Source: Guptibacillus hwajinpoensis
Lineage (GTDB): Bacteria; Bacillota; Bacilli; Bacillales; Guptibacillaceae
Assembly: GCF_001039475.1 (NCBI RefSeq)
Contig: NZ_LELK01000015.1
Span: 1 to 64,000, forward strand
Direction of reading: 5' to 3'
DNA: 64,000 bases
The translations under genes were made by a program, and so were the position numbers. Position 1 is the stretch's first letter, and each line of letters opens with the position of its first letter. The notes beneath the pieces were generated by a model. It made no database searches. It saw only the letters and a list, made by a program, of their open reading frames with translations, and was not told where the DNA came from. Positions 1 to 64,000 of the stretch are shown here, in pieces.

Positions 1-52
1 GCCGATGGTAGTTGGGGGATCTCCCCCTGCAAGAGTAGGACGTCGCTGGGCA
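1..52 (+). rRNA. rrf: 5S rRNA, 3' part (cut by window start)
   Basis: The first 52 bases match base for base the 3' part of the intact 5S gene at 598-715, from the GCCGATGGTAG segment to the CGTCGCTGGGCA end. The 5' half lies outside the window. It is followed by the same hairpin terminator as the other two copies, so the window probably begins at the end of an rRNA operon. Confidence 0.85.
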
Positions 53-60
53 ATCTGAGA

Positions 61-93
61 AGTCAGAGATCAAACGGTCTCTGGCTTTTTTTT
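61..93 (+). terminator. Terminator of first 5S/rRNA unit
   Basis: The 11-bp arms AGTCAGAGATC and GGTCTCTGGCT pair with two G-U pairs around a 4-nt loop and run into eight T residues. Nearly the same hairpin follows the other two 5S copies. Confidence 0.85.
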
Positions 94-283
94 GTATGGT
101 TTTAGCTAATCTTTCTTCATGAATAATCAAGAAAAGCATCTTCGAAAGCTACGTAGGGGTGGGAGAAGCAAGAAATTCGAGGAAGCAAGTGATGTCAGAC
201 CGGAGTGGATATTCGGGAGATCCATGAGGATCTGGCATCGCGCAGCTGACGAAGAAGTTCGCCGCTTATCGCGCCCCGTGTGA

Positions 284-357
284 GAACACGGAAGTTAAGC
301 TCTCGCGCCGATGGTAGTTGGGGGATCTCCCCCTGCAAGAGTAGGACGTCGCTGGGC
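284..357 (+). pseudogene. Truncated 5S rRNA
   Basis: From GAACACGGAAG at about 284 the sequence matches the 3' two thirds of the intact 5S gene, with small deletions around 300-306. The conserved 5' part (GATGGCGAAGAGGTCACACCC in the intact copy) is replaced by unrelated sequence. Without the 5' strand the terminal helix of 5S cannot form, so this copy is probably not functional. It keeps its terminator. Confidence 0.75.
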
Positions 358-367
358 AATGATGAAA

Positions 368-400
368 AGTCAGAGATCAAATGATCTTTGGCTTTTTTTT
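368..400 (+). terminator. Terminator of truncated 5S copy
   Basis: The hairpin AGTCAGAGATC / GATCTTTGGCT is followed by eight T residues and is a diverged copy of the terminators at 61 and 724. Confidence 0.8.
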
Positions 401-436
401 ATGGTTATAAATAATAAACGCTCTTTTCAAAAGAGA

Positions 437-486
437 TCGCGGATATAATCTCAAAATCGCGGATATATCCAGAAAAACGGGGATAT
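437..486. repeat. 20-bp-period repeat array, three units
   Basis: The core TCGCGGATAT begins at 437 and 457, and a decayed core ACGGGGATAT begins at 477, giving exact 20-bp spacing. The 10 bases between cores are A/T-rich and not conserved. A single further core lies at 794, downstream of the intact 5S, within a shared flank (AAACGCTC..TTTCAAAAG). The same core makes a five-unit array at 24833. Confidence 0.75.
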
Positions 487-597
487 ATCGAAAATAGTTT
501 TCAGGGAATAAAATTTTCCTTGAACTTCATAAAGAAGTATAGTAAGATATATCTTGTCCTTGGTTAAACACTTTCTAGTGGATCAACCATTGATTAG

Positions 598-715
<118 letters not shown>

Positions 716-723
716 ATCTGATA

Positions 724-755
724 AGTCAGAGATCAAATGGTCTCTGGCTTTTTTT
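724..755 (+). terminator. Terminator of intact 5S
   Basis: The arms AAGTCAGAGATC and GGTCTCTGGCTT enclose a short loop and are followed by a T run. The hairpin is nearly identical to those at 61 and 368. Confidence 0.85.
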
Positions 756-942
756 GTATGGTTTTAACTAACAAACGCTCCTTTCAAAAGAAATCGCGGA
801 TAAATGGTCAATAAGGTTCACCCCAGACCACCGCCAGAGCCTCAACCTGTCTTAAACAACTATAAAAAATTACAATAAAAGTCCACTCATGGAATATCAC
901 TCACCTTTATTACAAAAAATAAATATAAAGGTGGTTATACAC

Positions 943-1593
943 ATGGGTATGAAAGAAAAAATCTTTGGAAATGGTTCAACGAAGCTTGGAGGTAGTAAGG
1001 ATTTCTTTGAAGCAGTCAAAGAAAGAAGATCAATATACGGTATTGGTAAAGAGCGAACAATCTCAGATGAGAAACTACAAGAAGTGATTGAACATGCTGT
1101 CCTCCATACACCGTCAGCGTTTAACTCGCAGAGCGCTAGAGTAGTTGTGCTGCTAGACGCTAATCATACTAAGTTGTGGAATGAGATTACAAAAGAAACT
1201 CTTCGTGGCATTGTTCCTGCAGATCAGTTTAGTTCTACAGAAGACAAAATGAATGGTTTTGCACAAGGGTATGGTACTGTACTTTTCTTTGAAGATCAGG
1301 ATGTGATAACAGGGCTTCAGGAAAAGCTTCCAACGTTTGCGGATAATTTTCCGAAATGGTCACAGCATTCTTCAGGTATGCTTCAATTTGTGGTCTGGAC
1401 AGCTCTAAAGCAAGAAGGTCTAGGTGCCTCTCTTCAGCATTATAATCCACTTATTGATGAACAAGTAAAAGAAGAGTGGACGATTCCTGATAGTTGGGAG
1501 TTAATTGCACAAATGCCTTTTGGTAATCAGACTGCTCCTCCTGGAGATAAAGAGTTCCAACCTGTAGAAGAACGAGTGAAATTTCATAAATAA
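943..1593 (+). CDS. Nitroreductase family oxidoreductase (Frm2/Hbn1-like)
   Basis: The product is a predicted FMN-dependent NAD(P)H oxidoreductase of about 216 residues. The N-terminal VKERRSIYGI segment and the HTPSAFNSQSARVVVLL stretch are typical of the nitroreductase fold, and PFGN near the C-terminus belongs to the Frm2/Hbn1-like branch, which lacks a well-defined bacterial substrate. The frame is open back to an ATG at 889. I chose 943 because AAAGGTGG lies 8 bases before it and the family motif starts soon after. It stands alone between the 5S region and the urease operon. The family call is firm; the substrate is unknown. Confidence 0.85.
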   Translation: MGMKEKIFGNGSTKLGGSKDFFEAVKERRSIYGIGKERTISDEKLQEVIEHAVLHTPSAFNSQSARVVVLLDANHTKLWNEITKETLRGIVPADQFSSTEDKMNGFAQGYGTVLFFEDQDVITGLQEKLPTFADNFPKWSQHSSGMLQFVVWTALKQEGLGASLQHYNPLIDEQVKEEWTIPDSWELIAQMPFGNQTAPPGDKEFQPVEERVKFHK

Positions 1594-1602
1594 CTTATAA
1601 AA

Positions 1603-1738
1603 AGGCTATGTTAATGAACAGCGTTGATTTTTGGCTCAATTACGCCCTGTGGCGACCTTTCAGAAGAGCTGAAAGGCGAGTGAAACTGAGTTTTCACTCG
1701 AATGAGCCAATAATCGAGAAATCAACAATATGAGCTAA
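1603..1738. repeat. Long imperfect palindromic intergenic repeat
   Basis: The arms GTTGATTT (1623) and AAATCAAC (1719), and TTGGCTCA (1631) and TGAGCCAA (1703), pair in nested fashion. Inside are smaller hairpins, CTTTCAG/CTGAAAG and GTGAAACT/AGTTTTCAC. No reading frame is visible. From memory, similar elements with a CGCCCTGTGGCGACC core occur in other Bacillaceae intergenic regions. Only one copy is in this window. Confidence 0.6.
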
Positions 1739-1742
1739 CAAA

Positions 1743-1772
1743 AAAGAAGAAGCACAACGCTTCTTCTTTTTG
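1743..1772 (+). terminator. Rho-independent terminator
   Basis: The arms AAGAAGAAGC and GCTTCTTCTT enclose a 4-5 nt loop and run into T residues. It sits beyond the palindromic repeat and before the ureA leader, so it probably ends transcription from the nitroreductase gene. Confidence 0.7.
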
Positions 1773-1987
1773 TGTGTTGTGAGTTTATCTACCATACTTT
1801 TTTTAGAGAGAATGTCATTTTTCGAATGCGCTTACATTCCACTCATTTCAACATCTAATGCTTCATTAAAGAAAATATTCTCACTTTCCCTCAATAGAAA
1901 AAATAGCTCAAACTCATTTCTTCATCTTCTAAATTATGTATAATGTGAATTATCGTAATATTCGGTGTACTGGGAGGGGATTTTCAC

Positions 1988-2290
1988 TTGAAGTTGATGG
2001 CGAGAGAACAAGAAAAACTGATGATTGTTGTGGCTGCTGATTTAGCGCGTAGGAGGCAGGATAGAGGATTAAAACTTAATTATCCTGAAGCTATTGCCAT
2101 TATTACATATGAAGTAATAGAAGGTGCCCGAGATGGCAAGAGCGTACCAGAATTAATGCAATTTGGGAGAACCATTTTAAAAAGAGAAGACGTCATGGAT
2201 GGTATATCTGAAATGATTCCGGATATTCAAGTAGAGGCAACCTTTCAAGATGGTACAAAACTTGTTACAGTTCATGATCCAATCATATGA
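1988..2290 (+). CDS. ureA: Urease gamma subunit
   Basis: This is the smallest structural subunit of the cytoplasmic nickel enzyme that hydrolyses urea to ammonia and carbamate. At 100 residues it has the usual length, and the segments [18 protein letters not shown] and [17 protein letters not shown] are the conserved gamma-subunit blocks. TTG at 1988 is preferred because GGGAGGGGA ends 7 bases before it and homologues begin MKL; an ATG at 1997 is possible. A TATAAT at 1939 may be the -10 of the operon, but I see no convincing -35. It is first of eight co-directional urease genes. Confidence 0.95.
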
Positions 2291-2304
2291 AAGGGGGGAA
2301 GGAT

Positions 2305-2628
2305 TTGATTCCAGGTGAATATAAGCTTCATTCGAACCCAATCGTATGCAACGAGGGAAAAGAAGCAATTGAAATTGAGGTAACAAATGTGGGGGATCGA
2401 CCTGTACAAATCGGCTCTCACTTTCATTTCTTTGAAGCAAATGAATCATTGCAATTTAATCGAGAGCTTGCGTTGGGAATGCACTTGAATATTGCTGCAG
2501 GAACAGCGGTACGATTTGAACCAGGTGATCCAAAGGAAGTGAAGCTTGTTCCGTTCTCAGGAGAACGGAAAGTATATGGACTGAATAACAAAATGAATGG
2601 CCAGTTGGATGTGGAGGTTGGACGATGA
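2305..2628 (+). CDS. ureB: Urease beta subunit
   Basis: This structural subunit packs against UreC in the urease trimer. It contains the IPGEY start block, the [21 protein letters not shown] segment and [16 protein letters not shown], all diagnostic of UreB; at about 107 residues it has the usual length. The frame is open from an ATG at 2287 inside the end of ureA. TTG at 2305 fits better: it follows the strong AAGGGGGGAAGGA site and gives the canonical M-I-P-G-E-Y start. Its last codons overlap ureC (ATGA), which suggests translational coupling. Confidence 0.95.
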
Positions 2629-4331
2629 GTTTTGAACTTTCTAGAAAAGCGTATTCTGACATGTTTGGGCCAACTGTTGGAGACCAAGTGCGATTAGCTG
2701 ATACAGATTTATTTATTGAAGTTGAAAGAGATCACTCAACATATGGTGATGAAGTTAAGTTTGGCGGCGGTAAGGTTATCAGAGATGGAATGGGCCAGCA
2801 CCCACTTGCAACTCGAAAAGATTCAGTTGATCTTGTAGTAACGAATGCGCTAATCGTAGATTATACAGGGATATATAAGGCAGATATTGGAGTGAGGGAT
2901 GGTCGGATAGCATCAATAGGGAAAGCAGGAAACCCTTATTTGATGGACAATATTGATATTGTTATTGGTGCTTCTACTGAAGTCATTGCAGCAGAGGGCA
3001 TGATTGTAACGGCTGGTGGTATCGACTCGCATATTCACTTTATCTGTCCGCAACTTATCCAAACAGCTATTGAATCAGGTATTACAACCATGTTAGGTGG
3101 TGGGACAGGTCCAGCAACAGGTACAAACGCTACGACATGTACGCCGGGTGAGTGGAATATTCATCGGATGCTTGAATCGGCAGAGGCGTTTCCCGTTAAC
3201 CTTGGTTTTCTTGGTAAAGGGAATGCGTCTTCACAAGAAGCATTGAATGAGCAAATCGAGGCCGGGGCAATTGGTTTGAAGCTTCACGAGGATTGGGGGA
3301 CCACGGCAGCTTCTATTGATACTGCTTTAACTGTTGCAGATCAATATGATGTTCAGGTTGCGATTCATACGGATACATTAAACGAAGGCGGGTTTGTGGA
3401 AGATACTCTTAACGCCATTGATGGTCGCGTGATCCATACCTATCATACAGAAGGTGCTGGTGGTGGACATGCACCAGATATTATTAAAGCTGCTTCCTAT
3501 TCGCACATCCTACCATCTTCTACGAACCCAACAAGACCTTTTACGACGAATACGATTGCAGAGCATTTAGATATGCTGATGGTTTGTCATCACCTTGATT
3601 CCTCAGTTCCTGAAGATGTGGCTTTTGCAGACTCACGAATACGCAAAGAGACGATAGCGGCGGAAGATATCCTGCATGACATGGGAGTATTCAGTATTAT
3701 TAGCTCGGATTCTCAGGCAATGGGACGTGTTGGAGAAGTCATTTCAAGAACGTGGCAGACCGCTGATAAAATGAAGAAGCAGCGTGGACCTTTACCGGAG
3801 CATGCTCAGAATGACAATGAACGAGTGAAAAGATATATTGCTAAATACACAATTAATCCAGCAATTGCTCATGGGATTTCAGAAGAAGTAGGATCGATAG
3901 AAGTAGGGAAATTAGCAGATTTGGTGTTATGGAAACCGGCCTTTTTTGGGGTGAAGCCAGAGCAGGTTGTAAAAGGTGGGATGATTGCATGGAGTGTGAT
4001 GGGAGACCCCAATGCATCAATACCGACGCCACAACCAGCTTTATACAGACCGATGTTTGGACAGTATGGGAAAGCAAAATCTCAAACGGCAGTTACCTTT
4101 TTATCACAAGCAGCTATTGAAAGAGGCGTTCATGAGAAGTTGGGTCTACAAAAAATCATCAAATCTGTTCATAATATCCGGAACCTTACAAAGAAGGATA
4201 TGAAATATAACGGCGAAACGCCGGACATTCAAGTTGATCCACAAACGTACGAGGTACTAGTTGATGGAGAATTAATCACATGTGAACCGGCTACTAGTGT
4301 ACCACTTGCACAACGATACTTTTTATTTTGA
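2625..4331 (+). CDS. ureC: Urease alpha subunit (catalytic)
   Basis: This is the catalytic subunit holding two nickel ions. All active-site residues are visible: His136 and His138 (SHIHF), the lysine carbamylated to bridge the nickels (Lys219, GLKLHEDWG), His248 (AIHTD), His274 in [12 protein letters not shown], the mobile-flap Cys321-His322, and Asp362 (SSDSQAMGR). Length 568 is normal for the separate-subunit type found in Bacillus. It overlaps ureB by 4 bases. Nothing in the sequence suggests inactivation. Confidence 0.97.
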
Positions 4332-4343
4332 GGTGATAAAGAA

Positions 4344-4784
4344 ATGATTATTAATGAAGTTCAAGGAAATATTCGCGATGAGAATACCGTGGCACCTCAC
4401 ATTGAAAGGGTCTACCTGAGAAGTGATGATCTTGTTAAACGAATACAGCGTGTGACAACGAATCATGGGAATGAGCTTGGGATTAAGCTATTGAAACCGA
4501 AAGATTTAGTCGATGGCGATATTCTTTATCGTTCAGAAGACAATGTCATCGTTGTAAGTGTGATAGAGGATGAAGTTATTGCGATTCGTCCTAATTCCAT
4601 TAAGCAAATGGGTGAAGTTGCTCATATGCTCGGCAATCGTCATTTGCCCGCACAGTTCGATGGGGAAGAGATGATCGTTCAACATGATTATCTAGTTGTT
4701 CGATTGTTAACAGAAGGAAATGTGTCATATGTCATTGAGAAGAGAAAAATGAAAGAGGCTTTTAAATATATTGGCCATGACTAA
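4344..4784 (+). CDS. ureE: Urease accessory protein UreE (nickel chaperone)
   Basis: UreE delivers nickel to the apo-urease/UreDFG complex. The 146 residues include the LGIKL and LVDGDIL strands of the N-terminal domain and the conserved HMLGNRHLP motif (about 94-102) of the metal-binding domain. The C-terminus is not histidine-rich, so it should hold few nickel ions, unlike the Klebsiella protein. The start follows AGGTGATAAAG 12 bases after ureC, and the gene end overlaps ureF. Confidence 0.94.
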   Translation: MIINEVQGNIRDENTVAPHIERVYLRSDDLVKRIQRVTTNHGNELGIKLLKPKDLVDGDILYRSEDNVIVVSVIEDEVIAIRPNSIKQMGEVAHMLGNRHLPAQFDGEEMIVQHDYLVVRLLTEGNVSYVIEKRKMKEAFKYIGHD

Positions 4785-5463
4785 TGCGTTATTTCCTATC
4801 CTACAACTAAGTGATTCGCAGTTTCCCTCGGGGGCTTTCTCCCATTCATTTGGATTAGAAACATATATTTCAAATGGAACGATTAATAGTAGTGCTTCAT
4901 TCAGAAAAGTTCTTGAGATTTTTCTAGCGAATCAATTTGTTTACACAGATGGATTGGCCTGTCGCTTAGCTTATGAGGGGCTTGAAATTGGTAATCTTGA
5001 GCAACTGTGGCAATTGGATCAGTCTTTGTATGCCCTTGGTATGGCACGTGAAACAAGGGAAGGAAATCGGAGGATTGGTGATCGTTTTGTGAAAATTGTA
5101 TCTACGCTGTATCCGAACCAAGTGTTTGATCAGTACAATATGGAACTGAAAAATAAAAATGTGTTCGGGCATAGTGCGCTTGTATTCGCAATTGTTTCTA
5201 AACACCTTGGAATTGAACGTGAAACAGCTATTTCAAGCTACGGATTTGCGACAGCATCTTCGCTTGTGCAAAATGCTGTAAGAGGTGTTCCGCTCGGTCA
5301 AACAGAAGGACAAAAAATTCTTGTTGATATACAGCCACTTTTAACCGATATCGTGAACCGAATCATGCTACTCGATGAAACGGAGTTTGGCATTGGAGCA
5401 CCTGGTTTAGAAATTGCTCAAATGCAGCATGAGGCGATTGATGTTCGATTATTTATGAGTTAA
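4777..5463 (+). CDS. ureF: Urease accessory protein UreF
   Basis: UreF forms the UreD-UreF-UreG maturation complex and gates GTP-dependent nickel insertion. The all-helical protein of about 228 residues carries the family motif SQFPSGAFSHSFGLE close to the N-terminus. The start overlaps ureE: TTG at 4771 and ATG at 4777 are both possible, with a weak GAGG at 4755. ATG was chosen by codon preference. Overlap implies coupled translation with ureE. Confidence 0.93.
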   Translation: MTNALFPILQLSDSQFPSGAFSHSFGLETYISNGTINSSASFRKVLEIFLANQFVYTDGLACRLAYEGLEIGNLEQLWQLDQSLYALGMARETREGNRRIGDRFVKIVSTLYPNQVFDQYNMELKNKNVFGHSALVFAIVSKHLGIERETAISSYGFATASSLVQNAVRGVPLGQTEGQKILVDIQPLLTDIVNRIMLLDETEFGIGAPGLEIAQMQHEAIDVRLFMS

Positions 5464-5481
5464 TGATAGAAAGGATGAGAG

Positions 5482-6102
5482 ATGTTGAGTGAACCAATAA
5501 GAATAGGCATCGGAGGCCCTGTGGGAGCCGGCAAAACCTTATTAGTCGATCGTTTAACACGAGCAATGAAGGATGAATTTAGTATGGCGGTTATTACAAA
5601 CGATATTTATACAAAAGAAGATGCACTGTTTCTAAATAAGAACGGGATTCTCCCTACGGATCGAATCATTGGGGTTGAGACAGGAGGTTGTCCACATACT
5701 GCAATTCGAGAAGATGCATCAATGAACTTTGCGGCGATCGATGAGTTAAACGAACGTCATGATGATCTTGACCTCATCTTTGTAGAGAGCGGGGGCGATA
5801 ATCTCGCTGCTACGTTTAGTCCAGAACTTGTTGATTTCTCGATTTACATTATCGATGTTGCCCAAGGGGAGAAAATCCCTCGTAAAGGTGGGCAGGGAAT
5901 GATTAAATCTGATCTTTTTCTGATTAATAAAACAGACCTTGCTCCATATGTAGGCGCCAACTTGGATGTGATGCGTGAGGATACGCTGAAATCAAGGGGC
6001 AATCGTCCATTTTTCTTCACAAACCTAAAAGATGAGACTGGCGTGACTAATGTTGTGAACTGGATTAAAGAACAGGCCTTTTTTGTAGGACTAGAGCAGT
6101 GA
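5482..6102 (+). CDS. ureG: Urease accessory protein UreG (GTPase)
   Basis: UreG is the SIMIBI-class GTPase that supplies energy and nickel for urease maturation. A P-loop GGPVGAGKT lies at residues 11-19, the metal-binding Cys-Pro-His at 70-72, ESGGDN at about 103-108 and the guanine-specificity motif NKTD at 149-152. At 206 residues it has the usual length. AAAGGATGAGAG precedes ATG 5482. The end overlaps ureD. Confidence 0.96.
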
Positions 6103-6908
6103 CTTATACAGGTCACCTTCAGTTAGAAGCATCTGAGCGTTACGGAAAATCCGTACTATCAGATGCCTATTACAATGGCGTATTTAAAATTTCACGTCCA
6201 ACTTATACAGATGAAAATTTACCTCTTGTGCAACTGATTCATGTGGGTGGAGGTTACGTTGATGGTGATACTTATTTAACAGAGATCCATGTAAAAAATA
6301 TGGCTAAGTTAGCTGTTACCACTCAAGCCTCCACAAAGGTGTACAAAACGCCTCATAAACAAGTCATGCAAAGAGCTCTCTATAAGTTAGAGGCGAATAC
6401 AGAATTACATATGAAACAGGACCCACTTATCGCATATAAAGATGCGCGCTTCACTCAGGAAACTGAAGTGCACATGGATCAAAGTGCTTCTTTCTTTTTT
6501 ACCGATAGCGTGACACCTGGTTGGTCGAAAGAAGGAACCCTCTTTCCTTTTACGTGCATCACATCAAAATTAAAAGTTTACCAGAACGGTAGGCTCGTAA
6601 TCTTTGATCATTTGAGGCTGAAGCCAGATGAAGATCTGATGCAATTGCTTCAGTTGGAAGGGAACACACACGTTGGTTCGTTGTTTTTTATTCATTCAGA
6701 AGTAACGGTTGAATGGATTCAGAAATTAAGAGACTATCTTGCTTCTTTCTGTGACGATCAATACGGAGTATCGCTATTGCAGATTCCTGGTGTTTGCCTA
6801 AGAATTCTGGCGAAAAGAACTTCCTTAATAGAGAAAATATTTGCAGCAGTTGAAGAATTTATTCACAGCACCATATACAACAGGAGCGCTATATCCTGGC
6901 GGAAATAG
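6099..6908 (+). CDS. ureD: Urease accessory protein UreD (also called UreH)
   Basis: UreD is the scaffold that contacts apo-urease and UreF during nickel insertion. The 269-residue protein has the family's [15 protein letters not shown] block, the [10 protein letters not shown] motif and [11 protein letters not shown]. It starts at GTG 6099, overlapping the ureG stop (GTGA), so translation is probably coupled. Placing ureD last in ureABCEFGD is common in Bacillaceae. Confidence 0.93.
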
Positions 6909-6932
6909 CGGTAGACACAAGGAGGATAGAAG

Positions 6933-7562
6933 ATGGATGCGAGTTTACTATCACTATTAGTTATTGGATTTCTTCTAGGTATTAAGCATGCTATTGAGCC
7001 GGATCATGTGATCGCGGTGTCAACAATCGCAAGTAGAACGCGTAGTTTATGGAAATCTTCACTAGCGGGGGTTTACTGGGGAATCGGACATACAGCCACG
7101 TTAGTATTAGGTGGTACACTTTTATTGCTATTCAACACGACAATAACCAATCAATGGGCAATGTCACTTGAACTGATTGTTGGGTGTATGCTTATTTTTC
7201 TCGGGATAAAGACTTTAGTAATGAAAAAGCAAAAAACCGAAATGAAAGGGAATAGAACCTACATACAGTCAGGTTTTATCGGCTTTGTACATGGACTAGC
7301 AGGAAGTGCTGCGATGATTCTATTAACGATGAGTACGGTAGAAACGTTATGGCAAGGTGTTGTTTATATTCTAATTTTCGGATTTGGCACATGTGCTGGC
7401 ATGCTTTGCTTCACGACGGTTCTCGGAATTCCATTCATAGCTACAAAGCGACAATTAAGTCTGAACAAACGACTCACACAACTTACAGGCATACTCTCCG
7501 TTGGTTTTGGTTTCTTTTATATTTATGAAATTGGGGTAACGGGTGGATTATTTCCTTTCTAA
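6933..7562 (+). CDS. ureH: UreH-type nickel permease
   Basis: This is a predicted membrane nickel importer of 209 residues with about six hydrophobic segments. The signature GIKHAIEPDHVIAVSTIASRT (residues 16-36) is the UreH variant of the HX4DH motif of NiCoT nickel/cobalt permeases, with a second HGLAGSAA motif near residue 120. It follows ureD by 24 bases with an AAGGAGG site, so it is very likely in the same transcript and supplies nickel to the enzyme. The name UreH is also used for UreD in other species. Confidence 0.9.
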   Translation: MDASLLSLLVIGFLLGIKHAIEPDHVIAVSTIASRTRSLWKSSLAGVYWGIGHTATLVLGGTLLLLFNTTITNQWAMSLELIVGCMLIFLGIKTLVMKKQKTEMKGNRTYIQSGFIGFVHGLAGSAAMILLTMSTVETLWQGVVYILIFGFGTCAGMLCFTTVLGIPFIATKRQLSLNKRLTQLTGILSVGFGFFYIYEIGVTGGLFPF

Positions 7563-7569
7563 TTACAAA

Positions 7570-7600
7570 GAGAAGCGATTGAATGCAATCGCTTCTTTTG
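7570..7600. terminator. Bidirectional terminator between ureH and Hsp20 gene
   Basis: The perfect arms GAAGCGATTG and CAATCGCTTC enclose a 4-nt loop, with A residues on one side and T residues on the other. It can serve both the urease operon and the converging gene at 7601. Confidence 0.85.
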
Positions 7601-8041
7601 TTATTCTCCTGACTCATTATCGGTAATCTTCAATCGGTTCCGTTCTTCTTTCGATTCAATCAACCGGTGGAGGTGGATCAGCAGAATGCCTCGTTTGTAG
7701 CTGGCATCAATTGGTTTTTCGCGTACCGGAAAAGGAAGTTCTACTATTCGTTCAAAAGGGCCGTGCTTGTATTCTTCCTGAACATTTCGATAGCCTTTTA
7801 GAGACATATTTGTCTGACCTTTTACTTTAAGAGTACGATAATGAACATAGACATCAACATCCTCCACTTTTTTAACACCTGGGAGATAGACGGTGCAGAT
7901 CAGTTCATTGCCAGCTTCGTAGAGATTGACGAGAGGGCCGTTTGATACGAACATATCCTGAAAATCGGTCCAGAAATCATCTCCCATGAATTTGTTCATT
8001 TTATTTTTCCAGTCGTACATTTGACTCCAGTAATCTCCCAT
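7601..8041 (-). CDS. Hsp20/alpha-crystallin-like small heat-shock protein
   Basis: The 146-residue protein has an alpha-crystallin-like beta-sandwich pattern. A segment of the form PLVNLYEAGNELICTVYLPG is followed by VDVYVHYRTLKVKG and a C-terminal strand GILLIHLHR. The N-terminus (YDWKNKMNKFMGDDFW) matches the aromatic, flexible arm of spore-coat-type Hsp20 proteins such as CotM/CotP relatives. The C-terminal I-x-I/V anchor is not obvious. AGGAGGGGAAG precedes the ATG. It could be a chaperone or a spore coat component; the sequence does not decide. Confidence 0.75.
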   Translation of the reverse strand: MGDYWSQMYDWKNKMNKFMGDDFWTDFQDMFVSNGPLVNLYEAGNELICTVYLPGVKKVEDVDVYVHYRTLKVKGQTNMSLKGYRNVQEEYKHGPFERIVELPFPVREKPIDASYKRGILLIHLHRLIESKEERNRLKITDNESGE

Positions 8042-8150
8042 GACTTCCCCTCCTGGGCTTTTTTTCAGTATATGCGCACAGTATCTCTTTGTTAAAGCAT
8101 TTTTCTAAAGGCTCAGATCCAAATTCTATTGAAAGAATTTGGATAAAAAA

Positions 8151-8220
8151 ACCACACTTCGCTAATTGGAGCGGAAATTAACCCACTCATATAGTAACAA
8201 CGTTAACTAAAAGAGCCTTA
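8151..8220 (+). repeat. TTGGAGCGG repeat, short-form copy 1
   Basis: The block beginning CCACACTT(C/A)GC and continuing through AATTGGAGCGGAAATTAAC to AAAGAGCC is shared with the copies at 34711-34868 and 45609-45724 (opposite strand). This copy lacks the G/C-rich hairpin found inside the 34.7-kb copy, and its left arm (GGCTCTTTTC...) is mostly lost. No coding potential is seen. Confidence 0.7.
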
Positions 8221-8394
8221 TGAACTGAGTTTAAAACGATCAGTAAAGTGTAAGGTACAACGGAAGGTACTGATTGAACTAGACTATTGAAAATTTTTGG
8301 ATGGAATCGGTAATTAACGCATGCGGTTCCATGTTTGATCGTGTTATGCTAGGGAAAGTTCGAATTTTAGCGATAAGGATGAAGGAGGATGGAC
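8221..8394 (+). other. Leader region of yebE
   Basis: Apart from the repeat before it, this stretch holds only a possible extended -10 element, TGTTATGCT at 8342-8350, followed by the AAGGAGG site of yebE. No clear -35, operator or small gene was found. Confidence 0.3.
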
Positions 8395-8922
8395 ATGCTT
8401 AATAGTGGTCTTGGCATGGTTGCTACCATTTTTGCTATTAATATCGTTTATGTATCGTTTCTAACGATGCGTACGATTCTAACGCTTAAAGGGCAGCGAT
8501 ACCTTGCAGCAATTACTGGGACAATTGAAATTGCGATTTATGTTATTGGACTTGGTCTCGTCCTCGATAACTTAGGGCAGATCCAGAACGTTATTGCTTA
8601 TGCCCTTGGTTTTGGTGTGGGTATTATAGTAGGTATGAAAATTGAAGAATACCTTGCACTTGGTTATATTACAGTTAATGCAATTACAACGAAGCTTGAA
8701 GATGATATTCCGAATAAATTAAGAGACGTTGGCTATGGTGTAACTCATTATTTAGCGCATGGACGTCAGGGAGAACGCCTTGTGATGCAGGTTCTAACAT
8801 CACGTAAGTCTGAACGAAAGCTCTATCAGGCAATCGAAGAGCTCGATCCAAAGGCATTTGTCATCTCCTATGAACCCCGTACCTTCCAGGGAGGATTCTG
8901 GGTTAGAAAAATCCGGAGGTAA
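8395..8922 (+). CDS. yebE: UPF0316 / DUF2179 membrane protein, YebE-like
   Basis: This is a conserved Bacillaceae membrane protein of about 175 residues with no known function. The N-terminal half has three hydrophobic segments, including [17 protein letters not shown] and the [12 protein letters not shown] region. The C-terminal half is a soluble DUF2179-type domain with a [16 protein letters not shown] segment. ATG 8395 was chosen over 8389 because GAAGGAGG ends 6 bases before it. The position directly upstream of the purine operon, followed by yebG, is the same as in B. subtilis. Confidence 0.85.
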
Positions 8923-8925
8923 TGT

Positions 8926-9120
8926 ATGGAAAAGAAGCCTAAGAAAAAGAAGTTTGAAGTTCAAGAAAATGAATCTCTTTCAGACTGCTTAAAACGAATG
9001 GATGACGAAGGTTATATGCCAGTCAGACGCCGTGAGGAGCCTGTCTTTAAAGAACGCAAAGGTTCCAAAGAACCTGAGCATTGTGGACAGAGAATTGTTT
9101 TCGAAGGAAAGTTGAAGTAA
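8926..9120 (+). CDS. yebG: NETI-motif small protein, YebG-like
   Basis: This 64-residue, highly charged protein has a lysine-rich N-terminus, then [26 protein letters not shown], characteristic of the NETI-motif proteins encoded next to yebE in Bacillus. The gene starts 4 bases after yebE, so the two are probably co-translated. Function is unknown. It ends 46 bases before the purine promoter. Confidence 0.8.
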
Positions 9121-9166
9121 AAACCGAACATTAGACATAAAATAAAACACATCGTTCGATTTTGCG

Positions 9167-9196
9167 TTGACAGTTGAACGTAGCTCTTGTTACTAT
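9167..9196 (+). promoter_or_regulatory. SigA-type promoter of the purine operon
   Basis: TTGACA at 9167-9172 and TACTAT at 9191-9196 are separated by 18 bases. They lie just upstream of the purine riboswitch aptamer. In B. subtilis PurR also acts here; I did not find a clear PurBox by eye. Confidence 0.75.
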
Positions 9197-9215
9197 GTAA
9201 GAGGAGTAAATAGGA

Positions 9216-9288
9216 TACCTCATATAATCTTGGGAATAAGGCCCATAAGTTTCTACCTGACGACCATTAATCGTCGGACTATGAGGGG
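9216..9288 (+). ncRNA. Purine riboswitch aptamer, guanine class
   Basis: P1 is formed by CCTCAT and ATGAGG. Between them are the invariant ATAATC, AAGTTTCTACC and GGACTATGAG segments and two hairpins with kissing loops. The specificity base in GGACTAT is C, which in this family selects guanine or hypoxanthine rather than adenine. It should shut off the pur operon when guanine is plentiful, by favouring the terminator at 9335-9391. Confidence 0.95.
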
Positions 9289-9334
9289 GAAAGTCGTGTT
9301 CTGCGTACGTGCAGGACAGGATGGATGTGTTTTC

Positions 9335-9391
9335 GCCCGAGGTAGAAGCTTCTTCTAAGTAAATAGAAGAATTCTATCTCGGGCTTTTCTT
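9335..9391 (+). terminator. Riboswitch expression-platform terminator
   Basis: GCCCGAGGTAGAA and TTCTATCTCGGGC form a long stem with a smaller AGAAGCTTCT hairpin in the loop region, followed by TTTTCTTTT. It lies between the guanine aptamer and purE, as expected for transcription attenuation. Confidence 0.88.
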
Positions 9392-9442
9392 TTATTATCA
9401 CCTATTTTGATTAATTAGTACCTTCACTTAAGGAGGAATAGC

Positions 9443-9928
9443 ATGATAGCGAAAATCGGCGTCATTATGGGTAGCACATCAGATTGGGAAACGATGAAGC
9501 ATGCCTGTGACATACTAGAAGAACTTAATATTCCATTTGAGAAAAAGGTTGTTTCAGCTCACAGAACACCTGAATTAATGTTTGAGTATGCAGAATCAGC
9601 AAGAGAACGTGGCCTTAAAGTAATTATTGCAGGTGCTGGCGGTGCCGCGCATTTGCCAGGAATGGTTGCAGCTAAGACAACACTTCCTGTCATAGGGGTT
9701 CCCGTTCAATCGAAAACATTAAATGGTCTGGATTCGTTGCTTTCCATTGTTCAGATGCCTGGAGGAGTTCCAGTCGCAACTGTGGCGATCGGGAAAGCAG
9801 GAGCGAAGAACGCAGGACTTCTCGCAGCACAAATTTTGAGCACGAATGATAAAGAAATTGAAACGAAGCTTAGTGATTATCGAACGAAGATGAAAGAAGC
9901 GGTACTTGAAAGTAGTGACACTTTATGA
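9443..9928 (+). CDS. purE: N5-carboxyaminoimidazole ribonucleotide mutase
   Basis: PurE (class I) converts N5-CAIR made by PurK into CAIR in IMP synthesis. GSTSDWETM (10-18), SAHRTP (38-43) and [13 protein letters not shown] (64-76) are the active-site loops that bind the nucleotide and include the catalytic His40. At 161 residues it has normal length. AAGGAGGAATAG precedes ATG 9443. The stop overlaps the purK start (ATGA). Confidence 0.97.
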
Positions 9929-11037
9929 GTAGAACGATTTTACCTGGAAGCACAATAGGAATTCTAGGTGGCGGTCAGCTTGGTAGAATGATGGCCTTGA
10001 AGGCAAGAGAGATGGGCTATCGCATTGCAGTACTTGAGCCGAAAAGTGGTTCACCGTGTGGTCAAGTAGCGGATCATGAAGTTGTGAGTGGGTATGATGA
10101 TCTGGATGGAGCAAGAGAGCTTGCGGACCTTAGTGATGTGATTACTTATGAATTTGAGAATATCACTCATGAAACTGCCAAGTGGCTTACGGAGAATGCT
10201 TATATGCCACAGGGTGGTGAGCTTCTTCGCATCACACAAGATCGTTACGTTGAGAAAACAACCATTCAGAAATCGGACCTTCAAGTGGCGCCTTTTGAAG
10301 CAGTGGATTCTAAACAAGATCTATATTATGCCATAAAGAAGATCGGCTTACCTTCCGTTCTTAAAACACGGACTGGTGGTTACGATGGTAAAGGTCAGTG
10401 GGTGTTGAGAAATCAGGAGGCCGTGGATTCTCTTTCGTTTCCAGGTGTACCTTGCATCCTTGAAAGTTGGGTGCCGTTCCAAAAGGAACTCTCAGTTATT
10501 GTTACACGGAGCGTAATGGGAGAAACTACAACTTTTCCTGTAGGGGAGAACCTTCACGTTAACAATATTCTTCATCAAACAATCGTTCCAGCGCGAGTGA
10601 ACGACACAGTAAAGAACGCGGCCAGTGAGATTGGAAAACAGCTTGCCAATGATCTGAACCTTGTTGGAACACTTGCAGTTGAACTTTTCTTAAAAGATAA
10701 TGAGCTATATGTGAATGAACTTGCACCAAGGCCACACAATTCAGGGCATTATACGATGGAAGCATGTGAAACTTCTCAATTTGAACAACATATCCGAGCG
10801 ATATGTGGCTTGCCACTTGGAAGCACGAAACAAGTACAGCCGGTTGTAATGGGGAATTTGCTCGGCCAGCATGTGTCACCTCTAATGGAAAGTGTATCGG
10901 AACTTGGTAGCGCAAAGCTTCATTTATATGGAAAAGACGAAGCGAAGCATAATCGCAAAATGGGTCATGTTAACTTTCTAGCATCATCAACTGACGATGC
11001 GATTAAGCGGATGACGCAATGGAAATTATGGCAGTAA
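9925..11037 (+). CDS. purK: N5-carboxyaminoimidazole ribonucleotide synthase
   Basis: PurK is an ATP-grasp enzyme that carboxylates AIR with bicarbonate to N5-[15 protein letters not shown] (12-22) is the N-terminal nucleotide-binding loop, [12 protein letters not shown] belongs to the ATP-grasp domain, and [14 protein letters not shown] carries metal-binding residues near the C-terminus. At 370 residues it has normal length. The start overlaps purE by 4 bases, suggesting coupled synthesis of the two enzymes acting in sequence. Confidence 0.96.
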
Positions 11038-11062
11038 AGACAACAGACCAGGAGGACTTACA

Positions 11063-12355
11063 ATGATTGAACGTTATACGCGCCCGGAGATGGGAGCTAT
11101 TTGGACAGAGGAAAATCGCTACAATGCGTGGTTAGAGGTAGAAATTCTTGCATGTGAAGCTTGGGCAGAGTTAGGAATTATTCCGAAAGAAGATGTACAG
11201 AAAATCCGTGAAAACGCAGGATTTAATGTGGATCGCATTCATGCGATTGAAGAAGAAACACGTCACGACGTCGTTGCTTTTACTAGAGCCGTTTCAGAAA
11301 CGCTAGGAGAAGAGCGGAAGTGGGTTCATTATGGTTTAACGTCAACAGATGTGGTTGACACTGCTTTGTCTTACCAGTTAAAGCAAGCGAACGATCTTTT
11401 GATTAAGGATATTGAGAAATTCATCGAAGTTCTAAAAGCAAAAGCACAGGAACATAAATACACGGTCATGATGGGAAGAACGCATGGTGTTCATGCAGAA
11501 CCAACAACGTTTGGTCTTAAAATGGCGCTTTGGTATGAAGAGATGAAGCGTAACCTTGATCGCTTCAAAACAGCTTCTGAAAATGTTCGATTCGGTAAGC
11601 TATCTGGAGCCGTTGGAACATATGCGAACATTGATCCGTTTATTGAGCAGTATGTGTGTGAAAAAATTGGTCTTCAACCAGCACCAATTTCGACACAAAC
11701 ACTTCAGCGCGATCGTCATGCGCACTATATGTCCTCACTTGCGCTTGTTGCGACGTCTATCGAGAAGTTTGCAGTTGAAATCCGTGGACTACAGAAAAGT
11801 GAAACGCGTGAGGTGGAAGAATTCTTTGCGAAAGGCCAAAAAGGCTCATCCGCAATGCCGCATAAACGTAACCCAATCGGCTCTGAGAACATGACGGGTA
11901 TGGCACGCGTGATTCGCGGCTACATGACAACAGCATACGAGAATGTAGCACTTTGGCACGAGCGCGATATCTCTCATTCTTCTGCAGAACGTGTGATTTT
12001 GCCAGATGCAACGATCGCGCTTAACTACATGCTTAATCGTTTCGCAGGTATTGTTTCAAAGCTTACTGTTTTCCCTGAAAACATGAAGCGTAATATGACA
12101 AGAACATACGGATTAATCTACAGCCAGCGTGTTCTTCTATCTCTTATTGATAAAGGGATGTCACGCGAAGAAGCATATGACCTTGTTCAGCCGAAAACAA
12201 TGGATGCATGGGAGCGCGGTATTCAGTTTAGAGAATTAGTAGAAGCGGATCCTAAAATTACCGATCAACTAAATGAATCCGAAATTGATGATTGCTTTGA
12301 TTACAACTACCACCTTAAGCCAGTGGATATGATATTTGAACGTCTCGGACTTTAA
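11063..12355 (+). CDS. purB: Adenylosuccinate lyase
   Basis: PurB catalyses two fumarate-releasing steps: SAICAR to AICAR, and adenylosuccinate to AMP. The fumarase/aspartase signature [11 protein letters not shown] lies near residues 261-271, and [11 protein letters not shown] near 137-147 holds a catalytic histidine. Its 430 residues match the B. subtilis enzyme. AGGAGG precedes ATG 11063. Confidence 0.97.
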
Positions 12356-12377
12356 TTAAGCATCGGAGGGGATCACC

Positions 12378-13103
12378 ATGGAAAAGCAAGGATTGTTGTA
12401 CGAAGGAAAAGCGAAGAGAATTTATGCTACGGACGAAGCAGAGGTTGTTTGGGTCGAGTATAAAGATTCAGCAACAGCTTATAACGGTGAGAAGAAAGCG
12501 ACAATCTCAGGTAAAGGAAGACTGAACAATGAGATCACAAGTTTGCTCTTTGATTATTTGAAGAGTGCGGGCGTTGAGAGCCATTTTATTGAAAAATTGT
12601 CTTCTACAGAGCAGCTTGTGAAGCGGGTTACGATCATACCACTCGAAGTGGTTGTTCGGAACATCGCCGCTGGGAGCTTTTCCAAACGGACCGGTGTTGA
12701 TGAAGGTGAGCTTCTAAAACAGCCGATCGTTGAATTCTACTACAAGAATGATGACCTTGGTGATCCTCTTCTAACGCTTGATCATGTGCTTGAACTTGAA
12801 CTTGCGACAGAAGAGACGGTTAACGATCTAAAAGAACGTGCGTTATACATTAATACGCTTTTACGAGAGTATTTCTTAGAGCGTGAAGTGAAACTAGTGG
12901 ATTTTAAACTTGAATTCGGTATGACAGCAGAAGGAACGATCATGCTTGCTGATGAAATATCGCCTGATACATGTAGATTGTGGGACAGCAATACAAATGA
13001 AAAACTGGATAAAGATGTGTTTCGAAGAGACATTGGTAATCTGACAGAAGCGTACGAACAAATTCTAGCTCGTTTAGGGGGATCCGAATCATGTATAAAG
13101 TAA
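12378..13103 (+). CDS. purC: SAICAR synthetase
   Basis: PurC joins aspartate to CAIR using ATP. The glycine-rich YEGKAKRIYATDE start, the signature LEVVVRNIAAGSF (about 92-104) and VDFKLEFG with DEISPDTCRLWD near the C-terminus identify the family. At 241 residues it is a typical monofunctional bacterial form. The last 13 bases overlap purS. Confidence 0.97.
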   Translation: MEKQGLLYEGKAKRIYATDEAEVVWVEYKDSATAYNGEKKATISGKGRLNNEITSLLFDYLKSAGVESHFIEKLSSTEQLVKRVTIIPLEVVVRNIAAGSFSKRTGVDEGELLKQPIVEFYYKNDDLGDPLLTLDHVLELELATEETVNDLKERALYINTLLREYFLEREVKLVDFKLEFGMTAEGTIMLADEISPDTCRLWDSNTNEKLDKDVFRRDIGNLTEAYEQILARLGGSESCIK

Positions 13104-13342
13104 AAGTCTATGTAACGTTAAAAGAAAGTGTACTAGATCCACAGGGGAGTGCTGTTAAGAATTCACTCCACAGTCTTTCTTACAATGAAGTAGAAGATGT
13201 ACGAATCGGAAAATACATGGAACTTACCGTTAAACATACGGAAAACCTTGATCAGCGCATTAAAGAGATTTGCGAGAAGCTTCTTGCGAATACAGTGATT
13301 GAAGATTACACCTATGAAATCGAGGAGGGAGTCGCACAGTGA
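13091..13342 (+). CDS. purS: FGAM synthase subunit PurS
   Basis: PurS is the small dimeric subunit that bridges PurQ and PurL in the three-part FGAM synthase of Gram-positive bacteria. The 83 residues show the usual pattern [19 protein letters not shown], then [14 protein letters not shown] and a conserved C-terminal VIEDYTYEI. It overlaps purC at its start and purQ at its end. Confidence 0.95.
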
Positions 13343-14022
13343 AATTTGCAGTGATTGTGTTCCCGGGTTCAAACTGCGATGTGGATATGTATCATGCCAT
13401 CAAAGATGAGCTTGGAGAAGAAGCGGTTTATGTCCGGTACGATGAGCAGAATCTAGCAAACTATGATGCGATTCTTCTACCTGGTGGGTTCTCATATGGA
13501 GATTATTTACGTGGCGGTGCGATTGCCCGCTTTGCACCGATCATGCCTGAAGTCATAAAGGCTGCTGAAGCTGGTAAGCCAGTATTAGGCGTGTGCAACG
13601 GATTCCAAATTCTCTTGGAAGCAGGTCTATTACCGGGGGCCATGAAACGAAATAAGAATCTGAAGTTCATGTGCCGCCCCGTGACTTTACGAGTTCAAAA
13701 TAATGAAACGATGTTTACTTCAGCATATGAGAACGGTGAAGAAATTACAGTGCCGATTGCTCATGGTGAAGGGAACTACTATTGTGATGAAGATACGCTA
13801 GCGCAGCTTAAGAAAGACAACCGTATTGCATTTAGCTATGCAGATAACCCTAACGGTTCAGTCGAAGATATTGCAGGGATCGTGAATGAAGAAGGCAATG
13901 TACTTGGCATGATGCCACACCCTGAACGAGCAGTAGATGAATTACTAGGAAGCGCGGACGGATTGAAACTGTTTAAATCAATACTACGCAACTGGAGGGA
14001 ATCCCATGTCACACATGCATGA
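13339..14022 (+). CDS. purQ: FGAM synthase glutaminase subunit PurQ
   Basis: PurQ is the class I glutamine amidotransferase that supplies ammonia to PurL. The nucleophile Cys86 lies in [18 protein letters not shown], and His194 and Glu196 of the triad lie in MMPHPERA. At 227 residues it has normal length. It begins at GTG 13339, overlapping the purS stop, with GGAGGGAG upstream. Its end overlaps purL by 17 bases. Confidence 0.97.
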
Positions 14023-16231
14023 ACCAACACCTGAGATGATCAAAGATCAAAAGGTCTATAGTCAAATGGGTTTAACAGATGACGAGTTCGGTATGGTTGA
14101 AAAGATTCTTGGCCGTACACCTAACTATACGGAAACAGGTCTTTTCTCCGTGATGTGGTCAGAGCACTGTAGTTACAAGAATTCAAAGCCTGTGCTAAAG
14201 AAGTTTCCGATTACAGGTGAGCGCGTTCTCCAAGGACCTGGTGAAGGAGCGGGCATTGTAGACATTGGAGATGAGCAGGCAGTTGTTTTTAAGATTGAAA
14301 GTCACAATCACCCTTCAGCGATTGAACCCTATCAGGGAGCGGCTACTGGAGTTGGTGGCATTATCCGTGACGTTTTCTCCATGGGTGCTCGCCCGATTGC
14401 GCTTCTTAATTCCCTTCGGTTCGGTGAACTTAGCAATCCGAAAGTGAAGTACCTTTTTGAAGAAGTAGTGGCAGGGATTGCTGGTTACGGTAATTGTATT
14501 GGAATTCCAACAGTCGGCGGAGAGGTACAGTTTGATGCTTCTTACGATGGTAACCCACTTGTTAATGCAATGTGTGTTGGTCTAATCGATCATAAGGATA
14601 TTCAAAAGGGTATTGCATCTGGCGCTGGTAACACGGTGATGTACGTTGGAGCAAGCACGGGACGTGACGGAATTCACGGCGCAACTTTCGCCTCTGAAGA
14701 ATTGACTGATGCTTCTGACGAAAAGCGCCCAGCTGTTCAGGTTGGAGATCCGTTTATGGAGAAATTGCTCCTTGAAGCGTGTTTGGAGCTTGTTCATTGT
14801 GATTCACTTGTTGGTATTCAAGATATGGGAGCAGCAGGGTTAACATCATCAGCATCAGAAATGGCAAGTAAGGCAGGTATGGGACTTGAGATGAATCTTG
14901 ATAAAGTTCCACAGCGGGAAAAAGGCATGACACCTTATGAAATGATGCTTTCTGAATCGCAGGAGCGTATGCTTGTTGTCGTGAAAAAGGGTCATGAAGC
15001 AGAAATTAAAGAAATCACTGATCGCTGGGGACTTTTGTGTAAAGAAGTTGGTGTAGTGACGGAAGACAAGAGATTCAGACTTCTTCATAAAGGCGAAGTT
15101 GTAGCAGATGTTCCAGTTGATGCACTCGCTGAGGAAGCACCTGTATACCATAAACCATCCCGCATTCCAGATTACTATATTGAGAATCAGCAGATTCATA
15201 GACCAATTCCAGTTGTCGAAGATGCAAAGGAGATGCTTTATACCCTTCTTAGTCAGCCGACTATTTCGAGTAAGGAATGGGTTTTCGATCAATACGATTA
15301 CATGGTTCGAACGAATACCGTTGTTGCACCTGGGTCTGACGCTGCTGTTGTCCGCGTCCGCGGCACAAGAAAAGCATTGGCTATGACTACGGATTGCAAC
15401 TCTCGCTATTTGTACCTTGATCCAGAAGTTGGAGGGCAAATTGCGGTTGCGGAAGCGGCGCGTAATATTGTTTGTTCCGGTGGAGAACCACTAGCAATTA
15501 CAGATTGTCTGAACTTCGGAAACCCTGAGAAGCCTGAAATCTTCTGGCAGATTGAAAAAGCAACGGACGGCATGAGTGAAGCATGTCGCATGCTGAACGC
15601 TCCAGTAATCGGTGGAAATGTATCTCTTTATAATGAAACGAACGGCGTCGCAGTCTATCCAACGCCGGTAGTCGGTATGGTCGGACTTGTTCATGATCTT
15701 GATCACGTGACTACGCAAGCATTTAAAGAAGAAGGAAACTTGATTTACATGCTTGGAGAAACTGGCGAAGATTTCGGTGGAAGTGAGCTTCAAAAATATT
15801 TGGATGGTCAAATTTCAGGTCAGGCTCCTACTTTAAATCTGGAAGTTGAGAAAGAACTTCAGAACCAACTGTTAACAGCCATTCAGGATGGACTTGTAGA
15901 ATCAGCACATGATCTTGCAGAAGGTGGACTTAGCGTCGCTCTTGCAGAATCATTAATTGGCACGGATTTCGGTGCCAATGTTCGCATCGATGGTGATGTA
16001 ACGACAGACCTTTTCAGTGAAACACAATCCCGTTTTCTTGTAACCATCAAGGGAGAACACCAGCAGGCATTTGAGCAACGAACGGGAGCGACTTTAATCG
16101 GTGAGGTCACTGGTACTGGCGTATTAACTGTTATGCATGAAGATGAAACGCATATCTTCGATGCTCCTGTTCAAGAACTTGAAGCAGCCTGGAAAGGAGC
16201 TATTCCATGTTTGGTGAAATCAAAGGCTTAA
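14006..16231 (+). CDS. purL: FGAM synthase large subunit PurL
   Basis: Small-type PurL converts FGAR to FGAM with ATP and ammonia from Pur[19 protein letters not shown] (about 50-67), the glycine-rich [10 protein letters not shown] and the two tandem PurM-like halves are recognised by eye. Length 741 is that of the Gram-positive small form, which needs PurS and PurQ, both encoded just upstream. Overlaps with purQ and purF (25 bases) keep the operon tightly packed. Confidence 0.97.
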
Positions 16232-17619
16232 ATGAAGAGTGTGGAGTATTCGGCATCTGGGGTCACCCGGATGCTGCTTCACTTACGTATTATGGACTTC
16301 ACAGCTTGCAACATCGTGGGCAAGAAGGAGCGGGTATTGTTTCAACAGATGGGGACCGCCTCTATAATCATAAAGGACTTGGTCTTGTGAATGATGTGTT
16401 TGGACCAGGTGATCTTGATCAGCTTGAAGGTAACGGAGCGATTGGTCATGTTAGGTACTCAACAGCTGGTGGCGGTGGTTACGAGAATGTTCAACCACTT
16501 GTTTTCCGCTCACAGAACGGCGGCCTAGCACTTGCGCATAACGGAAACCTCGTGAACGCTAATGCGCTCAAGCATCAGCTTGAAGGGCAGGGCAGCATTT
16601 TTCAAACGACTTCAGACACAGAAGTGCTTGCACATTTAATTAAAAGAAGCGGATATTTAAGTCAGCGTGAGAAAGTCAAAAATGCTCTTACAATGGTAAA
16701 AGGTGCGTACGCCTTTATTATGATGACAGAAAAAGAAATGATGGTTGCTCTTGATCCGCACGGTCTAAGACCTTTATCACTTGGAATCCTTGAAGGTGCG
16801 TACGTTGTTGCATCAGAAACATGTGCATTTGACCTCATTGGTGCTGAGTACATTCGTGATGTACAGCCTGGAGAACTTCTTATTATTAGCGAAAATGGTC
16901 TGGAATCAGAACGATTCTCATCTTCCATTTCACGAGCCATTTGTTCAATGGAATATATCTATTTCTCAAGACCTGATAGTAATATTGAGAACATTAACGT
17001 GCATACAGCCCGCAAGAAGCTAGGTAAACAGCTTGCAAAAGAGGCGCCAATTGAAGCCGATATCGTAACAGGTGTACCGGATTCAAGTATCTCTGCGGCG
17101 ATTGGCTATGCTGAAGAATCTGGCATTCCTTATGAAATGGGCCTAATCAAAAACCGTTATGTGGGAAGAACATTTATCCAACCTTCACAGGAGCTAAGAG
17201 AACGTGGAGTGAAGATGAAGCTTTCACCAGTTCGTGGCGTTGTTGAAGGAAAGCGAGTCGTCATAGTTGATGATTCGATTGTACGTGGAACAACGAGTAG
17301 GAGAATTGTCACCATGCTTAGGGAAGCTGGTGCAAAAGAAGTACACGTTCGCATAAGTGCGCCTCCAATTGTTAGCCCATGTTATTACGGAATTGATACA
17401 TCCAATTCAGGAGAGTTGATTGCAGCTAAGATGAGTGTTGATGAAATGTGTGAAGAGATTGGTGCTGACTCACTAACATTTCTAACAACAGAAGGTATGA
17501 CAACTGCGATTGGGAGAGAAGACAGTGGCTCCAATCGCGGACAGTGCCTTGGTTGCTTTACTGGAAACTACCCTACTGAAATATATCCCGACACGGTTCA
17601 TCCTTACGAAAAAGTCTAA
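16207..17619 (+). CDS. purF: Amidophosphoribosyltransferase
   Basis: PurF makes phosphoribosylamine from PRPP and glutamine, the first committed step of purine synthesis. An 11-residue propeptide precedes the catalytic Cys12 (CGVFG). The PRPP loop [13 protein letters not shown] lies near residue 350. Cysteines in AICSMEY, SPCYYG and GQCLGC match the four ligands of the Fe-S cluster that makes the Bacillus enzyme oxygen-sensitive. The start lies inside the end of purL. Confidence 0.97.
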
Positions 17620-17634
17620 CCGAAGGAGGCCATT

Positions 17635-18675
17635 ATGGCAGAAGCATACAAGCAGGCAGGCGTAAATATTGAAGCAGGTTATGAAGCTGTAGATCGAATC
17701 AAGCCCCACGTTAAGAAGACGATGCGTCCAGGTGTAATGGGAGGACTCGGTGGGTTTGGCGGCATGTTTGATTTATCAGAACTCCCATACGAAAAACCAG
17801 TCCTTGTTTCTGGCACAGATGGTGTAGGAACGAAGCTAATGCTTGCGATTCAAATGGATCAGCATGATACAATCGGAATCGATTGCGTAGCAATGTGTGT
17901 GAATGATGTTGTCGCACAGGGAGCAGAACCGCTATATTTTCTAGATTATATTGCAACTGGAAAGCTTGCTCCAGAGCGAATTGAAGCAATTGTCAAAGGT
18001 GTTGCTGAAGGTTGTTCACAAGCGGGATGTGCGCTAATTGGCGGAGAGACAGCAGAAATGCCTGACATGTATAAAGAAAATGATTATGATCTCGCTGGAT
18101 TTACCGTTGGTGCAGTCGAAAAGTCGCAATTGATCACATCTGACAATGTGAAGGAAGGCGACGTTCTTGTTGGTCTAGTTTCAAATGGCATTCACAGTAA
18201 TGGCTTCTCGCTTGTTCGTAAAGTCTTGTTAAAGGAAAACGACTTGGATCTACAAACCTCTTATGAAGCTCTTGGAACGACGCTTGGCGAAGCCTTGCTT
18301 GCTCCAACTCGCATCTATGTTAAACCTGTTCTTAACGTGCTTAAGACTCAAACGATTCATGGCATTGCACATATTACGGGTGGAGGATTCGAAGAGAATA
18401 TCCCACGTATGCTTCCTGAAGGACTTGCGGCTCAAATTGATTATGGTTCATGGCCGATTCCAGCTATTTTTGATCTAATTGAGTCAATGGGGAGTCTTGC
18501 TCGAAAAGAAATGTTTACAACATTTAATATGGGTATCGGGATGGTACTGGCGGTTCCTGGTGATGAGGCTGTTAATGTGATGAAACAGCTTGAAGCCGAT
18601 GGCGAAAAGGCCTTTATGATTGGACGTGTGGTTAAAGGTGAGGGAATTGAATTCGGTGGCGGTGACTTATCATGA
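17635..18675 (+). CDS. purM: AIR synthetase
   Basis: PurM closes FGAM to aminoimidazole ribonucleotide with [28 protein letters not shown] and [12 protein letters not shown] are the ATP-binding and substrate motifs. At 346 residues it has normal length. GAAGGAGG precedes ATG 17635, and the end overlaps purN (ATGA). Confidence 0.97.
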
Positions 18676-19250
18676 CGAAGCTAGCCGTATTCGCTTCCGG
18701 AAGCGGCTCGAACTTTGAAGCGATTGCTAGTGCTATAGAGAACGGTGAACTTGATGCGAGCATTTCGCTTGTCGTTTGTGACCGTCCTGGTGCAAAAGTA
18801 GAAAAAAGGGCAGAGGCATTCGGCATTCCTGTCCTTTCTTTCTATCCAAAATCTTATGAATCAAAAGCTGATTTCGAAACATTTATTCTTCAACAGTTGA
18901 ATGAAGCAGGTATTGAATGGATTATGCTAGCGGGCTATATGAGATTGATCGGACCGACACTCCTGCAAGGATTCGAAGGAAGAATTGTAAACATTCACCC
19001 GTCACTCCTTCCGTCTTTTCCTGGAAAAGACGCGATCGGACAGGCTTTCGAAGCAGGAGTTAAACTTACTGGAGTAACGGTTCATTTCGTGGACGAGGGA
19101 ATGGATACTGGAAAAATCATCGAACAGGATTACGTTCGAATTGATGAAAATGACACAAAAGAGAATTTAGGACGAAAAATTCAGGCAGTCGAGCACGTCT
19201 TGTATCCTGCCGTCATTCGTTCCCTTCTTCAAGAGAAAATCAAAAGGTAA
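18672..19250 (+). CDS. purN: GAR transformylase (folate-dependent)
   Basis: PurN transfers a formyl group from 10-formyl-tetrahydrofolate to GAR. The N-terminus [11 protein letters not shown] binds phosphate. The catalytic Asn and His lie in [12 protein letters not shown], and the Asp in FVDEGMDTG. At 192 residues it has normal length. The start overlaps purM. Confidence 0.97.
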
Positions 19251-19265
19251 ATGGGAGGAAGTAGT

Positions 19266-20804
19266 ATGGCTATTAAGCGAGCGCTAATCAGTGTTTCTGA
19301 TAAAACAGACATTACAGCATTTGCAAAAGGACTTGCAGACAAAGGTGTAGAGGTGATCTCTACCGGTGGAACTAAACGTGCCCTCGAAGAAGCTGGTGTT
19401 AACGTGATGGGGATTTCTGATGTCACTGGATTCCCTGAAATACTTGATGGACGAGTTAAAACACTACATCCACATGTACACAGTGGTTTGCTCGCTGTTC
19501 GAGACAATGAAGACCATCAGAAGCAGCTCGATGAATTGAACATCAAGCCAATTGATCTCGTTGTTGTAAATCTATATCCATTTCAAGAGTCAATCGCTAA
19601 TCCTGATGTGACATATGAAGAAGCAATTGAGAACATTGATATTGGTGGACCTACAATGCTTCGCTCTGCAGCGAAAAACCATCGTGATGTGACGGTTGTT
19701 GTTGATCCTACCGACTACAATCGTGTACTGCGTCAGGTAGAGGAGAACGGAGATACGACTCAAATCCTTCGTAGGGAACTTGCTGCAAAGGTATTCCGAC
19801 ATACTGCTTCCTACGACGCAGTCATCTCAGAGTACTTAACAGCCCAATCAGGGGAAGAAGAACCTGAATCGCTAACGGTTACTTTTGAGCGTAAACAAAC
19901 GCTAAGATATGGTGAGAATCCTCATCAGAAAGCGGTTTTCTACCGTAAGCCTCTCTACAAAGGAGCATCCCTTGCTTCAGCTGAACAACTAAATGGTAAA
20001 GAGCTTTCTTATAATAATATTAATGACGCGAATGCTGCCCTTAACATCGTTAAGGAATTCGAACACCCAGCAGTTGTTGCTGTTAAACATATGAATCCTT
20101 GTGGTGTTGGTACAGGCGAAACGATTGTTGAAGCATACCAAAAGGCGTATGAAGCAGATTCAACTTCTATTTTCGGCGGGATTGTTGCAATTAACCGTGA
20201 AGTAGATGAAGCAACAGCACTGAAGCTTAAAGAAATATTCCTGGAGATTATTATGGCACCTGCGTTTACCGAAGAAGCTCTTGCTGTTCTTACGAAGAAA
20301 AAGAATCTTCGTCTATTGAAGCTCAATGTTTCTGCCTCTCCTGCTATTGAACATCAACTTACATCTGTAAATGGTGGCCTACTTCTGCAAGAACGTGATC
20401 GTTACGGATTTGATGAAGCAGATATTTCAGTACCTACTGACCGCGAACCGACAGATGAAGAGTGGGAAGCACTGAAGCTTGCGTGGAAAGTCGTTAAGCA
20501 TGTGAAATCCAATGCGATTGTTCTTACTAAAAATGATCAGACAATAGGGATTGGAGCAGGACAAATGAATCGTGTAGGTGCTGCCAATATTGCTATTGAG
20601 CAAGCTGGTGAGAAAAGCAAGGGATCTGTAATGGGATCAGACGCTTTCTTCCCAATGGATGACACCGTTGAAGCAGCCGGACGCGCTGGTGTTACGGCTA
20701 TTATTCAGCCTGGTGGCTCAATTCGAGATGAGGATTCGATTAAGAAAGCCAATGAATACGGAATGACAATGGTCTTCACTAGTGTTCGTCATTTTAAACA
20801 TTAA
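19266..20804 (+). CDS. purH: AICAR transformylase / IMP cyclohydrolase
   Basis: PurH carries out the last two steps to IMP. The N-terminal cyclohydrolase domain (about 1-195) starts [11 protein letters not shown] and includes [11 protein letters not shown]; the transformylase domain carries the KHMNPCG motif near residue 273. ATG 19266 was chosen over 19251 because GGGAGGAAG ends just before it and the resulting 512 residues equal the B. subtilis length. Confidence 0.96.
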
Positions 20805-22164
<1,360 letters not shown>

Positions 22165-22185
22165 ATTCGTACCTCCTTTTAATGA

Positions 22186-22214
22186 AACTTCCCTGGCGAC
22201 AGGGAAGTTTTTTT
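22186..22214 (+). terminator. Terminator of the purine operon
   Basis: AACTTCCCTG and CAGGGAAGTT form a strong stem around a GCGA-type loop, followed by seven T residues. It lies about 100 bases after the purD stop, beyond the opposing small gene. Confidence 0.85.
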
Positions 22215-22226
22215 GTGATTATTTTT

Positions 22227-22475
22227 CTAGGAAGGGTTGATGACTTTCTCTAATGCGGTTTCATCTGGATCGCGGTTCTCGTCTTGTGTCATCAAATCGA
22301 CAACTGGGCAATACCGAGTGTGACCTTCTGCGACTTTCATAGCACCTATTGTTGCCATGAATAAGGCAGTCGTGCTATTGTCGTCTTTACACAGTTTAGC
22401 TGTTGACCAGGAGAGCAAAGCAAAGCCTGCAGTAAGGCGGATAAAAGCATTCATCATACTAATATTTGGCTTCAT
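22227..22475 (-). CDS. DUF2892/YgaP-type inner membrane protein
   Basis: The protein of about 82 residues starts MKPNISMMNAFIRLTAGFALLSWSTAKL and has a second hydrophobic segment TTALFMATIGAMKVAEG followed by TRYCPVVDL. This is the pattern of DUF2892 transmembrane domains, which occur alone or fused to rhodanese. GAAAGGAG lies before ATG 22475, so the upstream in-frame ATG at 22496 is less likely. No partner gene is visible; function is unknown. Confidence 0.75.
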   Translation of the reverse strand: MKPNISMMNAFIRLTAGFALLSWSTAKLCKDDNSTTALFMATIGAMKVAEGHTRYCPVVDLMTQDENRDPDETALEKVINPS

Positions 22476-22568
22476 GGAAAAAACTCCTTTCATCATTTAC
22501 AAATCTAAAGTAGCAACGTTTCGAAATTATGTTAAAATAAAGAAAACTTCTTGAATCGGGTGATGGTT

Positions 22569-24308
22569 ATGGCGAAACGAAAAAATTTATGGACCAAGCA
22601 GCAGTTACGACAACACGTGCAAGTAGTCTCAGGCGAGTTGCCACCATCAATTGTTTTTTATAATGCAACCTACTTAAACAACGGAATCAAAAAATGGGTT
22701 ACATCGAATATATGGGTATATGAAGATCGCATCGTCTACGTTGGAGATGATCTTCCTGAAGACCATCATTCCACTGAATGGATTGACTGCAAAGGGAAAT
22801 GCCTTGTGCCTGGTTACATTGAACCACATGCGCACCCATTTCAACTATATAATCCCCTTACGTTTGCGCGCTATGCATCTAACCGGGGAACAACAACATT
22901 GATGAACGACAACATGCTTTTCCTTCTCGGTTTACCTCACGAGAAAGCGCTTACATTGATAGGAGACCTTGATCAATTTCCTGTTTCGATGTTTTGGTGG
23001 GCGCGATATGATGCTCAGACAAAGCTTCTTGATGAAGATGCGATAACGAATAAGCATATGAAGGAATGGCTTTCCCATCCGCTCGTTATTCAAGGAGGAG
23101 AGCTTACTGCCTGGCCTGATGTATTAAGTGGAGATGATGAAATATTAGAGTGGATGCAGGAAACAAGAAGGCTTGGTAAGCCGGTTGAGGGGCATCTTCC
23201 TGGTGCATCGCTATCAACTTTAACGAAGATGGGGCTCCTTGGGGTCTCTTGTGACCACGAAGCAATGACTGGAGAGGAAGCACTTCGTAGGTTAGAGATG
23301 GGTATGGTCACATCGCTTCGCTATTCTTCTATAAGACCAGATTTACCAGTGATCTTAGAGTCTCTTCTTGAGAAAGGCGTAACATCTTTTGATCGGATTC
23401 TGATGAACACCGATGGCTCAACCCCATCTTTTCTTGAACAGGGGCTGACAGACAAGTTAATTTCCATCGCACTAGAAGCAGGCGTGCCTACTGAAGATGC
23501 ATATTCAATGGTGTCATATAATGTCGCAAACCACTACGGTATAGCTGATACACATGGTATGATAGCACCTGGTAGACTTGCTCATATTAACATTCTTGAA
23601 TCAAGTAACAAGCCTCTTCCACTATCGGTCCTTGCGCGTGGGAAATGGCTGAAACGGGATGGGGAAGAAGTAGAGCAGGATTGGTCCTTTGACTGGGAAG
23701 GCCACGGACTTACTGCTGTTGAAGAAAAGTGGGAGCTTAAACCGAATGACTTAACGTTCTCGGGACCAGCTGGTGTTGAAATGATAAATGCTGTGATTAC
23801 AAAGCCATACAATTTATCGATCGAAACATCTGGTGATGAGTTGCCAGCCGGTTCAGATGAAAGTTTCATTATGCTTCTAAGTCGTGAAGGTGAGTGGCGT
23901 GTAAATACGATCATTAAAGGTTTTGCAACGAACGTACAGGGATTTGCTAGCAGCTTTTCTAATACAGGTGATTTTATCATTATCGGCAAAAAGAAATCTG
24001 ATATGATTGCTGCCTTTAATCGCGTCAGACAAATTGGTGGTGGAATTGCGCTTGTAGAGGACGAAGAAGTGATTGCTGAGATTCAACTGCCACTTATGGG
24101 TAAAATGTCTACTTTACCTTTAGAAGACGTGATGAAAGCAGAAAAACGGATTATTACAGAGCTAGAAGAAAGAGGGTACTCATTTGGAGATCCTATCTAT
24201 AGCCTTCTGTTTTTCTCTTCTACGCATTTACCTTTTATTCGATTGACGCAGCAAGGAATTTATGATGTGAAGCGAAAAATGGTACTTTTTCCTTCGATAA
24301 TGCGTTAA
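22569..24308 (+). CDS. yerA: Adenine deaminase-like amidohydrolase, YerA-like
   Basis: This is an amidohydrolase of about 579 residues that closely follows B. subtilis YerA. The metal-binding start PGYIEPHAHPFQ, the GEVEGHLPG-like segment PVEGHLPGA, CDHEAMTGEEALRRLE, RVNTIIKGF and the last residues LFPSIMR are recognisable. YerA is an adenine deaminase paralogue; true adenine deaminase activity is not certain. The exact start is unclear: TTG 22551, ATG 22563 and ATG 22569 are in frame. GGGTG at 22558 favours 22569. Position after the purine operon fits purine salvage and the B. subtilis order. Confidence 0.85.
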   Translation: MAKRKNLWTKQQLRQHVQVVSGELPPSIVFYNATYLNNGIKKWVTSNIWVYEDRIVYVGDDLPEDHHSTEWIDCKGKCLVPGYIEPHAHPFQLYNPLTFARYASNRGTTTLMNDNMLFLLGLPHEKALTLIGDLDQFPVSMFWWARYDAQTKLLDEDAITNKHMKEWLSHPLVIQGGELTAWPDVLSGDDEILEWMQETRRLGKPVEGHLPGASLSTLTKMGLLGVSCDHEAMTGEEALRRLEMGMVTSLRYSSIRPDLPVILESLLEKGVTSFDRILMNTDGSTPSFLEQGLTDKLISIALEAGVPTEDAYSMVSYNVANHYGIADTHGMIAPGRLAHINILESSNKPLPLSVLARGKWLKRDGEEVEQDWSFDWEGHGLTAVEEKWELKPNDLTFSGPAGVEMINAVITKPYNLSIETSGDELPAGSDESFIMLLSREGEWRVNTIIKGFATNVQGFASSFSNTGDFIIIGKKKSDMIAAFNRVRQIGGGIALVEDEEVIAEIQLPLMGKMSTLPLEDVMKAEKRIITELEERGYSFGDPIYSLLFFSSTHLPFIRLTQQGIYDVKRKMVLFPSIMR

Positions 24309-24465
24309 ACTATAACAAAGTAAACACTTAACGGAATAAAGGAATGATGATTACGGCTAGAATGGTAAAAGGGCTGTAAATTGAAAGAATGAAAGTAAAA
24401 CTCTTTTCATACAGAACGATTGAAATAGAATGGTACATATTTTGAGTAAGGAGAGTGAACTAACA

Positions 24466-24762
24466 ATGCAAATTGATAAACTTAGAGGTAAAACACTAGA
24501 TCAGCTTTTTGAAGCAATTCTTTCACTTAAAGATCTTGAAGAATGCTATTTATTCTTTGATGATTTAGCAACAGTGAACGAAATTCAATCTCTTGCACAG
24601 CGCCTAGAAGTGGCTCGTATGCTGAGAGAAGGGTTTACGTATCATAAAATTGAGACGGAAACGGGAGCGAGTACTGCAACCATTTCAAGAGTTAAACGTA
24701 GCCTGAATTACGGAAACGATGGCTATCAAATGACACTTGATCGTGTTCATAATAACGAGTAG
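24466..24762 (+). CDS. yerC: TrpR-like YerC/YecD family DNA-binding protein
   Basis: The protein of 98 residues has a Trp-repressor-type fold. LFEAILSLKDLEECYLFFDDLATVNEIQSLAQRLEVARML is a helical bundle, followed by a helix-turn-helix (FTYHKIETETGASTATISRVKRSL) in which the second helix reads the DNA. AAGGAGAG precedes ATG 24466; an in-frame upstream ATG at 24430 lacks a site. The target regulon is not shown by the sequence. It has its own terminator at 24769. Confidence 0.87.
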   Translation: MQIDKLRGKTLDQLFEAILSLKDLEECYLFFDDLATVNEIQSLAQRLEVARMLREGFTYHKIETETGASTATISRVKRSLNYGNDGYQMTLDRVHNNE

Positions 24763-24768
24763 ATAGAA

Positions 24769-24795
24769 TGAGCCGGAAACCGGCTCATTTTTTTG
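24769..24795 (+). terminator. Terminator of yerC
   Basis: ATGAGCCGG and CCGGCTCAT form a perfect stem with a short A-rich loop, followed by seven T residues. Confidence 0.88.
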
Positions 24796-24832
24796 TGGAG
24801 AAAAGTGCTGATCATCTGTCACTTTTGACATT

Positions 24833-24923
24833 TCGCGGATATATTTCTATTTTCGCGGATATAACCTTTGATTTCGCGGATAAAATTATATTATCGCGGA
24901 TATATTCGGAAAATCGCGGATAT
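24833..24923. repeat. 20-bp-period repeat array, five TCGCGGATA units
   Basis: The core TCGCGGATA begins at 24833, 24853, 24874, 24894 and 24914, so the spacings are 20, 21, 20 and 20. The roughly 10-base linkers are A/T-rich and differ from one another. Two palindromic repeats follow directly. The array starts 38 bases after the yerC terminator. The same core appears at 437, 457 and 794. Confidence 0.85.
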
Positions 24924-24970
24924 GATGTGATTTTGGGGCTCTGGTTCTTGGCGGGGGCTGAACGATCGCT

Positions 24971-25221
24971 TCGCTTTTCGTTGATCCAGCTGCAGTGGGC
25001 AGACTCTCGGTCACTTCACCCTAGACTCTGAACACAAAAGGCGTGTTCAAATTCTAGGGCTCCAGTGCCTGACGAGTCTAAACGCCCACTTCCGCTTTTC
25101 GTGATCTAGCTGCAGCCTCCAGACCCTCGGTCACTTCGCTATCCAACTGGAACACAAAGGGCGTGTTCAAGTTGAATAGCTCCAGTGCCTGTCGGGTCTA
25201 AACGGAGGCTTCCGCTTTTCG
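24971..25221. repeat. Tandem pair of 120-bp palindromic elements
   Basis: Two copies in direct repeat have an exact 120-base offset (AGCTGCAG at 24988 and 25108). Each begins and ends with CGCTTTTCG and folds into a nested hairpin. The arms differ between copies but keep pairing: GTGGGC/GCCCAC (24995/25084) against GCCTCC/GGAGGC (25115/25204); AGACTC/GAGTCT against AGACCC/GGGTCT; CCCTAGA/TCTAGGG against CTATCCAACT/AGTTGAATAG. The apical GAACAC-AAAGGC-GTGTTC is constant. No frame is conserved across the copies. Confidence 0.85.
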
Positions 25222-25230
25222 TGTATTCTT

Positions 25231-25239
25231 TGATATAAT
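25231..25239 (+). promoter_or_regulatory. Extended -10 element of the pcrB-pcrA-ligA-camS operon
   Basis: TGATATAAT is an extended -10 (TGn plus TATAAT) placed 36 bases before the pcrB start and only 10 bases after the palindromic pair. The -35 position falls inside the end of the repeat and does not match the consensus well. Confidence 0.6.
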
Positions 25240-25274
25240 CCAACGTATGAGGAAAAGTGAGAGGAAGGTTTAGG

Positions 25275-25964
25275 ATGTTTGATTTTCGAGAGTGGAAGCA
25301 TGTATTTAAGCTTGATCCGAATAAGGAAATTGAGGATTATGATCTTGAGGCTATATGTGAGTCTGGAACGGATGCGGTTATTGTTGGGGGTAGTGATGGT
25401 GTGACTCTTGATCGGACGCTGGATTTGCTTGCGCGTATTCGCAGGTACGCGGTACCATGTGCACTGGAGGTCTCAACGGTTGAGGCTGTGACGCCCGGAT
25501 TTGATTTCTATTTCATACCTACAGTGTTAAATACGGAAGATAGTCGCTGGGTGACGGGATTGCATCATGAAGCGGTTAAAGAATTTGGGGAGATTATGAA
25601 CTGGGATGAAATTGTGATGGAAGGGTATTGTATTCTAAACAGTGAATCCAAAGTCGCGAATCTCACATCAGCTCATACAACGATTGATGAAGATGATGTA
25701 CTTGCATATGCACGAATGGCAGAAAAGATGTTCAAGCTGCCAATTTTTTATGTAGAATATAGCGGTACGTATGGCGATGCTGAATTAGTTGAGAAGGTCA
25801 GCAACGTCCTTGATGAGACGATGCTTTTCTATGGTGGAGGAATTGACTCACCAGAAAAAGCAAAAGAGATGGCAGCTTATGCTGATACCGTTATAGTTGG
25901 GAATAGTATATATGACAATATTAAGCAGGCGATTAAAACAGTTGCTGCAGTTAAAGGAAATTGA
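25275..25964 (+). CDS. pcrB: Heptaprenylglyceryl phosphate synthase
   Basis: PcrB is a TIM-barrel prenyltransferase that joins heptaprenyl diphosphate to sn-glycerol-1-phosphate, giving an archaeal-type ether lipid precursor in Bacillales. [34 protein letters not shown] and the phosphate-binding [13 protein letters not shown] and VIVGNSIYD motifs are present. ATG 25275 follows GAGGAAGG; the frame is open upstream to 25257. At 229 residues it has normal length. It leads the pcrA-ligA-camS operon. Confidence 0.94.
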
Positions 25965-26028
25965 TTCTCTCCTGTCGATCAGGTAAAATAAGAAATAAGA
26001 ACATACGTTTGTAAGGAGTGCTCAGAAT

Positions 26029-28251
26029 ATGCAGCGAATAGTTGATAAATTATTAAACGGATTGAACCCCGAACAGCAGGAAGCGGTCAAGCATACAGAC
26101 GGACCCCTCTTAATTATGGCAGGGGCAGGAAGTGGTAAGACGCGAGTGTTAACACACCGCATTGCATACTTACTTGTCGAAAAGCAGGTTTCCCCGTGGA
26201 ACATACTTGCCATCACATTTACGAATAAAGCAGCACGAGAGATGAGAGAGCGGGTAAATTCCATTACTGGTCCTGTGTCAGAGGACATTTGGATCTCCAC
26301 ATTCCACTCCATGTGCGTACGTATTTTACGAAGAGATGGCGATCGAATTGGCATTAACCGGAATTTTACGATTCTTGATTCAGGAGATCAACTAACGGTC
26401 ATTAAAAAGATTTTGAAGGAACAAAACGTCGATCCTAAGAAATTCGAGCCTCGAGGGATACTCGGTAGTATTAGTTCCGCAAAGAATGAACTGCAATCAC
26501 CCGAGGATTACAAGGCCAATGCAAAGGGACCATATGAAAGTGTTGTCTCTGATGCGTACGAGCAGTATCAGAAACAGCTTCGCAAAAATCAGGCGCTTGA
26601 TTTCGACGACCTCATCATGCGCACGATAACGCTTTTCAAGAAAGTACCTGAGGTTCTTGAATTCTATCAGCGTAAGTTTCAGTATATTCACGTTGATGAG
26701 TATCAGGATACAAACAAAGCCCAATATGTACTCGTTAAACTGATGGCTGAAAAGTACCAGAACCTTTGTGTTGTAGGTGATTCTGATCAGTCCATCTACC
26801 GCTGGCGCGGCGCCGATATTCAGAATATCCTTTCATTTGAAAAAGATTATCCGAGTGCACGCGCAATCTTCCTTGAACAGAACTACCGTTCAACGAAGAA
26901 GATTCTTCAAGCAGCGAATGTCGTGATTGAAAATAATATGAATCGTAAACCAAAGAAACTGTGGACGGATAACCAGGATGGACCGCATATTACGTACTAT
27001 CAGGGCAATGACGAACACGATGAAAGTCGCTTTGTGACCGGAAAGATCCTAGATATGGTGAATAGCGGAAAACGTACAAATTCACAAATTGCGATTCTCT
27101 ACCGAACAAATGCTCAGTCTCGAGTTATTGAGGAAATTCTAAATAAGTCTAACATTACGTATAACATTGTTGGCGGTACAAAGTTCTACGATCGTAAAGA
27201 GATTAAAGACGTTCTAGCATACCTTAGGTTAATTGCTAATCCAGACGATGACATTAGCTTACTTCGGATTGTAAACGTACCGAAACGAGGCGTAGGCGCA
27301 TCCACAATGGACAAGGTGGCGCAATATGCTGCGAACCAAGATATTTCGATCTTCACGGCTCTTCAAGAAGTAGAACAGATTGGTCTTAGCGCTCGATTTA
27401 CGAAATCACTTAAAACATTTGGGAATCAAATGGCAAATTGGACGCAGATGCAAGAATATTTAGCTGTGTCTGAGCTTGTTGAAGAAGTGATCGATAAATC
27501 AGGATACCGTGATTCGTTGAGAAACGAGAATACGATTGAAGCACAAACAAGGTTAGAGAATATTGATGAATTCCTGTCTGTTACACAAGAGTTTGAGAAA
27601 GCAAGTGAAGATAAAAGCTTAATCGCATTCCTTACAGATCTTGCGCTTGTAGCTGATATCGATAAACTTGATGAAGATGAGAATGAAGATAAAGAAGCAG
27701 TTACTCTAATGACGCTACACTCTGCAAAGGGTCTTGAGTTTCCTGTGGTCTTTTTGATAGGCATGGAGGAAGGCGTCTTCCCACATAGTCGTTCGCTATT
27801 TGAGGAAGAAGAAATGGAAGAAGAACGTCGTCTAGCTTATGTTGGAATAACCAGAGCTGAAGAAGAACTTTTCTTAACAAATGCTCGTCTTCGTACGCTA
27901 TATGGTAAAACGAACTCTAACCCGGTTTCTCGCTTTATTGGCGAAATTCCTGAGGAGTTACTTGAAAAAGAAGGACAGGAGAAACCGGCTTCACCATTCT
28001 CAGGAGGATCAAATCCTCGTTCTTCAAGGCCAGCTACGCCTAAGACGCCGCGTCGTCCACAACTAACATCTACAGGAGGCGACTCCCTTGACTGGAAGGT
28101 TGGGGATAAAGCAAGCCACCGTAAATGGGGTGTTGGAACGGTAGTTAGCGTAAAAGGAGAAGGAGACTCTACGGAGCTAGATATTGCGTTTCCAAATCCG
28201 GTAGGTATTAAGCGTCTTCTGGCAAAGTTTGCCCCAATAGAGAAGCAATAG
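26029..28251 (+). CDS. pcrA: ATP-dependent DNA helicase PcrA
   Basis: PcrA is the essential SF1A 3'-5' helicase of Gram-positive bacteria, acting in repair, rolling-circle replication and removal of RecA. The Q-motif LNPEQQEAV, Walker A AGAGSGKT (31-38), Walker B DEYQDTN (about 223), QNYRST, and the motif VI region [12 protein letters not shown] are intact. The C-terminal segment [18 protein letters not shown] is the Tudor-like RNA polymerase-binding domain. Its 740 residues match the family. AAGGAG precedes ATG 26029. Confidence 0.97.
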
Positions 28252-28267
28252 CCATATTAGAAGGTGA

Positions 28268-30277
<2,010 letters not shown>

Positions 30278-30290
30278 GGAGAGAGAAGTA

Positions 30291-31535
30291 ATGCGAAAGA
30301 AACAAACGTTCATCGTTAGCCTGATGGCCATTTCGCTCGTCTTATCTGGTTGTGTTCCTAGTTTTATGAAGAACAATCAGGATGAAACAGTGAAGGCACC
30401 GAATTCCGAAGGTGAAAGTGAAGAAATGATAGTAAGTGACGATATTAAAACATCAGAAAGATATTATCGTTCCGTTCTTGAGAAAGATGGGGAAAAGAAT
30501 TCTCTTGATACGTCTAAGGTACGAGGATTAGTAACAGCAGGTGTTGATAATCGTCTCGACGTTGATTCACTTGAGATGGGTTTAATTCGCCTTTCGCAGG
30601 AGCATTATGATCCGGATCAGTATTTCTTTAAAGAAGGCCAACTCTTTGAATCCGAGCAAATTCATAATTGGCTCTACCGAGACAACGGTATAACGAAAGA
30701 AGAAGCTGAAAAGGATAAAGATAAAGAAGTAAATGAAGGTCTTAATCCGGCTCTTGGTGTAGAAGAAGACCCTTCTCAATATGAACAGATTATTGCAGCT
30801 GAGAAGAAAAACCCCAAATTTCTATCGTATATCCATGAGCAGGATTATTATGTTCAAAATAAAGATGAAGAACTACAGCTTGGCGGTATTTCAATTGCCC
30901 TTTCGCTTTATTCTGAATATCCATATTCCGTACTAGATGAGAATGGTTTGAAATACACAGGGTCCGTCAAGTTGGACAAGAAAGAAGTTATAGCAAAGGC
31001 TAAAGAGTCGATTATCCCGATTATTAAGAAGATAAGGGCTGAGCACGATGTTCCAATAATGTTCTCGCTATTCATGGAACAACCAAGACAATCGGTCGTT
31101 CCAGGTAACTTTGTTGCTAGTGCTTTTGTGGATGAAGGAGAATCTAAACCAGGTTCATGGAAAGATTTGAACGAGAAATACGTAGCATTTCCATCATCAG
31201 CTGCGGAGACAGAATATCCAGCAGAGTCAGAAAAATTTGCTGATTTCACACGCGAAATTCAGGACTTCTTTCCAAATTTCGTAGGCGTGATTGGTACAGG
31301 CTTCTACAAGCAGGATGAACTAAGTCAAATGAAGGTTGAAATTCCAATCCAGTTCTACAGTAAAGCAGAAGTTATTTCATTTACACAGTTTGTTAATGGG
31401 CTAGTCAAAAAAAGAAATGATACATTTCCTCAGGATTTGCCGGTCTCCATTTATATAACGAATAATGATGAACCGGAAAGTATGATCGTGAAAGATCCTA
31501 ATGAGGAAGAACCATTTGTTCATATTTATCAATAA
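30291..31535 (+). CDS. camS: CamS/YerH-type lipoprotein (sex pheromone precursor family)
   Basis: This is a surface lipoprotein of 414 residues. The N-terminus has a basic start, a hydrophobic core and the lipobox LSGC with Cys21. The rest matches the CamS family: MGLIRLSQEHYDPDQYFF, YVQNKDEELQLGGISIALS, and FVGVIGTGFYKQDELSQMKVEIPIQF. In enterococci and staphylococci the signal peptide tail is released as a pheromone; that role here is not shown. It starts 14 bases after ligA and ends the operon. Confidence 0.9.
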   Translation: MRKKQTFIVSLMAISLVLSGCVPSFMKNNQDETVKAPNSEGESEEMIVSDDIKTSERYYRSVLEKDGEKNSLDTSKVRGLVTAGVDNRLDVDSLEMGLIRLSQEHYDPDQYFFKEGQLFESEQIHNWLYRDNGITKEEAEKDKDKEVNEGLNPALGVEEDPSQYEQIIAAEKKNPKFLSYIHEQDYYVQNKDEELQLGGISIALSLYSEYPYSVLDENGLKYTGSVKLDKKEVIAKAKESIIPIIKKIRAEHDVPIMFSLFMEQPRQSVVPGNFVASAFVDEGESKPGSWKDLNEKYVAFPSSAAETEYPAESEKFADFTREIQDFFPNFVGVIGTGFYKQDELSQMKVEIPIQFYSKAEVISFTQFVNGLVKKRNDTFPQDLPVSIYITNNDEPESMIVKDPNEEEPFVHIYQ

Positions 31536-31544
31536 AGCATAAGA

Positions 31545-31584
31545 AAGGCCCACTCTGCTATTACTTCAGAGTGGGCCTTTTTTT
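31545..31584 (+). terminator. Terminator after camS
   Basis: The 12-bp arms AGGCCCACTCTG and CAGAGTGGGCCT are followed by seven T residues. It lies between camS and the converging zinc lipoprotein gene and may work in both directions. Confidence 0.9.
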
Positions 31585-31600
31585 ATGTGATCGGCTAATC

Positions 31601-32554
31601 TTACTCAGCTAATGCTTTTTTCATTGTCTCAATATTCTTCTCCATAAGCGTTAGATACGTTTCATTGTTCTCAATATCTTTTTCACTTAGGACAGATAAG
31701 TTATGAATACTAAGCGTTTCTAGACCTAGTTCTTGTTGTACGGCTTTCGCAGGCTTTGGAGTAGCGTTCTGTTCGAATAGCATATAAGAGATGTTGTAAC
31801 TCTCAGCCTTTTCGATAATGTCCTCCAATTGCTTTTGTGTTGGTTCTTGTGAAGGTGATAGTCCAGAAACACTTAGTTGGTTAAGCCCATAGCGACTTTC
31901 CCAATAACTATATGCATCATGAGAAATAAGGAATTCTTTCTTTGGTGCATTAGATGCCATATCTTTGAAAGACTCATCAAGAGCAAGAAGATCATCCTTT
32001 AACGCTGTGAAATTCTCTTCAAACGTTTCTTTTTTTTCAGGAGCAGTATCAACTAGTGTATTCTTAATGTTTTCAGCAAGCTGAATAGAAAGAATAGGAT
32101 CAATCCATAGGTGTGGATTAATATCCCCATGTTCGTGTCCATCATGGCTTTCTTCATCAGCATGAACTTCGTGTTCTTCTTCAGTTTCATCAAAATGAAT
32201 GCCTTCTGCAGTTTCTAATACAGTCACATCTTCTTTCTGAAGTGTTTCTTTGACGGCTTCCGCAAAACCTTCCATGCCAGCACCGTTATAGATGAAAATG
32301 TCTGACTCAGCAAGCTTAGTCATTGTTTTTGTTGTAGGTTCAAAGCTATGTGCATCGCTTCCTGGTGGGATGATCGATTCGGCATTAACATCATTTCCAC
32401 CAATGCGTTCTGCAAAATATTCAAGAGGGTAAAGGGTTGTATAGATGTCAATTGTGTCTCCATTTTCTGAATTGGAGTCTTTAGGCGAACACGCCATAAG
32501 TAATAAAGAAGTGATGGATAAAAGCGCCATTACTTTAAAAGATTTTTTTATCAT
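31601..32554 (-). CDS. znuA: Zinc ABC transporter substrate-binding lipoprotein (ZnuA/AdcA-like)
   Basis: This is a predicted extracytoplasmic zinc receptor of 317 residues. A lipobox ending in Cys22 follows the signal sequence. The family motif YPLEYFAERIGG, the first metal-ligand region GSDAHSFEPT, a His/Asp/Glu-rich loop (about 118-150) and NPHLWIDP supply metal ligands, with ISHDAYSYW and the last acidic ligand region later. No permease or ATPase gene is adjacent, so it must use components encoded elsewhere. Zur-like boxes upstream support zinc repression. Manganese binding is less likely because of the His-rich loop. Confidence 0.88.
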   Translation of the reverse strand: MIKKSFKVMALLSITSLLLMACSPKDSNSENGDTIDIYTTLYPLEYFAERIGGNDVNAESIIPPGSDAHSFEPTTKTMTKLAESDIFIYNGAGMEGFAEAVKETLQKEDVTVLETAEGIHFDETEEEHEVHADEESHDGHEHGDINPHLWIDPILSIQLAENIKNTLVDTAPEKKETFEENFTALKDDLLALDESFKDMASNAPKKEFLISHDAYSYWESRYGLNQLSVSGLSPSQEPTQKQLEDIIEKAESYNISYMLFEQNATPKPAKAVQQELGLETLSIHNLSVLSEKDIENNETYLTLMEKNIETMKKALAE

Positions 32555-32590
32555 TGTGATTTTCCCTTCGCATATGCTTAATGTTATTTA

Positions 32591-32636
32591 TTATATCGTA
32601 GCCATTACATCTTGCAAACAGTAATCACTACGATTT
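32591..32636 (-). promoter_or_regulatory. Two Zur-like operators upstream of znuA
   Basis: On the minus strand AAATCGTAGTGATTAC (within 32616-32636) is very close to the Zur consensus AAATCGTAATNATTACG. A second, weaker copy, TATCGTAGCCATTAC, lies at 32593-32607 on the plus strand. Both are within 40-85 bases of the znuA start. This is pattern matching by eye. Confidence 0.6.
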
Positions 32637-32935
32637 ATGATCACTCTGGTTCTATTGTAAGGTTAGAAACAGACTTTTAGTACAGGAAAATTTATTCCAA
32701 AGTGAGTATGAATTGGGAGAGAAAGACGCATTCTATAAAAAAATATTTCAATTTGACGATTAACATTACAGATTGGTGGGTAAATGTTACTAGAGTGTGT
32801 CGCTGTTTCACATAATCGTCAATTTATTTAAATAAGTTTTGTTGAATACTTATGATGATAACGTTGCTAATTAAAGGAAATGGTTAACATCTATGAATAT
32901 TTATGCATATAAAAGTTCGTCTTATAATATTTAGA

Positions 32936-32964
32936 TTGTTCCGAATATTATTTTGTGATATAGT
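32936..32964 (+). promoter_or_regulatory. SigA-like promoter of the symporter operon
   Basis: TTGTTC at 32936-32941 and TATAGT at 32959-32964 are separated by 17 bases, about 100 bases before the small accessory gene. The leader includes a small hairpin CAGGT/ACCTG near 33015. The rest of 32640-32935 is A/T-rich with no gene seen. Confidence 0.5.
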
Positions 32965-33063
32965 AATTATTGGTTTGTAAAGGACTTATGGTCTATATCT
33001 ATATTTTGGATCCGCAGGTTAAAATGCATACCTGTGAATAATGACTTTGGAGGGGGTGAAAGC

Positions 33064-33168
33064 GTGGAATATACCTTAACTACAGCAACATGGTTCTGGC
33101 TTCTTATACCAATGCCTTTATTAGTCGTATTATCAATAATAACTTTTTTTACAGAAAGGAGAGAATAG
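33064..33168 (+). CDS. Symporter small accessory protein, 34 residues
   Basis: GTG 33064 follows GGAGGGGGTGAAAG, a strong ribosome binding site. The product has a short N-terminus (MEYTLTTATW), one hydrophobic helix (FWLLIPMPLLVVLSIITFF) and a charged TERRE tail. A tiny one-span protein just before a sodium:solute symporter matches the 'symporter small accessory protein' annotation used for such genes. The ribosome site of the symporter gene (GAAAGGAGAG) lies inside its last codons, so the two are coupled. Its biochemical role is not known to me. Confidence 0.75.
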   Translation: MEYTLTTATWFWLLIPMPLLVVLSIITFFTERRE

Positions 33169-33174
33169 TGCTAA

Positions 33175-34638
33175 ATGAGTATTGAGACGCCTACGCTAGT
33201 CACGTTTATTGTTTATCTTGTTGGTATGCTTGCAATCGGATTAGTTGCATACAAAATGACAAGTAACTTGTCCGATTACGTTCTTGGAGGAAGAAGATTA
33301 GGTGGATCTGTTGCGGCATTAAGTGCTGGTGCATCAGATATGAGTAGTTGGCTCTTACTAGGACTGCCTGGTGCAATGTATGCTGGCGGTATGAGTCAAA
33401 TTTGGATTGGGATTGGGCTCGCAATCGGAGCTTACTTGAACTGGCAGTTTGTCGCTTCGCGTCTTCGCCGTTATACAGAAGTGGCGAATGACTCAATTAC
33501 GGTACCGGATTACCTCGAAAACCGTTTCCGTGATAGCTCGAAAGCACTTCGTGTTATCTCAGCGATTGTCATTCTTGTATTCTTCACGTTCTATACGTCT
33601 TCAGGTCTTGTTGGGGGCGCAATCCTTTTTGAAAGCTCGTTCGGAATGAGCTATGAAACGGCATTATGGATCGGTGCAATTGTAATTATTTCTTACACGT
33701 TCCTAGGTGGTTTCTTAGCAGTAAGCTGGACAGATTTCTTCCAAGGAATACTAATGTTCCTTGCTCTTGTTGTCGTACCACTTGTTGCTTTAAATGAAAT
33801 GGGTGGCTGGAACGAAACAGTTAACCAAGTTGGTGCAACAGATACTACTTATCTTGATATCTTTACAGGTATGAGCTTTATGGGTATTCTTTCCCTACTT
33901 GGTTGGGGACTAGGTTACTTTGGACAGCCTCATATCATCACACGATTTATGGCTGTTAAGTCTTCAAAAGAGATTCCTAAAGCTCGTCTTGTTGGTATGT
34001 CTTGGATGGTTCTTTCCCTGTTTGGTGCTATCTTTACTGGCTTTATCGGTATTGCTTACTTCAATGCAGGACTTGAGAACTCAGAAACAGTCTTTATCGA
34101 ATTTACACAAGTACTCTTTAACCCATGGGTATCCGGCTTCTTGCTTGCTGCGATCCTATCTGCAATTATGAGTACAATTGATTCTCAGCTACTTGTATCA
34201 TCAAGTGCTGTAGCGGAAGATTTCTATAAAGCGATCCTTCGCAAGAATGCTAGCCAGACTGAACTTGTATGGGTTGGCCGTATCGCAGTACTAGGAATTG
34301 CATTACTTGCGATCCTACTTGCTTATAACCCTGATAGCAGTGTTCTTAACCTGGTAAGTTATGCCTGGGCAGGATTTGGTGCCGCGTTTGGACCAGTTAT
34401 TATACTGAGTCTATTCTGGAAACGAATGACTCGTAATGGCGCAATTGGTGGTATTATCACAGGTGCAGCAGTCGTTATTTTCTGGGCTCAAATGTCCGGT
34501 GGACTATTTGATCTTTATGAACTCATCCCAGGCTTTATCCTAGCTTGGATTGCTGTAATGGCATTCAGCTTTGTGGGTAATGCGCCAGGTGAAGAGATTG
34601 AAGCAGAATTTGAAGAAGCAAAAGTTTCTAAATTCTAA
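33175..34638 (+). CDS. putP: Sodium/proline symporter (PutP/OpuE family)
   Basis: This is a 487-residue sodium:solute symporter with about 13 membrane spans. YVLGGRRLGGSVAALSAGASDMSSWLLLGLPGA carries the conserved sodium and proline-binding residues of PutP, and the GLGYFGQPHIITRFMA segment is a family signature. The locus position (after ligA-camS, before gatCAB) is that of B. subtilis opuE, which takes up proline as osmoprotectant, so an OpuE role is likely; catabolic uptake cannot be excluded. Confidence 0.9.
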   Translation: MSIETPTLVTFIVYLVGMLAIGLVAYKMTSNLSDYVLGGRRLGGSVAALSAGASDMSSWLLLGLPGAMYAGGMSQIWIGIGLAIGAYLNWQFVASRLRRYTEVANDSITVPDYLENRFRDSSKALRVISAIVILVFFTFYTSSGLVGGAILFESSFGMSYETALWIGAIVIISYTFLGGFLAVSWTDFFQGILMFLALVVVPLVALNEMGGWNETVNQVGATDTTYLDIFTGMSFMGILSLLGWGLGYFGQPHIITRFMAVKSSKEIPKARLVGMSWMVLSLFGAIFTGFIGIAYFNAGLENSETVFIEFTQVLFNPWVSGFLLAAILSAIMSTIDSQLLVSSSAVAEDFYKAILRKNASQTELVWVGRIAVLGIALLAILLAYNPDSSVLNLVSYAWAGFGAAFGPVIILSLFWKRMTRNGAIGGIITGAAVVIFWAQMSGGLFDLYELIPGFILAWIAVMAFSFVGNAPGEEIEAEFEEAKVSKF

Positions 34639-34649
34639 GTTGATAAGTT

Positions 34650-34682
34650 AAAGGCTCACCCATCAATGGGTGAGCCTTTTTT
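34650..34682 (+). terminator. Terminator after the proline symporter
   Basis: AAGGCTCACCCAT and ATGGGTGAGCCTT form a perfect stem around a short loop and end in six T residues. Confidence 0.9.
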
Positions 34683-34710
34683 CTGATAGATCTTATTAAA
34701 GGGTTTATAT

Positions 34711-34868
34711 AAGGCTCTTTTCTAAAAGATTGTTACTTTTGAAATAATTTAATATATTAAAGCCTCACTTAGCTAATTGGAGCTTCAGGTGCCCGCCCCG
34801 CGGAAAGCGAGCACCTGAAGCGGAATTTAACCCACTCTTATAGCAACAATGTCTACGAAAAGAGGCTT
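34711..34868 (+). repeat. TTGGAGC repeat, long-form copy 2 with inverted ends
   Basis: The element begins AAGGCTCTTTTC and ends GAAAAGAGGCTT, so its ends are inverted repeats. It shares CACTTAGCTAATTGGAGC and GAATTTAACCCACT with the copies at 8151 and 45609. Only this copy has an internal G/C-rich hairpin, with arms TTCAGGTGC and GCACCTGAA around a CCGCGG-containing loop. From memory, related elements are common between genes in Bacillaceae. Confidence 0.8.
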
Positions 34869-34928
34869 ACATAAAAAAGCAACACTTATCGTAACAATGT
34901 CGACGGGTACAGAAATATCGGAAAGAAG

Positions 34929-34974
34929 TTAAACAAACGTTTGATTAATCATGCTTAAATAAACGTTTGTTTAA
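34929..34974. promoter_or_regulatory. Pair of TetR-like palindromic operators
   Basis: Two near-perfect 20-bp palindromes of form TTAAAYAAACGTTTGWTTAA lie side by side, at 34929-34948 and 34955-34974, with dyad centres 26 bases apart. Each has one mismatch between arms. They sit 23-68 bases upstream of the -35 of gatC. The shape is typical of TetR/AcrR regulators, but no such regulator gene lies nearby, so the binding protein is unknown. Confidence 0.55.
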
Positions 34975-34996
34975 AAATGGAACAGACGGCGTTCTG

Positions 34997-35026
34997 TTGC
35001 TTAATGAAGTCTCTTTTTGGTATCAT
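34997..35026 (+). promoter_or_regulatory. Candidate promoter of gatCAB
   Basis: TTGCTT at 34997-35002 and TATCAT at 35021-35026 are separated by 18 bases, 43 bases before the gatC start. Moderate match only. Confidence 0.45.
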
Positions 35027-35068
35027 CTATATATTGCAGGTTGTTCGAATTTTGTGGAGGTGAAAGAG

Positions 35069-35359
35069 ATGTCCAGAATTACCAAAGAACAGGTAAAGCA
35101 CGTAGCGAACCTGGCAAGACTAGAAATGGATGAGGCAGAAGTGGAGAAATTCACTACTCAGCTTGATGACATTATTTCAATGGCAGAACAGTTGAATGAA
35201 TTAGATACAGAGAACGTTGAACCAACAACCCACGTTCTTGATTTGAAGAATGTTCTTCGTAAAGATAAAGCACAACCATGGCTTTCTCGTGAAGAAGCGT
35301 TGAAGAATGCACCAGATCATGCAAACGGTCAGGTTAAAGTTCCATCAATTTTTGAGTAA
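35069..35359 (+). CDS. gatC: Asp-tRNA(Asn)/Glu-tRNA(Gln) amidotransferase subunit C
   Basis: GatC is the small subunit that wraps around and stabilises GatA-GatB. The 96 residues show the family pattern [30 protein letters not shown] and the proline-rich end [20 protein letters not shown] 35069 has GGAGGTG upstream. An in-frame extension back to 34967 crosses the promoter region and was not used. Confidence 0.95.
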
Positions 35360-35373
35360 AGGAGGCAACGTCC

Positions 35374-36822
35374 TTGTTTGATAAAAGTATTAGTGAGCTT
35401 CACAGCTTGCTTCATAAAAAAGAATTATCCGTCAGTGAACTTGTTCAGTCGTCATTCGATCGCATCAATACAGTTGATGACAAGGTAAAAGCGTTCATGA
35501 CGTTAAATGAAGAAGGAGCTATGCAAGCTGCAAAAGCACTTGATGGAAAGCTCGGAACAGAAGAAGCGAGAGGCCTTCTCTTTGGTCTTCCTGTCGGTGT
35601 GAAGGATAACATCGTAACGAAAGGTCTTCGCACAACCGCTTCAAGTCAGCTTCTAGGGAATTTTGAACCATTACATAATGCAACAGTGGTCGAGCGCTTA
35701 AATGCAGCGGAAACAATCACAGTTGGTAAATTAAATATGGATGAGTTCGCAATGGGTTCTTCAAATGAAAACTCAGGTTTCTACAGCACACGCAATCCAT
35801 GGAATACTGATTATGTTCCCGGTGGTTCGAGCGGTGGATCTGCAGCATCTGTTGCTGCTGGAGAAGTATTCTTCTCATTAGGCTCTGATACAGGTGGTTC
35901 AATCCGTCAACCGGCAGCATTTTGTGGCGTTGTTGGATTAAAGCCAACGTACGGACTTGTTTCTCGTTTTGGGCTAATTGCTTTCGCATCATCCCTTGAT
36001 CAGATTGGCCCAATTACGAACACAGTAGAAGATAACGCTTATCTTCTTCAGTCAATTGCTGGTTATGACAAGATGGATTCAACGTCTGCGAATGTTGATC
36101 TACCAGATTACCTTTCAAGCTTGACTGGTGATGTGAAAGGTCTACGTATTGCTGTACCGAAAGAGTATCTTGCTGAAGGTGTTGACGAGGATGTGAAGAA
36201 CAACGTCCTTCAGGCACTTAAGAAGCTTGAAGAGCTTGGCGCATCTTGGGAAGAAGTATCTCTTCCTCACTCGAAATATGCTGTAGCTACGTACTATCTT
36301 CTTTCTTCTTCTGAAGCATCTGCTAACCTTGCTCGCTTTGATGGCGTGCGTTACGGCGTACGTGCGGAAGCAGAGAACCTTCTTGATCTTTATAAGAAAA
36401 CAAGAAGCGAAGGCTTTGGTGACGAAGTAAAGCGACGTATCATGCTAGGAACATTTGCGCTTAGCTCAGGTTACTACGATGCTTATTATAAGAAAGCACA
36501 AAAAGTTCGTACGCTTATTAAGAATGATTTTGAGAAAGTGTTCGAAGACTACGATGTTATTATTGGACCAACAACACCAACACCAGCATTTAAAGTAGGC
36601 GAGAAGATTGACAACCCGCTTACGATGTATGCGAACGATATCCTAACAATTCCTGTTAACCTTGCAGGCGTGCCTGCCATTTCGGTTCCATGTGGATTAT
36701 CGAATGGCCTACCTGTCGGACTACAAATAATCGGAAAGCACTTTGATGAGAGAACTGTTTACCGTGTTGCTCATGCGTTTGAGCAAGCTACGGATCATCA
36801 TAAGGCTAAGCCAGAGCTGTAA
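35374..36822 (+). CDS. gatA: Asp-tRNA(Asn)/Glu-tRNA(Gln) amidotransferase subunit A
   Basis: GatA is the amidase that releases ammonia from glutamine for transamidation of mischarged tRNA. The Ser-cisSer-Lys triad is visible: Lys77 (GVKDN), Ser152 in [10 protein letters not shown] and Ser176 in [12 protein letters not shown]. At 482 residues it has normal length. Translation begins at TTG 35374 after AAAGGAGG. The gene lies between gatC and gatB in one operon. Confidence 0.97.
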
Positions 36823-36838
36823 GGGGTGACTACTGAAA

Positions 36839-38272
36839 ATGAATTTTGAAACTATTATCGGTCTGGAAGTTCACTCAGAACTAAAGACAAACACGAAGAT
36901 TTTCTGTAATTGTTCAACGAATTTCGGTGCACCACCTAACACGAACGTGTGCCCGATTTGTCTCGGTCACCCTGGGGTGCTACCAGTGATGAACGAACAA
37001 GCTGTTGATTATGCGATGCGCGCTGCAATGGCGTTGAACTGTGAAATTGCTGAAGATACGAAATTTGACCGTAAGAACTATTTCTATCCGGATAACCCGA
37101 AAGCTTATCAGATTTCTCAGTATGATAAGCCGATCGGTGAGAATGGCTGGATTGATATTGAAGTAGACGGCAAAACAAAGCGTATTGGTATTACGCGTCT
37201 TCACCTTGAAGAAGATGCTGGTAAGCTCACGCACGTTGATGGAGAGAACCACTCTCTTGTCGACTTCAACCGTCAGGGAACACCTCTTGTTGAGATCGTA
37301 TCTGAGCCGGATATCCGTACACCTGAAGAGGCATATGCTTACCTTGAGAAGCTAAAAGCGATTCTTCAATATACCGAAGTTTCTGATTGCAAAATGGAAG
37401 AAGGATCACTTCGCTGTGATGCGAACCTTTCTCTTCGTCCATATGGTCAAGAAGAGTTTGGTACCAAAACAGAGCTGAAGAACTTGAACTCATTTGCAAA
37501 TGTCCAAAAAGGTCTTCAATTCGAAGAAGTACGTCAGGAAAAAGAGCTTCTTGCTGGAAACGTAATTGGTCAGGAAACACGTCGTTACGACGAAGCTGGT
37601 AAGAAAACGATTCTGATGCGTGTGAAAGAAGGATCTGACGACTACCGTTACTTCCCTGAACCGGATCTCGTTCGTCTTGCAATCAATAGTGAGTGGATGG
37701 ATCGCGTCCGCGCTGATATTCCTGAACTTCCAGATGCTCGTCGTGAGCGTTATGTGAAGGAATACGATCTTCCTGAATATGATGCGATGGTTCTTACTCA
37801 ATCCAAGAAAATGTCTGATTTCTTCGAAGTAGCGCTTGGTCAAGGTGCTGATCCGAAGCAGGCATCGAACTGGTTAATGGGTGAAGTATCGGCCTACTTG
37901 AATGCGAACTACAAAGAAATTGATGAAGTGGCCCTAACACCAGAAGGACTAGGGAAACTCATCTCTCTTATTGAAAAGGGAACAATTTCTTCTAAAATCG
38001 CGAAGAAAGTATTCAAAGATCTTATCGAAAAAGGCGGCGATCCTGAACAGATCGTGAAAGACAAAGGTCTTGTTCAAATTTCTGACGAAGGTGAGCTTCG
38101 TTCAATCGTTTCAGGAATTCTGGACGAGAACGAACAGTCCATCGAAGACTACAAGAACGGGAAAGACCGAGCTCTCGGCTTCCTAGTAGGTCAGGTAATG
38201 AAAGCAACTAAAGGTAAAGCGAATCCACCAATGGTTAACAAGCTAATTGTAGAAGAAATGGATAAGCGATAA
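36839..38272 (+). CDS. gatB: Asp-tRNA(Asn)/Glu-tRNA(Gln) amidotransferase subunit B
   Basis: GatB is the kinase and tRNA-binding subunit. The N-terminal [16 protein letters not shown], the zinc-binding CNCS and [12 protein letters not shown] cysteines, LHLEEDAGK, and [17 protein letters not shown] are family signatures. The C-terminal YqeY-like tail binds tRNA. At 477 residues it has normal length. It is last in gatCAB and is followed by a terminator. Confidence 0.97.
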
Positions 38273-38277
38273 GAAGT

Positions 38278-38304
38278 GACCCCTCCTAGATGGAGGGGTT
38301 TTTC
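38278..38304 (+). terminator. Terminator of gatCAB
   Basis: ACCCCTCC and GGAGGGGT form a stem with a short TAGAT-type loop and end in TTTTT. Confidence 0.85.
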
Positions 38305-38555
38305 TGTATGTTGGTAGTGGAGCTTTGTTCACAATTCCATAAATATCATGTAACGTTTTCTTTTTCATTTTGCTTTTTTTTAGGGAAAAGCCTATAATCA
38401 TAACAGAAGGTCACGCGGTGGAAAACGGTCACGAGAATGTGGGCGTTTTTTGTTTGTGACTATCATATAATTTACTAATGATGATGTCTTTACAACCAAT
38501 TAATAACAGATGATAAGAAGCATAGAATCGGATAGAGAAGATAGGATGATGAAGG

Positions 38556-39500
38556 ATGAAACGTGCAAGACTGATCTATAATCCAACGTCCGGAAGAGAA
38601 CAGGTAAAGAGGTCACTGCCTTATATTCTTGAACGTCTTGAGGTAAATGGATACGAAACGTCAGCTCATGCGACTACGTGTGAAGGGGATGCAACAGAGG
38701 CGGCTCGTATTGCCGTTGAGCGAAAGTTTGATCTCGTTATTGCTGCTGGGGGAGACGGAACCATTTATGAAGTGATTAACGGAATTGCTGAGCAGCCGTA
38801 TCGCCCCAAAATGGGAATTATTCCAGTTGGAACAACGAATGATTTCGCGCGTGCGATTGGTGTTCCACGCACTGTTGAAGGTGCAATGGATGTCCTGTGC
38901 AATGGCCTTGAAATGCCAATTGATATTGGTCGGGTAAATGAACATTACTTTATCAATATTGCAGGTGGCGGACGGTTGACTGAATTAACGTATGAAGTAC
39001 CAAGCAAGCTTAAAACAATGCTTGGCCAACTTGCTTACTATATGAAAGGAATCGAGATGCTGCCATCCATTCGGCCTACTAAGACACGAATTGAATATGA
39101 TGGAAAACTTTTTGAAGATGAGATCATGCTTTTCCTCGTCTCAAACTCGAACTCAATCGGTGGATTTGAGAAGCTAGCACCACATGCTTCATTGAATGAT
39201 GGACTATTCGATCTTATGATATTGAAAAAAACCAATATCGCTGAATTCATTCGCATTGCAAGCAGTGCTCTACGCGGTGATCATATTAAGGATCCGAACG
39301 TTATTTACAAGAAAGCAAGTCACATTCGAGTAGAATCAGTTGATAAAATGCAACTTAACCTTGACGGTGAGTACGGTGGTCCACTTCCTGCGGAGTTTAC
39401 GAACTTATATCGCCATATTACGATGATCGTTCCAAAAGAAACGAGCGAGAAACATACAAACGAAGAAGAAGCAGCGCAGCGTGCTGCTTCTGGTGAGTAG
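38556..39500 (+). CDS. dagK: Diacylglycerol/lipid kinase (DgkB-like)
   Basis: DgkB phosphorylates diacylglycerol so that it re-enters phospholipid synthesis after lipoteichoic acid assembly. YNPTSGRE (9-16), the nucleotide loop AAGGDGTIYEV (63-73), GTTNDFARA and LNLDGE near the end match the DAGK catalytic domain. At 314 residues it is slightly longer than the B. subtilis enzyme, with an acidic tail (HTNEEEAAQRA). It lies between gatB and rlmCD as yerQ does in B. subtilis, with the yerO-swrC genes missing. Confidence 0.92.
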   Translation: MKRARLIYNPTSGREQVKRSLPYILERLEVNGYETSAHATTCEGDATEAARIAVERKFDLVIAAGGDGTIYEVINGIAEQPYRPKMGIIPVGTTNDFARAIGVPRTVEGAMDVLCNGLEMPIDIGRVNEHYFINIAGGGRLTELTYEVPSKLKTMLGQLAYYMKGIEMLPSIRPTKTRIEYDGKLFEDEIMLFLVSNSNSIGGFEKLAPHASLNDGLFDLMILKKTNIAEFIRIASSALRGDHIKDPNVIYKKASHIRVESVDKMQLNLDGEYGGPLPAEFTNLYRHITMIVPKETSEKHTNEEEAAQRAASGE

Positions 39501-39513
39501 TAACGTTGAGAGA

Positions 39514-39543
39514 AGCCGGAGATTTTTTGATCTCTGGCTTTTT
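39514..39543 (+). terminator. Terminator of dagK
   Basis: AGCCGGAGAT and ATCTCTGGCT pair with one G-U pair and end in a T run. The 3' arm CTCTGGCTTTTT is identical to that of the 5S terminators, although the rest differs. Confidence 0.82.
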
Positions 39544-39560
39544 CTATTGCTGATCGCTTT

Positions 39561-39650
39561 TGGCTAATATAATGAAAATTTAGCTAATAAATCTTTGATT
39601 TGGACAATATATCGAGAATTTAGCCAATATAGTAGAAATTTGGACAATAA
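39561..39650. repeat. 20-bp-period repeat array, five units with varying core
   Basis: Cores begin at 39561 (TGGCTAATAT), 39581 (TAGCTAATAA), 39601 (TGGACAATAT), 39621 (TAGCCAATAT) and 39641 (TGGACAATAA), so every spacing is exactly 20. The linkers are A/T-rich and end mostly in ATT. The frame T-NNNNN-ATA is the same as in the TCGCGGATA arrays at 437 and 24833; only the 5-nt core changes. It starts 18 bases after the dagK terminator. Confidence 0.8.
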
Positions 39651-39779
39651 AATGACTTTCACCTCACCAAGGCGTTAAAAGTCTCCCGATTTTGAAGTGA
39701 TGTTGTTATATTTCGCGATCGAATCACACTGTGGTACAATTTTTGTACATGAAATCGAACGGAAAAGGACGGAAATCAA

Positions 39780-41153
39780 ATGAGTATTCAAGATATACCT
39801 GTAAAAAAGAACGATGTTGTGGAAGTGGAGTTTGTTGATATCTCACATGACGGCGCTGGTGTCGCTAAAGTAGACGGCTACACCTTGTTCGTGCCCTATG
39901 GTATACCAGGCGAAACAGCTGATGTAAAAGTAATTAAAACGAAAAAAGGATTTGGTTTCGGCAAACTCGTTGATGTCAAAGTTGAGAGTGAAGATCGCAA
40001 TACGCCTCCGTGTCCGATCTTCTATCAGTGTGGAGGCTGCCAAACACAGCACATTACGTACGATAGCCAACTGAGGTTCAAGCACAAGCAGGTTCAAGAC
40101 GTGATGGAGCGCATCGCGAAGATAGATGTACCTGTTCACCCTGTCCTAGGTATGGAAGACCCATGGCGCTACCGTAACAAAGCACAGGTTCCTGTTGGAG
40201 AAGAGAATGGCAAGATTGTTGCCGGCTTCTACCAGCAGCGCAGTCACCAGATTATCGACATGGACCAGTGTCTCATTCAGGAGCAGGAGAACGACGAAGT
40301 TCTTCGCGTCGTAAAAGAGATCGCTGAAAAATACGGCATCCGCGCATACGACGAACGCTCTCATCGTGGAACGCTAAGACACGTTGTTGCGAAATACGGT
40401 AAGCAAACAGACGACATCATGGTCGTTATTGTCACAAAGAACAAAGACTTACCGAATCGAAAACATATCATAAATGACATCACAGAGAAACTTCCGAAAG
40501 TGAAATCAATCGTCCAGAATGTAAATCCCAAACGCACTAACGTGATCTTCGGTGACGAAACACGTGTCCTATGGGGATCTCCATACATTTACGACACAAT
40601 TGGCGACATTAAATTCGCGATTTCAGCGCGCTCGTTCTATCAAGTAAACCCAGATCAAACAAAGGTGCTTTATGACCAGGCACTCGAATATGCTGGACTC
40701 ACAGGTAATGAAACGGTTATCGACGCGTATTGCGGTATCGGAACGATCTCCCTTTTCCTTGCCCAAAAAGCGAAGCAAGTGTACGGCGTAGAAATTGTAC
40801 CAGAAGCGATTGAAGATGCGAAGCGTAATGCCGAGTTAAACGGCATCACAAACGCGGAGTTTGCTGTTGGTGAAGCAGAGAATGTTATTCCAGCGTGGAA
40901 AGAGCAAGGTATCAAGCCAGACGTCATCGTCGTTGATCCGCCACGTAAAGGCTGTGAAGAATCCCTTCTACAAACGATTATTGATATGAAGCCAGAGAAA
41001 GTTGTCTATGTATCATGTAACCCTGCGACACTTGCACGGGATTTACGGATCTTAGAAGATGGTGGATTTAAAACGAAGGAAGTTCAACCGGTTGATATGT
41101 TCCCACATACGACGCACGTTGAGTGTACAGTGTTACTTAAAAAAAGGACATAG
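39780..41153 (+). CDS. rlmCD: 23S rRNA (uracil-C5)-methyltransferase RlmCD
   Basis: This SAM-dependent enzyme makes m5U at two sites of 23S rRNA in B. subtilis (YefA). A TRAM domain covers about residues 8-66. Fe-S ligands Cys78, Cys84 and Cys87 lie in [11 protein letters not shown] with a fourth in MDQCLI. The SAM region is [12 protein letters not shown], and the catalytic Cys lies in [11 protein letters not shown]. At 457 residues it has normal length. Its stop is 1 base from the stop of the opposing recombinase remnant. Confidence 0.95.
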
Positions 41154-41154
41154 T

Positions 41155-41640
41155 TTAAGCAAATGTATTAATTAAAATTCTTGATGGAGAGAGGTTATAG
41201 TGGATTTTAATCTCTTCTTCTATTGATTTTACAAGTCGATGAATAACTTGTTTTGACACTTTGTCATCATCGATATCTAATGCTGCAAGGCGGTCAATAT
41301 CACGCTTTAATTCTTTCAATTGCTTTGCAGTATTATTTTTTATCTCCAAATTAGCTTGAAGCTCACCTTTTTTAGTGGTTAATATCTGTAAGCTATCTGT
41401 GAGACGTTCATTCTGAAGTTTAAACTGTTCAGATGTAATTGCACCTTAAGAGTGTAAGAGTAGTAAAGTGTTGATTTGATTATTCGGCTTTTCAAGTTCT
41501 TTTTCTAGGTTCTTTAGTTCAGTAAACAGTATGTACTGAACTTCATTACCCATTTGTGTGCAAAACCATAAAGACGTTTTATACGAACAGTATTTTTTAA
41601 TCAAGGCACATAAATAGTCTTGTGGTATAATATTGGCACT
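41155..41640 (-). pseudogene. Remnant of a large serine recombinase (C-terminal part)
   Basis: The minus frame reads ...ELKNLEKELEKPNNQINTLLLLHS, then a TAA at 41446-41448, and continues in the same frame with GAITSEQFKLQNERL, QLKELKRDIDRL and VIHRLVKSIEEEIKIHYNLS. The second part is the coiled-coil and IKIHY-type end of large serine recombinases; the catalytic serine domain is gone. It therefore cannot act alone. It abuts rlmCD; in B. subtilis yefB/yefC recombinases sit at the same place after yefA, which marks this as an integration site. Confidence 0.7.
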
Positions 41641-41656
41641 TCTACATATAAAAATA

Positions 41657-41704
41657 TAAAAAGGAAAGTGATTTACTGACAATAAGAATCACTTTCCTTT
41701 TTCT
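41657..41704. terminator. Strong bidirectional hairpin
   Basis: AAAAAGGAAAGTGATT and AATCACTTTCCTTTTT are perfect inverted repeats around a 13-base loop, with A and T runs at the ends, so it can terminate in either direction. A TGGTATAAT element lies just upstream at 41624-41632. Confidence 0.8.
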
Positions 41705-41755
41705 TACGCATATATTAAAATAGACATTAATAAATTATTGTTGGAGGAGAGCAAA

Positions 41756-41953
41756 ATGATAAGCGATTTTTCCGCATTAATTTCATATTCTTCATCCATA
41801 ATATTGGCATTTTGCTTATTATTTCTTTTACAAAAAATAACCATCGGAAAATTATCTCTATTTAATAAAAGGAAAATTAAATTGTTCCACGTTGAAGAAA
41901 TAATATACAGTGTAACATCCGTTTTGATAATAATTAACTTCTTTACTTTTTAG
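41756..41953 (+). CDS. Hypothetical two-span membrane protein
   Basis: The 65-residue product has two hydrophobic segments (SSSIILAFCLLFLLQKI and YSVTSVLIIINFFTF) separated by a basic, amphipathic loop rich in Lys. GGAGGAG lies 9 bases before ATG 41756. The gene is A/T-rich compared with the housekeeping genes and its end overlaps the opposing gene by 11 bases. I do not recognise the family. Its place next to a recombinase remnant suggests it came in with a mobile element. Confidence 0.55.
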   Translation: MISDFSALISYSSSIILAFCLLFLLQKITIGKLSLFNKRKIKLFHVEEIIYSVTSVLIIINFFTF

Positions 41954-42971
41954 AATCTGGATCGTTAGGTTCTTCTGCATTACCAGTTGTACTTCTTGTA
42001 GATGCATCCATAAGCTTTACTAATTCGTCAGGTGAAAGGACTTTCATGTTATCTAACTTTTTAGTTAATGCTTCTTTTAGTTCTCTCTCTTGATGATTAT
42101 TCTGATACTCGATTACATTCTTTATGATACCGTCGGTGTGCAGATCTACATTAAAATCTTGATACCCTACCGTAAATCCCCCACCATTAATAAGAACGAT
42201 TAAAAGTGCAACTACACCAATTGTTTTCACTTTCCCGATAAGCTCTATTTTACCAGGTGAGTTAAGATTTAATTTTACTTCAATATTGCCCGAGTCTAGG
42301 TTGGCATTCATCACTTTATTAAAATCCTCAATTGAATTGAGAAGGTTATTACCTAAGCCGAATAAATCATTTGCATTGATTTTTTTGTCTGTAGTAACTT
42401 CTAATATCAAATGAGCCTCGCCATTTTTAACGAAAAAGTCGTTAATAGTTCTGTCAATAAATGTGGCATATTCATTTGCATTAGTTATTGTATGATGAGA
42501 ATAAATTAATTTATAGAGGTATGGGTCAAGAGATGCTTTGCTTACTCTTTTTAACCACTTTACTTCCTTTCTTTTTTCACAAACAATTTCCTTTTCGGAG
42601 ACTTCTTCTGTATAAATAGTATCGCTTTCAACTTCCCCGAAAGTGATGATATCTGAGTTTTTACTAGGTATTAATACAATATCTCCCTGTTTAATTTCAG
42701 TAGAAAATTTAGCTAGTTGATTGGCTAAATGCTTGTTTTGTTGTGTATCTGGATATAATTCATGTACTTTTTCAGCAATACTTTCAATGGGCTTTAATGA
42801 TTTTTTGTCTTTCTTAAAATTAATGAAGATATCTTCAGCTTTAATTTTGTTCCAACCAATTCCTATATAGCTACCCTTAATGAAATTCTCGTAAAATTTT
42901 CCACTATTAGTTCTTACTAACCAATAATTTCGATTAGATGGAATAACAGGTAACATTTCCAAAATAGACAT
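41943..42971 (-). CDS. Unknown protein: PUA/EVE-like N-terminus plus membrane segment
   Basis: The 342-residue protein begins with NYWLVRTNSGKFYENFI and SYIGIGWNKI, the pattern of PUA-like domains at the front of several Mrr-type restriction and other defence proteins; GDIVLIPSKNSDIITFGEV continues the barrel. Residues about 180-235 form a mixed alpha/beta region; VVALLIVLINGGGF near 253 looks like one membrane segment. A charged helical tail follows. I recognise no catalytic motif. High A/T content and the recombinase remnant nearby suggest horizontal transfer. A role in defence is inference only. Confidence 0.6.
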   Translation of the reverse strand: MSILEMLPVIPSNRNYWLVRTNSGKFYENFIKGSYIGIGWNKIKAEDIFINFKKDKKSLKPIESIAEKVHELYPDTQQNKHLANQLAKFSTEIKQGDIVLIPSKNSDIITFGEVESDTIYTEEVSEKEIVCEKRKEVKWLKRVSKASLDPYLYKLIYSHHTITNANEYATFIDRTINDFFVKNGEAHLILEVTTDKKINANDLFGLGNNLLNSIEDFNKVMNANLDSGNIEVKLNLNSPGKIELIGKVKTIGVVALLIVLINGGGFTVGYQDFNVDLHTDGIIKNVIEYQNNHQERELKEALTKKLDNMKVLSPDELVKLMDASTRSTTGNAEEPNDPDSKK

Positions 42972-43141
42972 GTAATCCCCCTCACTAGTAATTCTTAAGG
43001 ATTATATTACCATAAAAGTTTCGTTTTTTGACAAAAAAGACGCAAGTGCTATTCCTTTTTATTTGATTTGTTCAAGCTGTCTACTCAGCACGCGTGGAGT
43101 GTGTAACCTGCTTAAAAAAGAAGTAGATAATTTAATAATAT

Positions 43142-43194
43142 AAAAAAAGCACCTCACCAGACGCCCTTGAAGCGAATGGTAAGGTGCTTTTTTT
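43142..43194 (-). terminator. Terminator of katG
   Basis: AAAAAAGCACCTCACCA and TGGTAAGGTGCTTTTTTT form a long, nearly perfect hairpin directly after the katG stop. Confidence 0.85.
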
Positions 43195-43199
43195 CATTA

Positions 43200-45458
<2,259 letters not shown>

Positions 45459-45488
45459 TTAAGAAAATAAATTATAACCTCTATTAGA

Positions 45489-45503
45489 TTATAATTATAA
45501 TAA
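45489..45503 (-). promoter_or_regulatory. PerR box of katG
   Basis: TTATAATTATAATAA matches the Per box TTATAATNATTATAA at 14 of 15 positions and lies 52 bases upstream of the katG start. PerR represses peroxide-defence genes in Bacillus. Confidence 0.7.
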
Positions 45504-45608
45504 ATTAATAATCATTTTGGAAGAGTTATGCACTAATTTTTGCAAAATAATTTCAAAACCTCGTTGGATAGGGGGGTTACAACTAATAAAATGTAACTCT
45601 TTTAAGCA

Positions 45609-45724
45609 ATAGCTCTTTTCGTAGGCATTTTTGATATTAGATAGTAGTTAATTTCCGCTCCAATTTGCTAAGTGTGGTTTTGAAAAACTGATGAAAAAGC
45701 AACAATCTTTTAGAAAAGAGCCTA
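45609..45724 (-). repeat. TTGGAGCGG repeat, short-form copy 3
   Basis: Read on the minus strand it runs from GGCTCTTTTCTAAAAGATTG through CCACACTTAGC and AATTGGAGCGGAAATTAAC to GAAAAGAGC. It has both inverted ends, like the 34.7-kb copy, but lacks the internal G/C-rich hairpin. It lies between katG and the Cof-type phosphatase with no gene overlap. Confidence 0.78.
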
Positions 45725-45869
45725 AATAACAGACTAGTAATGAATATGGGTAGGCTCGAAAGGGAAGAAGCGCAATTGCTTCAGGTTCATTCAACCTACT
45801 ATTAATACTTTCGATTTTATTACGAGTTTACCTCTTTCAAAAAACAGTTAAGAGCACATCCATTAACAG

Positions 45870-45905
45870 AAAAAGAGAGACGGTGTTTAAGCCGTCTCTC
45901 TTTTC
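45870..45905 (-). terminator. Terminator of the Cof-type phosphatase gene
   Basis: AAAAAGAGAGACGG and CCGTCTCTCTTTT form a strong stem immediately after the stop codon of the minus-strand gene. Confidence 0.87.
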
Positions 45906-45911
45906 TTAAAA

Positions 45912-46736
45912 TTATTTTGTTATGAGCTGATCTTGTAATAGAAACTTTTCAACTACTTTTGCAACTCCATCATTCTTGTTTGTATCTGCAATGTAGTCAG
46001 AAATCTTTTTGATGTCATCTGGAGCATTACCCATCGCAACGCCAAGTCCAGCAAATTCAATCATTTCTTGATCATTGTAGCTGTCTCCAACCGCTATGAC
46101 TTCTTCTCGTTTGATGCCGCATTCGTTAATGAGCTTTTCGATACTCGTCCCTTTTGTAATGCCTTTATCAGTAAATTCTAGGAAATAGGGCTTGGAGCGC
46201 ATCACGCTGAATTCTTCTCCTAACTTCTCTTGCAGTTTCTTTTCTACCTTTTTAAGATGCTCTGGTTCGCCAACCATTAACACTTTCACAACTGGTTCGG
46301 TTACACCTTCGACAAATGAATCCACGAGTGTGATTGGTAGACCTGTAAGATTAGACTCAATTGTTGTGTATGGATTCTCTTCTGTGGTAATAATTGTATC
46401 CCCAACATAAGTGTGAATATAAACGTCTTCTTGAACGCTAATTTCATACAGTCTTTGAACAGCTTCTAGACTTAAAGTCGAACTGAAAAATTCCTCTTTG
46501 GATTCGCAGTTAATAATTTTACCGCCATTAAATGAAAGGATATAGCTTTCATAGTCAGCAAGAAGCAGTTCTTCAGCAAATGAATTCATTCCAAATGTCG
46601 GCCGACCGGATGCAAGAACTACTTTCTTTCCTTCTTGTTGAGCCTTCATAAGAGCTTCTTTAGTACGAACAGAAATCGTTTGATCACTATTCAGCAATGT
46701 ATCGTCTAAATCTAATACAATCATTTTGTAAGCCAA
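45912..46736 (-). CDS. Cof-type HAD-IIB phosphatase
   Basis: This is a predicted cytoplasmic sugar-phosphate or nucleotide phosphatase of 274 residues. HAD motif I is VLDLDDTLLNS with Asp9 and Asp11, motif II is LASGRP, and motifs III/IV include Lys in TKGTSIEKL and the GDSYNDQEM loop. A C2b cap lies between. The substrate cannot be read from the sequence. The start is TTG 46736 with AGAGAGGG upstream; an ATG lies four codons later. Confidence 0.88.
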   Translation of the reverse strand: MAYKMIVLDLDDTLLNSDQTISVRTKEALMKAQQEGKKVVLASGRPTFGMNSFAEELLLADYESYILSFNGGKIINCESKEEFFSSTLSLEAVQRLYEISVQEDVYIHTYVGDTIITTEENPYTTIESNLTGLPITLVDSFVEGVTEPVVKVLMVGEPEHLKKVEKKLQEKLGEEFSVMRSKPYFLEFTDKGITKGTSIEKLINECGIKREEVIAVGDSYNDQEMIEFAGLGVAMGNAPDDIKKISDYIADTNKNDGVAKVVEKFLLQDQLITK

Positions 46737-47101
46737 GTTAAATAACCCTCTCTTTTTCGATATTCTTTATACATTCTACTAGATTTCAGTAGAAATAGGG
46801 GACGAATGTTTGGAAGAATAGGTTTTACGGGAATAGAAGGTATATTGGTAAAGTGTTGGATTCACCCTAGTAAAAGAAGGAAGGTCTGAACGACAGCGTC
46901 GTGTAATTCAAAGGAATGACCTTTAGGAAGCATAATTATTGACCATCTTTATCAAGGGAAGTATCTTTGGACTTATCACTTAACTGTGCTTTTTTTAGTT
47001 ACAGTTATCATATACACCTATAACCATTTGGAGCATAGGTATTGTTCCAACATTATATTTCTATATATTAAGTACATTAACGAATTAAAGGAGAGTTCAC
47101 A
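46737..47101. other. Divergent intergenic region without gene
   Basis: This stretch separates two divergent genes. I see no convincing small gene, no RNA gene and no repeat shared with the rest of the window. Promoters for both flanks must lie here; only a weak TATAAA-type element on the minus strand near 46770 and an imperfect inverted repeat (TTGGA..TCCAA, 47027-47050) are visible. Confidence 0.4.
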
Positions 47102-48406
47102 ATGGAGAACTATCAAGAACTTACAGCAAAGCAAAAAACATTTTTCCAGAGCGGGAAAACCAAAGATGTGCAATATCGTCTTAATGCATTAACTAAATTG
47201 AAAGAAATAATGACGTCACATGAGCAAGAAATTCTAGACGCTTTGAAAGCCGATCTTAATAAACCAGAAGTCGAAACAAAGCGTGCAGAAATTGGTCTTG
47301 TAATCGGTGAAATTAACTTTATGATTGAGAACTTGTCTTCTTGGGCAACTACTCAAGAAGTAGAAACTCCTTCTACTCATGAAGGTGCTACGAGTTTTAT
47401 AATTTCTGAACCTTATGGATCAGCCCTTGTTATTGCACCATGGAACTATCCGATTCAACTTGCCCTCGCTCCATTAGCCGGAGCTATTGCAGCAGGAAAC
47501 TGCGCTGTATTGAAACCATCTGAGTTAACACCTCACACATCTAGTCTTTTAGCTAAAATGATTAATGAGAATTTCTCTGAAGAATATTTGCGTGTTGTTG
47601 AAGGAGAAGTGGAAACGAGTACTGCTCTATTAAAAGAGAAATTTGACTACATCTTCTTCACAGGTAGTACAGGCGTAGGGAAAATCGTTGCGGAAGCGGC
47701 AGCAAAACATTTAACACCTACGACATTAGAGTTAGGCGGTAAGAGCCCTGCTATTGTCCATGAGGATGCTGACCTAGATGAGACCGCAACCCGAATTGCG
47801 CGAAGTAAATTTGCGAATGCTGGTCAAACTTGTGTTGCTCCAGATTACCTTCTCGTACACCGTAGCGTAAAAGATCAGTTGATTGCTAAAATGCAGGAAG
47901 TGATTACAGCAACGTACGGAGAAAACGTTTCGGAAAATCTTGAGTTCCCACATGTTGTAAGTGAACGACACTTTGATCGTTTACACCAATTCTTAAATGA
48001 TGGGGAGACCGTAGTGGGAGGTAATTCAGATAGATCTCGCCTATTCATTGAACCTACTATCTTAGATCATATTTCTTGGGAAGATTCTATTATGCAAGAT
48101 GAAATTTTCGGCCCAATTTTACCTGTTCTTGTGTACGATGAATTGCCTAAAGCAATTGATGCAATCGTGGAGCGCCCTAAGCCATTAGCTCTCTATCTGT
48201 TCACTGATAATGAAAAAGTACAAGATGACGTATTGACGAAGATTTCATTTGGTGGTGGTGCGATTAATGATGCAATTAATCACATGACAACACACTATCT
48301 ACCATTTGGTGGTGTTGGGAATAGTGGAATGGGAGCTTATCATGGTAAAGCGAGCTTCGATACATTCTCGCACTTCAAGAGTATTCTTAAGCGTTCAAAC
48401 AAATAG
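47102..48406 (+). CDS. Aldehyde dehydrogenase (class 3-like, YwdH-like)
   Basis: This is an NAD(P)-dependent oxidation enzyme for aliphatic or aromatic aldehydes. Catalytic Cys244 lies in NAGQTCVAPDY, general base Glu210 in TLELGGKSP, and Asn115 in PWNYP. FTGSTGVGK binds the cofactor. At 434 residues it is somewhat shorter than the usual 455 of this class but all core motifs are there. AAAGGAGAG precedes ATG 47102. It has no operon partner, so the substrate is open. Confidence 0.92.
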   Translation: MENYQELTAKQKTFFQSGKTKDVQYRLNALTKLKEIMTSHEQEILDALKADLNKPEVETKRAEIGLVIGEINFMIENLSSWATTQEVETPSTHEGATSFIISEPYGSALVIAPWNYPIQLALAPLAGAIAAGNCAVLKPSELTPHTSSLLAKMINENFSEEYLRVVEGEVETSTALLKEKFDYIFFTGSTGVGKIVAEAAAKHLTPTTLELGGKSPAIVHEDADLDETATRIARSKFANAGQTCVAPDYLLVHRSVKDQLIAKMQEVITATYGENVSENLEFPHVVSERHFDRLHQFLNDGETVVGGNSDRSRLFIEPTILDHISWEDSIMQDEIFGPILPVLVYDELPKAIDAIVERPKPLALYLFTDNEKVQDDVLTKISFGGGAINDAINHMTTHYLPFGGVGNSGMGAYHGKASFDTFSHFKSILKRSNK

Positions 48407-48551
48407 GAAATCTATAGGTTAGTAGATCATGCTTTAATCAAAGTACTAGCGGGTATAGTACAAATGTGTAGCAGTAAACGTAAAAATTCGTATAACACGA
48501 GAGTGCCGTAGTTCAGTTTGATTCTTATTATGTATAGAAAGGATGTAGAGA

Positions 48552-49202
48552 ATGAAGGTTCTAATTGTTGGAGCAAACGGTCAGATAGGAAAGCACCTTG
48601 TTTCATTTATTCAAGATCATAACGATTTAGAAGCGAAAGTAATGATACGTAAGGAGGAGCAAGCAGCTTCTTTTAAAGAGTTAGGTGCAGAAACCGCGGT
48701 TGTTGATTTGGAGGAAGATGTTCAAGCGATAGCGAAAGCGGCTGAGGGAGTAGATGCGATTGTCTTTACAGCAGGTTCTGGACCAAACACTGGGGCAGAC
48801 AAAACCATTCTAGTTGATTTAGATGGTGCTGTTAAAACAATGAAGGCAGCAGAAGAGGCTGGCGTGAAGCGCTTTGTCATGATTAGTTCTTTCGATACGA
48901 CGCGTGAAGCCATCCAATCAGCACCGTCATCTTTTGCACCTTACGTAGCAGCAAAGCATTATGCAGATGAATGGTTGAAATCGACTGATTTGGATTACAC
49001 GATCATTCACCCAGGTGCACTATCAAATGACGATGGTATAGGAAAAGTGAATGCCGCATCTAGAGTAGAAAGAAATGAAATTCCTCGCGAAGATGTGGCG
49101 AGTGTGATTGTGGCTACTTTAGAAAATGATGCGACGATTGGCAAAGAATTTCAAGTAGTAACAGGAACGAATTCGATTAAGGACGAGATCGATTCACTCT
49201 AA
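48552..49202 (+). CDS. NAD(P)-binding SDR-like protein, YhfK-like
   Basis: This 216-residue atypical short-chain dehydrogenase/reductase has the nucleotide loop VGANGQIGKHL (7-17), a conserved AGSGPNTGADKT segment, the VMISSFDT strand and YVAAKHYADEWL, with Tyr and Lys at the positions of the SDR active site, then YTIIHPGAL. It resembles B. subtilis YhfK and other NmrA-like proteins. Reductase activity is plausible; the substrate is unknown. Confidence 0.85.
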   Translation: MKVLIVGANGQIGKHLVSFIQDHNDLEAKVMIRKEEQAASFKELGAETAVVDLEEDVQAIAKAAEGVDAIVFTAGSGPNTGADKTILVDLDGAVKTMKAAEEAGVKRFVMISSFDTTREAIQSAPSSFAPYVAAKHYADEWLKSTDLDYTIIHPGALSNDDGIGKVNAASRVERNEIPREDVASVIVATLENDATIGKEFQVVTGTNSIKDEIDSL

Positions 49203-49211
49203 TAGAGTAAT

Positions 49212-49246
49212 AATGGCCCCTTGTATAATTCATACAAGGGGCCATT
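49212..49246. terminator. Hairpin after the SDR gene
   Basis: AATGGCCCCTTGTAT and ATACAAGGGGCCATT are perfect 15-bp arms around a 5-base loop. A clear T run is lacking on either side, so termination efficiency is uncertain. Confidence 0.65.
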
Positions 49247-49333
49247 GCTTTGTCTTGATAATTTGTATTTAATTGATTTTATTTTACAGATTTGAAAAAA
49301 CAAGCATTTGCAGGGCAGATGCTTAATTAGATT

Positions 49334-50383
49334 TTACTTTGCTAATTCATCTCGATCAGCAGCCATCGGTGGTTGTTCTAACCAATTTCTTTCGATCAGC
49401 ATTTTAACACCGTCATTTGAGAATTTGGCGATTTCTGTAACTAATCTTGCAACATCTACTGAAATATCATATCTGAATGTCGATGTTAAACCAATCCCAT
49501 AATTGAATAAGCTTCCCGCATTAGCTAATGCAACGTGATAAAGCATTAGCTTTTCTGAGAAAGGAGCAACTTTTGATTCTAACACTTCAGGATCCCATAG
49601 CTGAGGAGCAGGTAAGTGATCTTTTGTAAGAAAATCTTGAAGAATAACGATGTTTTTATGTGATATATCTCTTCCTCGCAATATATACTTCTTGATATCT
49701 TCCGATTGAACTACCTGACTAAATGCCATCATTAGGGACTTTCCTAATTGATTTGAATCTAAATTCACATACATGCTCGTTATTTCTGTAGAGGTCATCG
49801 GTCTTTGTTTACCAATTAATTTGTGTAGAAAATCTTTTGATTCAACGAATTTCACTTCAGTAGGAACTGGGATAAATGGAGACCTTATAATTAACCCTTT
49901 TGCTAACATTGCATCCATCGTTTCTTGATATAAATCATTCATATCTTTAACACATTGAGAAAAGTATTCTCTAACATCGGCTCTGAACGATACGGTTAGA
50001 GCATTAGAGAACTGAAGTAAGTTAATTCTAGACGTTTCCTTTAAGTAAAAGAGGTAGAATTTATCGGTAAAAACAGCCGGGGCTTGATCATTAACATCGT
50101 TTTTTCCGAAGCCTGCTGGAATCGCAAAACTTTCTTTATTGAATAGATCTTCTAACTTCATCATATGCTGCTTTGTCATATTACTGGCTTTTTCAAGGAT
50201 GGCTTTGATGCGTTCATCGTCTACATTAGAAAGGTAATGCGTATATACACAGTTTAACAACGACTCACCTATATAATTTTTCCATAGCTCACCGAGCTCA
50301 GAGGAAGTAAGGGTAATATGTCTACCATCTTGATTAGTCAAAACATCACGCTCCCAGTATGTATTCCATACTAGCGTTTCCAC
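49334..50383 (-). CDS. DUF3231 family protein
   Basis: The 349-residue protein has two related alpha-helical halves of about 165 residues each: LTSSELGELWKNYIGESLLNCVYTHYL in the first and MTSTEITSMYVNLDSNQLGKSLMMAFSQVV in the second, each followed by the same helix pattern. This is the architecture of DUF3231 proteins of Bacillaceae, thought to be ferritin-like bundles of unknown function. The start is a GTG at 50383 without a good ribosome site, so the N-terminus is uncertain. No signal peptide is seen. Confidence 0.75.
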   Translation of the reverse strand: METLVWNTYWERDVLTNQDGRHITLTSSELGELWKNYIGESLLNCVYTHYLSNVDDERIKAILEKASNMTKQHMMKLEDLFNKESFAIPAGFGKNDVNDQAPAVFTDKFYLFYLKETSRINLLQFSNALTVSFRADVREYFSQCVKDMNDLYQETMDAMLAKGLIIRSPFIPVPTEVKFVESKDFLHKLIGKQRPMTSTEITSMYVNLDSNQLGKSLMMAFSQVVQSEDIKKYILRGRDISHKNIVILQDFLTKDHLPAPQLWDPEVLESKVAPFSEKLMLYHVALANAGSLFNYGIGLTSTFRYDISVDVARLVTEIAKFSNDGVKMLIERNWLEQPPMAADRDELAK

Positions 50384-50434
50384 AAGAAGGGTATTTATTC
50401 TTTTTAGTAAATTACCTAAACGATAGAGGGTTTA

Positions 50435-51469
50435 TTAGTTTGCAGATGGAACAAATGTATCTGAAATATGAGTCGTCACTGGACCATAAACGTCCTGTTT
50501 GTTTTCAGGATATGTAATAATAAACCGGTTGAATACGTCATTACCATAGAAAAACTTATCATAAATAATCATTCCATTTTCTACATAAGATAGCACGAAC
50601 CAATTATCTGCCAATCGATCATAAGCGATTGGAACTGAAATAGTGTCTATCGATTGCTGATAGATATCCTCGATTGTTTCATCCCTAACATTATGAGAAC
50701 CAAAAACTGTGATTTCCAACTCTTCATTATAGAATGTTAATCCATCTCCATTTGTTGGTGGAGATCCCGCTGTTAAATACGATGGGTACTCAATTTTAAA
50801 TCTGAATCTTTCATTAGTGTAGGAAGTGTAAGTTATTCCTTCATCAACTTTCTCAGTATCTTTTTTTGTAGTAGCGGCTTTACCTTCTGTTTGGTCTGTA
50901 GAGGCGGAAACATTTACGTCTTCCAACTCATCTAAAGACTTATGAACTCTTTTAGTAAGCTTCGCTAATTCATCCTTGTAATAAGAAAGTGCATCTTCAG
51001 ACTGAAGTTTCATATTAAGGGATTGAATTTCTTCGAGGGCGCGATTATATTCTTCTATTGAAATGAGTTGGTTAATTGTATCTATTGTCTCTTCTGTAGC
51101 AACAAGTTCTTCTTGTTCATCTAGAATCGTCATTTGCCATTTCCTTGCCTCTTTTTGAACAGTTATTAATCCATCATCTTGATTTGCAATCGCTTTAAAG
51201 GCATCTAGAGAAGAAACGTATTTTTCTTGATGATAGAGATCAATACCTTCTTCCATTTGACTTGCTTGTTCGAAATAAGTAAGGGCTTTTTTATTGTTTG
51301 CTTGTTCTGATAAAGCAACTTCAAAATAAATGGCTGCTTGATGATAATCTTGCTGACCAATACTATCAATTCCTTTACCCATTGCATTTTGGTAGTCGCT
51401 GCTCGCACATGAGGTGAGAAGAGTAATGCAAAGAATACCAACTGATAAGAAGGTGGAACGATGTTTCAT
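50435..51469 (-). CDS. Lipoprotein with TPR-like helices and a C-terminal beta domain
   Basis: The 344-residue protein has a signal sequence with a lipobox-like LLTSC at about residues 17-21. Residues about 30-170 are helical repeats of TPR type (QDYHQAAIYFEVALSEQANNKKAL, then EKYVSSLDAFKAI and EEYNRALEEI). After a low-complexity linker rich in Thr and Lys, a beta-rich domain begins FRFKIEYPSYLTAGSPPTNGDG. AAGGAG precedes the ATG. I do not recognise a named family; a surface-anchored scaffold role is a guess. Confidence 0.7.
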   Translation of the reverse strand: MKHRSTFLSVGILCITLLTSCASSDYQNAMGKGIDSIGQQDYHQAAIYFEVALSEQANNKKALTYFEQASQMEEGIDLYHQEKYVSSLDAFKAIANQDDGLITVQKEARKWQMTILDEQEELVATEETIDTINQLISIEEYNRALEEIQSLNMKLQSEDALSYYKDELAKLTKRVHKSLDELEDVNVSASTDQTEGKAATTKKDTEKVDEGITYTSYTNERFRFKIEYPSYLTAGSPPTNGDGLTFYNEELEITVFGSHNVRDETIEDIYQQSIDTISVPIAYDRLADNWFVLSYVENGMIIYDKFFYGNDVFNRFIITYPENKQDVYGPVTTHISDTFVPSAN

Positions 51470-51566
51470 ATAAGAACTCCTTTGATATGGTAGTTACTAG
51501 CAATTGTATTTTATCAGAAACTATGACTATTGTAGGTCATTTTTCCAAATATTTCTTAAACTAATG

Positions 51567-51605
51567 TAAAAACAACCACTGGAGATTCTTCTTCAGTGGT
51601 TGCAA
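51567..51605 (-). terminator. Terminator of the YjcZ gene
   Basis: On the minus strand GCAACCACTG and CAGTGGTTGT form a stem followed by TTTTTA, just downstream of the stop at 51613. Confidence 0.82.
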
Positions 51606-51612
51606 TGAAAAA

Positions 51613-51774
51613 TTAGCAATCTTCTCCTTTAATAAAAGAAGCGCCAATAATGATAAGAAGGATAAACAATACAACGATTAATGCAAACCCGTTACCATAT
51701 CTTGCGCCACCAACCGGGCCGCAGTTAGCTGGTCCAACTTGGTTTCCATATCCACATCCATAACCGTAACTCAT
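51613..51774 (-). CDS. YjcZ family sporulation protein
   Basis: This 53-residue protein has a Gly/Tyr/Cys-rich start ([19 protein letters not shown]), then the family hallmark [19 protein letters not shown], a single hydrophobic helix. It is preceded by GAGAGGAGATG at a good distance. YjcZ-type proteins are produced in sporulating Bacillus and may be coat or membrane components. It supports a spore-forming host. Confidence 0.85.
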
Positions 51775-51940
51775 ATAATCATCTCCTCTCATTGAATCTA
51801 CTTTATTGTATGAAGGAGAATGCTCTGGTGAATAGGTGATGGACTAGTTCTATTTAAGATAGGTTAATTTTAATATTATTCACAAATAAAAGGACTACTA
51901 TATGAATAGCAGTCCTTCTATCAATTAAATGATCAATAAA

Positions 51941-52540
51941 TTATTTAAACCAACCTTTTTCTTTAAACCTAGAAATGGCTTCAATCCGGTTTGTGACCTC
52001 TAACTTATCGAGTATAACGGAGATATAATTTCGAACAGTTCCAGGAGTAATATATAGCTCACTCGAAATATCTTTCGTATTCTTGCCGTCTGCCATTAGC
52101 TGAATAACTTGCTTCTCACGTTCTGTTAGAGGATTTTCATTACCAAAAGCAAGGTCAACTAGTTCAGGTGAGAAAATCCGCTGGCCCTCCATGATCTTAC
52201 GAATAGAGCTTGCGAGCTCATCACTTGGACTGTCTTTAAGGAGATAACCGCTTACGCCTGCTTTACGTGCTCTTTCGAAGTACCCAGCTCGAGCAAAAGT
52301 GGTTAGGATAATAATTTTACATGATTCGTTACTTAATTCTTCAGCAGCATCAAGTCCGCTTTTTGTAGGCATCTCAATGTCCATGATGCAAACATCAGGC
52401 TTTAGTTTTTTCACTAGGGAACAAGCTTCTTCTCCGTTTGTTGCCTGCCCGACAACCTCCATTCCTTCTTCAAGATCAAGTAAGGAGCCTAGCGCCCCAA
52501 GCAGCATGCGTTGATCTTCTGCTAATACGATGCGTATCAC
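51941..52540 (-). CDS. desR: NarL-type response regulator, DesR-like
   Basis: DesR activates the desaturase gene when phosphorylated by DesK. The receiver has Asp9 and the phosphorylated Asp54 (CIMDIEMP), Thr and Lys partners at LTTFA and LLKDS, and a C-terminal LuxR helix-turn-helix (LTEREKQVIQLMADGKNTKDISSELYITPGTVRNYIS). Its 199 residues equal the B. subtilis length. Its start overlaps the desK stop by 4 bases. Confidence 0.92.
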   Translation of the reverse strand: MIRIVLAEDQRMLLGALGSLLDLEEGMEVVGQATNGEEACSLVKKLKPDVCIMDIEMPTKSGLDAAEELSNESCKIIILTTFARAGYFERARKAGVSGYLLKDSPSDELASSIRKIMEGQRIFSPELVDLAFGNENPLTEREKQVIQLMADGKNTKDISSELYITPGTVRNYISVILDKLEVTNRIEAISRFKEKGWFK

Positions 52541-53673
52541 ACCGATCCCTCCTGTTCATTTTGTTGGACGACATTTGGTACACGAATGTTTAATATTGTT
52601 CCATTGTTTGATTGTATTTCTAGAGACCCATTAACAAATTCTAGACGTTCCCTCATACCTTGAAGTCCATTTCCTTTGAAGGAGCTAGCTCCTTTTGGCA
52701 TGCCTTCTCCGTTATCTTCGACCTGAATAAAGACTTCGTTAAGAGATTGTTTAATAATGACCCGACACCAAGTGGCATTGCTATGTTTTACAATATTAGT
52801 TACAGCTTCTTTGAGGCACATACTAAGAACGTTTTCTACTAGTAAAGGTGTATGATCAAGAGCTTGCTTTCCTTCGAAACGAAATTCCATCTCTGCAGCA
52901 CTTAATAGTTGCTGAACGCGGAGTAATTCGTCCTCAACCTTTGCTCCTCTCATATTAGAAACCATTTCACGTACTTCTTTTAAAGCTGTTCGAGCGGTTT
53001 GTCGAATGTCATGAATTTCATTAATTGCTGCCTCAGGCTTAACTGGGATTAACTTTCTAGCAAGATCGCTTTTAAGACCAATCATCGACAGCTTTTGTCC
53101 AAGTGTGTCATGTAAGTCACGTGCAATTCGTTCCCGTTCTTCAATTACCATTAGCTGCGATATTTTCTCATTCGCATTTTCAAGCTGTTCTTCTAAACGA
53201 TGCTGTTTATTACGATAGCGAATGGTGAAAGGTAATAGCGCTACGCCCAGGACACACACGAAAATAAATGGAAGTTGTGGAAATAGGGACTCGTTGTTCG
53301 TAAAGAAAATAATTACCGTTGCTGCGATCGTAGTTGTGAGATGAACAATGTATAGCGACAAGAACCCTGCTTTATTCGCTATGTTTCCTATAAAAAAGGC
53401 TAAGAAGAGAGAAAAATATACGTAGCCAAACAAGATCGTCATCACAATACTGATAGACATTTCAATACTGACCCATAAATACACGAGCTTGCTATTTGAA
53501 ATAAATGATAGACGGTAAGATAAGAAAAATAATAAAATGACGAAGATGCCAACGGTAATTTCAATAACAGACGATGATCTGAATATAAAGAAGAAGGGGA
53601 GTAGACAAAAGATAATCCAAACATAAGAGCTAATTCCAGTATTCTTAGGAATAATATGATACCAATTCTGCAT
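52537..53673 (-). CDS. desK: Membrane thermosensor histidine kinase, DesK-like
   Basis: DesK senses membrane thickness and order in the cold. Several membrane spans occupy about residues 18-155, followed by a coiled linker and the phospho-acceptor His188 in ERERIARDLHDTLGQKL, then the ATPase domain with VEDNGEGMP and GNGLQGMRERL. ATG 53673 is chosen because AAAGGAG precedes it; this places the histidine at exactly the residue number known for B. subtilis DesK. It is co-transcribed with desR. Confidence 0.92.
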   Translation of the reverse strand: MQNWYHIIPKNTGISSYVWIIFCLLPFFFIFRSSSVIEITVGIFVILLFFLSYRLSFISNSKLVYLWVSIEMSISIVMTILFGYVYFSLFLAFFIGNIANKAGFLSLYIVHLTTTIAATVIIFFTNNESLFPQLPFIFVCVLGVALLPFTIRYRNKQHRLEEQLENANEKISQLMVIEERERIARDLHDTLGQKLSMIGLKSDLARKLIPVKPEAAINEIHDIRQTARTALKEVREMVSNMRGAKVEDELLRVQQLLSAAEMEFRFEGKQALDHTPLLVENVLSMCLKEAVTNIVKHSNATWCRVIIKQSLNEVFIQVEDNGEGMPKGASSFKGNGLQGMRERLEFVNGSLEIQSNNGTILNIRVPNVVQQNEQEGSV

Positions 53674-53758
53674 ACGCATCTCCTTTCTGATAGTAGACTT
53701 TGATTACAGGATATATCAAATAATGGTTTCAATTCTAGTATAAAGGTTGCCATGGCAC

Positions 53759-53795
53759 TTGAAAAACCCATTCAAAGCTGAATGGGTTTTTCAGG
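53759..53795 (-). terminator. Terminator of des
   Basis: GAAAAACCCATTCA and TGAATGGGTTTTTC form a perfect 14-bp stem with an AAGC loop between des and desK. Readthrough may feed desKR, as no strong promoter was found for desK. Confidence 0.85.
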
Positions 53796-53800
53796 TGATG

Positions 53801-54859
53801 CTATTTTTCTTGGAGACTTGGACGTTTTGTATTTATCATCCCAAACTTGCTGGGATTTTTAAGATAAGGTTTAACCTCTTTAAAGGTAACAAATGTTTTG
53901 TTCTTTGTATCATAAAGGCGGAATCGGATCGACTCAAGGCTTGATCGTAATGTAATTGTCGTTGCCTTATGAAGGGGCGGTGTTGATTCATGCGCCTTCT
54001 CAAGATGATAGTTAGGTACTCTTGGGCTCAGGTGGTGCACATGGTGATAACCAATGCTTCCTGATACCCACTGAAGAATTTTAGGAAGCTTGTAGTAAGA
54101 ACTTCCATCAACTGCAGCTTTTACAAAGTCCCATTCTGATTCGTCTTCATAATACGAGTCCTCGAATTGGTGCTGTACGTAGAACAACCAGATTCCAAGT
54201 GAGCCTGCAACGTAAAGGATTGGAAGTTGAATGATAAGGAACGCTTCCCATCCAATCGCTAGAATCAATAGGGAATAGATTGCAACGATTGATGCGTTTG
54301 TAATATAAGTGTTCATACGCTCTTTTCGTTTCGCGTCTTTCCGGTTAAACCGATTAGCAATTAGGAACAAGTAGATTGGACCAAGTCCAAACATCACGAT
54401 GGGATTTCGGTACAGACGATAAGCGAGTCTTCCCCAGAAGGTCGCTGCCGCATACTCTTCAACCGTCATCACCCATATATCGCCTGTTCCTCGCTTATCT
54501 AGGTTTCCACTCGTAGCGTGGTGAATATTATGCTCGCGTTTCCACTTTTCAAATGGAAAGAGTGTGATGATCCCAGTAATTGTTCCAACAATTTTGTTGG
54601 CTTTTTGGCTTTTGAAGAAAGAACCGTGTGTGCAATCGTGAAAAATAATAAACATTCGAACAACAAATCCTCCTGCGATCATCGCAAGTGGAACGGCTAA
54701 CCAGGCAGAAACGCTTAAGCTCTGATAAGCCAGAAACCATAGCAATAAGAATGGAAGAAGGGTGTTCAAGAGCTGTCGTACCCCTACGACCTTGTCGGGT
54801 TTAGCGAAAGTTGATACACTTTTTTTCAATTCTTTTTGTTTTTGTTTTTGTTCATTCAT
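53801..54859 (-). CDS. des: Phospholipid delta-5 acyl-lipid desaturase
   Basis: Des introduces a cis double bond into membrane acyl chains on cold shock. The three histidine boxes that bind the di-iron centre are visible: HDCTH (74-78), HNIHH (110-114) and HHVHH near residue 272. Hydrophobic segments surround them. ATG 54859 was chosen because AAGGGG precedes it, giving 352 residues, the B. subtilis length. Together with desK and desR it forms the complete cold-sensing unit. Confidence 0.94.
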   Translation of the reverse strand: MNEQKQKQKELKKSVSTFAKPDKVVGVRQLLNTLLPFLLLWFLAYQSLSVSAWLAVPLAMIAGGFVVRMFIIFHDCTHGSFFKSQKANKIVGTITGIITLFPFEKWKREHNIHHATSGNLDKRGTGDIWVMTVEEYAAATFWGRLAYRLYRNPIVMFGLGPIYLFLIANRFNRKDAKRKERMNTYITNASIVAIYSLLILAIGWEAFLIIQLPILYVAGSLGIWLFYVQHQFEDSYYEDESEWDFVKAAVDGSSYYKLPKILQWVSGSIGYHHVHHLSPRVPNYHLEKAHESTPPLHKATTITLRSSLESIRFRLYDTKNKTFVTFKEVKPYLKNPSKFGMINTKRPSLQEK

Positions 54860-54933
54860 ATGGTTACCCCTTTTTTTAGGCATAGTTAATATAACGTTAA
54901 GCCTAATGATAGAGGAAGTGGTGTCATAGTGTA

Positions 54934-54978
54934 AGACATAAACGTCAGGACAAACCCATGATAAATGTCATGGGTTTG
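54934..54978 (-). promoter_or_regulatory. Candidate DesR operator region of des
   Basis: Read on the minus strand, TGACATTTATCATG and TGACGTTTATGTCT are repeated with a 23-base offset, 75-120 bases upstream of the des start. The first lies inside a perfect palindrome with arms CAAACCCATGA and TCATGGGTTTG. The position fits the paired DesR sites known in B. subtilis; the assignment is inference. Confidence 0.5.
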
Positions 54979-55004
54979 CTGGGGGATGATTGGAAAAAGC
55001 ATCA

Positions 55005-55667
55005 TTAAACATCTCTATGAACTTGTTGGATAGCATTCCGTTCTTGTGTCATTAACTGATACACTTTAATTGCGATAACCAGAAAAAACCCACCAAAGGC
55101 GTAACCTGCAATCACGTCAGTCGCATAATGTTCCCCAGCAGCAACACGACTTACTCCAATGCAAATAAGTAATAAGGATACGATTAGGAAACTTGTGTTT
55201 TTAATGATTGCATTAGATGTGTAATGGTAAATGAAATACACAATAAGCCCATACATGATGAAACCAACCATCACATGCCCGCTAGGGAAACTGAAACCAT
55301 CTTCCAACATGTTTCCGGTTGGGCGTTCGCGTTGAGTCCAGCTTTTAATGAGCTTATTAACGATGTTTCCACCCATTACAAATACAAACACCGTAATCAT
55401 GCCAGCGTAATCCCTTTTTTTAATCCAGAGAATTCCGATGACAAGTAGAGAAATCGTAATCATTGCAGGTTTAGATGCGGAAAGTGCTAATGTTTCCAGA
55501 ATGTGTAGCCAATCAGTCGTTATGGTGCGTGTGAAATACTTTGAAAGTGCTGCGTCTAATTGGAATGAACCGTTTTGTAAGATGCCTCTAGTAATAAAAA
55601 TGATAATGGCCAAACTTGCGATGAGTAGAGTAGTAAGTAAAATGGTTTGTTTTCTGTTTCTGTTCAT
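55005..55667 (-). CDS. PAP2 family phosphatase
   Basis: The protein of about 220 residues has five to six membrane segments and all three phosphatase motifs: KX6RP as KSWTQRERP, SGH in FPSGHVM, and SRX5HX3D as SRVAAGEHYATD. Such enzymes dephosphorylate undecaprenyl pyrophosphate or phosphatidic acid on the outer face of the membrane. ATG 55667 follows AAAGGTGAAGG; the frame is open back to 55724. The exact lipid substrate is open. Confidence 0.88.
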   Translation of the reverse strand: MNRNRKQTILLTTLLIASLAIIIFITRGILQNGSFQLDAALSKYFTRTITTDWLHILETLALSASKPAMITISLLVIGILWIKKRDYAGMITVFVFVMGGNIVNKLIKSWTQRERPTGNMLEDGFSFPSGHVMVGFIMYGLIVYFIYHYTSNAIIKNTSFLIVSLLLICIGVSRVAAGEHYATDVIAGYAFGGFFLVIAIKVYQLMTQERNAIQQVHRDV

Positions 55668-55738
55668 TGCCTTCACCTTTCTTCTAAAAAATACCTTTTT
55701 CATTATACGGATAATTTTTTCCAAAAGGTAGACTAAAC

Positions 55739-55776
55739 AAAAAAAACCTCGAAATCTCTGTTAAGGATTTCGAGGC
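55739..55776 (-). terminator. Terminator of hxlB
   Basis: On the minus strand CCTCGAAATC and GATTTCGAGG form a stem followed by eight T residues, 8 bases after the hxlB stop. Confidence 0.87.
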
Positions 55777-55783
55777 TGAAAAA

Positions 55784-56338
55784 CTATTCTAGATTTGCAT
55801 GTTTCCCGTACATCTTATTCGTATCTAACCCCTTTTTCTCCATGAATCGTAAAATAATTGCATCATAGAAAAGTAAAAGAGTTTGTTCAAATAAAGATCC
55901 CATTGGCTGAATCGTTTCATAATCACCAGATTGGTCTTTTGGTGATCCTGGTAATGATACGATAATGTCTGCTAATTCACCGATTGTAGAATCGGGATTA
56001 ATTGTAACAGCGGCGATCTTTCCACCAATGTTAGAAGCTTTATTGGCAATGGAAACGAGCTGTTTCGTTTCACCAGAACCTGATCCGATAATGATTAGAT
56101 CACCCTCATCAAAGGTTGGTGTGACCGTTTCGCCAACAACGTAAGCATCAATTCCCATATGCATCATACGCATAGCAAATGATTTTGCCATGAAGCCAGA
56201 TCGGCCACCGCCAGCAACGAAAACCTTGTTTGCTTCGAGAATTTCGTTCGCTAGCTGTTCAGCTTCTTCGTCAGCAATGAGATCTACTGAACGATTTAGC
56301 TCATCTATAATTTCAGCTAAATAGTGAGTAGTCTGCAT
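55784..56338 (-). CDS. hxlB: 6-phospho-3-hexuloisomerase
   Basis: HxlB converts 3-hexulose-6-phosphate, made from formaldehyde and ribulose-5-phosphate, to fructose-6-phosphate. The 184-residue SIS-domain protein has FVAGGGRSGFMAKSFAMRMMHMGIDAYVVGE and IIGSGSGETKQL, both typical of this enzyme. The partner hexulose-phosphate synthase (hxlA) and hxlR are not beside it, which is unusual since they normally form an operon. Another SIS isomerase role is possible. Confidence 0.85.
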   Translation of the reverse strand: MQTTHYLAEIIDELNRSVDLIADEEAEQLANEILEANKVFVAGGGRSGFMAKSFAMRMMHMGIDAYVVGETVTPTFDEGDLIIIGSGSGETKQLVSIANKASNIGGKIAAVTINPDSTIGELADIIVSLPGSPKDQSGDYETIQPMGSLFEQTLLLFYDAIILRFMEKKGLDTNKMYGKHANLE

Positions 56339-56385
56339 GAATGCTTATCCCTGCGCGCTCTAGAAGCGTGCAGGGGGTTTGTATT

Positions 56386-57183
56386 TTAGTGTTCAACCAA
56401 TAGCTTTATTTCTTCTTTGATCGTTTCCCATGCGAAAGATGTTGTATCGATTAACATGAAATGTTCTGCGGAAGGAAGCTCAATTAGTTTTACGAAATCA
56501 CCTTCACCTTCAGCTTCCCGCTGATAGTAGTCGCTAATACCGATGGGAACGTTTATATCTAATGCACCGTGAACAAGAATTTGTTGCACACTGAGTGGGA
56601 GAAGTTCAATGGGTGATGCATTTTTGTACCGCTCTGGATAATTTTCTGGTGAACCACCTATCAGCTCAGCCGTTGGATTGTTGGGATCAAGAGAAAGAGC
56701 TTGATCTCTATAATTGTGGACACCATACATCATCTCGAGATCGTTCACACCTGCTAGGCTAACCACTCCGTGAAGAGGAAGCGGGTTCTTGATAAATAAT
56801 TCGTTATTCTTGTCAATTCGGTTGCGTGCAGCAAGCCATGTGGCAAGATGACCGCCAGCGGAATGCCCAATCGTGACAACCTTCTCAAGATTAAGCGGGA
56901 AAGATTTAGCGAGCTCTCTTATGTAGTCAGTTGCTTGTGCAGCGTCTGTCAGTGTTCCGGGGTAGCCGCCACCTTCTTGTCCGGTTCGACGATATTCAAT
57001 ATTCCAGGTAGCAAATCCACTTTTCGTTAAATCCTCCGCTACTTCACGCATAATTTCGAGAGTGAACGGTTTTCTCCAAAAGCCCCCATGTATCACAACA
57101 GCAACGGGGAAAGGTCCTTCACCTTCTGGAAGACGTAGCTCACCGAATTGGTTTTCATTTTCACCATAAAACAATTTCTCCAT
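56386..57183 (-). CDS. Alpha/beta hydrolase (esterase or formamidase type)
   Basis: The protein of 265 residues has the oxyanion motif HGGFW (32-36), the nucleophile Ser108 in GHSAGGHLA, an Asp in HGALDINVP and a His in SAEHFML, completing the triad. The HGGFW motif and overall pattern resemble the BD-FAE/kynurenine formamidase-like branch. It has no signal peptide. ATG 57183 follows AAAGGCGG. Substrate unknown. Confidence 0.86.
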   Translation of the reverse strand: MEKLFYGENENQFGELRLPEGEGPFPVAVVIHGGFWRKPFTLEIMREVAEDLTKSGFATWNIEYRRTGQEGGGYPGTLTDAAQATDYIRELAKSFPLNLEKVVTIGHSAGGHLATWLAARNRIDKNNELFIKNPLPLHGVVSLAGVNDLEMMYGVHNYRDQALSLDPNNPTAELIGGSPENYPERYKNASPIELLPLSVQQILVHGALDINVPIGISDYYQREAEGEGDFVKLIELPSAEHFMLIDTTSFAWETIKEEIKLLVEH

Positions 57184-57265
57184 ACTCTTTACCGCCTTTC
57201 TGATCCGAATCAATTCTCCTTCATTATGGCATAAAGGAATCGTTCCGTCAGACGGGAAGAAATTG

Positions 57266-57293
57266 AAAAAACCAATCGATAAACGATTGGTTT
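57266..57293 (-). terminator. Terminator of the GerPF-like gene
   Basis: AAACCAATCG and CGATTGGTTT form a stem with a short loop; on the minus strand it is followed by T residues. Confidence 0.8.
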
Positions 57294-57318
57294 AACTGCG
57301 TATAAAGAATAATGATAC

Positions 57319-57507
57319 CTATTTACCTAACTTAACACCTTTTGCAATGCTATAAAAATTATTGATAATCATGAATGATCCTGTATTGCCACCGCCGGAC
57401 CCGCTTACAGTCTTACTAACAGAAATGGGAGAAATGACGTTAGCACACTGTACGACTGTCCCACTATTGTTTGTAATAACCACTGGTCCTCGAATGATAC
57501 ATCCCAT
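57319..57507 (-). CDS. GerPA/GerPF-type spore germination protein
   Basis: This 62-residue protein has the family pattern GCIIRGPVVITNNSGTVVQ, then a glycine-rich GSGGGNTGSFMIINN segment. GerPF-type proteins help germinants pass the spore coat and are usually encoded in a six-gene gerPA-PF operon. This gene stands alone with its own ribosome site (GAGGAGTG) and terminator. It is likely a paralogue. I cannot tell which gerP gene it is closest to. Confidence 0.75.
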   Translation of the reverse strand: MGCIIRGPVVITNNSGTVVQCANVISPISVSKTVSGSGGGNTGSFMIINNFYSIAKGVKLGK

Positions 57508-57610
57508 TTGATTTCACTCCTCAATAGCTACTGACTAATAACAGTGTATGGACAAACTGAGTACTTGGTTTGGACATGTTTACAAAAAGGATGTCCAAAT
57601 TGCGTACCAA

Positions 57611-57642
57611 AGAAAAAAGGAGCCATTTTTCTTGGCTCCTAA
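57611..57642 (-). terminator. Terminator of ldh-lctP
   Basis: On the minus strand AGGAGCCA and TGGCTCCT form a stem followed by TTTTTTC, directly after the lctP stop. Confidence 0.85.
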
Positions 57643-57650
57643 ATGAATGG

Positions 57651-59303
57651 TTAACTTATGAAAATAGCTTGAGAGAACGTGATTAATCCTGTGATAAGAA
57701 GAAAGAAGAAGCTATATTTAAGTGTGAAACGGAACAGATCGCCTTCCCGTCCGACAAGACCGACCGCGCCTGTTGCAACAGCTATAGACTGTGGAGAAAG
57801 CATTTTTGCCATCACGCCACCAGCCGTATTGGCTGCGACAAGAATCATTGGCATAACGGCGATTTGTTGAGCGGTAATTTGTTGTAAGTTCCCAAATAAT
57901 GCATTATTAGACGTAACGGAACCGGTTAAGAATACGCCAATCCACCCAAGAAGTGGGGAAAGGAATGGGAAGATTCCCCCAGTTGCAGCAAGAGCTAGTC
58001 CTAATGTAGAGCTCATGCCACTGTAATTTGCAATGAATGCAAATCCTAACACCATCATGATTGTGAGGACAGGTTTTTGAAGCTCTTTTACTGATTCTAC
58101 AAAAGCTTCTAGCGCTGTTTTAGGACTCAATCTAAGAATGATAATAGATAGAATTGCTGCGATAAAGATAGCCGTTCCCGTTGCAGAGAGAAGATCAAGC
58201 TTTAACATCGCCCCATAAGGTGTTGGTTCACTTACAATTGGTGCCGTTTTGATAACAAGGTTATGAAGTCCAGGTACAGGAATTTGAAGAATCGTTGCTT
58301 CAAATAATCCGCCTTCTACGAATAAATTCTTGAAAGGTTTTAAACTCCAAATCGTTACCATCCCTGTTAGTGCAATGAACGGAGACCATGCTTTTAGAAC
58401 TCTACCAGCTGTTAGCTGAGCTTCAGGATCAATAGAAACAGCAAGTTGTGCTTCAACTTCAGGGTCAATCGTATGAGTGTGGTGTGTTTTTGGCTGCCAA
58501 ATCTTCACGAATACTGCTACAGCTACTAAACTAACAATTGAAGACGTGATGTTTGGAAGTTCTGGTCCAATAAACGTTACCGTTGCCCATTGAGTAACAG
58601 CATATGTGCTACCCGCAACCAGAGCTGCTGGCCATACCTCGTTCAAGCCTTTTATACCATCCATGATCACGACGAGTAGGAATGGAATTGTGAAAGAGAT
58701 AAAGGGAAGAGACGTGCCAAGAAATTGACCAATTTCCATCGGTGCAAGTCCACTTACTTGTCCAGCTACAATGACTGGGATTCCCATTGCGCCAAATGCC
58801 CCACTAGCAGTATTTGCAATTAAGCAGAGACCAGCAGCTTTCAGTGGTTCGAAACCAAGACCTACAAGGAGAGCGGCTGTTATAGCAATTGGTGCTCCAA
58901 AACCAGCTGCGCCTTCTAGAAAAGCATTGAATGAAAAGGCAACAAGTAGCATTTGAATCCGTTTATCATCTGATATAGAAACAATGGAGCTCCTGATGAT
59001 ATCAAATTGGCCACTTTTGACAGAGAGTTTATAGAGATAGACAGCACCAATAACAATGTAAGAGATTGGCCATAGTCCAAATGCAAATCCGTACCCAGTT
59101 GTCGTTGTGACCATAGAGAAGGGCATATCATAGAAGAGAATTGCAATTACAATTGCTAGCATCACGGTAATGGTAGCAGCGATATGTCCTTTCATCCGAA
59201 AAGCAGTCAGAGAGAGAAAGAAGAAAATAATTGGAATAAGAGCAATAAAAGCGGATAGCCAGATATTGTTGAATGGATCATATAGTTGTGTCCATGTTTC
59301 CAA
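57651..59303 (-). CDS. lctP: L-lactate permease
   Basis: LctP is a lactate transporter of the LctP family, with about 550 residues and some 13 hydrophobic spans. ETWTQLYDPFNNIWLSAFIALIPI at the start and AAGFGAPIAITAALLVGLGFEPLKAAGLCLIANTASGAFGAMGIPV are hallmarks. TTG 59303 is preferred because GAGGTGATC ends just before it; a GTG at 59312 also lies in frame. It follows ldh by about 30 bases, so the pair exports or imports lactate together with the dehydrogenase. Confidence 0.94.
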   Translation of the reverse strand: METWTQLYDPFNNIWLSAFIALIPIIFFFLSLTAFRMKGHIAATITVMLAIVIAILFYDMPFSMVTTTTGYGFAFGLWPISYIVIGAVYLYKLSVKSGQFDIIRSSIVSISDDKRIQMLLVAFSFNAFLEGAAGFGAPIAITAALLVGLGFEPLKAAGLCLIANTASGAFGAMGIPVIVAGQVSGLAPMEIGQFLGTSLPFISFTIPFLLVVIMDGIKGLNEVWPAALVAGSTYAVTQWATVTFIGPELPNITSSIVSLVAVAVFVKIWQPKTHHTHTIDPEVEAQLAVSIDPEAQLTAGRVLKAWSPFIALTGMVTIWSLKPFKNLFVEGGLFEATILQIPVPGLHNLVIKTAPIVSEPTPYGAMLKLDLLSATGTAIFIAAILSIIILRLSPKTALEAFVESVKELQKPVLTIMMVLGFAFIANYSGMSSTLGLALAATGGIFPFLSPLLGWIGVFLTGSVTSNNALFGNLQQITAQQIAVMPMILVAANTAGGVMAKMLSPQSIAVATGAVGLVGREGDLFRFTLKYSFFFLLITGLITFSQAIFIS

Positions 59304-59335
59304 GGTGATCACCTCATAAGTGTAATGTTAGAATT

Positions 59336-60304
<969 letters not shown>

Positions 60305-60307
60305 TTA

Positions 60308-60372
60308 TTGTGATGTCTTTCACATACTCACTATAACTTGGATTAAATAACCGATATGTGACAAAAATCACA
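60308..60372 (-). promoter_or_regulatory. Two Rex-like operators upstream of ldh
   Basis: TTGTGATGTCTTTCACAT (60308-60325) and ATGTGACAAAAATCACAT (60355-60372) both fit the Rex pattern TTGTGAN(6)TCACAA closely. A TATAGT -10-like element on the minus strand lies between them near 60333. Rex would repress ldh-lctP when NAD+ is plentiful. Confidence 0.65.
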
Positions 60373-60440
60373 TGAAAAGGTTTACATATGGAATTAATTA
60401 TAGAAACTAGTATCAAATCTATTATTAGAGAAATCTATGT

Positions 60441-60468
60441 AAAAAAACGCTCAGATTTTGAGCGTTTT
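60441..60468 (-). terminator. Terminator of the 81-residue gene
   Basis: AAAACGCTCA and TGAGCGTTTT form a perfect stem; on the minus strand it is followed by TTTTTTTAC. Confidence 0.85.
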
Positions 60469-60473
60469 CCGTA

Positions 60474-60719
60474 TTACCAGAAAAAGAATGGAGAAAAACT
60501 AAAAGCGGCGATAGAGGCAAGACCGACTGCAATAAGAGCCGCTCCGAAAAAGAAGTAGCTTCCAAAACCGGGACCGTCGTTTCCGCTGCCTTCCATTGGA
60601 CGCAGGTAGACATTGTCGCGGTCACAGTGATCGATATATCCATAGTGGGTTGTGCCATCATGGCAGCGGATGGCTACGCACCTACCAACGTTGTTGTTAA
60701 AATCGTCGTGGTATGACAT
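60474..60719 (-). CDS. Hypothetical protein with small beta-barrel-like start and hydrophobic tail
   Basis: The 81-residue product starts MSYHDDFNNNVGRCVAIRCHDG, with THYGYIDHCDRDNVYLRPME following: the alternating pattern of an Sm-like or SH3-like small barrel, as seen in a group of Bacillus spore-associated small proteins. A Gly/Asn linker leads to a very hydrophobic, Phe-rich tail (SYFFFGAALIAVGLASIAAF) that should insert in a membrane. GAGG lies 12 bases before ATG 60719. Function unknown. Confidence 0.65.
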   Translation of the reverse strand: MSYHDDFNNNVGRCVAIRCHDGTTHYGYIDHCDRDNVYLRPMEGSGNDGPGFGSYFFFGAALIAVGLASIAAFSFSPFFFW

Positions 60720-60899
60720 GTTATTCCTCATTTCTTGAATAGTGTAAGAGTCATAAAACTCTCCGGACTTGCTTACATTATTACTCTATGAATTAAACGT
60801 GTTGAAGGTTTGGACAGGAATGGAGTTGAAGCAAAATAACAACGCTTTAATAAAGAAAATAAAGTAGCTATGATAGAGGTAGATCGCAGGAGGTGTGGG

Positions 60900-61730
60900 A
60901 TGGAAGAGATTAAACCATTGGGGTCGTTTTATAGAGTGGATGATGAAGGGTATCTGGTAAACGATACGTCGTGGGAGAAAATAGATCAAAACTATCGAAA
61001 TGCAATCAATTTTGCAATTGAGCTTCTAACTCTAGCAATCCCATTAAGCAGCATCTATTTAAGAGGATCAGTGCCCAAGGGAAATGGGATAGAAGGTATA
61101 TCGGATCTTGATCTTATTGTTTTAACGGACCAAGATCAAGAGGGAGTAGCTGAGATCCTTGACCAAAAACTAGTAAATGAATTTCCTTGGGTGAGTGGTT
61201 GTGAGGTAAGTTTCTTATCACCTGCTAAACTAGAAAAAGTAACGCACTTTTCAATCATGCCATTTATGCTTAAAACGTCCAGTCTCTGTGTATACGGAAA
61301 CGATGTGGCAAAAGGTGTTCCGAGATTTAAGGCAGACCGAGCTCTTGCCAATAACCATCTCATTCAGCTTCGAACTCATATTAATCAGGCAAAACAAGAA
61401 CTTAACGGCAATGAAGATAAGGAAGATATTGCGGATTGCTGTACATGGATTATGAAAATCATTGTTCGTAGCGGCCTAGCCCTTGTAATGGAACAAAAAC
61501 CAACGTATACAAGAGATCTTTATCCGGCGTATACGTTATTTAGCGGTTTTTATTCAAACAAAGAACGAGAAATGAAACAGGCCTTAATTTATGCGATCGT
61601 TCCTTCAAACTATGCTGATGAAGTCATTCGTTTTTTGAATGGATTTGGCGAATGGATGATTCAGGAATCAGACCACTGGCTCGATCAATACAACCCAAAT
61701 CGAGACCCCCATATGCTTATAACTAACTAA
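60900..61730 (+). CDS. Nucleotidyltransferase-domain protein
   Basis: The 276-residue protein carries a polymerase-beta-type nucleotidyltransferase start: YLRGSVPKGNGIEGISDLDLIVL, with the GS motif at 56-57 and metal ligands Asp69 and Asp71. The third acidic ligand is probably Glu in GCEVSFL. The C-terminal helical half resembles that of aminoglycoside-type nucleotidyltransferases. AGGAGGTG lies 4 bases before ATG 60900, so the upstream frame to 60870 is not used. Substrate (drug, toxin target or protein) is unknown. Confidence 0.8.
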   Translation: MEEIKPLGSFYRVDDEGYLVNDTSWEKIDQNYRNAINFAIELLTLAIPLSSIYLRGSVPKGNGIEGISDLDLIVLTDQDQEGVAEILDQKLVNEFPWVSGCEVSFLSPAKLEKVTHFSIMPFMLKTSSLCVYGNDVAKGVPRFKADRALANNHLIQLRTHINQAKQELNGNEDKEDIADCCTWIMKIIVRSGLALVMEQKPTYTRDLYPAYTLFSGFYSNKEREMKQALIYAIVPSNYADEVIRFLNGFGEWMIQESDHWLDQYNPNRDPHMLITN

Positions 61731-61737
61731 ACGAAAA

Positions 61738-61775
61738 CGAACGGCGATCATTTTCTTGATCGCCGTTCATTTTCG
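61738..61775. terminator. Bidirectional terminator
   Basis: AACGAACGGCGATCA and TGATCGCCGTTC form a perfect stem; A-rich sequence before and TTTTCGTTT after allow use by the genes on both sides. Confidence 0.85.
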
Positions 61776-61776
61776 T

Positions 61777-61926
61777 TTATAAATAGGTAATTAATGCAAC
61801 TCCGCCTAAGAAGAAACCGCTCAGAATGAGTTTACCGAAGAGAGGGAGGTGTTCTTCACCCTTCTCATTGATTCGTTCTTCCTCTTCATCGACGGTCGTA
61901 TTATCGTTTGAATGGCAGCAGCCCAT
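61777..61926 (-). CDS. Small membrane protein downstream of cstA, 49 residues
   Basis: The frame encodes MGCCHSND, an acidic segment (TVDEEEERINEKGEEHL), then a hydrophobic helix LFGKLILSGFFLGGVALITYL at the C-terminus. AAAGGTGTGATGAG precedes the ATG. It lies 58 bases after cstA on the same strand and is probably co-transcribed. The CC pair near the N-terminus and a tail-anchored layout are the only features. I do not recognise the family. It is not the YbdD/YjiX type found next to cstA in enterobacteria. Confidence 0.65.
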   Translation of the reverse strand: MGCCHSNDNTTVDEEEERINEKGEEHLPLFGKLILSGFFLGGVALITYL

Positions 61927-61984
61927 CTCATCACACCTTTTTGGTTGGATTCCGTTAAAGGGGAGGTATAGTCAACGTTTGTGT

Positions 61985-63442
61985 TTAAGCGACGCTGTCC
62001 TTATCCCAACCAGAAATATCGATTTCGAGTGGAATGTTTGCAGCGCGTTGCTTACGTGCCGAGTAGAAGAATGCAACGATAACAGCGACCGTAATAATCG
62101 TTGCACCAATATATGCGATATTTATCGGTAATCGAAAGCCGATAGGTGCATTAAGAATATAAGTCGTAGTCGCCATGGTGATGAAAATGGCTGGAATCAT
62201 AGCAATCCAGTAATTCTTTTTTGCAATGAATAAATACATCGCACCAACCCATAAGGCAATCATCGCTGTAGACTGGTTAGCCCATGAGAAGTATCTCCAT
62301 AGAAGTGTGAAATCAATTTTCGTAAGCCCGAATGCTACTACGAAAAGTGGTAGTGCAATCCAGAGACGATTTGTTACTTTACGCTGTGAGTAATTAAAGT
62401 AGTCTGCAATAATCATACGAGCACTTCTGAAGGCTGTATCGCCAGACGTGATTGGAAGGACGATAACACCAAGAATGGCAAGCGTTCCGCCAATTGCACC
62501 GAGCATGAGAGTAGAAGCTTCACTGACAATTGCAGCCGGTCCGCCGTTTGCAAGTAGTTCATTTAAGCCAACTGGCCCATTGAATAAACTCATAGCAGCA
62601 GCGGCCCAAATCATTGCAATAACACCTTCTGCAATCATCATTCCGTAGAAGATATTGCGACCCTGCTTTTCATTTTGCGTGGTACGCGAAATGATTGGTG
62701 TTTGTGTTGCGTGAAATCCAGAAAGGGCACCGCAAGAAATGGTTAAGAATAGTAATGGAAAGACCGGTGCGTTGTCAGGGTGAAAGTTACTTAGCGTGAC
62801 TTCAGGAATCGGTGCGCCAGTAAACACAAGACCGGCACCTACGCCTAGTGCACTAATAAGAAGGAGTGCGCCAAAAATCGGATAGAAGCGACCGATGATT
62901 TTATCAATTGGTAGCAATGTCGCAAAAATGTAGTAAAGAAAGATTGCTCCAAGAATAAGGCCCATTGTTGCCCAGCCATTCATTAAGTTGTTTAATAGTC
63001 CAGCTGGAGCAGTAACAAACACTGTTCCTGTGAGAAGAAGTAGTAGCACAGCAAATGCATTAACCACGTGCTTCATCACTTTTCCTAGAAATTTCCCTGC
63101 AAGTTCAGGTAGGTGAGCACCTCTGTTACGAATGGAAATCATTCCAGTTAAATAATCATGCACAGCTCCTGCAAAAATACAGCCGAATACAATCCATAGG
63201 AAAGCTACCGGGCCGTAAAGGGCTCCTAGTATCGGTCCAAAAATAGGACCAACTCCAGCGATATTTAATAATTGAATTAAGGAGTTTTTCTTCGTGTTCA
63301 TTGGAAGATAATCTACCCCATCCTGATGCGTGTAGGCAGGCGTTTGACGTGCTTCCTTTACACCAAAAATCTTTTCTACAAACTTTCCATAAGTGAAATA
63401 ACCAATAATCAATAGTGCAATTCCTGCTAGAAATGTATACAT
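61985..63442 (-). CDS. cstA: CstA-family pyruvate/peptide transporter, short form
   Basis: The protein of about 485 residues has some 13 membrane spans. DYLPMNTKKNSLIQLLNIAGVGPIFGPILGALYGPVAFLWIVFG is the conserved CstA core, and LSGFHATQTPIISRTTQNEKQGR matches the family's second signature. It is shorter than E. coli CstA and BtsT (about 700), as in the short Gram-positive type. BtsT is a pyruvate importer. ATG 63442 has GGGAAGGGATG upstream. A LytTR regulator lies just upstream on the same strand. Confidence 0.9.
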   Translation of the reverse strand: MYTFLAGIALLIIGYFTYGKFVEKIFGVKEARQTPAYTHQDGVDYLPMNTKKNSLIQLLNIAGVGPIFGPILGALYGPVAFLWIVFGCIFAGAVHDYLTGMISIRNRGAHLPELAGKFLGKVMKHVVNAFAVLLLLLTGTVFVTAPAGLLNNLMNGWATMGLILGAIFLYYIFATLLPIDKIIGRFYPIFGALLLISALGVGAGLVFTGAPIPEVTLSNFHPDNAPVFPLLFLTISCGALSGFHATQTPIISRTTQNEKQGRNIFYGMMIAEGVIAMIWAAAAMSLFNGPVGLNELLANGGPAAIVSEASTLMLGAIGGTLAILGVIVLPITSGDTAFRSARMIIADYFNYSQRKVTNRLWIALPLFVVAFGLTKIDFTLLWRYFSWANQSTAMIALWVGAMYLFIAKKNYWIAMIPAIFITMATTTYILNAPIGFRLPINIAYIGATIITVAVIVAFFYSARKQRAANIPLEIDISGWDKDSVA

Positions 63443-63523
63443 TAAATCATCCCTTCCCGTTCGATGTATGCGTTTACATAGAGTATAAAAGAAGAAAGGG
63501 ATGAAAGGACCCAATTCATAGCA

Positions 63524-63552
63524 ACATGTCTAAAAATAGGTTTGAAATGTCT
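63524..63552 (-). promoter_or_regulatory. Candidate LytTR binding repeats upstream of cstA
   Basis: On the minus strand AGACATTT and AGACATGT are direct repeats with a 21-base offset (63552-63545 and 63531-63524). They lie 37-65 bases upstream of a TATACT -10-like element (63487-63482). Two sites two helical turns apart are the usual layout for LytTR-domain activators. By eye only. Confidence 0.45.
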
Positions 63553-63580
63553 GAATGAGACACTAAGATGCATTGGGTGT

Positions 63581-64000
63581 TTACAATTCGAGCTCAGCTC
63601 GAAGTGCTTTGACATAATTTCGACTAACAGACAGTTTTTCCGTAACACCTTCTAACTCAAGCTGATAAGCCCCGTTAAACCATGGTGTTAGGCGCATTAC
63701 ATACTGAAGATTAACAAGGTAGCCTTTATGAATTCTAAAAAACGAGAAAGAGGAGAGACGGTTTTCAAGTTCCTTTAGCGCCATTTTCACTTCATACTCG
63801 CCATTTTTTACAATGATCCGAGAGACTTTATCATCTCTATAGATAAATAGGATATCGTTTGGATCAAGATAATGGATTTCTCCTTCGATGTCGACTGATA
63901 GTTTGCCTTTTCTAGTCGAAGGTTCTTCCTTCATAGCACCATGTATACGTTTCTCTAGACGCTTCACGGTTTGTTTGAGTTGTTCTTCATCATAAGGTTT
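63581..64000 (-). CDS. LytTR-family response regulator (partial, cut by window end)
   Basis: The frame continues to the last base: KPYDEEQLKQTVKRLEKRIHG is the end of a receiver domain (the Lys of the K-P-Y/F motif), followed by a complete LytTR DNA-binding domain (VDIEGEIHYLDPNDILFIYRDDKVSRIIVKNGEYEVKMALKELE, FFRIHKGYLVNLQYV, LSVSRNYVKALRAEL). Position just upstream of cstA suggests it controls this transporter, as BtsR does for BtsT. A LytS-type kinase is expected beyond the window. Confidence 0.88.
   Translation of the reverse strand, partial: KPYDEEQLKQTVKRLEKRIHGAMKEEPSTRKGKLSVDIEGEIHYLDPNDILFIYRDDKVSRIIVKNGEYEVKMALKELENRLSSFSFFRIHKGYLVNLQYVMRLTPWFNGAYQLELEGVTEKLSVSRNYVKALRAELEL

Follow-up and report, generated by a model that had tools for sequence, protein, structure and literature searches.

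The closest described systems are the 20-21-nt tandem repeats of Bacillus, of which Subirana and Messeguer (2021; PMC8161180) recorded 781 in 176 genomes; the available text describes them as constant in size, variable in sequence and species-specific, with a characteristic short sequence that in B. weihaiensis is TCGCGG (their Table 2). The authors proposed a polymerising protein on DNA or small RNAs, and that text gives no function. The same source describes 52-nt Bacillus tandem repeats, also constant in length and variable in sequence, dispersed, species-specific and turned over between strains, which differ from the 20-bp arrays studied here in unit length and in being reported as transcribed. 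The TAACTGA direct repeats of Beggiatoaceae (MacGregor, 2015; PMC4679880) are, on the part of their description available, a fixed heptamer common to distant phyla and mostly placed just upstream of start codons, whereas the arrays here lie mostly past gene ends and carry a word that varies by lineage. The literature searched yielded no paper explaining the 20-21-nt class, and the available text of PMC8625621 and PMC6749651 mentions neither '20-21' nor '21 nt'.

We analysed a window of 64,000 nucleotides from Guptibacillus hwajinpoensis (genome G000), in which a five-unit array with a period of 20 occupies positions 39560-39659 on the forward strand (TTGGCTAATATAATGAAAAT / TTAGCTAATAAATCTTTGAT / TTGGACAATATATCGAGAAT / TTAGCCAATATAGTAGAAAT / TTGGACAATAAAATGACTTT). 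The initial annotation had placed five elements at 39561, 39581, 39601, 39621 and 39641, in exact 20-base steps and with the cores GGCTA, AGCTA, GGACA, AGCCA and GGACA; positions and cores are both borne out by the sequence, and the array word can be written T-R-G-(CT|CC|AC)-A-ATA. The array begins 59 bp past the end of dgkB, a diacylglycerol/lipid kinase gene (38556-39500, forward strand; NF009874 diacylglycerol kinase above cut-off; PF00781), whose protein has its best named relatives in Bacillus sp. NTK071 and P. hwajinpoensis (97%). By eye, a terminator-like hairpin with a T-run (AGCCGGAGAT-TTTTTG-ATCTCTGGCT-TTTT, 39514-39544, forward strand) separates the dgkB stop from the array. An rlmD-like 23S rRNA (uracil-C5)-methyltransferase gene (39780-41153, forward strand; TIGR00479 above cut-off) starts 120 bp past the array.

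A second array, with five units of TCGCGGATA in steps of 20, 21, 20 and 20, lies between yerC and pcrB (24832-24933, forward strand), a site where relatives carry other words. Two further TCGCGGATA units and a decayed third, ACGGGGATA, stand at about 436-489 (forward strand) between two 5S rRNA-like sequences, and a lone TCGCGGATA at 794-802 (forward strand), after the 5S rRNA gene at 598-714, is probably an array remnant. The window starts with three consecutive 5S rRNA-like sequences or ends (1-55, about 240-358 and 598-714), of which Rfam calls only the last at its gathering threshold; by eye, each is followed by a similar terminator, and an array remnant or single word trails two of the three. 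A 120-bp unit is present in 2.1 copies at 24972-25223 (CGCTTTTCGTGATCCAGCTGCAG...CTCGGTCACTTC); related units stand beside a number of arrays, both in G000 and in congeners (L018, L028, L242, L252, L253), and make up a further dispersed repeat family of the genus, distinct from the arrays.

On the published description, the dgkB-rlmD array is a member of the 20-21-nt Bacillus repeats (PMC8161180) by every feature tested. As far as the available text defines it, that class has units of 20-21 nt in at least four copies, is mostly non-coding and comprises several families per genome. Here the step is exactly 20 (20, 21, 20, 20 in the TCGCGGATA array), five units are present, the array is confined to the space from the dgkB stop (39500) to the rlmD start (39780) and has a unit length that is not a multiple of three, and G000 holds both RG..A and CGCGG families, with mostly other words in other genera. 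A short characteristic sequence is likewise present, RG(CT|CC|AC)A in 52 of 55 units and, as the word of the second array class, the TCGCGG of B. weihaiensis. The initial annotation knew of no named element of this kind; the class had been published in 2021, TCGCGG included. The similarity score used by SATFIND/MALIG, the programs of that paper's authors, may be too strict for arrays whose words are short and whose linkers are free. The published work, in the text available, counts repeats and families per genome, whereas here orthologous sites are compared, word and linker rates are separated and word switching is described. The word/linker rate split, the word switching at orthologous sites and the group word shift reported below are new as far as the literature searched extends.

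A chance origin of the arrays is ruled out by shuffling and by a reversed-pattern control. When the 279-bp intergenic region was dinucleotide-shuffled 5000 times, exact-20 chains reached one unit in 4945 shuffles, two in 55 and three in none, and the mean pairwise identity of the best five consecutive 20-mers was 0.645 in the array compared with at most 0.445 in 2000 shuffles. Genome-wide, the three-unit pattern T-N-G-N3-ATA at exactly 20 gave 36 overlapping matches and its reversed control gave 0, placing the 20-bp periodicity above background, the point on which the earlier claim had been staked. Outside arrays, the single word TRGMYAATA is no more frequent in the window than expected: it matches 8 times, five of them in the array, where 4.4 matches are expected.

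The cores do differ between units, as initially described, but they are variants of one degenerate word rather than freely variable: RG(CT|CC|AC)A precedes ATA in 52 of the 55 units detected in the 13 RG-class arrays of this genome, units decayed out of the T-N5-ATA frame being skipped in that count, and the exceptions are GGCAA, GGCTC and GGATA. The second class of the genome, TCGCGGATA, keeps CGCGG in 40 of 42 units from nine arrays, a decayed array (L196, CGCGG in 0 of 4 units) being left out. The two classes are never mixed inside one array among the G000 arrays examined. These word-class counts, like the context and anatomy counts below, leave out arrays whose cores were too dissimilar and arrays whose other strand carried simple AT-rich chains. 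Core classes show no obvious grouping by location, which had been raised initially, and both occur on contigs C7, C9 and C14. The words are not palindromic in general: the RG class admits TTGGCCAA and TTAGCTAA, but the other classes are, by eye, not palindromic. In the congener G003, three intergenic regions (L266, L267, L268) each contain an RG-class array facing an array of the CGCGG or CGCTG class about 20-45 bp away. Five RG-class arrays lie within 23 kb in G007 (1213-1240 kb; L247, L248), with a matching cluster in G009 (404-418 kb; L255), a possible local hot spot.

Orthologous arrays allow the rate of change of the word to be set against that of the linker. The search pattern demanded T, ATA and W (positions 1 and 7-10), so that conservation there is biased upwards, and the word was therefore scored at positions 2-6 and 11 only. 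Across 13 orthologous array pairs from close congeners, these positions differ at 28 of 349 sites (8%), compared with 154 of 521 (30%) at positions 12-20 and 695 of 2893 (24%) in the flanks. Dropping two pairs with badly aligned flanks leaves 11 pairs, with differences of 22/301 (7%) in the word, 129/449 (29%) in the linker and 469/2465 (19%) in the flanks; word and linker substitution differ with p about 7e-14, in a comparison whose mild core-similarity filter also leans slightly towards conservation. Within the linker, the last three positions change at about 20% and the preceding six at about one-third. The linkers, which had been called unconserved from the window alone, do diverge at least as fast as the flanks. 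Copying between arrays would preserve linkers and words alike, so the observed pattern calls for selection on the word. A replication-slippage product, the other origin suggested initially, is not supported, as linkers are unlike between units and drift between orthologous arrays while the words hold.

At orthologous sites, the word class is itself exchanged. A site just downstream of a NERD-domain gene (site A), found in 13 of 14 congeners, carries four different words within one genus: CGCGG-ATA in G000 and G002 (five units each) and in G013 (one unit left), CGCTG/CGCCG-ATA in G003 and G011 (six units), RG..A-ATA in G004, G005 and G009 (five units), and CGCGGA-ATWA in G001, G006, G007, G010 and G012 (four or five units). 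The end of the neighbouring gene also differs in G004, G005 and G009, so the whole element may have been swapped there in one piece instead of changing by single words. Between yerC and pcrB, CGCGGA-TAWA is found in G000, G002 and G013, and CGCGGA-ATWA or AAAA in G001, G004, G007, G009 and G012, with linkers that by eye are recognisably inherited; the array of G005 mixes TAWA and ATWA words, and G003 and G011 have no array. Two genomes of another genus (G040, G216) hold GGATC arrays at this site in inverted orientation relative to G000, G276 has another word with period 21, and a script found no T-N5-ATA array there in most other genera examined. Downstream of yerC in G176 (L310) lies a tandem repeat of period 52 (90% match), where others hold 20-bp arrays; the 20-21-nt and 52-nt classes, as described in the available text of PMC8161180, may substitute for one another at a single site.

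The dgkB site is similarly varied. By eye, the other strand reads T-AAGGA-ATA in Cytobacillus oceanisediminis (L141) and at locus L137, and Cytobacillus praedii (L133) has T-CGCAA-ATA; G033 has T-CGTGC-ATA. A periodicity of at least 0.60 is reached at seven of 80 named loci, three of them in this genus. Among the 14 congeners, six keep five units in register by eye, six have shortened or decayed arrays and two have none, losses which indicate that single arrays are dispensable. Downstream of dgkB in G038 (L112), near-identical period-20 units (97.5% match) carry the word TTTAGGGGTCTTAGC and lack the T-N5-ATA frame, at a place where other genera have T-N5-ATA arrays. Loci L137 (Chryseobacterium sp. 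ISL-80) and L143 (Roseburia sp. 1XD42-34) show Bacillaceae-like dgkB regions (72% and 70% identity) and are probably mislabelled assemblies.

The T-N5-ATA frame is not universal, since one group of congeners uses CGCGGA-ATWA. With three units of CGCGGAWWWW as the pattern and overlapping matches merged, 12 genomes could be counted (G005 and G008 gave no match): a T stands at base 7 in 92 of the 97 units from G000, G002, G003, G011 and G013, but in 14 of the 136 from G001, G004, G006, G007, G009, G010 and G012. These groups were drawn from the words themselves and afterwards placed on the dgkB tree, where the ATWA group needs one change in 200 of 200 bootstrap trees and its branch is weak (support 37/99). 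The most distant pair, G003 and G011, has T, which makes T at base 7 probably ancestral. One species group has shifted from CGCGGA-TAWA to CGCGGA-ATWA, partly with inherited linkers.

Three-unit matches were present in 14/14 Pseudalkalibacillus genomes and in 14 of 67 genomes outside the genus, several of the latter with a single match. Scanning the order for three units of T-N5-ATAWW gave at least one match in 229 of 397 genomes, single matches being near background by the controls. About 40 genomes have at least 20 matches by hand count, most with few control matches; high control counts were seen in G152 (18), G269 (13) and G126 (10), and G289 was left out with 20 matches against 24 in the control. 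Array-poor or array-free species share a genus with array-rich ones; in one genus, for example, G040, G082 and G216 are array-rich and G239 and G113 array-poor. Outside the order, 3 of 140 genomes from the same taxonomic class had a four-unit match, which resembles genuine arrays only in G453 (CGCAA, CGCCA); in G404 the control matched as often as the four-unit pattern. Words in other genera include GGATC, TGATA, CGTAG/CGAAG, CGCTC/CGATC, GGTCG, TGCAA and TCCCC, and RG- and CGCGG-like words recur outside the genus in G024 and G069. A viral or plasmid origin was rejected, as a viral collection of 2.9 million contigs by its own description contains six array stretches and a plasmid collection gave no match to the two arrays used as queries. 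Plasmid-type iterons are defined by a replication initiator that binds them at an origin; the arrays here are scattered across chromosomal contigs. In G007 (dnaA at base 337), none of the 23 arrays found by two array patterns lies in 1.66-3.26 Mb (p 0.0014, for a gap chosen post hoc; p 0.045 after merging arrays less than 30 kb apart, 23 to 14), and the arrays are not significantly displaced on average towards the origin (p 0.15); avoidance of the terminus is suggestive only.

Five units is the commonest length, seen in 46 of 102 arrays from 95 loci, followed by four (28), six (13) and three (12), in a sample fetched by at least three units in register that therefore misses shorter arrays; the period is 20, at times 21. 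The gaps that hold arrays are convergent in 32 cases, codirectional in 56 and divergent in 9, against 10, 68 and 22 for gaps of at least 60 bp without arrays at the same loci (chi-square p about 1e-4; divergent alone p 0.018), counts that rest on crude gene calls (90 aa open frames) and are not independent because orthologous loci are included. An earlier count based on 100-aa open frames comprised 56 cases, of which 18 were convergent, 31 codirectional and 7 divergent. Arrays favour convergent gene ends and are rarer at divergent ones. In codirectional gaps, 32 arrays face with the genes and 25 against them. Nor do the arrays always follow terminators, as had been asked initially: our own simple scan places a terminator-like hairpin before the array in only 50 of 120 gene-end/array pairs, and beyond it in 39 of 120.

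Both strands of two arrays fold no better than shuffles (z 0.01, 0.18, -0.84, -0.27). The REP/BIME elements of enterobacteria are palindromic, hairpin-forming units that occur in many species-specific copies in intergenic regions at gene 3' ends; the arrays resemble them in all these points of distribution, but they are direct repeats and not palindromic, which, with the folding scores, sets REP/BIME aside. The 144 flanking open frames match 254 Pfam families, the commonest in four frames, and none of the best 25 of the 254 is recurrent, so that within this set no cognate gene evidently adjoins the arrays. Defence islands were rejected, as the same frames match only nine scattered PADLOC families. 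A CRISPR array has identical repeats of at least 23 nt, unique spacers and cas genes nearby; here the unit is 20 nt, the word about 11 nt, and none of the nine PADLOC families (1e-10) of the 144 frames is named as a core Cas protein.

We read each array as about five helically phased sites for a putative sequence-specific DNA-binding protein or small protein family, with a probability of roughly 0.55. The spacing is regular, the word constrained and the linker free, word classes are switched at orthologous sites, one species group has shifted its word, and the arrays are indifferent to orientation; two-turn spacing, kept word, free linkers, orientation indifference, scarcity at divergent promoters and the lack of an RNA fold point to DNA read by a protein. 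The suggestion in the initial annotation that spacing is selected, with protein bound on one face of the helix, fits a period of 20, mostly five units, a kept word and orientation indifference. Several results weigh against the binding-site reading: no evident cognate gene among the flanking frames (best 25 of 254 families), the ease with which single arrays are lost, array-poor species beside array-rich ones within a genus, and single words that are not enriched outside arrays in the window. The protein would recognise the word itself and would act on DNA, not RNA; the most likely effect of its binding would be local chromosome structuring or insulation at gene ends. The binding sites would measure about 11 bp each (T-N5-ATAWA in this species), and sites two helix turns apart would put the bound molecules on one side of the DNA, able to touch, mostly past gene ends and not at divergent promoters. 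The specificity of the protein would differ among lineages and among the array classes of one genome, and a change in it would be followed by the array words through substitution, with spacing, copy number and position staying as they were.

The published 20-21-nt repeats have so far been without a function or a handle. Close species groups that differ by a clean word change, and orthologous sites with the word class swapped, form a natural experiment, and which protein reads the repeat, if any, is now directly testable. If the binding-site reading is true, environmental bacteria would possess a system of protein-DNA recognition that spans the genome and evolves fast.

More tentatively, the arrays could be chromosome-wide addresses for a factor whose specificity changes between species, all words of a class following in concert and the arrays keeping their spacing, unit number and place. 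In eukaryotes, fast-changing DNA-binding proteins co-evolve with dispersed sites, as in PRDM9 and centromere repeats, and such concerted addresses would be a bacterial counterpart.

That the arrays are selfish or neutral dispersed repeats, copied without host function and sharing a word through recent copying and conversion, we consider unlikely. In G000 most array pairs do match over the array and not over the flanks; L049/L051 (91% over 1532 bp) and the rRNA-linked L004/L016/L024 depart from this. The genome also contains near-duplicates (L028/L030, 90% over 113 bp), and arrays are often lost or shortened. However, copying or conversion would homogenise linkers together with words, whereas between orthologues the words hold and the linkers change no more slowly than the flanks, and the shift from CGCGGA-TAWA to ATWA is seen in arrays that partly retain their linkers. 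No transposase family recurs among the neighbours (best 25 of 254 families), copies are rare in the virus contigs and the two queried arrays had no plasmid match. The word and linker rates weaken an explanation by copying.

Quite unlikely, too, is DNA shape alone, in which helix-phased AT-rich stretches bend or wrap DNA (gyrase, HU, curvature) and the word matters only loosely. A period of 20-21 bp does equal two helix turns, the unit by eye alternates mixed and AT-rich stretches, and the preference for convergent ends resembles the placement of curved or gyrase-binding repeats in other bacteria. Shape, however, needs no particular five-base word, and exact words are held (CGCGG in 40/42 units in G000) while the AT-rich linkers drift.

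Very unlikely is that the arrays are transcribed and act as RNA, either as small RNAs or as sponges for an RNA-binding protein, a reading that Subirana and Messeguer discuss for Bacillus tandem repeats. In the 70 of 120 gene-end/array pairs with no terminator-like hairpin before the array, transcription could run through into it, and the available text of PMC8161180 reports transcription of the 52-nt repeats of B. coagulans, but orientation relative to codirectional genes is about equal, the yerC-pcrB array is inverted between G000 and G040, neither strand of two arrays gives a folding signal, and helical-turn spacing has no obvious meaning for RNA.

Over the whole window, Rfam at its gathering threshold calls only 5S rRNA, a purine riboswitch and RF02514, and its arrays match no known RNA family at that threshold. 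The RF02514 match (5' ureB small RNA) is full-length, at 2780-3066 on the reverse strand with 115.7 bits, a surprising find in a Bacillus relative for what we take to be a Helicobacter family.
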